A model generated the notes under the pieces. It made no database searches. It had not been told where the DNA came from and was given only the letters and a program-made list of their open reading frames with translations. A stretch of DNA of 44,429 nucleotides from Oligoflexia bacterium (lineage in GTDB: Bacteria > Bdellovibrionota > UBA1018): positions 1 to 44,429 of the forward strand of contig JACMQW010000092.1 of assembly GCA_014376785.1 (NCBI GenBank), written 5' to 3'. Of the stretch, positions 1 through 44,429 are shown in pieces. Both the position numbers and the translations under genes were made by a program. Position 1 is the first letter of the stretch, and every line of letters starts with the position of its first letter.

Positions 1-855
1 CGCTGCAGAAGTCGAAGTGATGAGCGTGTGGTTCACACCGGCACGAAGGGTCAACCAAGAAAGCGGGTCGCCTTCGATTGCCATTTGTACTGGGAAAGCG
101 CTGCCGGTGGATGCTGCACCGGTTGCTTTGTTTTCGCTTTTTGCGTGGCTGTAATAAAGCGCGTAAACCAGGCGAGTGCCTTCAGCGATTTTCGTTTCAC
201 GGCCCAAACCGACAACGTACGTGTCGTTTTTCACTTCAGTTCCGACTTCACGTTTGTTGTAGTTGTAAGCAACGTATGGAGTCCACTCACCGTAGTGGTA
301 GCGAAGTCCGGCGCCCATGCCTTTGTATTTCGCAACTTCGGTGTTGGAAATTTTGGATTTTCCAAGCATGCGGTAGGAGATGTACGGATCGAATCCGTTC
401 ATGGCGAGACCGACGCGAGCGTCGAGTTCATTTGCCGTGCTGTAGCCCGTATTAGAGGCGGCTGCACTTTTTCCGGCGTACATGAGGTTCACTCCCCACT
501 TCACTCCAGCGTCTCCACCGAAGAACAGATCTAATGCATGATCTGCTTGTGGGTTGGCAGCTGCGTTTTCGCGGTTGAAGAAAACACCCATGTTAAAGTT
601 CATCATCGAAGTCACGAATCCAGCAGAGGCTTGGTTCTGAGCATCTTTTTCGATGATCACCCAGTTTTTGTAATCATTGATGTAGGCCGGGTTGTAAAAA
701 AAGTTGTAAGCGTCGTCGTAGTAGAACGATCCGCGACCAGAGACGAATTCAGCGCCCCCTTGGCCCATCACTAAGTTTCGTGCTCTCGAAGCGAAAGCAG
801 ACGTCGACGCGATCATTCCGACAAGTACGAGTGCGGAAATAATACGATTATTCAT
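1..855 (-). CDS. Outer-membrane beta-barrel-like protein, 3' end cut by the window edge
   Basis: The reverse strand is open from an ATG at 855 down to base 1, giving at least 285 codons with no stop, so the C-terminus lies outside the window. The product begins with a signal peptide (MNNRIISALVLVGMIASTSA, probably cut after AFA). After it come alternating hydrophobic and aromatic stretches rich in Tyr, Asn and Gly, such as GAGLRYHYGEWTPYVAYNY and TRLVYALYYSHAKSE, typical of beta-barrel strands. There are no Cys residues in the visible mature part. AGGGGA lies about nine bases upstream of the ATG. It probably sits in the outer membrane as a porin-like or structural barrel; the exact family is not recognised. 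The ROK kinase gene lies upstream in the same direction but 233 bases away, so co-transcription is uncertain. Confidence 0.8.
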   Translation of the reverse strand, partial: MNNRIISALVLVGMIASTSAFASRARNLVMGQGGAEFVSGRGSFYYDDAYNFFYNPAYINDYKNWVIIEKDAQNQASAGFVTSMMNFNMGVFFNRENAAANPQADHALDLFFGGDAGVKWGVNLMYAGKSAAASNTGYSTANELDARVGLAMNGFDPYISYRMLGKSKISNTEVAKYKGMGAGLRYHYGEWTPYVAYNYNKREVGTEVKNDTYVVGLGRETKIAEGTRLVYALYYSHAKSENKATGAASTGSAFPVQMAIEGDPLSWLTLRAGVNHTLITSTSAA

Positions 856-1088
856 GAGAAGAGTTCCCCTCTATACATAGAGTGTTTTTGTTGAACGCAT
901 TTCGCCTTCAGACATGGAGCAGTCTACTAGAACAGCCTCAACTTCAGAGACAGATGAACGAGGCCGTTCAAGCTGTACTACTTCAGTCAGAAGATCGAAT
1001 GCTTAACATCAGACTCATCGCCTCCTGAGGAGCTGTCAACAAGTAAACTACACTACGGATGGTAGATGAGCTCCTGCGCGACACTGCG
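856..1088 (-). other. Intergenic leader upstream of the outer-membrane protein gene
   Basis: There is no convincing gene here. Read on the minus strand it holds a short dyad (CTCTAT GT ATAGAG, 869-882) just before the ribosome binding site of the barrel protein. It also holds an isolated TTGACA (1034-1039) with no good -10 partner, and a perfect AGGAGG only two bases before an 11-codon ORF that I do not accept as a gene. The dyad could be an operator or part of the transcript start region. Nothing in the stretch is a convincing terminator for the upstream kinase gene. Confidence 0.35.
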
Positions 1089-2126
1089 TTAGAGCAGTCT
1101 CATCGCACGGAAAGCAACGTAGGCGCCGCCTAATAAACCGGCTTGGTTTTCTAGTTTAGAAATCACCAATTTCGGTTGGAGATTCATCACCTTATTTCGG
1201 CGGACCAGCATTTTAGCGAGCTTTTTCTCGGTGTTTTTTAAGAAGAGATCGTGGGCGGCGGCAAAGCTTCCAGTGAAGACCACGACTTCAGGATAAAAAA
1301 GCATGATGTAATTATGAAGGGCAGTGGCAAGCAGCTCAGAGTATTCGTCAAAAAGCTCCAACGACACCGGATCTCCATCGCGAGCACGCGCAGCAATTTG
1401 CGGCGCATCAATTATCTCGCTTCCGAGTCGTTTGCGACCACGGTACGCAAAAGTTCTTCCCGCTAAGTAAGCTTCCGCGCACCCAAACTGCCCGCATCCG
1501 CAGGGAGCAGACTGGTCTCCGGCACGAATGATCATGTGGCCGCCCTCTGTGTGGAGGTGACGTCCGCCTCGGACGAGTTCGCCATTCGCCACCACCGCGG
1601 TCCCGAGCCCAGTTCCTAGTGTGAGAATCATCGCGTTTTGGGTGCCTTCCGGAAGCCCTTTCCAAATCTCAGCGAGAATCGCGGCGGCCGCATCATTCTC
1701 TAAGATGACCTTCTTTTTAAGCCCTTTTGCGAGAACCGTGGTGAGGGGAACGCGTTCCCAATTTCCTTCCGGACCCGAAAAGTTCGTTGGGTCGAGCAGG
1801 TCTCCGGCGACCGGATCAAGGGGGCCTGCACAGGCAATCCCGACATGTGAAATTTCCGGAAATTTCTCGATCATGAATTTTCCAAGCCGGATGAGTTGGT
1901 CGAGGGTGGCTTGCTTTCCCTGTTTGATGAAAGCAACTTCTCGTTGGAACGCCAAAATTTTACCGTCGAGGTCGACGACGCCTACTGCGATCTTCGTTCC
2001 GCCCAGATCGTAAGCTAAAACTACGGGCTTCTTCACCTTGGGCTTTTTCTTCGCAGGATCAAGTTTCTTGGTCGTGGAGCGAGTCGAAGCAGGGGCGGCG
2101 GTAGAACGGGCAGTCGTTTTTTTCAT
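1089..2126 (-). CDS. ROK-family sugar kinase (glucokinase-like) with Lys-rich N-terminal tail
   Basis: The protein has 345 residues. After a basic tail of about 34 residues rich in Lys, Thr and Pro, it has the ROK fold signatures: ATP phosphate-binding DLGGTK (40-45), catalytic-base region ENDAAAA (143-149, Asp145), GTGLG (171-175), and the ROK zinc site EGGH...CGCGQFGC (His197, Cys209, Cys211, Cys216). Family members phosphorylate glucose or related hexoses and N-acetylated sugars, or act as repressors. No helix-turn-helix is present here, so this is a kinase. The exact sugar cannot be read from sequence. A cytosolic hexokinase activity would fit the GH1 glycosidase and the pfkA and gpmI genes in the same window, although they are not adjacent. 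The tail precedes the conserved domain and resembles tails on the peroxiredoxin and CCA-type enzyme nearby. The start is the only ATG before the core. Confidence 0.9.
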   Translation of the reverse strand: MKKTTARSTAAPASTRSTTKKLDPAKKKPKVKKPVVLAYDLGGTKIAVGVVDLDGKILAFQREVAFIKQGKQATLDQLIRLGKFMIEKFPEISHVGIACAGPLDPVAGDLLDPTNFSGPEGNWERVPLTTVLAKGLKKKVILENDAAAAILAEIWKGLPEGTQNAMILTLGTGLGTAVVANGELVRGGRHLHTEGGHMIIRAGDQSAPCGCGQFGCAEAYLAGRTFAYRGRKRLGSEIIDAPQIAARARDGDPVSLELFDEYSELLATALHNYIMLFYPEVVVFTGSFAAAHDLFLKNTEKKLAKMLVRRNKVMNLQPKLVISKLENQAGLLGGAYVAFRAMRLL

Positions 2127-2198
2127 TTCGACCCTCTTCTCACCTAATTCTCTAAAAAAATCAAAAGCCTAAATCACGGGGTGGTGTACCATCAAGGT

Positions 2199-4895
2199 AT
2201 GACGAAAAAGACAGCCCAAGGACGGGTTGGAGTACTTTCTGCTGGCGCGCCCGTTCGTTCACCCTCCGCGAAGTCAGGAGGTCCTGAGAAAAGTATCTCG
2301 GTCGAGATTGGCAGCATTCTGGTTTTTGCCTTTGCGATCTTCTCACTCACCGCATTGGCAACCTACCACCCGGGCGATCCTTCTTTCTTCACCGCCTCGA
2401 CGGCGCCGGTTGCGAATGCCTGCGGTCGGGTCGGGGCTTACGTTTCCTCCGGATTTTTTGAATGCTTCGGTATTGCGGCTTTCCTCGTACCGGCCGCGCT
2501 CTTCTTTATCGCTTCTTCCATTTTTCGCCGGGAAGGTGCGCTGAGGGTGTTTGGAACGCTCTCGGGAATGATCGTCGCCGTTTTGTCGATGACGGTCTTC
2601 CTGACTCTGCAGTGGCCCTCCGTTCCCTACGCAGGTTCTGATCTCTTGACCGGAGGCGCGTTCGGAGTTTGGTTTGCAAAAATTCTGCAGGGCCAATTCA
2701 ACTCTACTGGCGCTTCTCTCGTGTCGGTTGCGGTATTCGCTCTTTCTCTCGCGCTTTCGACGCCAGTCTCGGTCGCGAACTGGGGGGGGCGTATTCTAGG
2801 ACTTCTGAAACTCTTTTTCATGCGCTTTGTTCTCCGCATCGCACGCGTGGCTTTTACTTACACGACTTTTCTCCTGGGTCTTCTCGCCATGAAAACGGCC
2901 CAAGCTTCTGCGCGAACGATGGAGCGGATGATCGAAGGTCTGCTCGCCCGTGCGAAAGAAGCGCGGGAAACGTACGATCGTCGGCGCGAGGAACTGAAAA
3001 CGGCGCGGGAGAGTCGCCCTCTAATCGGAAATTCCGAGAACCCAGCCGAAGCGCCACGTGAAGAAAAAGTTAAACCTGGAGAGTCGGTCGCTTTGCGTGA
3101 AGCGGGACGAGCGGGTTTGCCATCCGTTCAAATCATGAACGATGCTTTCGGGGACGACTCCGTTCCGGTCGCTCTCCATTCGATCTCGGACCAATCGATG
3201 GAGCTCGACACGAGTTCGCGCCCAGCGATTCTTCCTCACGAAATGCAGAGGCAATCGAGTCTCGGGCCAGCGCTCGACCCAAGTCTCGAGGGGCTCAGCC
3301 CAGGGGTCATCGCGGAAATTCAAGCAAAGGAAGCCGCTCGCGATCCGAAGAAAGCAAAGAAAAAGTCCGCGACCAAGCGTGGGATCTGGAAACTTCCGCT
3401 CCTCGATTTTTTGGTGAAGCCACCGAAAGTAGAAACCCAAGTCGATAAAGAGCGGCTCTATCGAAATTCCGAAATCCTTCGCCAGAAATTCCTCGACTTC
3501 GAAATTGAAGGAACTGTCGAAGCGGTGCGCCCGGGTCCCGTGATCACTCTTTATGAATTTAAGCCCGCTCCCGGGGTTAAAGTCTCGCGCATCGCCGCAC
3601 TGGCAGATGACATCTCGATGGCCTTGTCCGCTCAGTCGGTTCGAATCATCGCGCCTCTTCCCGGAAAGAACGTGGTCGGAATCGAAATTCCGTCTGATGT
3701 CCGGGAAAACGTATTCATGCGTGAATTTTTCGCCCACCCCGATTTTCATTCAAACAAGCACGCCATTCCGGTTGCGATGGGAAAAGACATCGCGGGAAAC
3801 ATCTTTTTGTCCGATCTTGCGAAAATGCCGCATTTACTCTGCGCCGGTCAAACCGGTTCGGGTAAATCGGTGTTTATGAACGGGCTCATTTGCTCATTGC
3901 TCTACCGATTCACTCCCGACGAACTTCGCTTGATCTTAGTCGATCCGAAAATGATCGAGTTCGCCAGTTACCAAGAAATCCCCCACCTGCTCTTGCCCGT
4001 GGTGGATGATTGTTCCCATGCCGCAAGCGCCTTGAAGTGGGCGGTTCGCGAGATGGAAAGACGCTACCGAATCCTGGCGATGACGAACGCCAGAAACCTC
4101 GCAAGCTTCAACCAACGCGTCGACGAAATCGGAGTCGAAGTCCTTCAAGAAAATCTCGAGCGGGCGGAGAGCGAGATCGAAGGACTCGAGCGGATGAGTG
4201 GCGGTGATTGGGTCGAAGCATTCGAAAAAGATGAAGACGGCGATCCCCGATTCGGTAAATTGCCTTACATCGTGATCTTCATCGATGAGTTAGCGGAGCT
4301 AATGATGGTCGCAAAAAAGGAAGTCGAAATTTCGATTGCCCGCATTGCCCAAAAAGCTCGCGCCGCTGGAATTCACCTGGTCGTTGCCACTCAACGCCCT
4401 TCGACGGATGTGGTGACCGGGATCATCAAAGCGAACTTACCTTCGAGAACTTCTTTTCAGCTCGCTTCGGGCGTCGACTCGAAAACGATTCTCGACCGAG
4501 TGGGTGCAGAAAAGCTGCTCGGAAGGGGAGACCTTTTCTTTATTCCGCCGGGTACCGCGAACCTCCTGCGTTTGCACGGAGCTTACCTCTCGGATGACGA
4601 GATCAGTAAGATCGCGGGATCGATTCGGGAACAGGGAAAACCGAACTATCGAAATGAAATCTTGGTCGATGAAGAAGCGCTCGCCGCCGAAGGAGACGAA
4701 GGGGATCTTTCAGACCCGATGTTTGACCAAGCCGTCGAGCTGGCAAAAAAGAGCGGGCAAATCTCTGCATCTTTCCTTCAGCGGCACCTTCGAGTCGGCT
4801 ATAACCGGGCGGCTCGGATGATCGAAACCATGGAAATGAAGGGAATTGTGGGGCCACCGGATGGGGCTCGCCCTCGGGATGTGTTAGTGAGGTAG
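2199..4895 (+). CDS. ftsK: DNA translocase FtsK
   Basis: Membrane-anchored, double-strand DNA motor that acts at the septum in chromosome-dimer resolution and segregation. With the ATG at 2199 the product has 898 residues. The first 200 or so contain several hydrophobic membrane segments. A charged linker follows (about 240-400), then the alpha/beta motor with Walker A GQTGSGKS (about 550-557) and Walker B region IVIFIDELAEL (about 690-700, Asp696). The C-terminal winged-helix gamma domain, which reads oriented KOPS sites, covers about 835-898 (FDQAVELAKKSGQISASFLQ and on). Between Walker A and B there is an acidic insertion of about 45 residues, common in FtsK proteins. A GTG at 2181 would add six residues; neither start has a strong ribosome binding site, and I prefer the ATG. 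It is divergent from the ROK gene, and the small exported ORF begins 18 bases downstream. Confidence 0.95.
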   Translation: MTKKTAQGRVGVLSAGAPVRSPSAKSGGPEKSISVEIGSILVFAFAIFSLTALATYHPGDPSFFTASTAPVANACGRVGAYVSSGFFECFGIAAFLVPAALFFIASSIFRREGALRVFGTLSGMIVAVLSMTVFLTLQWPSVPYAGSDLLTGGAFGVWFAKILQGQFNSTGASLVSVAVFALSLALSTPVSVANWGGRILGLLKLFFMRFVLRIARVAFTYTTFLLGLLAMKTAQASARTMERMIEGLLARAKEARETYDRRREELKTARESRPLIGNSENPAEAPREEKVKPGESVALREAGRAGLPSVQIMNDAFGDDSVPVALHSISDQSMELDTSSRPAILPHEMQRQSSLGPALDPSLEGLSPGVIAEIQAKEAARDPKKAKKKSATKRGIWKLPLLDFLVKPPKVETQVDKERLYRNSEILRQKFLDFEIEGTVEAVRPGPVITLYEFKPAPGVKVSRIAALADDISMALSAQSVRIIAPLPGKNVVGIEIPSDVRENVFMREFFAHPDFHSNKHAIPVAMGKDIAGNIFLSDLAKMPHLLCAGQTGSGKSVFMNGLICSLLYRFTPDELRLILVDPKMIEFASYQEIPHLLLPVVDDCSHAASALKWAVREMERRYRILAMTNARNLASFNQRVDEIGVEVLQENLERAESEIEGLERMSGGDWVEAFEKDEDGDPRFGKLPYIVIFIDELAELMMVAKKEVEISIARIAQKARAAGIHLVVATQRPSTDVVTGIIKANLPSRTSFQLASGVDSKTILDRVGAEKLLGRGDLFFIPPGTANLLRLHGAYLSDDEISKIAGSIREQGKPNYRNEILVDEEALAAEGDEGDLSDPMFDQAVELAKKSGQISASFLQRHLRVGYNRAARMIETMEMKGIVGPPDGARPRDVLVR

Positions 4896-4913
4896 GAGAG
4901 GAGCGACGAATCG

Positions 4914-5156
4914 ATGTGGAAAAAAAACGTATTTTGTTTCATGGCATTGATTCTTTTCCCAAGCGAGGTGTTCGTTCGGCGAGCAGAGGCGAATGGGCCC
5001 CTCATCACTCCGAAAACAAAAACGGCCAAAAAAGGAAAAAGGCGTGAGCAAAAAGAAACCGAAGGAAGCGAAGCCCTCGGGCGCTTCCAAGCCGACACCA
5101 TCCTCAAAAGCCCGTACACCGTCGACGGTCAGTCTCTCGAAGTGGATCCCGATTGA
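4914..5156 (+). CDS. Small exported protein ORF (80 aa) overlapping the start of the nucleotidyltransferase gene
   Basis: This ORF begins 18 bases after ftsK. A purine-rich AGGAGAGGAG lies about ten bases before the ATG, better than the signals for its neighbours. The product starts with MWKKNVFCFMALILF, a positively charged N-terminus plus hydrophobic core like a signal peptide, possibly cut after RRAEA. A Lys/Arg-rich stretch follows, then the tail ADTILKSPYTVDGQSLEVDP. Codon choice looks normal across the whole frame. The last 113 bases overlap, in another frame, the low-complexity N-terminus of the CCA-type enzyme, and this ORF stops exactly where that enzyme's conserved region begins. 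I do not recognise a family. It may be a real small exported or membrane-anchored protein translated from the ftsK transcript; the alternative is a chance ORF. Confidence 0.5.
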   Translation: MWKKNVFCFMALILFPSEVFVRRAEANGPLITPKTKTAKKGKRREQKETEGSEALGRFQADTILKSPYTVDGQSLEVDPD

Positions 5157-6378
5157 GAAAAACTTTCCTCTTCCTGCCTACGCCAAAGAAGCAATCGCGT
5201 CGCTGACTGAGGCTGGATTCTCTGCTTATTTAGTCGGGGGCGCGGTGCGAGACTTCCTTCTGGGGCTGCCCATAAAGGACTACGACCTAGCGACCGATGC
5301 GACTCCGGATGAAGTCCTTTCACTTTTCCCAAGCGCGCTCGGCGTAGGAAAAGCATTCGGCGTGATGAAGATTCCGCAGGAAAACGGCACCATGCTCGAA
5401 ATCGCGACCTTTCGCGAAGATGCAGAATACACAGATTACCGCCATCCGAAGTCCGTGAGGTTTGCCGGTCCCGAGGAAGACGCTCGTCGGCGCGACTTTA
5501 CAGTAAACGGATTATTCTATGATCCAAAAACGCGAAGAATCCTCGATGCCGTCGATGGCTTTGCTGACCTTCAGGCAAAAAAGCTTCGCGCAATTGGCGA
5601 TGCGAATGCTCGGCTGAAGGAAGATGCACTGAGGGTTTTGCGAGCCGTAAGATTTTCTGTGCGGTTTGGTTTTACGATCGAGGAAAGTACCCGGGTTGCT
5701 CTGCGAGAGCACGCAAGATTTACTCGGAAAGTTTCTGCGGAACGAGTGAGAGATGAAATCACGCTCATGCTGAAAGGACCTCAGCCTGGGGAAGCCGTCG
5801 TCCTCCTTCGAGAACTCGGCATCGCTTCCCTCTGGATTCCGGATATTGCGAAAGTGAAGTCGGGAGTGTTTGCGGCGATGGAGCGAGATCCCTCTCCGCG
5901 CTCGACCGCTTTCGTCTATGCCGTCGCCCTGTCGGAGGTCGGCGGGGAAGAGCCTGAGAAAGCGATTCAGGGAGCCGCAGATCGGCTTCGGCTTTCGGGC
6001 GAGGAAAAGCGACGCGTAATGGATTTAGTGGGTAACCTTCCTAAGTTTAAAGACGCTTTCCAAATGCGGGAAGCCACCCTCATGAGGTGGGTGAGCGAGC
6101 CCTATTTTGATGAGCTGCTTCAACTCCACGCGGTCGTCGTTCAAGCAGGTGATGGAAATTTGATGGCGGGTCGTTTTCTCGAGAAGCTGCGCCAGGATTT
6201 CCTGTCCTCACCTCCAGCGGAACGACTCGTGAACGGAAGCGACCTCATCGCTCTGGGATTCTCGCCAGGCCCCCAGTTCACCGACATTCTTCACACGATG
6301 GAAGATTTACAGATCGAGAAAAAGATTCTCACTAAAGACGGTGCCCTGGAATACGTCGTGAAACACTTCGTTCGGTAA
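5044..6378 (+). CDS. CCA tRNA nucleotidyltransferase / poly(A) polymerase family protein
   Basis: Class II nucleotidyltransferase that adds nucleotides without a DNA template to RNA 3' ends (tRNA CCA or A addition, or poly(A) tails). From the GTG at 5044 the product has 444 residues. It shows YLVGGAVRDFLLG (about 62-74), the metal-binding pair in DYDLATDA (about 80-87), RRDFTVNGLFYDP (about 150-162), and the neck motif KEDALRVLRAVRF (about 195-207). The Ala-Leu-Arg-Val-Leu-Arg-Ala form of the neck motif looks more like CCA/A-adding enzymes than PcnB, but class II members cannot be separated by eye. The GTG has AAAGGA a few bases upstream; an in-frame ATG at 4993 is possible but lacks a good signal. 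The first 40 residues are Lys-, Pro- and Ser-rich and outside the fold. They overlap the small exported ORF in another frame, so translation of the two may be coupled. Confidence 0.85.
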   Translation: MSKKKPKEAKPSGASKPTPSSKARTPSTVSLSKWIPIEKNFPLPAYAKEAIASLTEAGFSAYLVGGAVRDFLLGLPIKDYDLATDATPDEVLSLFPSALGVGKAFGVMKIPQENGTMLEIATFREDAEYTDYRHPKSVRFAGPEEDARRRDFTVNGLFYDPKTRRILDAVDGFADLQAKKLRAIGDANARLKEDALRVLRAVRFSVRFGFTIEESTRVALREHARFTRKVSAERVRDEITLMLKGPQPGEAVVLLRELGIASLWIPDIAKVKSGVFAAMERDPSPRSTAFVYAVALSEVGGEEPEKAIQGAADRLRLSGEEKRRVMDLVGNLPKFKDAFQMREATLMRWVSEPYFDELLQLHAVVVQAGDGNLMAGRFLEKLRQDFLSSPPAERLVNGSDLIALGFSPGPQFTDILHTMEDLQIEKKILTKDGALEYVVKHFVR

Positions 6379-6438
6379 AACCGGCCGGGTTAAGCGGATT
6401 TATTTTGAATGAGTAGCGTTTAAAAAATTTTTCATTCA

Positions 6439-6467
6439 CTTTCACCCGGGCCCTTTTCTGGTATTCT
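6439..6467 (+). promoter_or_regulatory. Weak sigma70-like promoter in front of the structured intergenic RNA region
   Basis: CTTTCA (6439-6444) and TATTCT (6462-6467) are separated by 17 bases. The -10 box is good, the -35 box matches only three of six consensus positions. Initiation would be near 6474. This is a pattern match only. Confidence 0.3.
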
Positions 6468-6473
6468 TTAGTT

Positions 6474-6630
6474 ACCTCTATATGGGGTCGAAAGGGGGTG
6501 GTCGAATGGCAAATTCATCTAGTTGTTCGACGACCGCGCCGATGTTGAGAGGTTTATCCTCCTAATCGTCGTGGTCGTCGAACTAAAATTGAGGGACCTG
6601 GCGCGGAAGCGTGAGGTCCCTCTTATTTTT
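6474..6630 (+). ncRNA. Candidate structured small RNA ending at an intrinsic terminator
   Basis: About 157 nt between two opposing genes holds far more structure than a spacer needs. GTTCGACGACCGCG (6525-6538) pairs with CGTGGTCGTCGAAC (6570-6583), a 14-bp stem with one G-U pair and a 31-nt loop. The loop displays CCTCC (about 6557-6562), which is anti-Shine-Dalgarno-like. Two upstream copies of GGTCGAA (6486-6492 and 6500-6506) can compete for the left arm, so alternative folds are possible. A GC-rich terminator hairpin and U-run follow (6591-6630). A 19-codon ORF (6506-6565) with a purine-rich upstream stretch lies inside, so a leader-peptide role is an alternative. However, no plus-strand gene follows for 1.7 kb, which favours a free-standing small RNA. 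No known Rfam family was recognised. Confidence 0.45.
6591..6630 (+). terminator. Intrinsic terminator (possibly bidirectional)
   Basis: GAGGGACCT (6591-6599) pairs with AGGTCCCTC (6614-6622), followed by TTATTTTT. On the minus strand the same stem is followed by AATTTTAG, so it could also stop transcripts from the gene ending at 6660. Confidence 0.8.
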
Positions 6631-6659
6631 ACAGACTTTAAGTTGTAACCGCAGAGTGA

Positions 6660-8213
6660 TTACGGAGTCTTTAAAGTATCCGTGCAGTAACGGACCGCTT
6701 CCGCATCCAGCGGCTTGCGTGGGCCTCCGAGAGGATATCCTCTTTGCGCAATTCGCGCGCCCACATCATAAGGAACGCCTTTGCGGTCGTAAAAGCGTTG
6801 GATGCGATTTTGGTATTTTTTCAGGAGATCGTAGAAGCCCACCATTTCACGAGCCTGTTCTTGCCAGCGAAGCGCGCGATCGAGCCCTTCCAGTGCCGTC
6901 GTGTGCTCTTGGTAAAACCGTTCTCCGTCCAGCATGCCCGCGAGCGCGAAAGCAGGCCTCGTTTTCGAGACAAAGTGACTCACCGAAAGATCATAGTAGT
7001 CTTGGATTTTTTCGGAGTTGATCCCTTTTTCAAGCCATTTTTTAACCAAATTTTCTAGTGGAGAATCGAGATCAGGAATTTTGGGAGAGCGGGGATCTTC
7101 GAAAACCATGATTTCCTGCTTTTGTTCGATCAGCTTCGAAAAGAGTTCTACTTCCGAAGGAGATGCGCCTGCCGAGATGAGCTCCGGTCGTGAGTCCATC
7201 GCGAGTATCAACCTGAGCGTATTGGTGTTCGCTTCGTAGTTCGAAATTCGTTCTCCAAGCGAGGTCCATTCCCCATAGATCAGTTCGAAACCCGTATTTC
7301 TTGCCCGGTTGTACTGGGGAGTGATCCACCCTTTCCATCGGTAATCGGCTTTCATGAATTCATCGTAAAAAGCTTCGTGGTCAGCTGCGAAGTCTTCGAC
7401 GCTGATGGCTGGATTGCTGAACCGCTCGAGATCTTTTGATATTTCTCCTCCTTTGCCGGCTTCAGCCATCGCTTTTTCGCGCCGAGCATTTTCACCAGAA
7501 ACAAATTGGGCCCACCCCACAAATCGAGGCGCAAGCGAGGTGTTAATAAAGGTTTCGAACCTCTCCCGCACAGGTCGAATGAAAGGTTCCAGAGCTGCGT
7601 TCATAAATTGCGTGAGCGGTCCGTGGAAAAAAATATCTACGACCTTCGCCGCTAGGAAAACCGCTCCGCCGACAATGATTCCACCCCAGATCCACTGGGC
7701 AATGGAGTTGTTTTTCAATTTTTCTATTTTATCCGCGAACTCGAGGTCTCCGGGTGTCGCCACGCCGGGCTTTCTTTTCACCTTGAGAGCGATGTCTTTA
7801 TGGCGTGCGGACAGGTCGGCTGATTTTAAGTAAATAATTTGCGCGATGCTTGCAACCGACCATCCTTCGAATGCTCGGACTTGAGCCGCGGTAAATCCAT
7901 CTCGCGACTCATTCCAGGCGCGCTGTGATGCAGAGTCAGAAGCAAAGACCCCGAGAGTCATGGCTTGAGTATGAAAAAAATCGAGATCGGTGCGGAAGGC
8001 CTTCATCGCGTCTGCTTGAGAGATGTCCCTTTTGAAATAGGCGCTCACCGGACGGGTCCTCAGTTCGCGAAGTTGGGCGAAGCGGACCGAGTCCAAAGGA
8101 GCAGCCGAATTCGGTTTTTCCGCAGCTAAAACACTTCCGGCAAAAATTTCGAAGGGAAATGAAAGGAGGAGTGCGAAAACCACCGGGCGATGAGCGCGCT
8201 TCAGAAAAGACAT
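6660..8213 (-). CDS. Exported protein of unknown function with one internal membrane segment
   Basis: The 517-residue product starts with a basic stretch and hydrophobic core (RPVVFALLLSFPFEIFAGS) followed by SVLAAE, a typical signal peptide with cleavage near residue 31. Residues 171-195 (IAQWIWGGIIVGGAVFLAAK and on) form a clear membrane helix. The rest is predominantly charged and probably helical, with FETF, KWLEK and YYDL stretches but no catalytic motif that I recognise. This topology predicts a protein anchored in the inner membrane with large soluble parts. It is divergent from the subtilisin-like lipoprotein gene, with about 100 bases between them, and terminates close to the structured RNA region. 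I cannot assign a family; it reads as a lineage-specific envelope protein. The ATG at 8213 is the only reasonable start because the signal peptide follows it directly. Confidence 0.75.
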   Translation of the reverse strand: MSFLKRAHRPVVFALLLSFPFEIFAGSVLAAEKPNSAAPLDSVRFAQLRELRTRPVSAYFKRDISQADAMKAFRTDLDFFHTQAMTLGVFASDSASQRAWNESRDGFTAAQVRAFEGWSVASIAQIIYLKSADLSARHKDIALKVKRKPGVATPGDLEFADKIEKLKNNSIAQWIWGGIIVGGAVFLAAKVVDIFFHGPLTQFMNAALEPFIRPVRERFETFINTSLAPRFVGWAQFVSGENARREKAMAEAGKGGEISKDLERFSNPAISVEDFAADHEAFYDEFMKADYRWKGWITPQYNRARNTGFELIYGEWTSLGERISNYEANTNTLRLILAMDSRPELISAGASPSEVELFSKLIEQKQEIMVFEDPRSPKIPDLDSPLENLVKKWLEKGINSEKIQDYYDLSVSHFVSKTRPAFALAGMLDGERFYQEHTTALEGLDRALRWQEQAREMVGFYDLLKKYQNRIQRFYDRKGVPYDVGARIAQRGYPLGGPRKPLDAEAVRYCTDTLKTP

Positions 8214-8315
8214 GCTCTTATCATAGGCTGCATCGTCGCGATGCGAGAAGACTGAAAAGAGAAAAGGCTCCTTTTCAGTGAGGTTTTCCTACCTCTTTAT
8301 TCCATCGTCAACGAC

Positions 8316-10199
8316 ATGACGGTCGAGCTTCCAGAGATCCTGGCTACTCGCTCGCTCTTCTCTTATTCTTTGGTGGTGAATTCCTTTTCCGCCTTTTGGT
8401 TACGCACCAGTCCTGTGTTTCTCCTCCTCCTGCAAGGGAGTGCCCTCACGCTGTCAGGATGTGTTTCGACACCGATGTCCCGGAGTCCGGCTGCGGACGG
8501 ACAAGTCAGTCCACTGAGTTGCCGATCGCTCCCGGATGCGTCGATGAAAGCAGGCGATTCCACTTTGCTTGCGGCGACCGAAGAAGCGCGGGAAAATAAA
8601 GTCACTGGGACGATCTCCCAATATTTTTCCCAGGAACTCATCAGACCCAGTGACTCCTCTCTGTACTTAGAAAAGGGAGAACAGAGTGGAGGCCGAGTCG
8701 CGATCGTAGACGGAGCAGAGGTCGCGGCGAAACAAATTTTTTGCGCTCCTGGTTTCGATGGAGACGAATGTCCGCAGGGAAGTTTGAATTCTCTCCGAAG
8801 TTTCGATATTCCCCGAACTAAAGTGGGTCTGGAGGTTTCGTTTCGTGGAGATAGCATTTCCAGTGCGCATGTTCAGCGAGCGGGTAAACTGATTTTTGAT
8901 AGTGAATTCTTAACGAGTAGACTGACGCGTGGAATCGCATCGCCGATTTCGGCCCAGCTTTTGTCCTACGGGGCGAATCAAGCCGATGGGGTTTCGGCAC
9001 GCGAATCACTGACGGAAGCGATGAAGCAAATTTTCGAGCTAAACTCGAATAGTTCTACTCCCACGGTTTCCGTTCTGAACATCAGCATGGCGGGCGGAGT
9101 GGGAAGTTCCGAGCGGAACGTCTTGGGAGGCATTTGTAGATACCATCCCCCGAGTGACTCCGAACTCGATCCGCGGACGGCGGCAGAAAAAGAGACAGCA
9201 GATCCATTAGAAAGTATTTTGAAGAAAAACGGAGTTCTTCCTTCCACCGCTTCGGATGACGAGCGTGCCTATTTCTATTGGAGGCGTTTAGAGATCCAAG
9301 GGAAGACCCTTTTCGTTTTTGCATCTGGAAATGGTGGCGCGCCGGTAGAAATGGAGCACGGAAGGTGCGGTTTTTTTTCGAATGCGCTTTTCGTAGGAGG
9401 GGCGTCTAGTTACAGCGGTCCGGGTCGCTGGGCAGAAGGAGCAGTAACCGGATCCGATAGTAAAATTTGGCGAAATAGCCAAGGCTCGAATTTTGGTGAC
9501 TCGGTGACCGTGGATGCGCAGGTCGATCCGATGATCTGGGATTCCGCACGGAAAAATAGTTTCGATGACGAGATGGGAACGAGCTTTTCCGCGCCACAGG
9601 TCGCGGGCGCGACGCTCATCATCCAGCGCGTAAATGATGAACTGAGCGCCGTTTCTAAAGCGCTGGTTTTAGAGGTGACCGCTTCAGTGCTGCCTTCTTT
9701 GCTTCCTTCACTGCTACCTCCATTGGGGGAAAAATCTGAGAAAAAGAGGGTCTATCCAAATGGATTGCCATTTTTGGCTTCTCGCTACGGGATGGTGAAT
9801 CTCCCCCTCGCAGCCGCCGTCAGTCGCGAGCTAAAGAGAGACCCAAAACGGAAGCAAGAGTGGAGGGAAACAATCGCTCGGTGCGGTCAGGGCTGTAGAG
9901 GTGATGCGACTTTAAAGCAGATACTCATACGGTTGAAAGAGCTGCTCGCTGCTCGGTACCGCGCCGAAAACCCGGTGACTCCCTTGGTTCTTCCCCGAGT
10001 GGGGGATCGATGTGATGACTATGTGCGGGCCTACGAATCCGCAATGAACGGTTTTTTAATGACCGATCGAGCGCTCTATTTGAAGACACCTTCAGGATCT
10101 CGCGATGTGAATCCTTATTTCCGACGGGTGTGTGAAATTTATCGGCTCTTCCGGTACGACGTTGCTGCGAGTTTCATCGGTTGTTCGTCGATTAGATAA
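8316..10199 (+). CDS. Subtilisin-like (S8) serine protease lipoprotein with degenerate motifs
   Basis: The protein carries a late lipobox, TLSGC (Cys49 from the ATG), preceded by the hydrophobic run PVFLLLLQGSAL. This gives a lipoprotein signal peptide if translation begins at the GTG codons at 8373 or 8376; no candidate start has a good ribosome binding site, so the ATG is kept. Family S8 elements occur in the proper order: VAIVDGAEV (Asp132), SAHVQRAG (His185), FASGNGG (oxyanion Asn339) and GTSFSAPQVAG (Ser423). The Ser block is nearly canonical, whereas the Asp and His blocks depart from D-[ST]-G and HGTH, so activity is plausible but not certain. Eleven or so Cys residues suggest periplasmic or surface disulfides. 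About 190 residues of unknown type follow the protease domain. Its 3' end overlaps the convergent NFACT gene by eight bases. Confidence 0.8.
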   Translation: MTVELPEILATRSLFSYSLVVNSFSAFWLRTSPVFLLLLQGSALTLSGCVSTPMSRSPAADGQVSPLSCRSLPDASMKAGDSTLLAATEEARENKVTGTISQYFSQELIRPSDSSLYLEKGEQSGGRVAIVDGAEVAAKQIFCAPGFDGDECPQGSLNSLRSFDIPRTKVGLEVSFRGDSISSAHVQRAGKLIFDSEFLTSRLTRGIASPISAQLLSYGANQADGVSARESLTEAMKQIFELNSNSSTPTVSVLNISMAGGVGSSERNVLGGICRYHPPSDSELDPRTAAEKETADPLESILKKNGVLPSTASDDERAYFYWRRLEIQGKTLFVFASGNGGAPVEMEHGRCGFFSNALFVGGASSYSGPGRWAEGAVTGSDSKIWRNSQGSNFGDSVTVDAQVDPMIWDSARKNSFDDEMGTSFSAPQVAGATLIIQRVNDELSAVSKALVLEVTASVLPSLLPSLLPPLGEKSEKKRVYPNGLPFLASRYGMVNLPLAAAVSRELKRDPKRKQEWRETIARCGQGCRGDATLKQILIRLKELLAARYRAENPVTPLVLPRVGDRCDDYVRAYESAMNGFLMTDRALYLKTPSGSRDVNPYFRRVCEIYRLFRYDVAASFIGCSSIR

Positions 10200-11679
10200 T
10201 ATCCTGACCGAGCAGTTCCCGTAACCTTGCGGGATTCGGCTCGATCATGAGCGTCTTATTATTCACATAGCTCGCTTCGCTCGAGTCGCGGATGCGTTTT
10301 ACGTATTTTTTATGAGTGTAATCCACTTCGGTTTTTCCCCAGTTGGCTCCGTTTGAGTAATGAATACAAAGCAGGGCCGCATCTAACAGAGTTTCAAGCG
10401 AAGCATTCTTTTTCGACCGGAGGGGAATGACCACGTGCGATCCCGGTTTTCCTTTTACATGGAGCCAGAGGTCGTTTCCTCGCGCAAACTTGAACGTGAG
10501 TTCGAGATTTTCATCTTTCGACCTGCCGACTAAAATCGGCAATCCTTCTTTTGCGACGAAACTCTTTCCACTCCATCCGTGAGTTGCTTTCGCTTCCGGC
10601 CGTTCGGGAGCGCCCACCGCGATCCCGAGCTTTTCTTCAAATGGCGCCAGCTCCGAGAGCTTCGCTTTACCGCGGAGAGCGGAAATGGCAATCGAGTCCG
10701 TAGCCGATCGAAAAGTCTCCAAACGAGAAACTTTTTCTTCAAACGTCGTAAGACGTAGCCTCGCTTCGGAAATGCGTCGGTCTTTTCGCTTTGCGAGGGA
10801 GTAGAATTTTTCGACTTGTTCTTTCAGAGAAAGTTTCGGATCGCAGAGGAGCAGCGTTTCTTCTCCGGTTTCCCAGTCGAGCACCCTTCGCTTATTTTCC
10901 GAACTCAGGGAAGGATTCAGTCCCATGACGGATTTTAAAAGGTCACCCTGATGCCGGTATTCTCCCTCACGCTCTGCTTCGAGTAACGTGCGCTGGTTTT
11001 GCGCCAAGCGGACCTTGGCTTGCTTGAGGTCTTGGGTAATGCGAGACCGAACGAGGCCGAGTCTTGTTTCGAACGCTTCGAGATCGAGGGCTTCTCGGCC
11101 AGCGCGTCGGTAGTGGTCTAAATCTTCAAAGCCTTCACCCCTCACGGTGAGTTCAGGGGGGGATTTTGCTCCGTCGGGAAATCGGTAGAGAGCATCGGGA
11201 ACGCCCCGACTTCGGGCGAGGACTTTAAAGTCCTGCCCCTCTCGCGGGCCTTCGATCAGGAGGGCTTCGGGAAGAGCGGGAATGAGGGTCAGAACGAGTC
11301 CGAATGCATTTCTTCCGTCAGATTCCACCCACAGGATGGCGGAGCGTTCGCGTGGAACGGCTTGAAATCCTAGTACTTTTCTTCCCGAAAGGATCTTATT
11401 CAGCCCCAAATCAAATCCGGACCGGGTCGCATGAGGGGAAGCGCGCGGTCCTTTTCCAGAGAGCAAATCGACCGACGGCCGGCGCGGCCGAACGCTGAGA
11501 AGCAGAGCCGCTTCCTTCCCGCGAGAAGTGAGGCGGAGGGACCATTCATTCTTCAAATACCCGTTTGGAAATTCCGGACGGTCTGGAACCACGACCCGGT
11601 CGACGAACATGCCGACGATCTCGGGTTCGATCCATTTCGCAAGGAGGGCAATTTCACGCCAGTTAAGAGGCTTCTGCAT
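10192..11679 (-). CDS. NFACT/RqcH-family protein (ribosome-associated quality control)
   Basis: From the ATG at 11679 the product has 495 residues with the order expected for the family: an NFACT-N region, a central helical hairpin or coiled-coil segment with many charged residues (about 215-370), and the C-terminal NFACT-R domain. That domain shows NDLWLHVKGKPGSHVVIPLR and, later, VDYTHKKYVKRIRDSSEASY. Relatives (RqcH in Bacillus, eukaryotic NEMF/Rqc2) bind obstructed large ribosomal subunits and recruit tRNA-Ala for alanine tailing of stalled nascent chains. Annotation as fibronectin-binding protein is historical. An upstream in-frame ATG at 11724 would overlap the divergent gene and is less likely. 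It lies head-to-head with the rlmI-like gene, 43 bases apart, so the two could share a promoter region; both act on the large ribosomal subunit. Confidence 0.85.
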   Translation of the reverse strand: MQKPLNWREIALLAKWIEPEIVGMFVDRVVVPDRPEFPNGYLKNEWSLRLTSRGKEAALLLSVRPRRPSVDLLSGKGPRASPHATRSGFDLGLNKILSGRKVLGFQAVPRERSAILWVESDGRNAFGLVLTLIPALPEALLIEGPREGQDFKVLARSRGVPDALYRFPDGAKSPPELTVRGEGFEDLDHYRRAGREALDLEAFETRLGLVRSRITQDLKQAKVRLAQNQRTLLEAEREGEYRHQGDLLKSVMGLNPSLSSENKRRVLDWETGEETLLLCDPKLSLKEQVEKFYSLAKRKDRRISEARLRLTTFEEKVSRLETFRSATDSIAISALRGKAKLSELAPFEEKLGIAVGAPERPEAKATHGWSGKSFVAKEGLPILVGRSKDENLELTFKFARGNDLWLHVKGKPGSHVVIPLRSKKNASLETLLDAALLCIHYSNGANWGKTEVDYTHKKYVKRIRDSSEASYVNNKTLMIEPNPARLRELLGQDII

Positions 11680-11722
11680 TTCGGTCCGTGTTCCTATCTG
11701 AGAACCATGATAGGACGATCGC

Positions 11723-13030
11723 ATGGCGCAGACTACGAAGATTTGGCGATTAAAACGCGGTTCCGACCGACGTGTAAGAGCAGGGCATCCTTGGGTTTAT
11801 TCAAACGAGCTTCAGGGGAGCCCCAAGGGAATTAGTCCCGGGGAAAAAATTCTCCTATTTGATGCCGCCGGGAAGTTTCTGGCTCATGGTTATGGAAATC
11901 CTTCCTCGCTGATCGCCTTTCGCGCGGTTTCCCGAGTAGAAGAAGACGCAAATTGGGATTCGGTCTCTCAGCTAACGAAACGTCTCCAGGCCGCATGGGA
12001 CTTTCGCGCGAACATCGGAGTGGGCGCCTCCTCTTTCCGTTGGGTCTACGGCGAAGGTGATGACTTTCCAGGATTGATCCTGGATGTCTACCGCACGGTT
12101 TCTGAACCTGCCGCCGGCGAGAAGGCGGCGAAAGACGGCCTTGTGGTTGTTCTGCAGGCGCACACCGCGGGGGTAGACCGCCTCATCCCTCATCTGCTCC
12201 AAGCCGTAGAAGCGGTGGCCCATCCCGATGCGGTCGTGCTTCGAAATGATGTGAGTCACCGAAAACTCGAAGGCGTCCTCATGGAAGAGCCTAAAGTTCT
12301 GGGCAAAATCAATCCCGACGGGGAGTGGATCCGGGTTCGTTCTGCGGACACCGCATCCGAAAAGCCCGTGCTGTTCAAAGTGGACCTCGTTGGCGGTCAG
12401 AAAACGGGATTTTTCCTCGACCAAGCAGAAAATATTCGCCAATTCCTAGACCTCACTTTGCGATCGATCCTGACCAAACCGAAAGGATCTAAGATCAAGG
12501 TCCTCGACCTATGTTGCTACGTCGGTCAGTGGTCGACGCAGATTTCCGCGGCGCTGAAAGCTCGCGGTTTTGTCGCGGAAGTTCTGCTTGTGGACTCCAG
12601 CGCTCGGGCACTCGCATTCGCGAAAGCAAACGTTGAAAAAGCGGGAGGCAAAGCCGAAGTGGTCGAAGCCGATGTTTTAGCGGATCTCGCTAAATTAAAA
12701 GACGTCGATTTTGACATCGTCCTTTGTGATCCTCCCGCACTCATCCCGAGCCGGAAGGACATTTCGGTCGGCGCCGCTGCTTATTTGAAGTTGAACACAG
12801 ACGCTTTTCGGCTCCTTGCCGACGGCGGCTGGATCGTGTCCTGTTCATGTTCTCAACTCCTCGAAGAAGAGAGTTTCGCGCGGCAAGTTTCTCGCGCATC
12901 GATTCGCAATGAGAAAAACATGCGTTGGCTCGCTCGTGGAACCCAAGCATTGGATCACCCTTTAAGGTTGGAATTTCCGGAAGGAAAGTACCTGAAGATG
13001 TGGATCGGTCGCGACGCAGGAAAGATTTAA
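11723..13030 (+). CDS. rlmI: RlmI-like 23S rRNA (cytosine-C5) methyltransferase
   Basis: SAM-dependent RNA m5C methyltransferase of the RlmI family, 435 residues. The N-terminus carries a PUA-type RNA-binding domain (KRGSDRRVRAGHPWVYSNEL). The family marker GGQKTGFFLDQAEN precedes the Rossmann core with motif I VLDLCCYVGQWS (about 259-270), the catalytic-loop motif CDPPALIPSRKD (about 335-346) and SCSCSQLL (about 373-380), as in RlmI. In E. coli the target is C1962 of 23S rRNA; the target here is inferred. AGGA lies eight bases before the ATG. It opens a tight six-gene unit: the next gene starts three bases after its stop. The gene is somewhat longer than E. coli RlmI because of an insert around residues 125-145. 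Confidence 0.85.
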   Translation: MAQTTKIWRLKRGSDRRVRAGHPWVYSNELQGSPKGISPGEKILLFDAAGKFLAHGYGNPSSLIAFRAVSRVEEDANWDSVSQLTKRLQAAWDFRANIGVGASSFRWVYGEGDDFPGLILDVYRTVSEPAAGEKAAKDGLVVVLQAHTAGVDRLIPHLLQAVEAVAHPDAVVLRNDVSHRKLEGVLMEEPKVLGKINPDGEWIRVRSADTASEKPVLFKVDLVGGQKTGFFLDQAENIRQFLDLTLRSILTKPKGSKIKVLDLCCYVGQWSTQISAALKARGFVAEVLLVDSSARALAFAKANVEKAGGKAEVVEADVLADLAKLKDVDFDIVLCDPPALIPSRKDISVGAAAYLKLNTDAFRLLADGGWIVSCSCSQLLEEESFARQVSRASIRNEKNMRWLARGTQALDHPLRLEFPEGKYLKMWIGRDAGKI

Positions 13031-13033
13031 ATC

Positions 13034-13693
13034 ATGGCCGCAAAAAAAATCAAAAATACCGCGAAAAAAACCTCTAAAAAAGTCGCTAAAAAAGCAGCAA
13101 AAAAGGTCACGAAAAAAACCACAAAAAAAACCACGAAAAAAACCGTGGGCAAGAAGACTTCCACCAAAGCGACGCCTGCTAAAAAGAAACCCATCCTCGC
13201 GTCCGCTCCGACGGAGCTCTTTTCGGCCGGAGTCGTCGCACCTCCATTTTCGCTTTTGAACGATGAGGGGCATACCGTTTCGCTGACCCACTTTTCGGGA
13301 AAGAAAATCATTCTCTATTTCTATCCAAAAGACGACACTCCCGGTTGCACAGTCGAATCGTGTGACTTCCGGGACTCTTTCGCCCGAGTGAAAGCCGTGG
13401 GCGGAGTGGTGCTCGGTGTGAGTAAAGACTCTGTGAAGAGCCACCAGAAATTTAAAGCAAAATTTTCTCTCCCGTTCTCGCTCCTTTCGGATGAGTCTGG
13501 AAAGATTCTAGAAGCTTACGGCGTGTGGAAAGAGAAGAGTATGTACGGCAAGACGTTCATGGGCATCGAACGCACCACTTACCTCATCGACGTCGATTTC
13601 GAGGGCCAGGGAATCATTCGCAAAGTTTACCCGAAGGTGAAGGTCGAAGGTCATGTGGATGAGATCCTGCGTGACCTCTCGGCGAAAGGTTAG
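13034..13693 (+). CDS. bcp: Bcp/PrxQ-type thioredoxin-dependent peroxiredoxin with a histone-H1-like tail
   Basis: Residues about 56-219 form a peroxiredoxin of the Bcp/PrxQ class, with [19 protein letters not shown] holding the peroxidatic Cys105 and the resolving Cys110 five residues on. Such enzymes reduce hydrogen peroxide and organic peroxides using thioredoxin. In front sits a tail of about 52 residues with 23 Lys, built from KKTxKK-type units with Ala, Thr and Val, very like the C-terminal tail of histone H1 or bacterial H1-like proteins. The tail probably binds nucleic acid and may keep the enzyme at the nucleoid or ribosomes; this is inference. The coding strand there is extremely A-rich with runs of seven and eight A, so frameshift slippage is possible. 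AGGAAAG upstream sets the ATG at 13034. It is sandwiched between two 23S rRNA methyltransferase genes. Confidence 0.9.
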
Positions 13694-13695
13694 TC

Positions 13696-14877
13696 ATGGA
13701 ATTTTTCGCAACCACCGCTAAGGGAATGGAAGAGCTTTTGGCGGCAGAATTAACCGAGATCTTTCGGGTTGGCTCGACTGCTTTTCCAGAACTTGCGGAA
13801 GCGCAAGTCGGTAAGCCGACGCGAGCGGGAGTGCCTTTTTCAGGTCCGATCATCGCAGCCTACCGCGCCTGCCTTTGGTCGCGGACCGCGAACCGAATTT
13901 TAGTCCCGTTGAAAACCTTTCCTGCTCCGGATCCAGAAAAACTCTACGGCGGCGTGAAATCGATCCGGTGGAGTGATCACCTCGAACCCTCGAAAACGAT
14001 CGCGGTCGACTTCGCCTGCACGCATTCCCAAATCACGCACTCGCAGTTCGGCGCGCAGAAAACGAAAGACGCGATTTGCGATCAGCTTCGTTCGGTTGCG
14101 GGAGAGCGCCCATCTGTGGATCTGGTGAACCCGGATTTACGAATCAACGTGTACGTCCGAAATGACGAAGCCACGGTCAGCATTGATCTATCTGGCAGTT
14201 CGCTCCACGCACGCGGATACCGAGAAGAGCAACAAGCCGCACCAATGAAAGAAAACCTGGCCGCAGCGGTGCTTCTCCTTTCCGGTTATGCAGAAATTGC
14301 TAAAGCTGGCGGGGCTCTGGTCGATCCGATGTGCGGATCGGGAACGCTCCCGCTGGAAGCTGCCATGATTGCGACGAATACCGCCCCCGGCCTCGGTCGA
14401 AAGCGTTGGGGATTCTTTGGTTGGAAGAAACACCAAGCGGAACTCTGGACGAAATTAAAACGCGACGCGGATTCGGTTAGAATTCTTGATGTGAAGAAGC
14501 TTCCTAAAATTGTGGGCTTCGATGAAGACGCACGCGCCATTCACACCGCGCTTGCGAACCTCGAAACGGCAGGGATGCGTGGACTGGTTCACTTCGAAAA
14601 GAGGGAGCTCGATCTCGCGGAGCCGCCAGCGGGCGCCACTACGGGTCTTTTCATTGTGAATCCACCCTATGGGGAGCGGCTCGGGGATGAAGAAAGTCTG
14701 AAACCGGTCTACCGCCGGATCGGGGACGCCATGAAGAAGCGCTTCAAAGGCTGGAAGGGGGGCGTCTTCACCGGCTCTCAGCCGCTCTCTAAAGAAGTGG
14801 GCTTAAAGGCAGCCCGTCGTCACGTGCTGTTTAACGGCGCGATCGAGTGCCGATTGCTCACTTACGATCTGTACTGA
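13696..14877 (+). CDS. RlmL-type (THUMP + UPF0020) 23S rRNA guanine-N2 methyltransferase
   Basis: This 393-residue protein corresponds to the N-terminal half of E. coli RlmKL: an N-terminal ferredoxin-like/THUMP RNA-binding part (about 1-165), then a Rossmann methyltransferase with DPMCGSGTLPLEAAM (about 211-225) and the catalytic NPPYGERLG (about 321-329). The NPPY form is typical of N-methylation of exocyclic amines. The C-terminus FNGAIECRLLTYDLY is the characteristic family ending. E. coli RlmL makes m2G2445; the specific site here is inferred. The K-type C-terminal half of the bifunctional enzyme is absent, as in many bacteria. GAAAGG precedes the ATG, which begins two bases after the peroxiredoxin stop. 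Confidence 0.88.
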   Translation: MEFFATTAKGMEELLAAELTEIFRVGSTAFPELAEAQVGKPTRAGVPFSGPIIAAYRACLWSRTANRILVPLKTFPAPDPEKLYGGVKSIRWSDHLEPSKTIAVDFACTHSQITHSQFGAQKTKDAICDQLRSVAGERPSVDLVNPDLRINVYVRNDEATVSIDLSGSSLHARGYREEQQAAPMKENLAAAVLLLSGYAEIAKAGGALVDPMCGSGTLPLEAAMIATNTAPGLGRKRWGFFGWKKHQAELWTKLKRDADSVRILDVKKLPKIVGFDEDARAIHTALANLETAGMRGLVHFEKRELDLAEPPAGATTGLFIVNPPYGERLGDEESLKPVYRRIGDAMKKRFKGWKGGVFTGSQPLSKEVGLKAARRHVLFNGAIECRLLTYDLY

Positions 14878-14912
14878 TTGATTTGTCTGCGGGAAAGGCT
14901 TACTTTTCCTGC

Positions 14913-15425
14913 ATGACAAGCCCTCTTACCCAACTCCTTCAAGACGAAGAGATTCGTCAAAATCGCGTCGAAAACGTCCGTACGATCTTGGTCGTGCTTT
15001 CCGGGAGGTCGGTTGTTTACGACGATGCTTCTCTCCGGCAGAAAATTCAGATGACTTATCCCGAGGCGAAGATTTACTTCGTCACGACCGATGCGAAACC
15101 GTTCGGGGAAAAGATGTCGGCTTCGGCGAAAATTGATCTTCTAATCGACTTCACCGGGGTTGGTCACGGACATAAGTGGTTCTTTGCACGCCGCATGCGT
15201 TCCCGCGCGCGCGTCTGCGTCGGCCGCAATGCCGGTTTCTTTCGCGCCCACATTTACGACCGAGTGATCGCAGACGAACATTATGTCGAAGTCGGCCAAG
15301 ACGTCATTTCTCGCGAACGCATCATTCAGCGCGAAGTTCTGGCCGAGGCTGGAGTTCCACTTTCCCACCAGGGTGATCTCGGACGCGATCTTGGAAAGAC
15401 GATCGCAAACTCCGCACGGAGGTAA
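14913..15425 (+). CDS. Conserved-looking protein of unknown function before the cytochrome c biogenesis genes
   Basis: From the ATG at 14913 the product has 170 residues; an in-frame upstream ATG at 14847 would overlap rlmL and lacks a signal. There is no signal peptide or membrane segment. The middle (KIDLLIDFTGVGHGHKWFFA, then RARVCVGRNAGFFR) faintly recalls the N-terminal donor-half pattern of family-9 glycosyltransferases, but the protein is only half that size and lacks the nucleotide-sugar half. It may therefore be a stand-alone small domain of unknown function. It lies 35 bases after rlmL and two bases before ccsB, whose strong GGAGGT site overlaps its 3' end, so it is translated from the same unit. 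I cannot assign a role. Confidence 0.7.
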   Translation: MTSPLTQLLQDEEIRQNRVENVRTILVVLSGRSVVYDDASLRQKIQMTYPEAKIYFVTTDAKPFGEKMSASAKIDLLIDFTGVGHGHKWFFARRMRSRARVCVGRNAGFFRAHIYDRVIADEHYVEVGQDVISRERIIQREVLAEAGVPLSHQGDLGRDLGKTIANSARR

Positions 15426-15427
15426 CA

Positions 15428-16921
15428 ATGAAGAAGGCGCTCAAAGTCTTCTGGAAAATTTCGATTAGTTTAAAATTCGCAGTGACTGTGATGATCTGTT
15501 TGACCGGATCTCTGATCATTGCGACCGTTCTTGAGTCGATGTTTGATACGCCGACGGCCCAATACTGGATCTACCAAACCACTCTTTTTTATACGTTGCT
15601 GGCTCTTCTGGGTTGGTTGATTTTAGCGGTCGCGCTTTCTCGGCTTCCTTGGCAGAAAAAACACCTACCGTTTCTTGCTGCGCACTTAGGGATTTTACTG
15701 CTCCTTTACGGATCCTGGCTCACTTTTCAATTCGGCGTCGATGGTTCGATGCAAGTGACTGAAGGTCGCTCTGAAAGTGCCGTTGAATTGAACGAACCGC
15801 TTTTAATGATTTCTGAAGCGAGCTCTGTTCGGACCATTCCCGTTCCGTGGACGCCGCCGAACGCGACCTTCCGACCGATTGAGATTCCCGAATTCGGTTT
15901 GGTGGTCGACACGTTTATTTCGAGGGCGGAATCGAAAGTAGATTTCGTCGCAACAAGCGACGTTCGGGACATTCCGGCGCCGGCGCTTCGAGTGAAAATC
16001 GCCGGAGGCCCGAAGGCTCCCCCGTTTATGCGGATGGGGCAGGAAAGCTGGCTCTGGGGCGGCGATCAAAGTTGGATGCGCCAACAGGTCGGTCCGACGG
16101 TTCTCGGAATCGCACCCGGACTCGATCCTCTTCCCTTTACGGCACCGGGTCCGGCCATGAATTTTCGGGTGAACGTCGCAGAGGGAAAACTCGATGTGGC
16201 CATTCAAACCGTCGACGGCAAAAAATCCTCGCTTTCGTTTCCGTATAAAGATCCTCGTGAACTCGTAGGGAAAGTGATCGCCACCGGTTGGAAGTTCGAA
16301 GCAACGGCGACGATCCTCGACTTCATTCCGAAAGCGATTAGTGATGTCCGTTACGGGCCGGCAAGGATCCAATACGGCAGTGGCGCCCCGAACTCTGCGA
16401 TCCTCCTGAAGTCCCGCCAGGTCACGCCGGGCGCCCCAGAATCAAAAGTTTGGCTAGGCCTTGGCGATCGCGCCACCCTGGAACTCCCGTCCGCGAACGG
16501 CACTCCTAGAAAAGTGACGATTGGTTATTTCCCACGCCGGATCGTGCTTCCTTTTGCGCTGAAGCTCGATGCTTTCAAGATCGATCGGTATCAGGGCACG
16601 ATGAATCCAAGCGAATTTTCTTCCGTCGTTTCGGTGAATGGAAATGAGTCGGGTGGGGAAGAGCAGCCTAAGAACCGCCTGATTTCGATGAACGAACCGA
16701 TGAAGCATGGCGGGTTCACTTTTTATCAAGCGAGTTACGTGGATGCTCAACCGCGTCCGACGACTTCGATTTTTTCGGTAAACCAAGATCCGGGTCGATG
16801 GTTGAAATACCTCGGAAGTCTTCTCTTAGTCGGCGGAACCATCTGGTTGTTCGCCATGAAATACGTCAAGAAAAAGCGAGAGGTCCCGATCGGGAACCCT
16901 CTTGAGAAGGATCATTCATGA
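15428..16921 (+). CDS. resB: Cytochrome c biogenesis protein ResB/CcsB (System II)
   Basis: Membrane component of the System II haem-delivery and ligation complex, which exports haem and attaches it to CXXCH motifs of periplasmic cytochromes c. The 497-residue protein shows the ResB plan: three N-terminal membrane segments (about 14-35, 47-68, 78-97, ending LGILLLLYGSWLTFQFG), a large periplasmic domain (about 100-460), and a final membrane helix (YLGSLLLVGGTIWLFAMKYV). Near the end of the periplasmic domain lies MNEPMKHGGFTFYQASY; GGFTFYQASY-like motifs are a hallmark of ResB. A GGAGGT site lies six bases before the ATG. Its last four bases overlap the ccsA start (ATGA), so the two subunits are translationally coupled. 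Confidence 0.9.
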   Translation: MKKALKVFWKISISLKFAVTVMICLTGSLIIATVLESMFDTPTAQYWIYQTTLFYTLLALLGWLILAVALSRLPWQKKHLPFLAAHLGILLLLYGSWLTFQFGVDGSMQVTEGRSESAVELNEPLLMISEASSVRTIPVPWTPPNATFRPIEIPEFGLVVDTFISRAESKVDFVATSDVRDIPAPALRVKIAGGPKAPPFMRMGQESWLWGGDQSWMRQQVGPTVLGIAPGLDPLPFTAPGPAMNFRVNVAEGKLDVAIQTVDGKKSSLSFPYKDPRELVGKVIATGWKFEATATILDFIPKAISDVRYGPARIQYGSGAPNSAILLKSRQVTPGAPESKVWLGLGDRATLELPSANGTPRKVTIGYFPRRIVLPFALKLDAFKIDRYQGTMNPSEFSSVVSVNGNESGGEEQPKNRLISMNEPMKHGGFTFYQASYVDAQPRPTTSIFSVNQDPGRWLKYLGSLLLVGGTIWLFAMKYVKKKREVPIGNPLEKDHS

Positions 16922-18690
16922 AGTCGAATTCCCCATTTCTAGGATTTATGCGAGCCGCGTTTTTCAGCGTGGCGCTGATCTCGACGAACATCGCTCTTGC
17001 CGCTCCGACCCCGAAAGCGGGGTGGAGTTTCAAGGAGATGGGGGCTCTGCCCATCCAAGCGGGCGGACGGATAAAACCTTTTGATTCCTACGCGCGAGAT
17101 CTGGTCCTCCAAATCACCGGGCGTCGAACGTTTGAGGGATGGGATCCCGTAGAACTGGTTCTGTCTTGGCTTGCGGATCCGAAAGGGTGGGAAGACCAGC
17201 GCTTCATCCTCATCGGAAGAAAAGATGTGAAACGCCAACTTCGCCTAAATGAAGACCAGTCTCGTTTTTCTCCCCAGGAACTTTTCTTAGAATCTTTCAT
17301 GGCAGACTACGCCGCCAGCATGGGGAGCGCGCAAGGCGGACTTTCCGCTCAAGCGACTCCGATCGCCAGAACGTCGAAGCCGGATGCCAGAGACCAGGAG
17401 CTGAAGCATCTGTTTGAGCGCGTGAGCGTCTACCGCGCCATCGTTTCCGGAGAAGCCTGGATGGTGATTCCGACTCCGCCTCCGGCGCCTTGGCTGACGC
17501 TCGGGATGTCTGGACCAGACGCTTCGAAGGTGAATGAATTGCCGGGTAAACCCGTGCGGGACTCTTTCATGCATCTTTTTGCCGCTTATCTGAAGGGCAG
17601 CGAAACGGAATTTCAAACGGGCATTCGGGAGGCGAATTCAGCCATCACCGCCGAGATGAAAGGGGAGTGGAATCCTTCAAGCGAACGGAAAATCTCCGCA
17701 GAGCTTCTCTATAATCGCCTGCACCCCTACCAAATCGCATGGGTGCTTTACCTCATTTGCGCGCTTCTCTGGACTGCTTCCATCTGGCTTTCTGCAAGTG
17801 GGGTGACTGCGATTCATGGGGGTGCTGACCTTTCGCCTGCGACGAAAACGTCGAAACGCTGCGGCCAAGCCGCACTACCGCTCACGTTCATCGCGCTTGG
17901 ATTTCAAGTCTTCGGAATTCTCCTTCGCTGTTACATTGCCGGACGTCCGCCGGTGACGAACATGTACGAGTCGATCGTGTGGGTGAGTTTCGGCACCATG
18001 CTCTTTTCGATCATCCTTTGGTTCATCCAGCGGAACTCAATTCTTTTCGCGATTTCGACCACGCTGAGTGCGATCGTCCTCATCGTTTCAGACGCCGCTC
18101 CCGCGATGATCGATCCTTCGATCCATCCGCTCGTGCCGGTACTTCGGTCGAATTACTGGCTGATGATTCACGTGATGACGATCACGCTTTCTTACGCTGC
18201 GTTCGCGCTCACGCTGGGAATTGGTAACGTCACTCTCTGGTTTTACTTAAATGGCGAAGATCAGAATCAAGCGGGAATGAAAAAAATCGCGATGCTGAAT
18301 CTGCTCACTTACCGTGCGATGCAGTTCGGCGTGGTGCTTCTCGCTGCCGGAACAATCTTGGGCGGAATCTGGGCCGATTATTCCTGGGGTCGTTTCTGGG
18401 GATGGGATCCGAAAGAAGTTTGGGCACTGATTGCGCTCATGGGCTACCTCATCGTGATTCACGCGCGCTTTACCGGATGGATGCGCCCGTTTGGTTTTGC
18501 GGCCTGGAGTGTGATTGCGTTTACTCTCGTCGTGATGGCCTGGTACGGAGTGAACTTCGTGCTCGGAGTAGGTCTCCACTCTTATGGTTTCTCCACGGGA
18601 GGCCAGTCGACGGTCGCCGTGTTCGTGCTCGGGCAGATGGCTTACGTCATCGGAATCGCGATCGCGCGGAAACGCCGAACTCTTAAATAG
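16918..18690 (+). CDS. ccsA: Cytochrome c biogenesis protein CcsA/ResC with extra N-terminal exported domain
   Basis: Haem-handling partner of ResB, 590 residues. The last two thirds hold eight or so membrane segments and the tryptophan-rich haem-binding WWD signature (WADYSWGRFWGWDPKEVWAL, about 485-504), with His residues in flanking helices (for example NYWLMIHVMTI and LIVIHARF) as axial ligand candidates. In front lies an apparent signal peptide (FFSVALISTNIALAA) and a periplasmic region of about 240 residues beginning LPIQAGGRIKPFDSYARDL. This type of extra domain is known in fused or extended CcsA proteins of delta-proteobacteria-like lineages. The start overlaps resB by four bases. A strong terminator follows the stop at once, so this is the last gene of the unit. 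Confidence 0.92.
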   Translation: MKSNSPFLGFMRAAFFSVALISTNIALAAPTPKAGWSFKEMGALPIQAGGRIKPFDSYARDLVLQITGRRTFEGWDPVELVLSWLADPKGWEDQRFILIGRKDVKRQLRLNEDQSRFSPQELFLESFMADYAASMGSAQGGLSAQATPIARTSKPDARDQELKHLFERVSVYRAIVSGEAWMVIPTPPPAPWLTLGMSGPDASKVNELPGKPVRDSFMHLFAAYLKGSETEFQTGIREANSAITAEMKGEWNPSSERKISAELLYNRLHPYQIAWVLYLICALLWTASIWLSASGVTAIHGGADLSPATKTSKRCGQAALPLTFIALGFQVFGILLRCYIAGRPPVTNMYESIVWVSFGTMLFSIILWFIQRNSILFAISTTLSAIVLIVSDAAPAMIDPSIHPLVPVLRSNYWLMIHVMTITLSYAAFALTLGIGNVTLWFYLNGEDQNQAGMKKIAMLNLLTYRAMQFGVVLLAAGTILGGIWADYSWGRFWGWDPKEVWALIALMGYLIVIHARFTGWMRPFGFAAWSVIAFTLVVMAWYGVNFVLGVGLHSYGFSTGGQSTVAVFVLGQMAYVIGIAIARKRRTLK

Positions 18691-18724
18691 AAAAAGCGCG
18701 GAGAGTGAAAACTCCGCGCTTTTT
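18691..18724 (+). terminator. Intrinsic terminator after ccsA
   Basis: AAAAAGCGCGGAG (18691-18703) pairs perfectly with CTCCGCGCTTTTT (18712-18724), with an eight-base loop. Symmetric A and T tracts suggest it works in both directions, which suits the convergent gene at 18806. Confidence 0.92.
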
Positions 18725-18748
18725 ACTGATCTCCAAAATTTCAGAGCG

Positions 18749-18795
18749 ATCTAAAATGATGGGTCAGCGATATCTAAAATGAGAGGCATCTAAAA
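18749..18795. repeat. Three short direct repeats, ATCTAAAA(TGA)
   Basis: ATCTAAAATGA occurs at 18749-18759 and 18772-18782, with a truncated copy ATCTAAAA at 18788-18795. They lie between the ccsA terminator and the stop of the small exported protein gene. Purpose unknown; they may be remnants of local duplication. Confidence 0.5.
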
Positions 18796-18805
18796 GGTCA
18801 GGCGC

Positions 18806-19087
18806 TTAGCGAGTGGGCTTAACCAGGTTTTCCACCTTCGTGCACGAGATTGCCGTTCCTTCGTAACCGGCCACGTAGCAAACCATTTTTGTTGTGTAGT
18901 CGACCCATTTTTCAGCATGGGTCTGGTCGGAGCCTTCGACGCTGTAAACGGTTACATTCGCGGGTGGCAACGAACTTGCGGGTTTCCGCGTGGTTTCCGT
19001 TTTTTTGGATTCCGTGGTAGCCGAATCTCCCGCGAAAGCCATTCCAGAAAAAAGTGCGAAGACCGCGATCAGATAAATTTTATTCAT
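18806..19087 (-). CDS. Small exported protein with two cysteines
   Basis: The product has 93 residues. It starts with a textbook signal peptide (MNKIYLIAVFALFSGMAFAG), cut after AFA, leaving about 73 residues. The mature part begins with a Thr/Ser/Lys-rich linker and ends in a compact segment containing two Cys (KMVCYVAGYEGTAISCTKVE) that could form one disulfide in the periplasm. GAGAGG lies about nine bases upstream, supporting this start. No catalytic motif or known family was recognised. It stands alone: the convergent ccsA unit ends at a terminator on one side, and on the other the GH1 gene ends in gene-free sequence after 97 bases. Confidence 0.8.
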   Translation of the reverse strand: MNKIYLIAVFALFSGMAFAGDSATTESKKTETTRKPASSLPPANVTVYSVEGSDQTHAEKWVDYTTKMVCYVAGYEGTAISCTKVENLVKPTR

Positions 19088-19184
19088 GGTTTCAAATCCT
19101 CTCCGTCTATTCTGCAGGAATTTGAAAGTCGCGGTGTCGGCAAATTCTGCCCGCTAAAGTGATTACCAGGATTAGATGAGGGAG

Positions 19185-20477
19185 TTAGCGGTCATTCCGA
19201 TGCCGACCGATTAAATCGCGGTAAACCTGGAAACTCGGTCGTGGTTTACGGGCCAGCGTCGCGTAGTCGATTTCGACCAGTCCGAACCGCGGCTCGAATC
19301 CTTCGATCCACTCGAAGTTATCGAGGAGCGACCAGTGACAGTAAGCTTTCACCGGCACGCCTTCACCGATCGCGGTTTCCATCGCCGAGACATGACTCTC
19401 GATAAAATTGGCTCGACGTGAGTCGACCGCATCGGCCAGACCGTTTTCGGTCACATAAATGGGCTTGCCTGGATAATGCTTCGCAACCCGCCTGAGGACG
19501 CGCAGGAAACCTTCGGGATAAAGTTCCCATCCCAGATCATTCACCAGCGCCCCTTTTTTAACCGTCGGCAGCGGCTGGAGGCTTCCATCTTTCCAACCGA
19601 GCGTGACGAGATCGCGGGAGTAGTAATTCAATCCAAAATAATCTTGGGTATTCGCAAGGCCAGGAATGTCCTCGTCGATCGTCAGTAAACCCGGAACCTT
19701 CACACGGATGCGGCCCGTTTCCAGGGCATTCGGAACCGAGGTATTAAACGCAGCGTCCATTATCTTCGAGACGAGTTGGTCGACTGGATTCCACGTGTGT
19801 TTCGGATCGAAGATGCGCAGGTGATGAGCCATGCCGACTTCGATCTTTTTCCCATGAGCACTCGCGCATTCGTGTAGCGCTCGGTAAGCGGCCGCGTGGG
19901 CGCGGAGCATACCCAAGAGCGGCGCCTGCAAGTGTTCGAATCCTTTTTTCTCGGGCGGCATGATCCCCATGATGTAACCCGCACCCAGGTGCACCAGCGG
20001 CTCATTCACCGTCGTAAAAATCCGGACGTTCGGCGCAATCCGTTCGAAAACAAGTTTCGCATATCCACCGAACGCGGCTGCCGTTCCTTCCCATGCCCAG
20101 TAACCTTTATCCGCCCACCAGCGGGGGGAGGTAAAGTGGTGCAGGGTAATCATCGGTTCGATTCCGGAAGCCAATAACTTCCGAACGACTTCTGCGTAAT
20201 GGGCGATCGCGGCTTCATCCCAGACGCCTTGCTTTGGTTCGATCTTCGCCCATTCGACCGAGAGGCGGTAAGTGTTCGCGCCTAAGGCTTTCATGAGGGC
20301 TAAGTCCTCATCGAACCTTCCCCAGTGATCGCAGGCGATCCCACTCACGTCGCCGTGCTTAATTTTTCCAGGAATTTTTTCCCAGTCCCACCAATCGGAA
20401 TGGTTATTATTTCCTTCGACTTGGTGGGCAGCTGTTGCGGTTCCCCAGAGAAAATCTTTCGGAAATTGAATCGTCAT
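19185..20477 (-). CDS. Glycoside hydrolase family 1 beta-glucosidase-like enzyme
   Basis: Retaining GH1 (beta/alpha)8 enzyme of 430 residues, at the short end of the family. It starts with the GH1 N-terminal block FPKDFLWGTATAAHQVEG (about 5-22). The acid/base is Glu159 in TTVNEP and the nucleophile is Glu344 in YVTENGLAD. The substrate-binding HHFTSPRWW and the C-terminal SLLDNFEWIEGFEPRFGLVE, with the aglycone-site Trp, are also present. Family members cleave beta-glucosides, beta-galactosides or related sugars; specificity is not readable. No signal peptide, so it is cytosolic. AAGGAA precedes the ATG. The start overlaps the stop of the helicase gene by four bases (ATGA), so it is translated from the helicase mRNA, an unexpected pairing of functions. 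Released sugars could feed the ROK kinase and glycolysis genes elsewhere in the window. Confidence 0.92.
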   Translation of the reverse strand: MTIQFPKDFLWGTATAAHQVEGNNNHSDWWDWEKIPGKIKHGDVSGIACDHWGRFDEDLALMKALGANTYRLSVEWAKIEPKQGVWDEAAIAHYAEVVRKLLASGIEPMITLHHFTSPRWWADKGYWAWEGTAAAFGGYAKLVFERIAPNVRIFTTVNEPLVHLGAGYIMGIMPPEKKGFEHLQAPLLGMLRAHAAAYRALHECASAHGKKIEVGMAHHLRIFDPKHTWNPVDQLVSKIMDAAFNTSVPNALETGRIRVKVPGLLTIDEDIPGLANTQDYFGLNYYSRDLVTLGWKDGSLQPLPTVKKGALVNDLGWELYPEGFLRVLRRVAKHYPGKPIYVTENGLADAVDSRRANFIESHVSAMETAIGEGVPVKAYCHWSLLDNFEWIEGFEPRFGLVEIDYATLARKPRPSFQVYRDLIGRHRNDR

Positions 20478-22621
20478 TTTGCATTTCCTTGAATCCGGGC
20501 GCGGAGTTCGGCCATGAAATCTTTTACTTTGGTTTCGTGGGCGACTTGCGCTTCCACGGTGGTCGGTTCGGGCGCTTCGGATTCATCTTGGATCAGCAGA
20601 AGTTCTTTTGGAATGTCTTGCATGAATCGCGACGGAAGCCGGGGAACTTTTTTACCGTATCGAATCCGGAACTTCGCGCGGGTCATGATGAGTTGGATCT
20701 GAGCGCGGGTGATTCCGACATAAGCCAGTCTACGTTCTTCGTCGTAGCCGAGGGCGGCTTCCGGCCCCGTGCCATCGATCGTGCGTTGGTGGGGAAGGTA
20801 GCCTTCTTCCGTTCCGACTAAGAACACGATCGGAAATTCCAGTCCTTTCGAACCGTGGAGGGTGAGCAGGGTGACTTCATCTTTATGACTGTCATCTTTA
20901 TCGTCTTCCCTTGGATCGAGCGTCATGGCCTGGAGAAATTCGGAAAGCACACCGAGGGTGGAAAGCACTTCGCCTTCTTTTTCCTCGATTTCGATCTGGC
21001 CGAGGGCGTTTGAAAGTTCGAGCGCATTTTCCCAGCGCCTTTCGCCGATTTTCGGATCGTCTTCTTCGTCGAAAAGTGTTTCCTTTACTTTGATTTTCGC
21101 AAGCGTCCTCTTACCCCAGTCCGAAAGCGCAGCGCGGTCAAGCGGGGTCGCTTCCAGATCTGCTCGCATGCCATCGATCAAGTGCGTGAACTTCGCCAGG
21201 GATTCAATTGCCTTCGGGGTGAGGCCCTCGACCGAACCCGATGCGCGCACGGCAAGCGAAACCGTTTCGTACATCGAGAGTCCATGGTGAAGGGCGTGGG
21301 TGTTAATCGCTTCCAGTGTTGTTTTCCCAAGCCCGCGCGCGGGCCAGTTACAAATTCGGCGGAAAGAAGGATCGTCTTTTTCGTTTTGAATGAGTCGCCA
21401 GTACGAAAGGGTGTCTTTCACTTCACGACGTTCGAGGTATGAAAGCGTGCCCACTATTTTATACGGAATCTTTCGCATCCGGAGGGCTTCTTCGAAAAGC
21501 CGGGACTGGGGGTTTGAGCGATAAAGGATCGCGAAATCCTTCCAAGCACGCGGAACCTTTTCATCTTCTTTCCTTCGCAAAATTTCTTCGGCGACGGCCT
21601 CTGCTTCGGCGCGGTCTTCTTCGACGATCACCTGGATGATCGGCTCTCCCTGACCTTTATCCGACCAGAGCTGCTTGGGGTGACGTTTCAGATTCTTAGA
21701 GATGACTTCGTTGGCGGCGTCCAGAATGTTCCTCGTCGAACGGTAATTCTGATCGAGCGTGATGGTTTTAGATCCGGGGAAATGTTTTCCAAACTCCAAA
21801 ATGTGGGCCGGATCCGCTCCGCGCCAGGCGTAAATCGATTGGTCATCGTCTCCGACCACGCAAATATTTTGGCTTCGCTCAGTGAGAGCACGTAAGAGTC
21901 GAAATTGCGCGGGGTTTGTGTCCTGATACTCATCGACCAGAATGTAACGAAACCGGTGATTATAGTGATCACGAGAATCGTGGGAAGACTCTAGAAGTTT
22001 CACAGCTTGGAAAAGGAGGTCATCGAAATCGAGCGAATTTAACGAGAGCAGTCGATCTTGGTAACGTTCATAAACCGAGCAGGTCGCGATGGCGTAGTCT
22101 TCACTCATGCGTTTGGAAGTGAGGAAATAATCTCGAGCCTGGTCGGGATTCAGGAATTTGTTTTTTGCCTGACTGATTTCGAATTTAATCACATCGGGGT
22201 CGAACTTCCGGTCATCGAGTTTGATTTGCCGAAGGACCGTTTTCACGATGTCGTTTTGATCGTTCTGATCGAGAATCGTGAAATTTTCTGAAAAGCCGAT
22301 CTCTTTCCCGCGTGCCCGGAGGATGCGGACACAGAGGGCGTGAAAGGTGGAAAGGGTGAGACCCTTTGAAAACCGTGCTCCGGAGGTCTGGGCGACCATC
22401 TTGGTGACCCGTTCTTTTAACTCTCCGGCAGCTTTTCGAGTGAACGATAACCCAAGAATATTCTCTGCAGGAATATGATGCCGAGCGATGAGGTAAGCAA
22501 TTCGCGTCGCCATGGTGGTCGTTTTTCCGGAACCCGCCCCCGCAAGCACCAGTAAAGGACCCGATTGGTGGTAAACCGCTTCTCGTTGAGCGGGGTTTAA
22601 GCGTTTTAAAAGTCGTTCCAT
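20474..22621 (-). CDS. uvrD: UvrD/PcrA/Rep-family 3'-5' DNA helicase
   Basis: Superfamily 1A helicase, 715 residues from the ATG at 22621. Motifs appear in order: Q-motif region LNPAQREAV (8-16), Walker A AGAGSGKT (27-34), motif Ia FTRKAAGELKERV, motif II VDEYQDTNPAQF, motif III VVGDDDQSIYAWRGADP, motif IV LDQNYRST, motif V LTLHGSKGLEF and motif VI EERRLAYVGITRA. Such enzymes unwind DNA in nucleotide excision repair, mismatch repair and replication restart. The length and single-polypeptide arrangement fit UvrD/PcrA rather than RecB or AddA. UvrD, PcrA and Rep cannot be separated safely by eye; the C-terminus is short and acidic/Glu-rich (LLLIQDESEAPEPTTVEAQV). An upstream in-frame ATG at 22681 would add 20 poorly conserved residues. 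It is co-translated with the GH1 gene through an ATGA overlap. Confidence 0.92.
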   Translation of the reverse strand: MERLLKRLNPAQREAVYHQSGPLLVLAGAGSGKTTTMATRIAYLIARHHIPAENILGLSFTRKAAGELKERVTKMVAQTSGARFSKGLTLSTFHALCVRILRARGKEIGFSENFTILDQNDQNDIVKTVLRQIKLDDRKFDPDVIKFEISQAKNKFLNPDQARDYFLTSKRMSEDYAIATCSVYERYQDRLLSLNSLDFDDLLFQAVKLLESSHDSRDHYNHRFRYILVDEYQDTNPAQFRLLRALTERSQNICVVGDDDQSIYAWRGADPAHILEFGKHFPGSKTITLDQNYRSTRNILDAANEVISKNLKRHPKQLWSDKGQGEPIIQVIVEEDRAEAEAVAEEILRRKEDEKVPRAWKDFAILYRSNPQSRLFEEALRMRKIPYKIVGTLSYLERREVKDTLSYWRLIQNEKDDPSFRRICNWPARGLGKTTLEAINTHALHHGLSMYETVSLAVRASGSVEGLTPKAIESLAKFTHLIDGMRADLEATPLDRAALSDWGKRTLAKIKVKETLFDEEDDPKIGERRWENALELSNALGQIEIEEKEGEVLSTLGVLSEFLQAMTLDPREDDKDDSHKDEVTLLTLHGSKGLEFPIVFLVGTEEGYLPHQRTIDGTGPEAALGYDEERRLAYVGITRAQIQLIMTRAKFRIRYGKKVPRLPSRFMQDIPKELLLIQDESEAPEPTTVEAQVAHETKVKDFMAELRARIQGNAK

Positions 22622-22690
22622 GACAACAAATCTATACCCGACCGACGAAGCACTCCTCAATCTCGAATTCCGCAGGTACAATCTTTCCTA

Positions 22691-23083
22691 ATGACACCTG
22701 CAGACGTCCAAATCCTGATCGTCGATGACGTTCAGTCGATGCGCATCCAAGTGAAGGAAATTCTGCGGAGCTGCGGATTCGAAAAAATTCGCACGGCTTC
22801 AAACGGGCTCGAAGCGCTTGGGATGGTGAACGAACTTTCCGCGCATCTGCTCATTTGCGACTGGCACATGGCCCCCATGTCCGGCCTGGAGTTGCTCAAG
22901 GAAATTCGAAACAAAGATAAGTTACGGGATACGGCATTTCTCATGTTGACTGCCGAAGGCACGAAAGAGCGCGTCATCGAGGCGTTGAAGTCAGGGCTCG
23001 ATGATTACGTGATGAAACCGTTTACGGTTGAACATGCGCGCTTAAAAGTCATGGGCGCTCTACTCAAACGGAAGGTGCTTTAA
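22691..23083 (+). CDS. CheY-like single-domain response regulator
   Basis: Receiver domain only, 130 residues. It shows the acidic pair Asp12/Asp13 (LIVDDVQSMR), the phospho-acceptor Asp57 (LLICDWHMAPMSG), the switch Thr87 (LMLTAEGT) and the invariant Lys109 (DYVMKPF). With no output domain it should act by protein contact, as CheY or Spo0F do. The Trp-His-Met segment after the acceptor Asp resembles chemotaxis CheY proteins (DWNMPxM), which favours a motor or chemotaxis-like partner, but no chemotaxis genes are in view. It lies one base before the start of the next gene and surely shares its transcript. It is divergent from uvrD, separated by about 70 bases. Confidence 0.92.
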   Translation: MTPADVQILIVDDVQSMRIQVKEILRSCGFEKIRTASNGLEALGMVNELSAHLLICDWHMAPMSGLELLKEIRNKDKLRDTAFLMLTAEGTKERVIEALKSGLDDYVMKPFTVEHARLKVMGALLKRKVL

Positions 23084-23084
23084 G

Positions 23085-23534
23085 ATGAGTGCAGATCGAG
23101 CGTTAAAACTTCAGGAATTCGTGCAGGAACTCAGTGGATTTGCGGTGTCCGCAGAAAAAGCTTTAAAGCTGATCGAGGTCGATCCCCACGGCAATAAAGG
23201 CGAGTTCGAGAATTTCTCCGAAATGATGATTGCGATTCGTGGCACCGCCATGCAACTGGGTCTTTCGACGGTCGCGGAAATGGCTGGTTTCGGCGAAGAA
23301 ATCGCCGTGAAGGGTGCCTTTGTGGAGAAAGGGTCACAAATCAAGAAATGTGTGGCCGCACTTTGGGACACTCTCACTACGCTGAAATTCATGCTGGTAA
23401 ATCCGGATGCGGAGACCGGAGAAGAGAGCGAAATTTTAAAAAATCGCCTTCAAGCAACGTTGCGTTCGCTCGGCGGCGCGCGCGAAACCGTTTCGGCTGA
23501 TGACATCGAAAAGCTTTTGCGCGGCGAAAGTTAA
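23085..23534 (+). CDS. Helical Hpt-like protein lacking the phospho-accepting histidine
   Basis: The 149-residue product is almost entirely helical, with no signal peptide or membrane segment. The segment AIRGTAMQLGLSTVAEMAGF resembles the active helix pattern H-x-[LF]-K-G-x-A-x-x-[LF]-G of histidine phosphotransfer domains and the following amphipathic helix. The residue in the His position is Ile, however. It could therefore be a docking-only Hpt, a phosphatase-like partner, or another helical bundle; the similarity is weak and seen by eye only. It begins one base after the CheY-like gene, so the two are co-expressed and probably interact. Its stop lies 17 bases from the convergent Rsm22-like gene, with no clear terminator between. 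Confidence 0.7.
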   Translation: MSADRALKLQEFVQELSGFAVSAEKALKLIEVDPHGNKGEFENFSEMMIAIRGTAMQLGLSTVAEMAGFGEEIAVKGAFVEKGSQIKKCVAALWDTLTTLKFMLVNPDAETGEESEILKNRLQATLRSLGGARETVSADDIEKLLRGES

Positions 23535-23551
23535 ATTCCCTCGCCGCCCTC

Positions 23552-24865
23552 TCAAATAATTCCGTCAAGCCGATCCACGCGCGAAGCTCGCGCATCCCCA
23601 CGCAGTTCTGCATTGAGTAGCACAGAGCCACGTCCGATTTCGTCGTATTCTTCATCGGATTCGGGCCGGTACCGGGTGCGGCGTTTTCCTTCTTCGCCGC
23701 AAACGAAAAATTCTAAGTCACGGCCTTCTTTGTGAGCGGGTGAAACGAGGCGATCAGTTTTATGGGCGCCGAAAGCTGGCAGTAATTCTTCACGGGTTCG
23801 GGAGGACTTCGCGACGACCAGGTAACTAAAAGGAAGCGTCTTCCGATCTAAACCGGCGAGTTCATCGATCTTGCGCAAATATTTCGGCCGCCACCAGGTG
23901 ATTTCTTCATGGCACCAATCTCCGGGAGCAGCGAGCGCCCCGCAAGCCTGATGTCCGAGGCACGGAGTCAGAACTTGATATTTTCCTTTGCGTCGCGGTT
24001 TCTCGAACTCCACCAGGAGGTGCTTCCGCAGTTCGAGTAAGCGACGCGACTGCAGGCGAAGCGCGGGTTCGACTAAAACGGCGAGGCCTTCGTTTTCGAG
24101 GTGGAATTCCCAGTTATCGACCATCCGTTCCGCGAGTTCTTCGAGCGGAATCTCGACCTCATTTAAAAAGTAGGACGAGAGCCAGAGGTGGAAGGTCGGT
24201 GCATTCTGCGGGAGAAGCGGACGTGTCCAATCGACTTTTCGGTGGAAAGGACGAATGCTCCAATCCAAACCAACCGACGAGAAATAGGTCGTTGCCCAGC
24301 GCTCTCCGATTCCGAGCACTTTTTTATCTTGTTCGATCAGCGCCCAATTTCCCGTACGCGGAAGACCAATTTCAGAGTGAACGGCAGCTGCGGCAACTCC
24401 GCATGCCCCACTTGCGGGACCGGCGCCCCATTCGATGCCGCGAAAATTCGGGATCGGTTGGAAGCGAAATCCGAGGCGCGCGAGTTCGGTTAAGACCGAT
24501 GCCACTCGAGCCTGGTTCGGCGGCATAAAGGACATGAAGTAAGCGAGTCGCAGATTTTCTGGATTCGATGATTCTTTCCAGTAAGGATCCAGACCGGCGC
24601 GTCCAGTTTTTACGCGTTTTACCGCGATTTGCTTATGAGGGGAGCCTGGCTTCCGCGGCGGAGCGTCCGGATCGACTTCTTCATGTTCAAGGCGATTAAA
24701 AAGCATCGAAAGCTTTTCAACGTGGGGAATCACGGACCGCGTGAGAAACCGATCATTTTCGAGAGCGGTTTCATCGGGGATCATTTCCTCCGTCAGCAGA
24801 AACTGCCGGAGAGTGGATTCGTATTCTTCCGTAAAAGCGGTACTCAGCGAGACGGGAATTTTCAT
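23552..24865 (-). CDS. Rsm22/METTL17-family protein, putative small-subunit rRNA methyltransferase-like factor with Fe-S Cys quartet
   Basis: From the ATG at 24865 the product has 437 residues. The core has a methyltransferase-like glycine loop (GIEWGAGPASGACG, about 144-157). The C-terminal region carries the family block: TPCLGHQACGALAAPGDWCH (Cys302, Cys308, Cys318), then LPFSYLVVAK, and a fourth cysteine (Cys389, FFVCGEE). In mitochondrial Rsm22/METTL17 the equivalent four Cys bind a [4Fe-4S] cluster, and the protein assists small-subunit ribosome assembly; bacterial relatives are annotated as rRNA methyltransferases. AGAAGGA lies about 11 bases upstream of this ATG; an ATG at 24886 with a close GGAG is a good alternative. 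The ATG at 25177 would run into the divergent gene and is rejected. It is head-to-head with the biotin-carboxylase-like gene. Confidence 0.8.
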   Translation of the reverse strand: MKIPVSLSTAFTEEYESTLRQFLLTEEMIPDETALENDRFLTRSVIPHVEKLSMLFNRLEHEEVDPDAPPRKPGSPHKQIAVKRVKTGRAGLDPYWKESSNPENLRLAYFMSFMPPNQARVASVLTELARLGFRFQPIPNFRGIEWGAGPASGACGVAAAAVHSEIGLPRTGNWALIEQDKKVLGIGERWATTYFSSVGLDWSIRPFHRKVDWTRPLLPQNAPTFHLWLSSYFLNEVEIPLEELAERMVDNWEFHLENEGLAVLVEPALRLQSRRLLELRKHLLVEFEKPRRKGKYQVLTPCLGHQACGALAAPGDWCHEEITWWRPKYLRKIDELAGLDRKTLPFSYLVVAKSSRTREELLPAFGAHKTDRLVSPAHKEGRDLEFFVCGEEGKRRTRYRPESDEEYDEIGRGSVLLNAELRGDARASRVDRLDGII

Positions 24866-24915
24866 TTTCTCGGAAATCCTTCTCATAAAACTCCGAGCTT
24901 TGCTAACCTTTGCCA

Positions 24916-26769
24916 ATGCGGTTAGCGGCGAATGATGCACGGGCTTTCGTATTCGGCCCGGCCGAACTTGCGGGCCTGGTGGTCGAACAGTTTCTGGCAC
25001 TGGGCTTTCGTGCTGAACGCGCCCGTACGCCTTTAAACGAAGAAGAGCTTTTTTCCTGGCTGGAAGCCCACCGTTCGGAAGCTTCGACGTTTGTTCACCC
25101 CGGGCTGTCCTTCTGGGCCGACCGGCCAGAGTTTCCTCAGTTGGTGAGCGCTTCAGGCTTTTTTCCGATTTGTCCAAGCCCCAGACTGCTGAGCCTCTGC
25201 CTGAATAAGCTGAACGTGATTTTAGAGGCGGAAGCAGCGGGCATCCCCCATTTGGCGATTTCGACGGATCCCCTTTCCAGTGTGCGCGAAATCGAAGCGG
25301 CGATGGCTGAAACGGGTGAGCGCTATCCGGTTTTGTTAAAGTCGATGAAGGCTGCCCAGGGACATGGAATTCTTCTGGTGGCGAACGAAGTCGAACTTCG
25401 TGAATTCGCGCCTCTTTGGTTTGAGCAGCTCAGTCGCCGATACTCTGAAGCGAGTGTTTTGATTGAGAGGTGTCTCCCTTCAGCGAGACATGTGCTGGTT
25501 CCTTTCGCGGCTAATTTTGGCCGCTTTTTAGAAGTTTTTCCGATTTTAGATGCCTCTTTGCAAAGTCGCTGGCGGAGAATGCTGCAATTTATACCAGCGG
25601 TAGGATTGTCTCTCGAAGCTGCAAAAACCATTCGTGCCGAAGTGGTCGCTTGGGTAAATCACTTAGAATACTCAGGGTTTGGTTCTCTGGAGTTTTTAGT
25701 TGATGGCGACCGGGTCTATCTAATCGATGCCTGCGCCCGAATGAACGCGGATTTCCCACTTTGGGAGGGGCTGACCGGCGCGCGGTCGGTCGAGTGGCAG
25801 CTTGCAGCCCTCGGTCAGTTACCCGTCCCGAAATCGTCCCCGTCAGACGCTGAAACGCACCTCTTTGGTGCGGGGATCGCGATGAGGATTTACGCAGAAG
25901 ACCCCATCCGAAGCCTTCCGTGTCCGGGGCTGATTCGAGAGCTCACGCCGCCTTTCAAAAATGAAAGCGAGGAGCATTCGGTGCGTTGGTTGACTCGCTA
26001 TGCAGAGGGCGAAGAGGTGCTCTGGACCTCGAACGGAGTGATCGGCGAGCTTTTTGTGCTTGCGAAGTCGAGGCAGGAATCGCTCCGGATTTCTGCAGAA
26101 TCTTTATCCGACCTGTGGATCGCGGGGAGTTTGCAGACGAACCAGAGGTTTTTGCTGGAGCATCTGGAGCATCCCTTCGTTCGTGAAAACCTCATTCATG
26201 CTGGGTTCACAGACGAGGATTTCGTGCCGGAGTCCGCGCCGAGGGCCGAGTTGCTGAATCTGCTGGCGGCTTTAGCGGACGAGTTATTCGGTGGGGGGGG
26301 CGTGCGCTGGGTGGCGAATGGGCGGTGGATGACTCCCGAATCTTCGGCCGGTGAATGGGTTGAAAAGCGTGATTTCATTTCCGCTCAGGGTCGACCCGGT
26401 GTTTCGGGTCGGGTGATCTGGAAGTCTGAGGAAATGCGCGTGCTTTTCGAACCCATGGCCGATGATCGATGGCTCGTTCACTTCGGGGCGTGGTCGATCT
26501 CCATCCGACGAGTGCGTCCGGAAAGTCAGGCGAATTCGGCGACAAAACTTCGAAAAATTCTGGCCCTCGCGCCAGGCCGGATTCATGGACTCCTTTGTCA
26601 GCCAGGGGATGTTTTGGAGCCCCGCGCTCGCGCCTGTCTCTTAGAGTCGCTCGGCGATCTCATCCCTCACTCGGTCCCCGTCCGAGTCAGGCTGCTCGAG
26701 TGGAAAGTGGCGCCGGACGACATCGTAGATGCCGGACACGAACTTGCCCTCCTCGAAATTCTCGGTTAG
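24916..26769 (+). CDS. Degenerate acyl-CoA/pyruvate carboxylase alpha-subunit-like protein (biotin carboxylase fold, altered catalytic and biotin sites)
   Basis: The 617-residue product has the layout of a biotin-dependent carboxylase alpha chain: N-terminal Rossmann-like part, ATP-grasp core (about 100-300), biotin-carboxylase C-terminal domain (GIAMRIYAEDPIRSLPCPG, about 320-338), a middle region, and a terminal biotinyl-like fold (about 547-617). Many signatures are altered. The Gly-rich loop reads KSMKAAQGHGI (142-152) in place of GGGGKGM. The catalytic block reads LIDACARMNADF (269-280) in place of FIEMNTRLQVEH: equivalents of E. coli AccC Glu288, Asn290 and Glu296 are Asp271, Cys273 and Asp279, while Glu276 and Arg292 are kept as Glu259 and Arg275. 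The E-A-M-K-M biotin site reads ESLGD (577-581), so the biotinyl Lys is missing. It is likely a repurposed ATP-grasp or pseudoenzyme. The ATG is preferred over a TTG six bases upstream. Confidence 0.8.
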   Translation: MRLAANDARAFVFGPAELAGLVVEQFLALGFRAERARTPLNEEELFSWLEAHRSEASTFVHPGLSFWADRPEFPQLVSASGFFPICPSPRLLSLCLNKLNVILEAEAAGIPHLAISTDPLSSVREIEAAMAETGERYPVLLKSMKAAQGHGILLVANEVELREFAPLWFEQLSRRYSEASVLIERCLPSARHVLVPFAANFGRFLEVFPILDASLQSRWRRMLQFIPAVGLSLEAAKTIRAEVVAWVNHLEYSGFGSLEFLVDGDRVYLIDACARMNADFPLWEGLTGARSVEWQLAALGQLPVPKSSPSDAETHLFGAGIAMRIYAEDPIRSLPCPGLIRELTPPFKNESEEHSVRWLTRYAEGEEVLWTSNGVIGELFVLAKSRQESLRISAESLSDLWIAGSLQTNQRFLLEHLEHPFVRENLIHAGFTDEDFVPESAPRAELLNLLAALADELFGGGGVRWVANGRWMTPESSAGEWVEKRDFISAQGRPGVSGRVIWKSEEMRVLFEPMADDRWLVHFGAWSISIRRVRPESQANSATKLRKILALAPGRIHGLLCQPGDVLEPRARACLLESLGDLIPHSVPVRVRLLEWKVAPDDIVDAGHELALLEILG

Positions 26770-26781
26770 TTTCGGCTCATT

Positions 26782-27084
26782 ATGGCGACTTATAAAAGAT
26801 CCATCCCTATTCCAGGCAAAACGTCGGCAGAGATTTACGACCGAATTTCTAAGGCGATTTCGAAGTTCCAAGAGAATGATTCGGGGAAATTTGGAAAGTT
26901 CGACATCACCACAGATGCCGCTTCAAAATCCGTAAAACTCGAATCCTCCCATGTGACGGCCGATCTCCAGTGCATGGATGGGGAAGTGCAGCTTGCAGGG
27001 AAACTTTCCTTTCTCGCTTCCGCCTTTAAGTCGAAGATCGACAGCGGCATCAATGACTGGGTCGCGAAAGCCTTCCAATCCTAA
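26782..27084 (+). CDS. Small protein, weakly similar to the polyhydroxyalkanoate-system family
   Basis: The 100-residue product begins 12 bases after the carboxylase-like gene and lacks a signal peptide. The first third reads like an amphipathic helix (SAEIYDRISKAISKFQE). The second half (LQCMDGEVQLAGKLSFLASA, FKSKIDSGINDWVAKAF) resembles the ending of putative polyhydroxyalkanoic acid system proteins, where a D-G turn and a GFL-x-x-x-F-x-x-x-I pattern close a small alpha/beta fold. The match is loose, so I treat the function as unknown. Sequence-wise it is a plausible ligand-binding or lipid-associated small protein. The short spacing suggests co-transcription with the carboxylase-like protein. 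Confidence 0.75.
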   Translation: MATYKRSIPIPGKTSAEIYDRISKAISKFQENDSGKFGKFDITTDAASKSVKLESSHVTADLQCMDGEVQLAGKLSFLASAFKSKIDSGINDWVAKAFQS

Positions 27085-27149
27085 CTGGAGCGGATTTTCC
27101 GAAAAAAAATCAGTGGTTTAACGAAAATAAGTTCGCCGGGACGGAGTTT

Positions 27150-27166
27150 CTGGAGTTAGACTCCAG
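27150..27166 (+). promoter_or_regulatory. Hairpin immediately before the start codon of the 27170 gene
   Basis: CTGGAGT (27150-27156) and ACTCCAG (27160-27166) form a perfect seven-base-pair stem with a three-base loop, ending three bases before the ATG. One GGAG (27152-27155) is buried in the stem; a second GGAG (27143-27146) lies just upstream. If the stem folds, the upstream GGAG would have an effective spacing of about six bases. It may gate or tune translation; this is inference. Confidence 0.5.
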
Positions 27167-27169
27167 CCA

Positions 27170-27613
27170 ATGACTCGGAAAGAAAACGTCAAAGTCCTTT
27201 GTAAGAGCATCGTCACCCGACTTGAAAATAACAAGTCGATCGCCTTCCCGCCGCGCTTACGGTCGGTTGTCGGAGATGAAGTGTACGGGCTCATCAGTCC
27301 CTACATCATGACCGATGAAGATCTCCGTGAGAAAGCCCTCGTAAAAATGGGGCAAAGCATGGAAAAACTCGCTGAAACGAATTTCACTGAATCGGAAGCG
27401 TTCAAAACAGTGAAAAAGATGATTCGCGAAGGTTTCGGAGATGACGAGCTGAACGGCTTTTATTTCTTGAAGCCCCTGAAGTCTATCTCGGGAATGATCG
27501 TGAGTTACCTGATGCGTTCCCACAGCATCGATGAAGTTTATGAAACGGACGAGGATCTTGAAAAAATGATCGTCGAGATCGTGAAGACCTTTAATCCGGA
27601 ACATGCCCACTAA
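27170..27613 (+). CDS. Conserved-looking helical protein of unknown function
   Basis: The product has 147 residues, is strongly charged and mostly helical, with no signal peptide, membrane segment or Cys pair suggesting metal binding. It contains KKMIREGFGDDELNGFYFL and the acidic ending YETDEDLEKMIVEIVKTF. The ending vaguely recalls short DUF507-type proteins, but the segment order differs and I do not assign it. It lies 85 bases after the preceding small gene, has its own structured leader (hairpin just before the ATG), and ends about 40 bases before a strong terminator, so it may be a separate transcription unit or the last gene of the 24916 group. Function unknown. Confidence 0.75.
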   Translation: MTRKENVKVLCKSIVTRLENNKSIAFPPRLRSVVGDEVYGLISPYIMTDEDLREKALVKMGQSMEKLAETNFTESEAFKTVKKMIREGFGDDELNGFYFLKPLKSISGMIVSYLMRSHSIDEVYETDEDLEKMIVEIVKTFNPEHAH

Positions 27614-27649
27614 TTTCGGAAACCGTTTCCAGGAATTTTTCGGTAGTTT

Positions 27650-27695
27650 GAAAAGAAAAACCCCAGGGTCGAGTGACTCTGGGGTTTTTCTTTTC
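27650..27695. terminator. Strong bidirectional intrinsic terminator
   Basis: A 21-bp stem with one G-T pair (27650-27670 with 27675-27695) and a GAGT loop. The inner part is ACCCCAGGGTC/GACTCTGGGGT, and flanking GAAAAGAAAA and TTTTCTTTTC give A/T tracts on both strands. It closes the plus-strand group ending at 27613. Confidence 0.9.
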
Positions 27696-27856
27696 TACGG
27701 ACTCCACCGGCCTCAACCAACATAGTTAAAAGAGTTTAACAGATTGACACTGTCTAAACTATAGGCGCCAAATTTGGGCATTTGTTTCGGATTTTTCGAA
27801 TTATAATTAAAAAAATCTCTTAATTTCATAGACTTGAGAATAGTTAAAAATAATGA
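27696..27856. other. AT-rich gene-free stretch with palindromes
   Basis: This stretch is clearly more AT-rich than its surroundings. It holds GTTAAA AGAG TTTAAC (27725-27740), an overlapping imperfect dyad AGTTTAACAG...CTGTCTAAACT (27733-27760) with a TTGACA in its middle (27744-27749), an isolated TATAAT (27802-27807), and the direct repeat ATAGTTAAAA near 27723 and 27840. The TTGACA has no -10 box at a normal distance. It looks like a regulatory region for the small membrane protein gene, with possible repressor sites. Confidence 0.4.
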
Positions 27857-28075
27857 ATGATTCGGCCCTGGGCTTGCAGAGTCAATCATGTGCGCCGTCA
27901 GTTCACCTTCATTCTCGTGATCACCGTTCTGCTTCTTGCCCTGGCGATTGCGGGGCAGGGCGGCCGCCCATCGGGATCGATTCTGACGCGCGCAACTCCG
28001 GTCGAAAAAGACCCAAACGACCAAAACCGACAACCAGCGTCATTCACCATCGAGCCTGTAACCGGGAATGAATGA
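27857..28075 (+). CDS. Small single-pass membrane protein
   Basis: The ORF encodes 72 residues; a GTG at 27890 would give 61 and place the basic residues (RRQ) directly before the membrane helix FTFILVITVLLLALAIAG. The C-terminal 40 residues are polar and Pro/Asn/Gln-rich (VEKDPNDQNRQPASFTIEPV) and likely lie outside the cytoplasm. Codon use resembles neighbouring genes, favouring a real gene, but neither start has a clear ribosome binding site. The upstream AT-rich region holds possible operator sites. It is followed by a good promoter for the lytic transglycosylase gene, so it is separately transcribed. Function unknown. Confidence 0.5.
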   Translation: MIRPWACRVNHVRRQFTFILVITVLLLALAIAGQGGRPSGSILTRATPVEKDPNDQNRQPASFTIEPVTGNE

Positions 28076-28090
28076 AAAGGCCTGCTCAGC

Positions 28091-28119
28091 TTGACCCATC
28101 CTCCTGGCAGCCCTAAAAT
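28091..28119 (+). promoter_or_regulatory. Sigma70-type promoter for the lytic transglycosylase gene
   Basis: TTGACC (28091-28096) and TAAAAT (28114-28119) are separated by exactly 17 bases; each matches five of six consensus positions. Initiation near 28126 would leave a leader of about 110 bases containing a small inverted repeat, ACGTTC...GAACGT (28140-28156). Confidence 0.65.
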
Positions 28120-28236
28120 GGAGACTTAGGATCCTCTGAACGTTCAAGACGAACGTCACTACGATTCAAAGGATTGGATTCACAGGCTTTTTTCTGTCTT
28201 TTAGGCGGATAGGGCTTACCAGTAGGGGATGACTCG

Positions 28237-29898
28237 ATGATTTTACCGATCCACTCACACCGGGCTGCTTGCCGGCTCGCGTCACTCATTTTAGCTGCTC
28301 TCGTCGCCACCAGCTGCGCTTCCGCACCGAAAAAAGTTCCAGGAACCGGGGATGGACGTGAGTCTCCCGCGGTGGAAAGAGCGGACACGAGCGAAAAATC
28401 AGAGAAAGAATTCTCTGCGAGAGCAACGGCTCCCGCTACTCAATCCGTCGTAAAGCCGAATGAGATCGTGATTCGTGGAGTGAAGCTTCAGAACGTCGAT
28501 TTCGATTATCCGGTGACCGTGAATTCGGCGGTAGAAAAGTGGATCGATTATTTCACCGGTCGGGGGCGTCGCTACATGACGCTTTACCTCGAGCGGTCAG
28601 AGCACTTCATCCCGTTCATTCGTCCATTGCTTCGCCAGTATAATTTACCAGAAGACCTCGTTTATCTGGCCATGATCGAGAGCGGATTTAACAACCACGC
28701 GCGTTCGAGCGCGAAAGCGGTCGGTCCTTGGCAATTTATTTCTGCAACCGGTAAGCGATACGGTCTCTCCGTAAATTGGTGGGTCGATGAAAGACGCGAC
28801 ACACGAAAATCGTCTCTTTCCGCTGCTCAGTATTTGAAGGATTTGCATGAGATGTTCAACTCATGGGAACTCGCGGCTGCGGCTTATAACTCCGGCGAAG
28901 CAAAAATTGCCCGAGCGATCCGACGTTATGGGACGGACGATTTTTGGGCGTTGGCTCGGCATCGATTCTTAAGGCCGGAAACTCGGGACTACGTTCCTAA
29001 AATTATGGCGGCTGCGATCATCGGAAAGAATCGCACTCAGTTTGGATTCCCCGCATCGCAAATTAAAGCCGGAAAAGGCGAAGCGATTGCTCCCGATGGC
29101 GAGCTTGTAAAGTTAGAATCCGATACGAACCAATCTGCCGGATCTGCTCAGAAGGAAGCTCTCGAGAGCGTTCTGAAGGGTGAGTTTTACGAAACGGCTT
29201 CGAGTGAAGAAATCGGCCAAGACGAATTGGAAGGTGAGCTCGTGCCAGCATCCATGGAAGTAGCGGAAGCAAAGGATGCTAAAGGGAACCCAACCGAGAA
29301 ACTCGCTCTCGCTAAATCTGTCCCGACCCCTCACGTGAATAAAAAGGGTGAGCTGATGGGAGAGGAACTCGTCGATTTCGAAGTGCAGTCTCCGGCGGAT
29401 CTTTTGAAAATTTCGCGTGCGGCCGGACTTTCTTACCACACGGTGAAGAGCCTGAATCCCGAGCTGCTTCGGTGGTGCACGCCTCCGAATATGGGGACGT
29501 ATCGAATCAAGCTTCCGAGCTCTTCGAAGGACCGATTCCTCACGAATTACAACGATTCGAAATTCCAAAAACGCGTGGAATTTCTCGCTTACCGCGTCCG
29601 CAAGGGTCAGTCGCTGAAATCCGTTGCTTCGGGTTTCGGGATCAAGGTCGATCCGCTTGCTGATTTAAACGGAGTGTCTTCCGGCGCTATGCTTCACAAA
29701 GGGATGTTGATTCGCCTACCGATGCCCGCAGATGGAGGACGAAGTTTAACGTCGCTCGAAGTGCGGGATCCGCCGGAGCGTCGCTCCTCTCGGAAGCGCG
29801 TGAAGCGTCGGGTGACTCATTACCGCAAGCGAGCACAAGTTTCCCGCGTTTCCATGCGTGAGCGCATGAAGAATCGTCGGACCGCTTCTTACGAGTAG
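28237..29898 (+). CDS. mltD: MltD-like membrane-bound lytic murein transglycosylase lipoprotein
   Basis: Peptidoglycan-cleaving enzyme that forms 1,6-anhydro-MurNAc ends. The 553-residue protein has a lipoprotein signal peptide (ILAALVATSC, lipid-accepting Cys27) and a disordered Ser/Lys-rich spacer to about 70. A family-1 SLT domain follows, with catalytic Glu148 in AMIESGFNNHARSSAKAVGP, then the conserved WQFISATGKRYGL and LAAAAYNSGEAKIARAIRRY. Two LysM-like regions follow, SPADLLKISRAAGLSYHTVK (about 386 onward) and VRKGQSLKSVASGFGIK (about 452 onward). The C-terminus is very basic (RSSRKRVKRRVTHYRKRAQ), unusual for MltD, and could bind anionic polymers. AGGGG lies nine bases before the ATG. 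The -3 to -1 residues of the lipobox are A-T-S rather than the classical L-A-G, so lipidation is likely but not certain. It acts in the periplasm, probably at the outer membrane. Confidence 0.9.
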   Translation: MILPIHSHRAACRLASLILAALVATSCASAPKKVPGTGDGRESPAVERADTSEKSEKEFSARATAPATQSVVKPNEIVIRGVKLQNVDFDYPVTVNSAVEKWIDYFTGRGRRYMTLYLERSEHFIPFIRPLLRQYNLPEDLVYLAMIESGFNNHARSSAKAVGPWQFISATGKRYGLSVNWWVDERRDTRKSSLSAAQYLKDLHEMFNSWELAAAAYNSGEAKIARAIRRYGTDDFWALARHRFLRPETRDYVPKIMAAAIIGKNRTQFGFPASQIKAGKGEAIAPDGELVKLESDTNQSAGSAQKEALESVLKGEFYETASSEEIGQDELEGELVPASMEVAEAKDAKGNPTEKLALAKSVPTPHVNKKGELMGEELVDFEVQSPADLLKISRAAGLSYHTVKSLNPELLRWCTPPNMGTYRIKLPSSSKDRFLTNYNDSKFQKRVEFLAYRVRKGQSLKSVASGFGIKVDPLADLNGVSSGAMLHKGMLIRLPMPADGGRSLTSLEVRDPPERRSSRKRVKRRVTHYRKRAQVSRVSMRERMKNRRTASYE

Positions 29899-29934
29899 GC
29901 GCGGTCTTAGGTTCGTTTCGCTGGAGGAAAAACC

Positions 29935-31377
29935 TTACGGCCAGTCTGCGGGGGCAGAACACGTTCCCATGTTCAACCCTGTGCCATCGTCTAAGTAAGA
30001 CCAGGTCGGGTTTGTTGTTGTATTGCATTGGCTTGAACGTCCGCGTTTATCGCACATTTCGTCGGATGCGGGAGTCCTTAGGGTGAAACCCAAAGGACAT
30101 TTGGATTTAAATCCAAGGACGCAGCCGCCTGATCCGCTCGGATCCGGAACGAAGTGGTTTGCGGTGTCGCAAGTGGTTTGGGTGTGGAGATCAGGTTTAG
30201 CGGCTTTCTGAGGACGGCAGCAGTCACCAAAAACCTGGGTACCTGTCGAATTATAGCACCGAACTTCTGCTTTAGTCGTGCGGGTATTGCCTCTGCCTGT
30301 CTCATTTCCGGAAGCATCGTAAGTTTTTAACCACTTAAATTCCCCTGTGAAATGCTGGCATCCACCGGCGACGTTCGACATGCTTTCGCCAGGCGCCGTA
30401 CAACTCACCCGAGCATAATCGTTATCGGGACTACCGTGGTCCTCTTCATACACCCTTCGGCAACAAGTCGCGGAACCATCCGTCTGCGTCGTGGTTGGGA
30501 AATATCCCGTTCCACAAACCGAAGCTGCTGTGCATGCGCGAGTAGTAGGATCGAGGTGTTCTCCCTCCGGACAGGGGAACGGATTTCCATCGAGCGTGCC
30601 CGCATAGTGAGTATTCGGGTCCGCACAAATGGCGTCGCCCACTTTGTGCGTTCCTACCGGATTAACATAAGTACCGATGGTAACCTGGGGCGGGGTGCAA
30701 GTGACTTGCCGACAATCGCCACCGACTAAAACGGAATTATTATCGCAGCTTCCTTCCGAAGTGGAGCAAGACGTAAGATCGAACGTCGTTGCGTCCATCG
30801 TGATGGCGATGGGAATCTGAAACTCTTTCGCGAAATTATCGCCACCGACGTTCGTTTCGCCACTGCCCGCGACGGAGGTTTCTCCCAGTCGAACTTTCGT
30901 CATCGGAATGTGTAAGTTAGTGTTCTGAGTAATTTTTCCACCGGAAGGTGCAGTGGCCGGGCCCACTCTCTCCAAATGAATTTGCCCAATTTTCAGAACC
31001 CGGCCAGGAAGCTCTCCGTCGCTCGTGGCGATTCGTTCGGTGTTCCCCGGAGTCGTTGAAATTCCATTCAAATGACCGAGCACTTTCCAGTCATAAGCGG
31101 AAGGTGCGGATCCCACCGGCGGTTTCGCAGTGAAATTATTATAAGGTCCGAAACCTCCCATGATCGCCCGGCAATTTTCAGTACTTTGGAGATACCCTGT
31201 CATCATGCTTTTGAAAGCGTTGCGGTCGACGATGGACGACACATTTCGCGCCGCTTTACCTTGATTCGCCATCATGGTGGCCATCCCGAGACCGAGCGCC
31301 GCCATCAAGCCGGCGACGATGATCACCTCGAGAAGGGTAAATCCAGATGTTGATTTTAGGTTGAAAGACGAATTCAT
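29935..31377 (-). CDS. Type IV prepilin-like protein with Cys-rich ectodomain
   Basis: Prepilin N-terminus: leader MNSSFNLKSTSG, cleavage at Gly12-Phe13, then FTLLEVIIVAGLMAALGLGM with Glu17 at mature position +5, as needed for prepilin peptidase processing and filament assembly. At 480 residues it is far larger than a major pilin. The region after residue 210 contains nearly all of its 22 Cys, including CCRR and CCRP pairs and TC, SC and GC repeats separated by Gly/Thr/Asn-rich loops, which suggests a disulfide-knotted module carried on a pilus or pseudopilus tip. GGAG lies eight bases upstream of the ATG. No pilus machinery gene is adjacent. The 3' end faces the transglycosylase gene with only 36 bases between. 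Likely a minor pilin acting as adhesin; the ligand is unknown. Confidence 0.85.
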   Translation of the reverse strand: MNSSFNLKSTSGFTLLEVIIVAGLMAALGLGMATMMANQGKAARNVSSIVDRNAFKSMMTGYLQSTENCRAIMGGFGPYNNFTAKPPVGSAPSAYDWKVLGHLNGISTTPGNTERIATSDGELPGRVLKIGQIHLERVGPATAPSGGKITQNTNLHIPMTKVRLGETSVAGSGETNVGGDNFAKEFQIPIAITMDATTFDLTSCSTSEGSCDNNSVLVGGDCRQVTCTPPQVTIGTYVNPVGTHKVGDAICADPNTHYAGTLDGNPFPCPEGEHLDPTTRACTAASVCGTGYFPTTTQTDGSATCCRRVYEEDHGSPDNDYARVSCTAPGESMSNVAGGCQHFTGEFKWLKTYDASGNETGRGNTRTTKAEVRCYNSTGTQVFGDCCRPQKAAKPDLHTQTTCDTANHFVPDPSGSGGCVLGFKSKCPLGFTLRTPASDEMCDKRGRSSQCNTTTNPTWSYLDDGTGLNMGTCSAPADWP

Positions 31378-31581
31378 AAACAGGCTCCAATTCTCAATAT
31401 AATCGGTTTATGAATTACAATCTAGAGTGTCAAATCTGACCCGAAAGCGAAAAATCCAGCGAGAATGCCAGCAAATTGGCACTCATTATGGGTGATTTTA
31501 CAGACGCGAGTCGCTCTTATTTTAAAACGATTCTGTAAGGCTTTCCTTGTGACCGTGTGGTTTCGCTATTAAAACAGGGGA
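31378..31581. promoter_or_regulatory. Divergent intergenic region, prepilin and aspartokinase
   Basis: Read toward the prepilin there is a TTGACA (about 31420-31425) followed after 17 bases by a poor -10 (TAAACC). Toward lysC no clear pair is seen. Between them lies the dyad TGCCA...TGGCA (31466-31470, 31477-31481), nested in AATG...CATT, a possible operator. Confidence 0.35.
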
Positions 31582-32799
31582 ATGGCACTCGTTGTGGTTA
31601 AGTTCGGAGGAACATCGGTCGGCACCCCGGAGAGAATTCGGTCCGTGGCGGCCCGCATCCGCGAATCGCGCGAGAAAGGTGAGCAGTTAGTGGTCGTGGT
31701 ATCTGCCATGGGCGGAACGACCGATGAGCTGCTGTCACTTGCCCACCGCGTTTCCTCCGAACCTCCTTCGCGTGAAGTGGATATGCTCCTCAGTGCAGGA
31801 GAACGAATTTCGATGGCGCTGCTATCGATGGCTCTTTCGGATTTGGGCGTCCGTGCTTATTCTTTCACGGGTTCGCAAAGTGGAATCATCACCACTGCTC
31901 AGCATCGTCGGGCGCGAATCGAGCGCATCCTGGGAGACCGCATTCGAAAAGCCCTGGCCGAAAATGCGGTGGTGATCGTTGCAGGATTCCAGGGGATGAG
32001 CGTCGATAAGGAAATCACGACGCTTGGTCGGGGAGGCAGTGATACGACGGCGGTGGCCCTGGCCGCCGCCCTAGGCGCAGCACGTTGTGACATCTTTACC
32101 GATGTGGATGGAGTTTATTCCGCAGATCCACGGATCGTTCCGAAAGCGAAATTGCTGAAAAAAGTTGGATTCGATCCCATGGTCGAACTCGCCCAACGAG
32201 GGGCCGGCGTGCTTCACGCCCGAAGCGTCGAACTTGCACAAAAATATCAAGTCCCCCTCTGGGTGCGTAACAGTCTAAAGCCCGGCGATTCGGGAGGAAC
32301 GGAAATTATGAATTCACATCCGGGTATGGAAGAGACGGAAGTCACGGGAATCACCCATGACGAGGAGAAACTGCTGGTAGTGATTGAATTAATGCGACCC
32401 TCCGCAGCGAGTGCCGTGTGGGACACCGCGACGACTGCCGGACTGCACCTCCTCGCGCCGGATTTCTTTGAAAGCACACTTCGTTTCTTCATCGATCGTG
32501 ACGCGCTCCCTGAGTGGAAAAAAGCGTGTCATTCTCTCGCCCTCGGCGAATTTTTACGCGCGGCCGAATTTCACGAAAATCTCATTCCGGTTTCGCTGGT
32601 CGGTAGCCGGCTCACTCAAGACGGTAGAATCCTGTCTAAAACCTTCGAAATCCTTGAACAAAACGGTATCTCCGTTACGATGGGGCAGGCGTCGAGTCTC
32701 GTCATCACTTTGGCGGTTCCGACCCTCCGAGCAGTCGATAGCGTGAGAGCGCTCCACGAATTTTTTTGTGAGGGAACCGAGCTCCGCTCCCCTTCATGA
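31582..32799 (+). CDS. lysC: Aspartate kinase
   Basis: First step of the aspartate family pathway (lysine or diaminopimelate, threonine, methionine): ATP-dependent phosphorylation of L-aspartate. The 405-residue protein has the kinase core with VVKFGGTSVG (5-14), the AGERIS substrate motif, LGRGGSDTTAVALAAALGA and the nucleotide-site block DIFTDVDGVYSADPR. Two regulatory ACT-type domains follow from about 265, with the second ending in NGISVTMGQASSLVITLAV. Sequence in the first ACT domain is divergent, so feedback specificity cannot be predicted. GGGGA abuts the ATG. The next gene begins 34 bases downstream and likely shares the transcript. Since diaminopimelate is a peptidoglycan component, this gene supplies the envelope-enzyme-rich setting around it, but physical linkage to those genes is only by proximity. 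Confidence 0.93.
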   Translation: MALVVVKFGGTSVGTPERIRSVAARIRESREKGEQLVVVVSAMGGTTDELLSLAHRVSSEPPSREVDMLLSAGERISMALLSMALSDLGVRAYSFTGSQSGIITTAQHRRARIERILGDRIRKALAENAVVIVAGFQGMSVDKEITTLGRGGSDTTAVALAAALGAARCDIFTDVDGVYSADPRIVPKAKLLKKVGFDPMVELAQRGAGVLHARSVELAQKYQVPLWVRNSLKPGDSGGTEIMNSHPGMEETEVTGITHDEEKLLVVIELMRPSAASAVWDTATTAGLHLLAPDFFESTLRFFIDRDALPEWKKACHSLALGEFLRAAEFHENLIPVSLVGSRLTQDGRILSKTFEILEQNGISVTMGQASSLVITLAVPTLRAVDSVRALHEFFCEGTELRSPS

Positions 32800-32833
32800 C
32801 GATTTAAAAACCTGATTTGAAACGGATGATGAA

Positions 32834-34186
32834 ATGACTGAAATTAAAAAGCGTCGTTCTCCAAAAACCCGGACCTCTGCAGAAATTGCCGCTGATCCGG
32901 AATTGTCAGAAAAAATTTCATCGATGATCGCCAGTTTGAATGATTTTCCGAATCCGACGCTTGTGATTGGGGACGGTTGGGCGGCCATGGCTTCGGTCGG
33001 GTTCCTGGCGACAAAAGCGACTCCCGAAAATATCCTTTGGATTTTAAATTCAGGCGCTCGCGCCATGCCTCCGCTGCCTTTTTTAGAGAGTGGAGTCGCG
33101 GTGGATACCTGGAAGCAGCTCGCCCATCGACTTGGGGTCACGAGCGATGAGCCGCAGACCGGCCAATACCTTCGTGAGTTTAGAAATCGTTCTTTTTCAC
33201 GCGCTGCTTGGCATAAGTCTCCGACACCGGAAATGCGTTTTGAGACTCGTATGGAATGGCTTTGGGCTCCGGAGACTCGGATTGCGCCGATTTTCGAGGC
33301 GCGCTTTGACCTCTCGCTGGGGGAGTTGGAAGAAAAAATTCGCGAAAAAATCGCGACTCTCCCGAACGTGCGAGTTCTTTCCGATGTCCCGGTGACGGGA
33401 TTTGAACCTGCAGCGGAGGACTCTCATCCGAAAGTCGTGATCGCGAGTGGTGCGAAGATTTCTTTCACGCATGGAATTTGGGCGGACCGATGGATCGGTT
33501 TGGGTGCCATCGAAGGATTGCCGAAAAACACGGGCCTTGCGAGAAATCGTGAACCCGTTGGAATCTTACAAGCGGTGTTCACGCATTCTGCGGCGATGGT
33601 CCAACAGTCGATGAATGAAGCCTTCTTCACTTCGACGCACAAAGATGCGGGCGAAGAGTTTTCACGCTCGGTTTGGGGACACTTTTTCGACGGGGGTAAA
33701 AAAAGCGTTTGGACGCTTTTTCTCACTGAAGAAGAGGGGCTTGATAATCACACGATCGGAAAAAAATACCGTCGACTCAAGCAGGCGTTGGAAAAGATGT
33801 TCACCGGGCCAGAGTGGCTTCCGGAAGGAGCAGAGAATTTTTCTGCAACCGTGACCAGCGAGCACTTCGCATTCCAAGAGGATTTCTTATTTTCGAGTGG
33901 AGATGCGGTCACCGAGCCGCAGTATCTCGGAGAAAAGAAGGGGTCGAAAAAAGAAAAGGCGGCCGCGCAAGAAGCACTGCCTTTGGCTTTCGTAACCGAT
34001 GCCTTCGGCCCGTCTGTGGCGATGGAACAAGTCGCGAAACTCTTCGCGGCCGAGCTCGGAATTCCGGTCGATCTACCGAACATCACGCCCTACACGCCTG
34101 CTCCTATGAATTCAGCCGAAGAGGGTGGGGCGGAAACCCAAGACGAAAACGTGAACGGGAGTTCTGATTCCGGCGAAGAGTCCTAA
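32834..34186 (+). CDS. Protein of unknown function with N-terminal Rossmann-like nucleotide-binding start
   Basis: The 450-residue product begins with a basic stretch (KKRRSPKTR) and then PTLVIGDGWAAMASVGFLA (about 40-58), a GxGxx(A/S) pattern like the dinucleotide-binding start of FAD-dependent oxidoreductases. The later RNREPVGILQAVFTH and LAFVTDAFGPSVAMEQVAKL could be a return to the same fold (a GD-box-like D-A-F-G). No complete cofactor signature is visible, so an oxidoreductase role is only a suggestion. No signal peptide. The C-terminus is acidic and low-complexity (EEGGAETQDENVNGSSDSGE). It follows lysC by 34 bases, probably in one operon. The last 75 bases overlap the comF gene on the opposite strand. 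Confidence 0.7.
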   Translation: MTEIKKRRSPKTRTSAEIAADPELSEKISSMIASLNDFPNPTLVIGDGWAAMASVGFLATKATPENILWILNSGARAMPPLPFLESGVAVDTWKQLAHRLGVTSDEPQTGQYLREFRNRSFSRAAWHKSPTPEMRFETRMEWLWAPETRIAPIFEARFDLSLGELEEKIREKIATLPNVRVLSDVPVTGFEPAAEDSHPKVVIASGAKISFTHGIWADRWIGLGAIEGLPKNTGLARNREPVGILQAVFTHSAAMVQQSMNEAFFTSTHKDAGEEFSRSVWGHFFDGGKKSVWTLFLTEEEGLDNHTIGKKYRRLKQALEKMFTGPEWLPEGAENFSATVTSEHFAFQEDFLFSSGDAVTEPQYLGEKKGSKKEKAAAQEALPLAFVTDAFGPSVAMEQVAKLFAAELGIPVDLPNITPYTPAPMNSAEEGGAETQDENVNGSSDSGEES

Positions 34187-34891
34187 TTCTTCGAAAGATT
34201 TTTTTGTAGCAGAGACGGCAGAGCGTAAAGTGTGCCCGGATGTGAGGAAGTCATCGACGAGAACGACCTCAGCGCAGGCATCTGAAAGTGCGAGCGCTGA
34301 ATTCCAGAGGTGGGGATCGCGCATGCATTCCGTTCGGGTCTTGCCTCTGATCGGTGAAGCTCTCAGGTAACGATCGGATCCTTTTGTTCGTGCTTGGTTC
34401 ACGGCGGGGGCGCCGCGAGAAACCTCCGTCGTAAGGAGTTCGAGCGAAGTCCATTCCCTCGAACCTCCGAGCATCATTTCTACAACCCGTAAGACGGATC
34501 CTCCATCGAGTTCCCATTTCCGGGCATGGTTTTGGGGAACCGGAATCAGCATTACAGGTTTCTCCGGCCCGAATGAAGGCAGCGCTGCGCGAACGCCTTT
34601 TGCCAGTAATTGTTCGAGTTTCGGATTTGCTGACTTTTTCCAGGACTTTAGAACACGGGCACCGGGTCCGATCGAGAGGTAAGCGGCGTGAAGCGATGCG
34701 AAGGTGAAGGACCCTTCCACGCCGTCGACCTTCATCCAAGCGCGACTGCAACTCCTTTCAGGACATGCGAGGCCGAGGCAAGTTTCGCAGATCGGAGGTG
34801 ACCTCAGCAGGCTGCGGAGACAATCCGAACAGGGAAGCGAGGACGTGAACTTTTCCGAGGGGAGCAGGCAGACGGCGCAGGTAGAGAGCAT
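34112..34891 (-). CDS. comF: ComF-family phosphoribosyltransferase-like protein
   Basis: The 259-residue protein has the ComF plan: an N-terminal zinc-finger-like Cys set (CAVCLLP...CSDC...CETC), a middle segment with LIPVPQNHARKWELDGGS, and the PRPP-binding loop VVLVDDFLTSGHTL near residue 210. ComF proteins are required for DNA uptake in competent bacteria and interact with helicase components such as PriA or ComFA; their substrate is unknown. GGAGAG lies a few bases before the ATG. It is divergent from the transporter-ligase fusion, 57 bases apart, and its 3' end overlaps the oxidoreductase-like gene antiparallel for 75 bases. In this lineage, ComF together with the type IV prepilin gene nearby hints at DNA uptake, but the other competence genes are not in this window. 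Confidence 0.88.
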   Translation of the reverse strand: MLSTCAVCLLPSEKFTSSLPCSDCLRSLLRSPPICETCLGLACPERSCSRAWMKVDGVEGSFTFASLHAAYLSIGPGARVLKSWKKSANPKLEQLLAKGVRAALPSFGPEKPVMLIPVPQNHARKWELDGGSVLRVVEMMLGGSREWTSLELLTTEVSRGAPAVNQARTKGSDRYLRASPIRGKTRTECMRDPHLWNSALALSDACAEVVLVDDFLTSGHTLRSAVSATKKSFEELGLFAGIRTPVHVFVLGFRPTLFG

Positions 34892-34948
34892 GAAACTCTC
34901 CGATCAATTTCCAAGCCGAATGCTCGCGTGAAAAAGTAAAAAGATGCT

Positions 34949-36337
34949 ATGTCCGCGAACATGACTAATGACTCCTTCCGTTCGAGAGGACAGACCGCGG
35001 TGACTGCCGTTTTTATGGCCTCACTGCTGACGGCTACTTTTCTCGGATCGAAGCTCATCTTGGTGGGCGGAATGACGTTTTCCCTAGGCTTGATCATTTT
35101 TCCTTTTACCTTCATCGCATTGGAGACATCGACGGAGGTGTATGGGCGAGGGTTTGCGAATCACCTCATCCGAGTCGGAATCGGCATCCAAATCTACGTT
35201 CTTTGCCTGATTGCTCTAGGAAGTCTTCTTCCCGAATCGCCCCTTCGATCTCTCGACGGTGCTTATGGGAAAATGTTTGGGTTGGCTCCTCGCATGATAC
35301 TCGCTTCGGTTACTGCGTATGCCTTCTCCCAATTTGTCGACGTTTCCGTCTTTTTAAAAGTGGGGAAAGCGACTCACGGTCGCCACCTCTGGCTGCGCGC
35401 AAATGCCGCTAGCTATGTCTCCCAAGCAGTCGATACCGTGATTTTCTCTTTGGTTTTTTTGGGCGGGGTTCTGCCTTTTTCGGTCTTAATCCGATCGGCG
35501 TCCGTCGCTTATTTGGTAAAAATCGGGGTCGGCACCCTGGACACGCCGTTGGTTTATCTCGGAAGGAGGGCCTTGCGCGCACTCGACCGAAAGAGCGGCC
35601 AATCTTCTTTGAGGGTTGAGGCTCTTCGAACCTCTATTTTCAAACAGGGTGAAGACTTAGCCGCCTTCATCGTTTCCGCGGTCCCCAGCCGTTTCGTATC
35701 AGAAGGAATGATTCTCGCGATCACCTCTAAAATCGTATCTCTCGCCGAGGGCGAGGTCATTTCTTCTTCCGGATTGAACAAGCTTGAGCTCATCCGTCGA
35801 GAGGCCGATATCTATCTAGGGGAGACGCTGTTTGGGGTGTCTCTGACGATCAAGCATGGAATCCTGATTCCTTCCGCAGGAATTGACGAATCGAATTCGG
35901 ACGGAGAAAAGTTCATTCTCTTTCCAAAAGATCCCTACCAGTCCGCGAAGCTTCTGCATTCGGCTTTGAAGAAGGCTTGGAAGCTTGATCGTTTGGGAAT
36001 TCTCATTACCGACTCCCACACTCATCCGCTTCGGAGGGGTGTCACGGGCATCGGACTTTCACACTGGGGGTTTAAGGCCACTCGGAATTTAGTTGGAAAA
36101 CGAGATCTTTTTGGTCGCGAAGTGAAGATGACCCACGTGAACGTGATCGACGCACTAGCCGTCTCCGCTGTTTACGCAATGGGCGAGGTCGCAGAGCAGA
36201 GACCACTCGCGATTCTCAATGACGAAGGAATAGAATTCACCGACTCCAGCTCTGCCGAGGAAATATCCATTCCTCGTGAAGAGGATCTCTATGGGAGTCT
36301 GCTCTTCCCTGAAACTAAAACGTCCCGTTCGACTTAA
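34949..36337 (+). CDS. Fusion of YhhQ/QueT-type (VUT) queuosine-precursor transporter and CofE-type gamma-glutamyl ligase
   Basis: Residues about 15-210 form a polytopic membrane domain with VUT-family hallmarks: FPFTFIALETSTEVYG (51-66), SQFVDVSVF (127-135) and WLRANAASYVSQAVDTVIF (148-166), as in YhhQ/QueT importers of queuosine precursors. After a basic linker (RRALRALDRKSG, 206-217) the C-terminal part (about 225-420) matches CofE (COG1478, PF01996). Its motifs are TSKIVSLAEGEVI (259-271), LIPSAGIDESN (306-316), LFPKDPYQSA (324-333), ILITDSHTHPLRRGVTGIGL (351-370) and DALAVSAVYAMGEVAEQRP (401-419). CofE adds glutamates to F420-0; relatives in Chlamydia replace FolC in folate glutamylation. 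The fusion suggests uptake coupled to glutamylation of a pterin- or deazapurine-like compound. The reading frame is continuous with both domains complete, so it is not an assembly artefact of two truncated genes. The function is inferred. Confidence 0.85.
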   Translation: MSANMTNDSFRSRGQTAVTAVFMASLLTATFLGSKLILVGGMTFSLGLIIFPFTFIALETSTEVYGRGFANHLIRVGIGIQIYVLCLIALGSLLPESPLRSLDGAYGKMFGLAPRMILASVTAYAFSQFVDVSVFLKVGKATHGRHLWLRANAASYVSQAVDTVIFSLVFLGGVLPFSVLIRSASVAYLVKIGVGTLDTPLVYLGRRALRALDRKSGQSSLRVEALRTSIFKQGEDLAAFIVSAVPSRFVSEGMILAITSKIVSLAEGEVISSSGLNKLELIRREADIYLGETLFGVSLTIKHGILIPSAGIDESNSDGEKFILFPKDPYQSAKLLHSALKKAWKLDRLGILITDSHTHPLRRGVTGIGLSHWGFKATRNLVGKRDLFGREVKMTHVNVIDALAVSAVYAMGEVAEQRPLAILNDEGIEFTDSSSAEEISIPREEDLYGSLLFPETKTSRST

Positions 36338-36355
36338 GGGCCAGTTAACAGCCCA

Positions 36356-38191
36356 TTAACGGTTAATGCGTAAAGAATCCGGAGCCGAGCGCGAGGTCGG
36401 AGTGAGCAAGGAGTGTCGCGTGGTGTCCGCGAGTGGGGCTACCTTTGGTAAGGCGGCGGGCATGGTGCTTGGCAGGGTTGCCGGCGTAACATTGAACCCT
36501 GTGTTTGGAGCAACCTTCGGTTCTGTAACTGGAGCAACCTTCGGTTCTGTAACTGGAGCAACCTTCGGTTCCACAAACCTCAAATTATTAAAGTACGTCA
36601 TCGAGTTCTGACCGGCGTTATCCTCATAGTCGCCGTCATGATAGATGACCTTCGCATCTCGGTATTGGATCACGTTCGAGCCTCGTGCCGGAAACGTGTG
36701 AAGCTTCACCAGTGGATGAAATCCCGTCTTTACTAATTTTTTACCGATGATTTCGTATTTCGGAATGTTCTTGAAAGTTCCCGTCTCGAGATCGAAAGAA
36801 TTTCTCTCTTTCGTAGCGGAGTTCTTCAGAAGACCGTTCAAATAGGTGAAATGCGTTCGCCAGTAATTTTTCTGGGCGGTCTCGATTTTATAAGATGCGA
36901 CTCCCTTTTTCGTCACGGAAGTCGGAATGTCGTAATAAGCGACGTCCATCGCTTCCAGAGTTCCGTCTCCTTTCACGTCGGTTACATCTGGCCAGGAGAG
37001 AATCGAAATCGGAACGCCCTTCCCTAGCATTGCTTTTCGTTCGGGAAGAATTTCTCGCAGCTCCATCACGTCGCTTGCGTCCATTCGGAAACATCCATGA
37101 GAAACGTAGCCGCGCCTAAGATACCACGCGTCGATTCCGTTTTTGTTTGTGATCGGGCCGTGAAAGCCGACCCCGTTGACGACTTCCATGAAAGGCAAGC
37201 CACCAAACTCCGCATCCCAGAAGTCACTCCATTTTCTCGACTCCATGAAAGTACCGCCAGAACCAAATTTGAGCACGCCCTCTCCCGGCTGGTCGAATGC
37301 TCCCTTAGTCGACCCAGCAATCGGATAGACGAAAGTCAGGAAGCTCACATAACCGTCTTTTTCGTTGGTGTTCGTGAGGTTTCCGCCCAGATTTTTTATG
37401 AAAAGATCGCGAGAGATTTCTGAATCAGCGATTCGAGCTTCTAAGCTTGTGCTGAGAGTTTGGTAGAGGGCGAGGCCATCTTCGATTTCCAACGTGTCCG
37501 AACCCAAAGCGAGACGGAGCATCGCGGTTAAAACCGTCCGTTTGTAATCGGCCGGAGTGTCGCTCATGTGGTCATAGATCTTGATCCCAGTATCAGCGAA
37601 GCCATCCGACATGTACTGCATCGCTACCTTGAGCCAATTCTTGATGCCCGCGTCCTTCGTTGCGGTCAGGACCACTTCTGGATCTTTTAGTTTAACGAAA
37701 CTGAGGGACGCACTCTGAAATTTATCGTAGATTTTTTTCCACCGGTAGAGGGATTGGAAGCGGTATCCAGCCATCTGGGCTTCGCTGACCCAGGCTTTTA
37801 CGCGGAGGGTGAGTGCCGTTTTGCTCACCACCATCTCCAGAGCTTCCCTTGGAAATTTAGGAACGTTTCCGGTGTAGAGGTAACGCCCGGCGGTGGCTAA
37901 GCCGTTAAAAGATTTTCCAGGTGTGATCACCAACCGCTGAGAGTTTGGATTAACCGCTGCACCGTCGGCGTCGACGTAAGCACCATCGGCTTCGAAAATA
38001 CCGACACTCTCCATCTCTTCAGGAGTCATCGCTGAAACTTTTTTGTTCTCTTTTTTCTCGTACGAATCGACCTGCATGGCGGTCCGGCTGTGAAAGATGG
38101 GGCCTGATTCTGGGGAGCTGATTCGCGAGTTCGCTCCTGCATTCACTGAAAGCCCCATGACCAACATTGCCTTGAAAAAAGTGATTTTCAT
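36356..38191 (-). CDS. Exported L,D-transpeptidase (YkuD), paralog 1, with repetitive C-terminal tail
   Basis: From the ATG at 38191 the product has 611 residues and a signal peptide (MKITFFKAMLVMGLSVNAGA); an upstream ATG at 38209 would only add six residues. The YkuD catalytic block is GFHGPITNKNG (His344) and GYVSHGCFRMD (His365, Cys367). The enzyme should make 3-3 or lipoprotein-to-peptidoglycan links in the periplasm, or exchange D-amino acids. A calcium-loop-like DVKGDGTLEAMD (405-416) follows the domain. The tail carries TEPKVAPV-type repeats. A 40-residue segment after the signal peptide is absent from paralog 2. The gene lies 18 bases from the end of the transporter-ligase gene, convergent. 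It is downstream of, and in the same direction as, a subtilase gene and paralog 2. Confidence 0.9.
   Translation of the reverse strand: MKITFFKAMLVMGLSVNAGANSRISSPESGPIFHSRTAMQVDSYEKKENKKVSAMTPEEMESVGIFEADGAYVDADGAAVNPNSQRLVITPGKSFNGLATAGRYLYTGNVPKFPREALEMVVSKTALTLRVKAWVSEAQMAGYRFQSLYRWKKIYDKFQSASLSFVKLKDPEVVLTATKDAGIKNWLKVAMQYMSDGFADTGIKIYDHMSDTPADYKRTVLTAMLRLALGSDTLEIEDGLALYQTLSTSLEARIADSEISRDLFIKNLGGNLTNTNEKDGYVSFLTFVYPIAGSTKGAFDQPGEGVLKFGSGGTFMESRKWSDFWDAEFGGLPFMEVVNGVGFHGPITNKNGIDAWYLRRGYVSHGCFRMDASDVMELREILPERKAMLGKGVPISILSWPDVTDVKGDGTLEAMDVAYYDIPTSVTKKGVASYKIETAQKNYWRTHFTYLNGLLKNSATKERNSFDLETGTFKNIPKYEIIGKKLVKTGFHPLVKLHTFPARGSNVIQYRDAKVIYHDGDYEDNAGQNSMTYFNNLRFVEPKVAPVTEPKVAPVTEPKVAPNTGFNVTPATLPSTMPAALPKVAPLADTTRHSLLTPTSRSAPDSLRINR
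36507..36571. repeat. 24-bp tandem repeat in the L,D-transpeptidase tail
   Basis: Two full copies (36507-36530, 36531-36554) and a third partial copy (36555-36571) of a 24-bp unit starting GGAGCAACCTTCGG. On the minus strand they encode the eight-residue unit EPKVAPVT. Copies are almost identical, so copy number may vary between strains. Confidence 0.9.
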
Positions 38192-38289
38192 TGCTTGCTC
38201 ATACCTCATTTAGACGCTGCGCGTTATAAAAAGTCGTGATCTTATAACTTTAATGATTTCAATGATTTAACGTGGATCGGTATGGGTTG

Positions 38290-38326
38290 AAACAAAACAG
38301 GGCCTCGATCGATTCGATCGAAGCCC
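38290..38326 (-). terminator. Intrinsic terminator after the exported subtilase
   Basis: On the minus strand GGGCTTCGATCG pairs with CGATCGAGGCCC (one wobble pair) and is followed by TGTTTTGTTT. It ends the subtilase transcript, so paralog 1 downstream likely has its own promoter in 38192-38289. Confidence 0.75.
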
Positions 38327-38353
38327 CGTCAGTGAGTGCATTGATTCGGGAGT

Positions 38354-39721
38354 TTAGCGGAGGTTTCTCGAACGGAGCGCTTTCGCTCCGCGAACCGCGG
38401 CGAGTGCATCGATTCGTCCCGCTCCGTATTCGGTATCCATTCCTTTTGAACCTAAATCTTTCGAGGTCGAGCTCAGTAACCGAGCGGCGTCATCAATCGA
38501 AATGTTCGGGACTGCTTGATAGATGAGCGTGAGCAGCCCTGCTACGTGAGGAGTAGCCATCGAAGTGCCGGACATCGTCTGGTAGTTTCCACCTGGAGCA
38601 GCCGATAAAATCGCGACTCCGGGTGCTGAAATATTCGGCTTGGTAAGCGTGCCGGTTTTCCAAACGGTCGGCCCGCGTGAGCTAAAGCTCGCGACGACAT
38701 CCTTTGAGTCCGTTGCTCCCACCGCAAAAGCAGCTGGGCAAGCTCCGGGAGTGCCGACGGTTCCTGACCTAGGACCTGCGTTTCCTGCAGCAAACACCGG
38801 GAAAATTCCAAGTTTCATCCAAGATGCGATCGCCTGACAGAAAACGTCGTCAGCCGGATCTGCAGTGGGAGAGGGAGATCCACCGCCCCAGGAGTTACTG
38901 ACGAGGGCTGGCTCGTCGTGCGTTTTAGGATCGCCGTCAGGATCGGAAATCCATTGCATCGCTTCAAGCAACTGTTCGGTGCTGGAGCTGCCGTTTGAGC
39001 CAAAAACTTTTGCCATAATGATTTTTGCGTCAGGCGCGATTCCGATCGCCGTTCCAGAAGCATTCCCTCCGGCGATGGTTCCTGAAACGTGAGTGCCATG
39101 TCCATGGTCGTCGTAAGGTTCGGTTTTGCCGTTTACGAAATCATGAAACCCGACCACTTTTCCTTTCAGGTCAGGATGATTTGCATCTACTCCGGTATCC
39201 AAAATGCCGACCACGACGCCTTTTCCTGTCGCGGTCGACTTTTCGGAGCGAAGTTGCGGAATGTTGATCATTTGGAGGCCGTAAGTGAACGGTTCAGCCA
39301 TCGCGGATCGATCACTCGATCGGAAATCGCGAATGATGCGAACTTCGCGATTCGCGTAAATCGCGCTGACATCCGGGTGGTTTTGAAGGAGTGACAGTTT
39401 TTCAGAGGGGATGGTCAACGCGACTGCGTTGATGATCCAAAGCGGCTTAACGTGGGTATTTCCGATTTCTCGGCCGATCACATCGAGTACGGTTTTTTGG
39501 CTGATCTTAGAATTCGCGGAGAGCGCTTTGCGAATTTCGAAGTAGCTGGAAGTCGAACGCATGCTGCGAGGGAGCACGCTTCGATCTTTCATGACTACGA
39601 TTACACGCACGGGGCCTTGAGCTGAACGCACGGTGGAGTCTACAAATGCCGATGCAGAAGCAGAGGACGCGATAAAAACACTGAGCAAAGTCAGAACAGA
39701 TGTCGAAATCTTTTTATTCAT
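38354..39721 (-). CDS. Exported subtilisin-like serine protease (S8) with I9-type propeptide
   Basis: From the ATG at 39721 (GAGG eight bases upstream) the product has 455 residues. A signal peptide (STSVLTLLSVFIASSASASA) is followed by an inhibitor-I9-like propeptide (about 28-130: VRVIVVMKDRSV through ALTIPSEKLSLLQNHPDVSAIY). The catalytic domain has a canonical triad: GILDTGVDANHPDL (Asp175), HGHGTHVSGTIAG (His208), AAGNAGP (oxyanion Asn314) and SGTSMATPHVAG (Ser387). It is predicted to be secreted and active after propeptide removal. A longer ORF start at 39826 lacks a signal. It lies between two L,D-transpeptidase genes, all in one direction. Its substrates are unknown; it could mature or degrade envelope proteins. 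Confidence 0.93.
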   Translation of the reverse strand: MNKKISTSVLTLLSVFIASSASASAFVDSTVRSAQGPVRVIVVMKDRSVLPRSMRSTSSYFEIRKALSANSKISQKTVLDVIGREIGNTHVKPLWIINAVALTIPSEKLSLLQNHPDVSAIYANREVRIIRDFRSSDRSAMAEPFTYGLQMINIPQLRSEKSTATGKGVVVGILDTGVDANHPDLKGKVVGFHDFVNGKTEPYDDHGHGTHVSGTIAGGNASGTAIGIAPDAKIIMAKVFGSNGSSSTEQLLEAMQWISDPDGDPKTHDEPALVSNSWGGGSPSPTADPADDVFCQAIASWMKLGIFPVFAAGNAGPRSGTVGTPGACPAAFAVGATDSKDVVASFSSRGPTVWKTGTLTKPNISAPGVAILSAAPGGNYQTMSGTSMATPHVAGLLTLIYQAVPNISIDDAARLLSSTSKDLGSKGMDTEYGAGRIDALAAVRGAKALRSRNLR

Positions 39722-39770
39722 TTGTTTACCTCTGGGAAAACGTAAACACGGATGAAGAAAGACGCAAGCA

Positions 39771-39818
39771 ATCAGATTTCTTAATGCAAATAAGTTGCAT
39801 CCAGAAATCTGATTTTTT
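39771..39818 (+). other. Terminator-like nested hairpin in the leader of the subtilase gene
   Basis: ATCAGATTTCT (39771-39781) pairs perfectly with AGAAATCTGAT (39803-39813), with an inner pair ATGCAA/TTGCAT (39784-39789 and 39795-39800), followed by a run of six T on the plus strand. All known genes here run on the minus strand. It may be a terminator for an antisense transcript or a structured 5' leader of the subtilase mRNA. Confidence 0.5.
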
Positions 39819-39890
39819 ACCAGCAATGAAGAATTTAGCAGGAGCTCAAGATGCGGACCGAATTTGAGCGGGGTTCCGAGCGAGAGTGAT

Positions 39891-41468
39891 CTACTCGACT
39901 GAGGCGGAAGCAGCGGGCGTCACGATGATGGGTTCTTTCCATTCAAGGTTATTGAAGTAACCCATCGGATATTTGCCCCGGGTGTCTTCGTAGGCCCCAT
40001 TGTAGCTCCCCGTTCTTGCGTCACGGTATTGGACTACGCTCGTTGCGCGGGGTGGAATGGTGAGGATTTGGACTTCGGGATAGTAACCATTTTTTACGAG
40101 GCGGCCCTTCGCTAGTTCGTATTTCGGGATGTTGTGAAAGGTTCCCGACGCTAGATCGAAGGAGTTGCGCTCACCATTCGCTGGGTTGATGAATGTTCCA
40201 TCGAGGTAGCTGAAGTGTTCTTTCCAGTATTTTTTTTGCGCGTTGGGAAGGAGAAAAGCATTCACGCTTTTCGCATCCACTGAAGTGGGAATCTCGTAGT
40301 AGCCCACATCGATGGCTTCGAGTTTGCCATCTCCATTCACATCGGTAACATCCGGCCACGACTGGATGGAAAGGGGAACGCCCTTGCCCTTCATTCCTTT
40401 AAGAGTCGGAAGGAGGGCGCGAAGTTCCATGACGTCGCTGGCATCCATGCGAAAGCATCCATGGGAGACGTATCCTCGGCGCAAGTACCACGCGTCTAAC
40501 CCACTTTTATTCGTAATGGGTCCATGAAAGCCCACGCCGCTAACCACTTCCATGAATGGCAGACCGCCGAATTCATCATCCCAGAAATCACTCCATGGCC
40601 GTGATTCCATAAAGGTACCGCCCGCACCGAACCGAATTTGTCCTTCACTCGGGAGGTTGAATGCTCCCTTGGTTGAGCCGGCAATCGGGTAGACGTAGGT
40701 CAGGAATCCCAAGTATCCATCGCGTTCGTGAGACTCGGTGAATTGGCTGCCCAGATTTTTTACGAAAAGTTCTTTAGACTCGGATGCATCGGCTGCGCGA
40801 GCATCCGCGCTGGATACGAGGTCAGAGTAAAGCTTGAGTCCGTCTCCGATTTCAACACTCGAGGAGGACAGCGCAATTCGAAGCATCGCCGTGAGGAGGG
40901 ATTGTTTGTAGTCGGTCGCTGACTCTTCGCCTGAGCTGTAAACTTCGACCCCCGTGAGTGCGAGCGAGTTTGTCATGTACTGAAGCGCGATCGTCAGCCA
41001 GTTTTTAAGTCCCTTATCTTTCGTGCGATCGAATAGAGCCTGGGGGTCCTTCATCTTCACAAAGCTCATCGCGGGCTCTTGGAAAGCGTCGTAAATTTTC
41101 TTCCAGCGATAAAGTTGCTGGAATCGGTACCCGGCCATGAGGGATTCGCTGACCCATCCCTTCGCCCGAAGCGTGAGCGCGGTTTTGCTGACCGTGAGTT
41201 CCAATGCTTCTCGAGAAAACCTCGGCACATTTCCGGTGTAAAGGAATCGACCTGCCGTACCGTAAGCGTTGAAAGATTTTCCGGGGGTCGTGACCAAGAC
41301 GGAGCCCTTTTTTTCCTTCTTTTCATACGACGAGACATGGATCTGGGAGCGTTCATGAAAAACCGGCCCTGAGCTGTCATTTAGGGGCGGAGTGGTCAGC
41401 GTGGTTCCAGACGCGAAAACGGATCCAACAGAAAAAAGGACCAAAAGAGGAGAGGCGAAAAATTTCAT
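39891..41468 (-). CDS. Exported L,D-transpeptidase (YkuD), paralog 2
   Basis: The 525-residue product has a signal peptide (MKFFASPLLVLFSVGSVFAS). A mixed region of 200 or more residues precedes the YkuD catalytic block, FHGPITNKSG (His315) and YVSHGCFRMD (His336, Cys338). A calcium-loop-like DVNGDGKLEAID (376-387) follows, matching the D-x-N-x-D-G-x-L-x-x-x-D pattern. Across most of its length the sequence is colinear with paralog 1, with near-identity around the active site, so the pair arose by duplication. It lacks the extra 40-residue segment and the repeat tail of paralog 1. AGGA precedes the ATG closely. It acts on periplasmic peptidoglycan, either its own or, if the organism is a predator, that of prey. 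It is downstream of pfkA but 85 bases away, with a hairpin between. Confidence 0.9.
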   Translation of the reverse strand: MKFFASPLLVLFSVGSVFASGTTLTTPPLNDSSGPVFHERSQIHVSSYEKKEKKGSVLVTTPGKSFNAYGTAGRFLYTGNVPRFSREALELTVSKTALTLRAKGWVSESLMAGYRFQQLYRWKKIYDAFQEPAMSFVKMKDPQALFDRTKDKGLKNWLTIALQYMTNSLALTGVEVYSSGEESATDYKQSLLTAMLRIALSSSSVEIGDGLKLYSDLVSSADARAADASESKELFVKNLGSQFTESHERDGYLGFLTYVYPIAGSTKGAFNLPSEGQIRFGAGGTFMESRPWSDFWDDEFGGLPFMEVVSGVGFHGPITNKSGLDAWYLRRGYVSHGCFRMDASDVMELRALLPTLKGMKGKGVPLSIQSWPDVTDVNGDGKLEAIDVGYYEIPTSVDAKSVNAFLLPNAQKKYWKEHFSYLDGTFINPANGERNSFDLASGTFHNIPKYELAKGRLVKNGYYPEVQILTIPPRATSVVQYRDARTGSYNGAYEDTRGKYPMGYFNNLEWKEPIIVTPAASASVE

Positions 41469-41532
41469 AGTCCTGGCTTGCTACACCAGAAATCTATCGA
41501 AAGGCAGCGTCCGGTAATGAAATGCTAACACG

Positions 41533-41547
41533 GGCTGGTACAGCCCT
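41533..41547 (-). terminator. Weak hairpin after pfkA
   Basis: GGGCTG (41533-41538) pairs with CAGCCC (41542-41547), with a three-base loop. On the minus strand only GTGTTAGC follows, so a classical U-run is missing. It could end the gpmI-pfkA transcript weakly. Confidence 0.3.
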
Positions 41548-41553
41548 AACGCA

Positions 41554-42561
41554 TCAGGTCGCCAAGATCTCGGCGAGCGCCATCGCGACTTTGGGTAATG
41601 TTTTCTTTTTACCGATGACTTCTTTGAAAGGGGTGAAAGCGACCTCGTTTCGCGTGATTCCAACCATTCCGCCGGATTTTCCGGAAGCCAGGTAAGCAAC
41701 CGCCGCGGCTCCCAGTACTGAGCCGAGCATGCGGTCGTGAGCAGTGGGCACGCCGCCTCTTTGAATGTGTCCAAGTGTGCAAATCTTCGAATCGAAACCG
41801 GCTTTTTCAAGCCCTCTTCCGATCCGAGTTGCGAGTCCAGGTTTCGGTCCTTCAGCAACCACAATGATCGAGGACGTTTTTCCTCGGTTCATTCCCCGTT
41901 CGATCGATTTGCGAATCATCGGCAGCGTCATCTCAGCTTCCGGCACAACGATGGTTTCCGCTCCGCCGCCGATTCCGGTCGAGAGCGCGATGAAACCTGA
42001 GTTTCTTCCCATGACTTCGACTAAAAAAAGTCGGCCATGAGAACTTGCCGTATCACGAATGCGGTCGATGGCTTCGATCGCGGTGTTCACGGCCGTGTCG
42101 AATCCAATCGTGTCGTCGGTTCCGAAAATGTCGTTATCGATCGTTCCGGGAACACCGATGGTGCGAAAGCCCGTTTCTTTCTCAAGCAAGGATGCTCCGG
42201 CGAAGGACCCGTCACCACCGATCACCACGAGTCCTTCGATTCCCTTGCGCTCGAGAATGTAGGCCGCTTCTTTTCTGACTTGTTTCTTCATGAACTCGGG
42301 GCAGCGCGAAGTTTTCAGAACCGTACCTCCGCGCTGGATGATATTCGCTACGCTAGAAAGTTTCATCGCTTCGATTTGGCCTTCGAGAAGGCCGCTGTAG
42401 CCTTTCATGATTCCGAAAACTTCGATGTCATTTGCAATCGAGTAACGAACGACGGCACGAACCGCCGCATTCATCCCGGGTGCATCGCCTCCGCTCGTAA
42501 GAACAGCGAGGGATTTTAATTTCTTCGTTTTCGGGAATTCTGGAATCGTGATCATGGCCAT
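41554..42561 (-). CDS. pfkA: ATP-dependent 6-phosphofructokinase
   Basis: Glycolytic enzyme converting fructose 6-phosphate to the 1,6-bisphosphate. The 335-residue protein has TSGGDAPGMNAAVRAVVR (about 22-39), the ATP-site GGDGSFAGA (about 109-117; Gly rather than Asp after the first Asp indicates ATP and not diphosphate), the catalytic GTIDNDIFGTDDTIGF (about 132-147) and EVMGRNSGFIAL (about 177-188). AAGAGG lies upstream of the first of two close ATG codons. It starts 19 bases after the gpmI stop in the same direction, forming a small glycolysis operon, gpmI-pfkA. The two enzymes act on either side of the pathway, so they are co-regulated rather than consecutive. Confidence 0.95.
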   Translation of the reverse strand: MAMITIPEFPKTKKLKSLAVLTSGGDAPGMNAAVRAVVRYSIANDIEVFGIMKGYSGLLEGQIEAMKLSSVANIIQRGGTVLKTSRCPEFMKKQVRKEAAYILERKGIEGLVVIGGDGSFAGASLLEKETGFRTIGVPGTIDNDIFGTDDTIGFDTAVNTAIEAIDRIRDTASSHGRLFLVEVMGRNSGFIALSTGIGGGAETIVVPEAEMTLPMIRKSIERGMNRGKTSSIIVVAEGPKPGLATRIGRGLEKAGFDSKICTLGHIQRGGVPTAHDRMLGSVLGAAAVAYLASGKSGGMVGITRNEVAFTPFKEVIGKKKTLPKVAMALAEILAT

Positions 42562-42580
42562 GGAGTCAGCGAGCCTCTTC

Positions 42581-44137
42581 TTATTTTTTATCGAGTAACG
42601 TTTTACCGGTCACTTCCGATGGAATAGATAAATTCATCAAATCGCAAAGCGTCGGCATGATGTCCACCAAGCTTCCGTCACGAAGCGGATAGCGAGCTGA
42701 CTTCGGAGCGATCGCAGAATTCGGCGCGACCCAAATTGCAGGAACCGGATTCAGAGTGTGCTGAGTATTGTGATGGCCGCGACTATCACACATTTCTTCA
42801 GCGTTTCCGTGATCCGCGGTGATGATCGTGTGGTACCCGCTGCGCTCGGCTGCACCGACTACCTTTGATAAGCAAGTGTCGAGGGCTTCGATGGCTCGCA
42901 CGGTCGCTTCGTAATTCCCGCTGTGGCCGACCATGTCTGCGTTCGCAAAGTTCATCAGCATGAAGTCGTGTTTCGCTGCCACTAGGGTCGTTTCCGCGGC
43001 ATCCGCGATTTCGAACGCGCTCATCTCTGGCTTTAGGTCATAGGTCGCTACATCTCGAGCAGAAGGAATCAAAATGCGATCTTCGCCCTTAAACGGAGCT
43101 TCTCGGCCTCCATTAAAGAAAAAGGTCACATGCGCGTACTTTTCGGTTTCTGCCAGGCGCATCTGGGTCAGATTTTTTTCCTCAAGCCACTGACCGAAGA
43201 TGTTGTGGAGATTTTGGGGCCCGTAAATCACTGGAGCTGGAAGGTTTTTATCGTAAGTCGTCATCCCGGCGAATGCCGAAAGTTTCGGGACCGTACTGCG
43301 AGGAAATTCCTGAAAATCCGGTAAGACGAAAGCAGAAGTGAGCTCGCGGGCTCGGTCTGAGCGGTAGTTAAAGAAAAGGAGAGAATCTCCGTCTCGGATC
43401 GCCCCTTCTTTTACGAGGAGAGTCGGCTCGACGAACTCATCTGTTTTTTTATCGGCGTAAGAAGCTGCGATGACTTCGAGTGCTGAATGAAGAGAGGCCG
43501 GTGCCTGCCCAGTTAAAACCTTCCAAGATTTCTCGACCCGGTCCCAGCGTTTATCTCGGTCCATGGCGTAGAAGCGACCACCGATGGAAGCAATTTTCGC
43601 GACACTGGTAGACGAGGAAAAAATCGGATGTCTGAGAAGCCGTGAAATGAAAGAGGGTGCGGAATCAGGGGCGCTATCTCGTCCGTCGAGAAAGGCGTGA
43701 ACGTAAACTTCAGGAACTCTGAGTTCCTGCGCGAGCGTTAAGCACGCCTCGAGGTGCTCAATGTGAGAATGGATTCCGCCATCGGAAAGAAGCCCCATGA
43801 AGTGCACGCGGCCAGTGGCTTTTGCGCCCGCTTCGATCGTGGAGCGGAGGAGAGGGATTTTGAAAAACTCTCCTTCGCGAATTTCTTTCGAGATGCGCGT
43901 GAGGTCTTGATAAATGACTCTGCCCGCTCCCATCGTCATGTGTCCGACTTCGCTATTGCCCATCACTCCTGGAGGCAGGCCGACCGCTTCACCATGAGTC
44001 AAAAGCTGCGAGTGGGGATATTTTTCAAGCAGACCTTTGATGAAAGGTTTGCGCGCATTCGCAATGGCATTGAACGGGCTGTCCTTGCCGATACCGAAGC
44101 CATCCAAGACGATGAGTAAAGCGCGCGCGTTCGGCAT
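42581..44137 (-). CDS. gpmI: 2,3-bisphosphoglycerate-independent phosphoglycerate mutase
   Basis: Mn2+-dependent mutase interconverting 3- and 2-phosphoglycerate, 518 residues, the usual length. Alkaline-phosphatase-like metal sites are clear: VLDGFGIG (Asp near 11), MGNSEVGHMTMGAGR (phosphoserine at about 62), the substrate-binding HAFLDGRDSAPDSA (about 147-160), LMNFANADMVGHSGN (about 404-418) and TADHGNAEEM (about 451-460). AGGG lies upstream of the ATG. It is the first gene of the gpmI-pfkA pair. The region 44138-44234 between this start and the rlmH stop is short and shows no strong promoter or terminator. Confidence 0.95.
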   Translation of the reverse strand: MPNARALLIVLDGFGIGKDSPFNAIANARKPFIKGLLEKYPHSQLLTHGEAVGLPPGVMGNSEVGHMTMGAGRVIYQDLTRISKEIREGEFFKIPLLRSTIEAGAKATGRVHFMGLLSDGGIHSHIEHLEACLTLAQELRVPEVYVHAFLDGRDSAPDSAPSFISRLLRHPIFSSSTSVAKIASIGGRFYAMDRDKRWDRVEKSWKVLTGQAPASLHSALEVIAASYADKKTDEFVEPTLLVKEGAIRDGDSLLFFNYRSDRARELTSAFVLPDFQEFPRSTVPKLSAFAGMTTYDKNLPAPVIYGPQNLHNIFGQWLEEKNLTQMRLAETEKYAHVTFFFNGGREAPFKGEDRILIPSARDVATYDLKPEMSAFEIADAAETTLVAAKHDFMLMNFANADMVGHSGNYEATVRAIEALDTCLSKVVGAAERSGYHTIITADHGNAEEMCDSRGHHNTQHTLNPVPAIWVAPNSAIAPKSARYPLRDGSLVDIMPTLCDLMNLSIPSEVTGKTLLDKK

Positions 44138-44234
44138 TGAAAAAACCCTACCGCGATTTCGCCCGGAATTAAACCCAGCCGCACGGCTAAATTTGGGAAA
44201 CGGATTTTAAATCAGGACTCACGTCGATCGTACG

Positions 44235-44429
44235 TTAGCCTTCGTGGTGATAAGGGTGCCCGCGAAGGACACTGAAACTTCGGTAGAGCTGCTCTGCGAG
44301 CACGAGGCGAGCGATTTCATGAGACAGAGTTTGGGGTCCCAGAGAGAAAAGCCCTCGCGCTTTTCCACGCAGCGCTTCCGAAAATCCGAGCGAACTTCCG
44401 ACACAAAACGCGACTTCGGGAATCGATCC
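44235..44429 (-). CDS. rlmH: RlmH, 23S rRNA pseudouridine-1915 N3-methyltransferase, 5' part outside the window
   Basis: Only the last 64 codons plus the stop are present. The visible protein reads IPEVAFCVGSSLGFSEALRG, then KARGLFSLGPQTLSHEIARL, and ends YRSFSVLRGHPYHHEG, the highly conserved C-terminal SPOUT/trefoil-knot half of RlmH, including the SAM-binding glycine region and the terminal H-P-Y-H-x-x motif. RlmH methylates pseudouridine 1915 in helix 69 of 23S rRNA of assembled 70S ribosomes. In many genomes the Gly-Gly-Ala form is seen where this protein has Val-Gly-Ser-Ser. Confidence 0.93.
   Translation of the reverse strand, partial: GSIPEVAFCVGSSLGFSEALRGKARGLFSLGPQTLSHEIARLVLAEQLYRSFSVLRGHPYHHEG

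Follow-up and report, generated by a model that had tools for sequence, protein, structure and literature searches.

What could a bacterium gain from a membrane carrier of the queuosine precursor family that runs, within one and the same polypeptide, into an enzyme of the glutamate-adding kind? This is the question raised by a gene at positions 34949..36337 (+) of the window, by which we mean the whole stretch of 44,429 nucleotides that we analyzed; it belongs to a 3.2-Mb draft genome (G000; 97% complete, 103 contigs) whose named relatives in public records are for the most part bins of Bdellovibrionales or Bacteriovoracaceae. We argue that the protein is probably a folate salvage device: a solitary carrier combined with trapping by polyglutamylation. 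We also lean, with less assurance, toward a fuller proposal, namely that a COG1738/VUT carrier was repurposed from deazapurines to folate and is driven by its own C-terminal polyglutamylation, as one polypeptide, in folate auxotrophs related to Bdellovibrio.

To begin with, is the fusion real? One unbroken frame runs from an ATG at 34949 to a TAA ending at 36337 and encodes 462 amino acids. A complete transporter domain (Vut_1/COG1738; residues 12-215, 34982..35593, +), predicted to form six helices and a beta-hairpin, leads through a short linker from the last membrane helix (residues 216-221, 35594..35611, +) into a CofE-like domain, likewise complete, which we annotate as a predicted folate gamma-glutamyl ligase of the TIGR04132 type (residues 222-452, 35612..36304, +). 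A preliminary description of this locus had read a membrane domain and a CofE-like domain in a single protein, and all of the motifs that it quoted are present; a Pfam search agrees, with 134 bits for Vut_1 (PF02592; cut-off 27, E=6e-39) over residues 46-204 and 122 bits for F420_ligase (PF01996; cut-off 25, E=4e-35) over residues 226-423. A separate ligase could not start from an ATG at the junction, for none occurs there; the next Met is residue 254, and the junction has a single TTG codon (Leu221). Could a sequencing error have joined two frames, as the preliminary description itself had wondered? G037, a genome of another family in the same order that was assembled in 4 contigs, encodes the fusion at full length too, with 49% identity across residues 12-457 and no gap where the halves join. 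Because this is an independent genome, assembly error is very unlikely and was rejected as the source, and the transporter–ligase fusion is confirmed as real.

The fused gene is alone in its operon; upstream lies a divergent comF-like gene (34112-34891, -) and downstream a convergent, unrelated gene for a 617-aa protein (36356-38209, -). The latter has a paralogue of 525 aa (39891-41468, -) on the other side of a subtilase gene, and the two have in common a YVSHGCFRMDASDV motif resembling that of L,D-transpeptidases, with no Pfam match for either at E 0.001. Elsewhere in the window, a 480-aa cysteine-rich protein with a prepilin-like N terminus (FTLLEVIIV; 29935-31377, -) has no Pfam match, and a 450-aa protein encoded between aspartate kinase and the comF-like gene (32834-34186, +) has no Pfam or NCBIfam match.

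To what, then, would the ligase half add glutamate? Its best family is TIGR04132, “putative folate metabolism gamma-glutamate ligase,” at 224 bits, with a curated cut-off of 350; since all 63 phylum genomes with a ligase match fall short of that cut-off, the model is narrower than the phylum’s ligase group. In structure searches with Foldseek, the ligase half matches CofE (2phn, E=1.7e-14). Asp313 of SAGIDESN (35885..35887, +) and Asp355 of TDSHTHPLRRG (36011..36013, +) align with Asp109 of Archaeoglobus CofE and Asp150 of CofE, respectively, and we take them to be the counterparts of the Asp pair that serves CofE as metal/GTP ligands.

The distribution of the ligase is more telling about its job. 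Pfam and NCBIfam searches of the fused protein find no Mur-ligase-type FolC domain (TIGR01499), and the TIGR01499 profile finds no folC over its cut-off in the window genome. In a survey of 369 phylum genomes, the ligase occurs in 63, folC in 163 and both in only 3 (Fisher p=5e-14 for this avoidance, by a statistic that ignores kinship); the three exceptions all belong to family f16, two of them being incomplete and one 8% contaminated. Where ligase and folP coexist, which is in 18 genomes, they are at most 97 bp apart in 15, and the ligase adjoins a folK-folP fusion gene at one locus (L012) and overlaps the end of such a gene in G041. This clustering is seen in relatives; at the window itself, the ligase does not cluster with folate genes. 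An E. coli folC mutant is rescued by CT611, a CofE-like protein of Chlamydia (PMC1971073), and the preliminary description, which had pointed to a CofE relative standing in for FolC in Chlamydia, chose its comparison aptly: the host has no detected folC, and the two enzymes co-occur in 3 of 63 genomes. Judged from sequence and distribution, the ligase is this phylum’s substitute for folC and a predicted folate ligase, not an F420 enzyme.

Would such a host need folate from outside? To look for pathway genes, E. coli sequences were joined into a single query, which found folP and folK in none of the six genomes that have the transporter and detected the two in G012 and G041, used as controls; in the five of the six that belong to the phylum, a profile search found no folP either. 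Individual absences are weak in draft genomes, and with about half of the phylum lacking folP, its absence from 5 of 5 transporter genomes is weak by itself (p ~0.03). The window genome keeps DHFR (beside ThyA), FolD and Fmt; with these retained and folP and folK undetected, it apparently uses folate and cannot make it. A BT1-type folate carrier was considered as an alternative importer and rejected, for none was found in the host (nor in 53 of the 58 genomes searched, the other five matches being weak), and neither the window nor the five related loci have any Rfam match, to a THF riboswitch or otherwise. The transporter is not the only solution: 45 genomes have the ligase and no folP, and 40 of these, two of the same genus as the window genome included, are without the transporter subfamily, so folate must enter those cells by another route. 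As a separate observation, in genus g89, which has closed genomes of 3-4 Mb and is probably Bdellovibrio, many members have the CofE-like ligase and neither folP nor folC, a gene content that suggests folate auxotrophy with polyglutamylation.

How might the fused protein work? A monoglutamyl folate (e.g., 5-formyl- or 5-methyl-tetrahydrofolate) would bind the carrier from the outside, and the N-terminal carrier, its substrate changed, would pass it to the cytoplasm down its gradient. There, the ligase would activate the gamma-carboxylate with a nucleoside triphosphate and add a gamma-linked glutamate, and the polyglutamyl folate, now a polyanion, would be unable to go back out. That is, uptake would draw its driving force from bond formation and need no ATPase module, and the product would be the very form preferred by folate enzymes. 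We infer that folate is the cargo, that transport runs inward and that trapping follows, and the GTP dependence would be carried over from CofE. Experiment has shown that the C terminus of E. coli YhhQ faces the cytoplasm (PMC5372724), which would place the fused ligase inside the cell, and since CofE is a dimer with its active site at the interface (PMC10861534), the fused protein should dimerize as well.

One might imagine a different division of labor, in which the carrier imports a glutamate-free fragment, such as dihydropteroate or a pterin, and the first glutamate is attached by the ligase, acting as a dihydrofolate synthase. The idea is not unreasonable, as FolC carries out both steps and can be replaced by the CofE-like enzyme of Chlamydia (PMC1971073), and DHFR is at hand to complete the route. 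We nevertheless consider it unlikely, because other auxotrophs import intact folates, such as 5-formyl-THF via FolT (PMC6609329), and because the cell could make no use of a pterin by itself unless it had FolP, which was not found in the hosts.

If intact folate is the cargo, what sort of carrier moves it? A profile built from six relatives and run over the 369 phylum genomes defines a transporter subfamily, whose members score 316-351 bits vs. at most 158 bits for ordinary COG1738 proteins; it occurs in five of these genomes (G000, G037, G040, G318 and G319). All six members are full length and keep the conserved family residues. Only one position distinguishes them from the ordinary members sampled, a Met for Ile in the PRM motif, and so no substrate residue can be named. 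Predicted models (pLDDT 79 for the full-length protein, 89 for the transporter half alone) give the transporter half six membrane-length helices, and compared with S-components of ECF transporters, it scores VIA Z values of 13.4 for RibU, 11.9 for BioY and 10.2 for FolT (5d0y). Together, RibU, PanT, BioY and FolT span 13.4-9.1 against about 7 for unrelated rows, values to be read as those of a predicted model of a helical protein. The fold and six-helix layout are thus predictions, in which the transporter half resembles an ECF S-component, and TCDB already groups COG1738 with the ECF S-components.

A clue to the cargo is the company that this carrier keeps. The fusion is known in two genomes (G000 and G037); in G040, G318 and G319, the transporter and ligase genes are separate and overlap by exactly 14 nt, and these two overlapping genes are the natural unfused form. 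The transporter subfamily is therefore fused to, or overlaps with, the ligase gene in 5 of 5 phylum genomes. A scan of 84,980 species recovered the other four transporter loci and one more, L035, in a bin assigned to Planctomycetota, where the transporter is 44% identical and its gene lies 0.2 kb ahead of one, in the same orientation, for a true FolC (254 bits, cut-off 163). The CofE-like ligase does the same job as FolC and is not its homologue, and so the transporter has been paired with folate glutamylation twice, with different enzymes. The base of this evidence is two fusions and six loci, nearly all from metagenome bins; on it, the preliminary description’s proposal that uptake is coupled to glutamate tagging appears to have been a good one, backed as it is by the two fusions, the three 14-nt overlaps and the one folC pairing.

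Two further observations were made at these loci. At L032 (3305-4993) and L033 (3346-5001), an NAD synthase gene ends beside or within the start of the transporter–ligase pair, a possible cofactor-salvage operon. The sequence at L036 (JAGTJX010000002.1) is titled Lysobacteraceae; its genome falls in the window’s order, and the public label looks wrong.

One fact does count against a folate carrier: under NCBI’s model (TIGR00697; 132 bits, well above the cut-off of 51), the transporter half is annotated as carrying queuosine precursors. Might it still import preQ0, preQ1 or queuine, with the ligase merely tethered to the membrane? In other bacteria, COG1738 relatives occur as fusions with TGT (PMC11130926), and G040 has no further COG1738 copy above threshold. 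However, the other four phylum genomes (G000, G037, G318 and G319) carry a separate, ordinary COG1738 gene elsewhere; queuosine genes were recognized at none of the six loci, that is, neither beside the window gene nor at the five related loci; and chance tethering leaves the second pairing, with an unrelated folC, unexplained. The genomes searched contain most of the genes for queuosine synthesis, and since the window genome has three TGT paralogues, QueA, QueC, QueG and FolE, it does not obviously need to import a precursor (QueE was not detected there, but the E. coli sequence used as query may pick it up poorly). Continued queuosine precursor transport is thus quite unlikely in our judgment. 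The preliminary description had left the cargo as pterin- or deazapurine-like. Its pterin side, in the form of folate, is supported by a ligase that replaces folC and by the failure to find folP or folK in any of the six genomes, and its deazapurine side is not supported, given the separate COG1738 gene, the presence of most of the queuosine pathway in the host and a ligase family that clusters with folP.

TGT itself is part of a fusion at another place in the genome: at L107:2012-4045 (-) (G000 contig C25 near 16465-17529), a 677-aa frame combines TGT (PF01702) with a methyltransferase domain of MnmC-like type (PF05430), and TGT also occurs in 670-760-aa frames in G001, G025, G037 and G012.

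It seems more doubtful still that the COG1738 half is a membrane anchor or an exporter that positions the ligase near some other folate importer; some ligase-bearing relatives without the transporter must indeed import folate otherwise, but a mere anchor needs no whole transporter, with full length and conserved family residues in six members out of six. That the carrier imports F420 or a deazaflavin for the ligase to glutamylate is close to refuted, and an F420 role was rejected: the ligase belongs to the CofE superfamily, but it falls under the cut-offs of CofE models (TIGR01916, 124 bits vs. 181), cofD was found in 0 of 58 genomes of the class, G000 included, and the CofE segment that packs on the F420 ring (G153-C155) is not conserved, reading T-H-P in the alignment. 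The searches for folC and F420 genes that the preliminary description had proposed thus fit folate as the substrate.

How did carrier and ligase come together? In the transporter tree, G000 and G037 are sisters (98/95) beside G318/G319, and the six members need two changes, form no supported clade and have long branches; what we call a subfamily therefore rests on scores, linkage and the supported G000+G037 and G318+G319 groups. In the ligase tree, the G000 sequence groups (98/84) with those of the two genomes of its own genus, where the ligase stands alone; the transporter-linked ligases are polyphyletic, requiring at least four changes. Either there was an old overlapping gene pair with repeated transporter loss or the pairing has recurred. 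That three genomes have the identical 14-nt overlap favors the former and suggests that the operon is old.

Several known systems come close to the proposed folate salvage protein. The CofE-like FolC2 (CT611, TIGR04132) is of the same ligase family, likewise occurs without folC or the F420 pathway and has relatives clustered with folate genes, but it is a separate protein from organisms with folP and folK, whereas here the ligase is fused to a carrier, and folP and folK were not detected. The COG1738/QPTR proteins (YhhQ, TIGR00697) share family, length and six predicted helices; the present carriers form a separate score group and are linked to folate glutamylation, not to queuosine genes, and the fusion partner described for COG1738 is TGT (PMC11130926) rather than a CofE-like ligase. 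The FolT-FolC gene pairs of Firmicutes and mycoplasmas likewise set a folate importer of S-component fold beside a folylpolyglutamate synthase (FolT was assigned as the folate S-component partly through folC adjacency; PMC6609329), although with another transporter family, a non-homologous ligase and two proteins where here there is a single polypeptide. The logic of trapping also has parallels, as BtuM, a solitary S-component relative, is thought to allow facilitated diffusion followed by trapping by a neighboring enzyme (PMC6072759), and PnuC with NadR combines facilitated diffusion with metabolic trapping (PMC7221760). BtuM-BtuR and PnuC-NadR thus share with our protein a solitary carrier followed by a chemical modification that retains the vitamin; they differ in the vitamin and in the modification (here, folate glutamylation), and here, carrier and enzyme are one protein. 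The preliminary description knew of no account of such a system, and among the papers covered by our literature search, none was found that joins COG1738 to folate transport or to CofE-like ligases; the fusion and its proposed folate substrate appear undescribed.

What would it mean if this were so? Known bacterial folate importers are of the FolT/ECF and BT1/FBT types, and the fused protein would add a further kind. The cargo of COG1738 would extend beyond queuosine precursors, and the current annotation would be wrong for this transporter subfamily. Here, too, would be a simple case of uptake driven by polyglutamylation, with both activities in one protein, so that catalytic mutants would cleanly part the carrier from the trap. 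For the bacteria themselves, it would explain how they live on outside folate after the loss of folP and folK.
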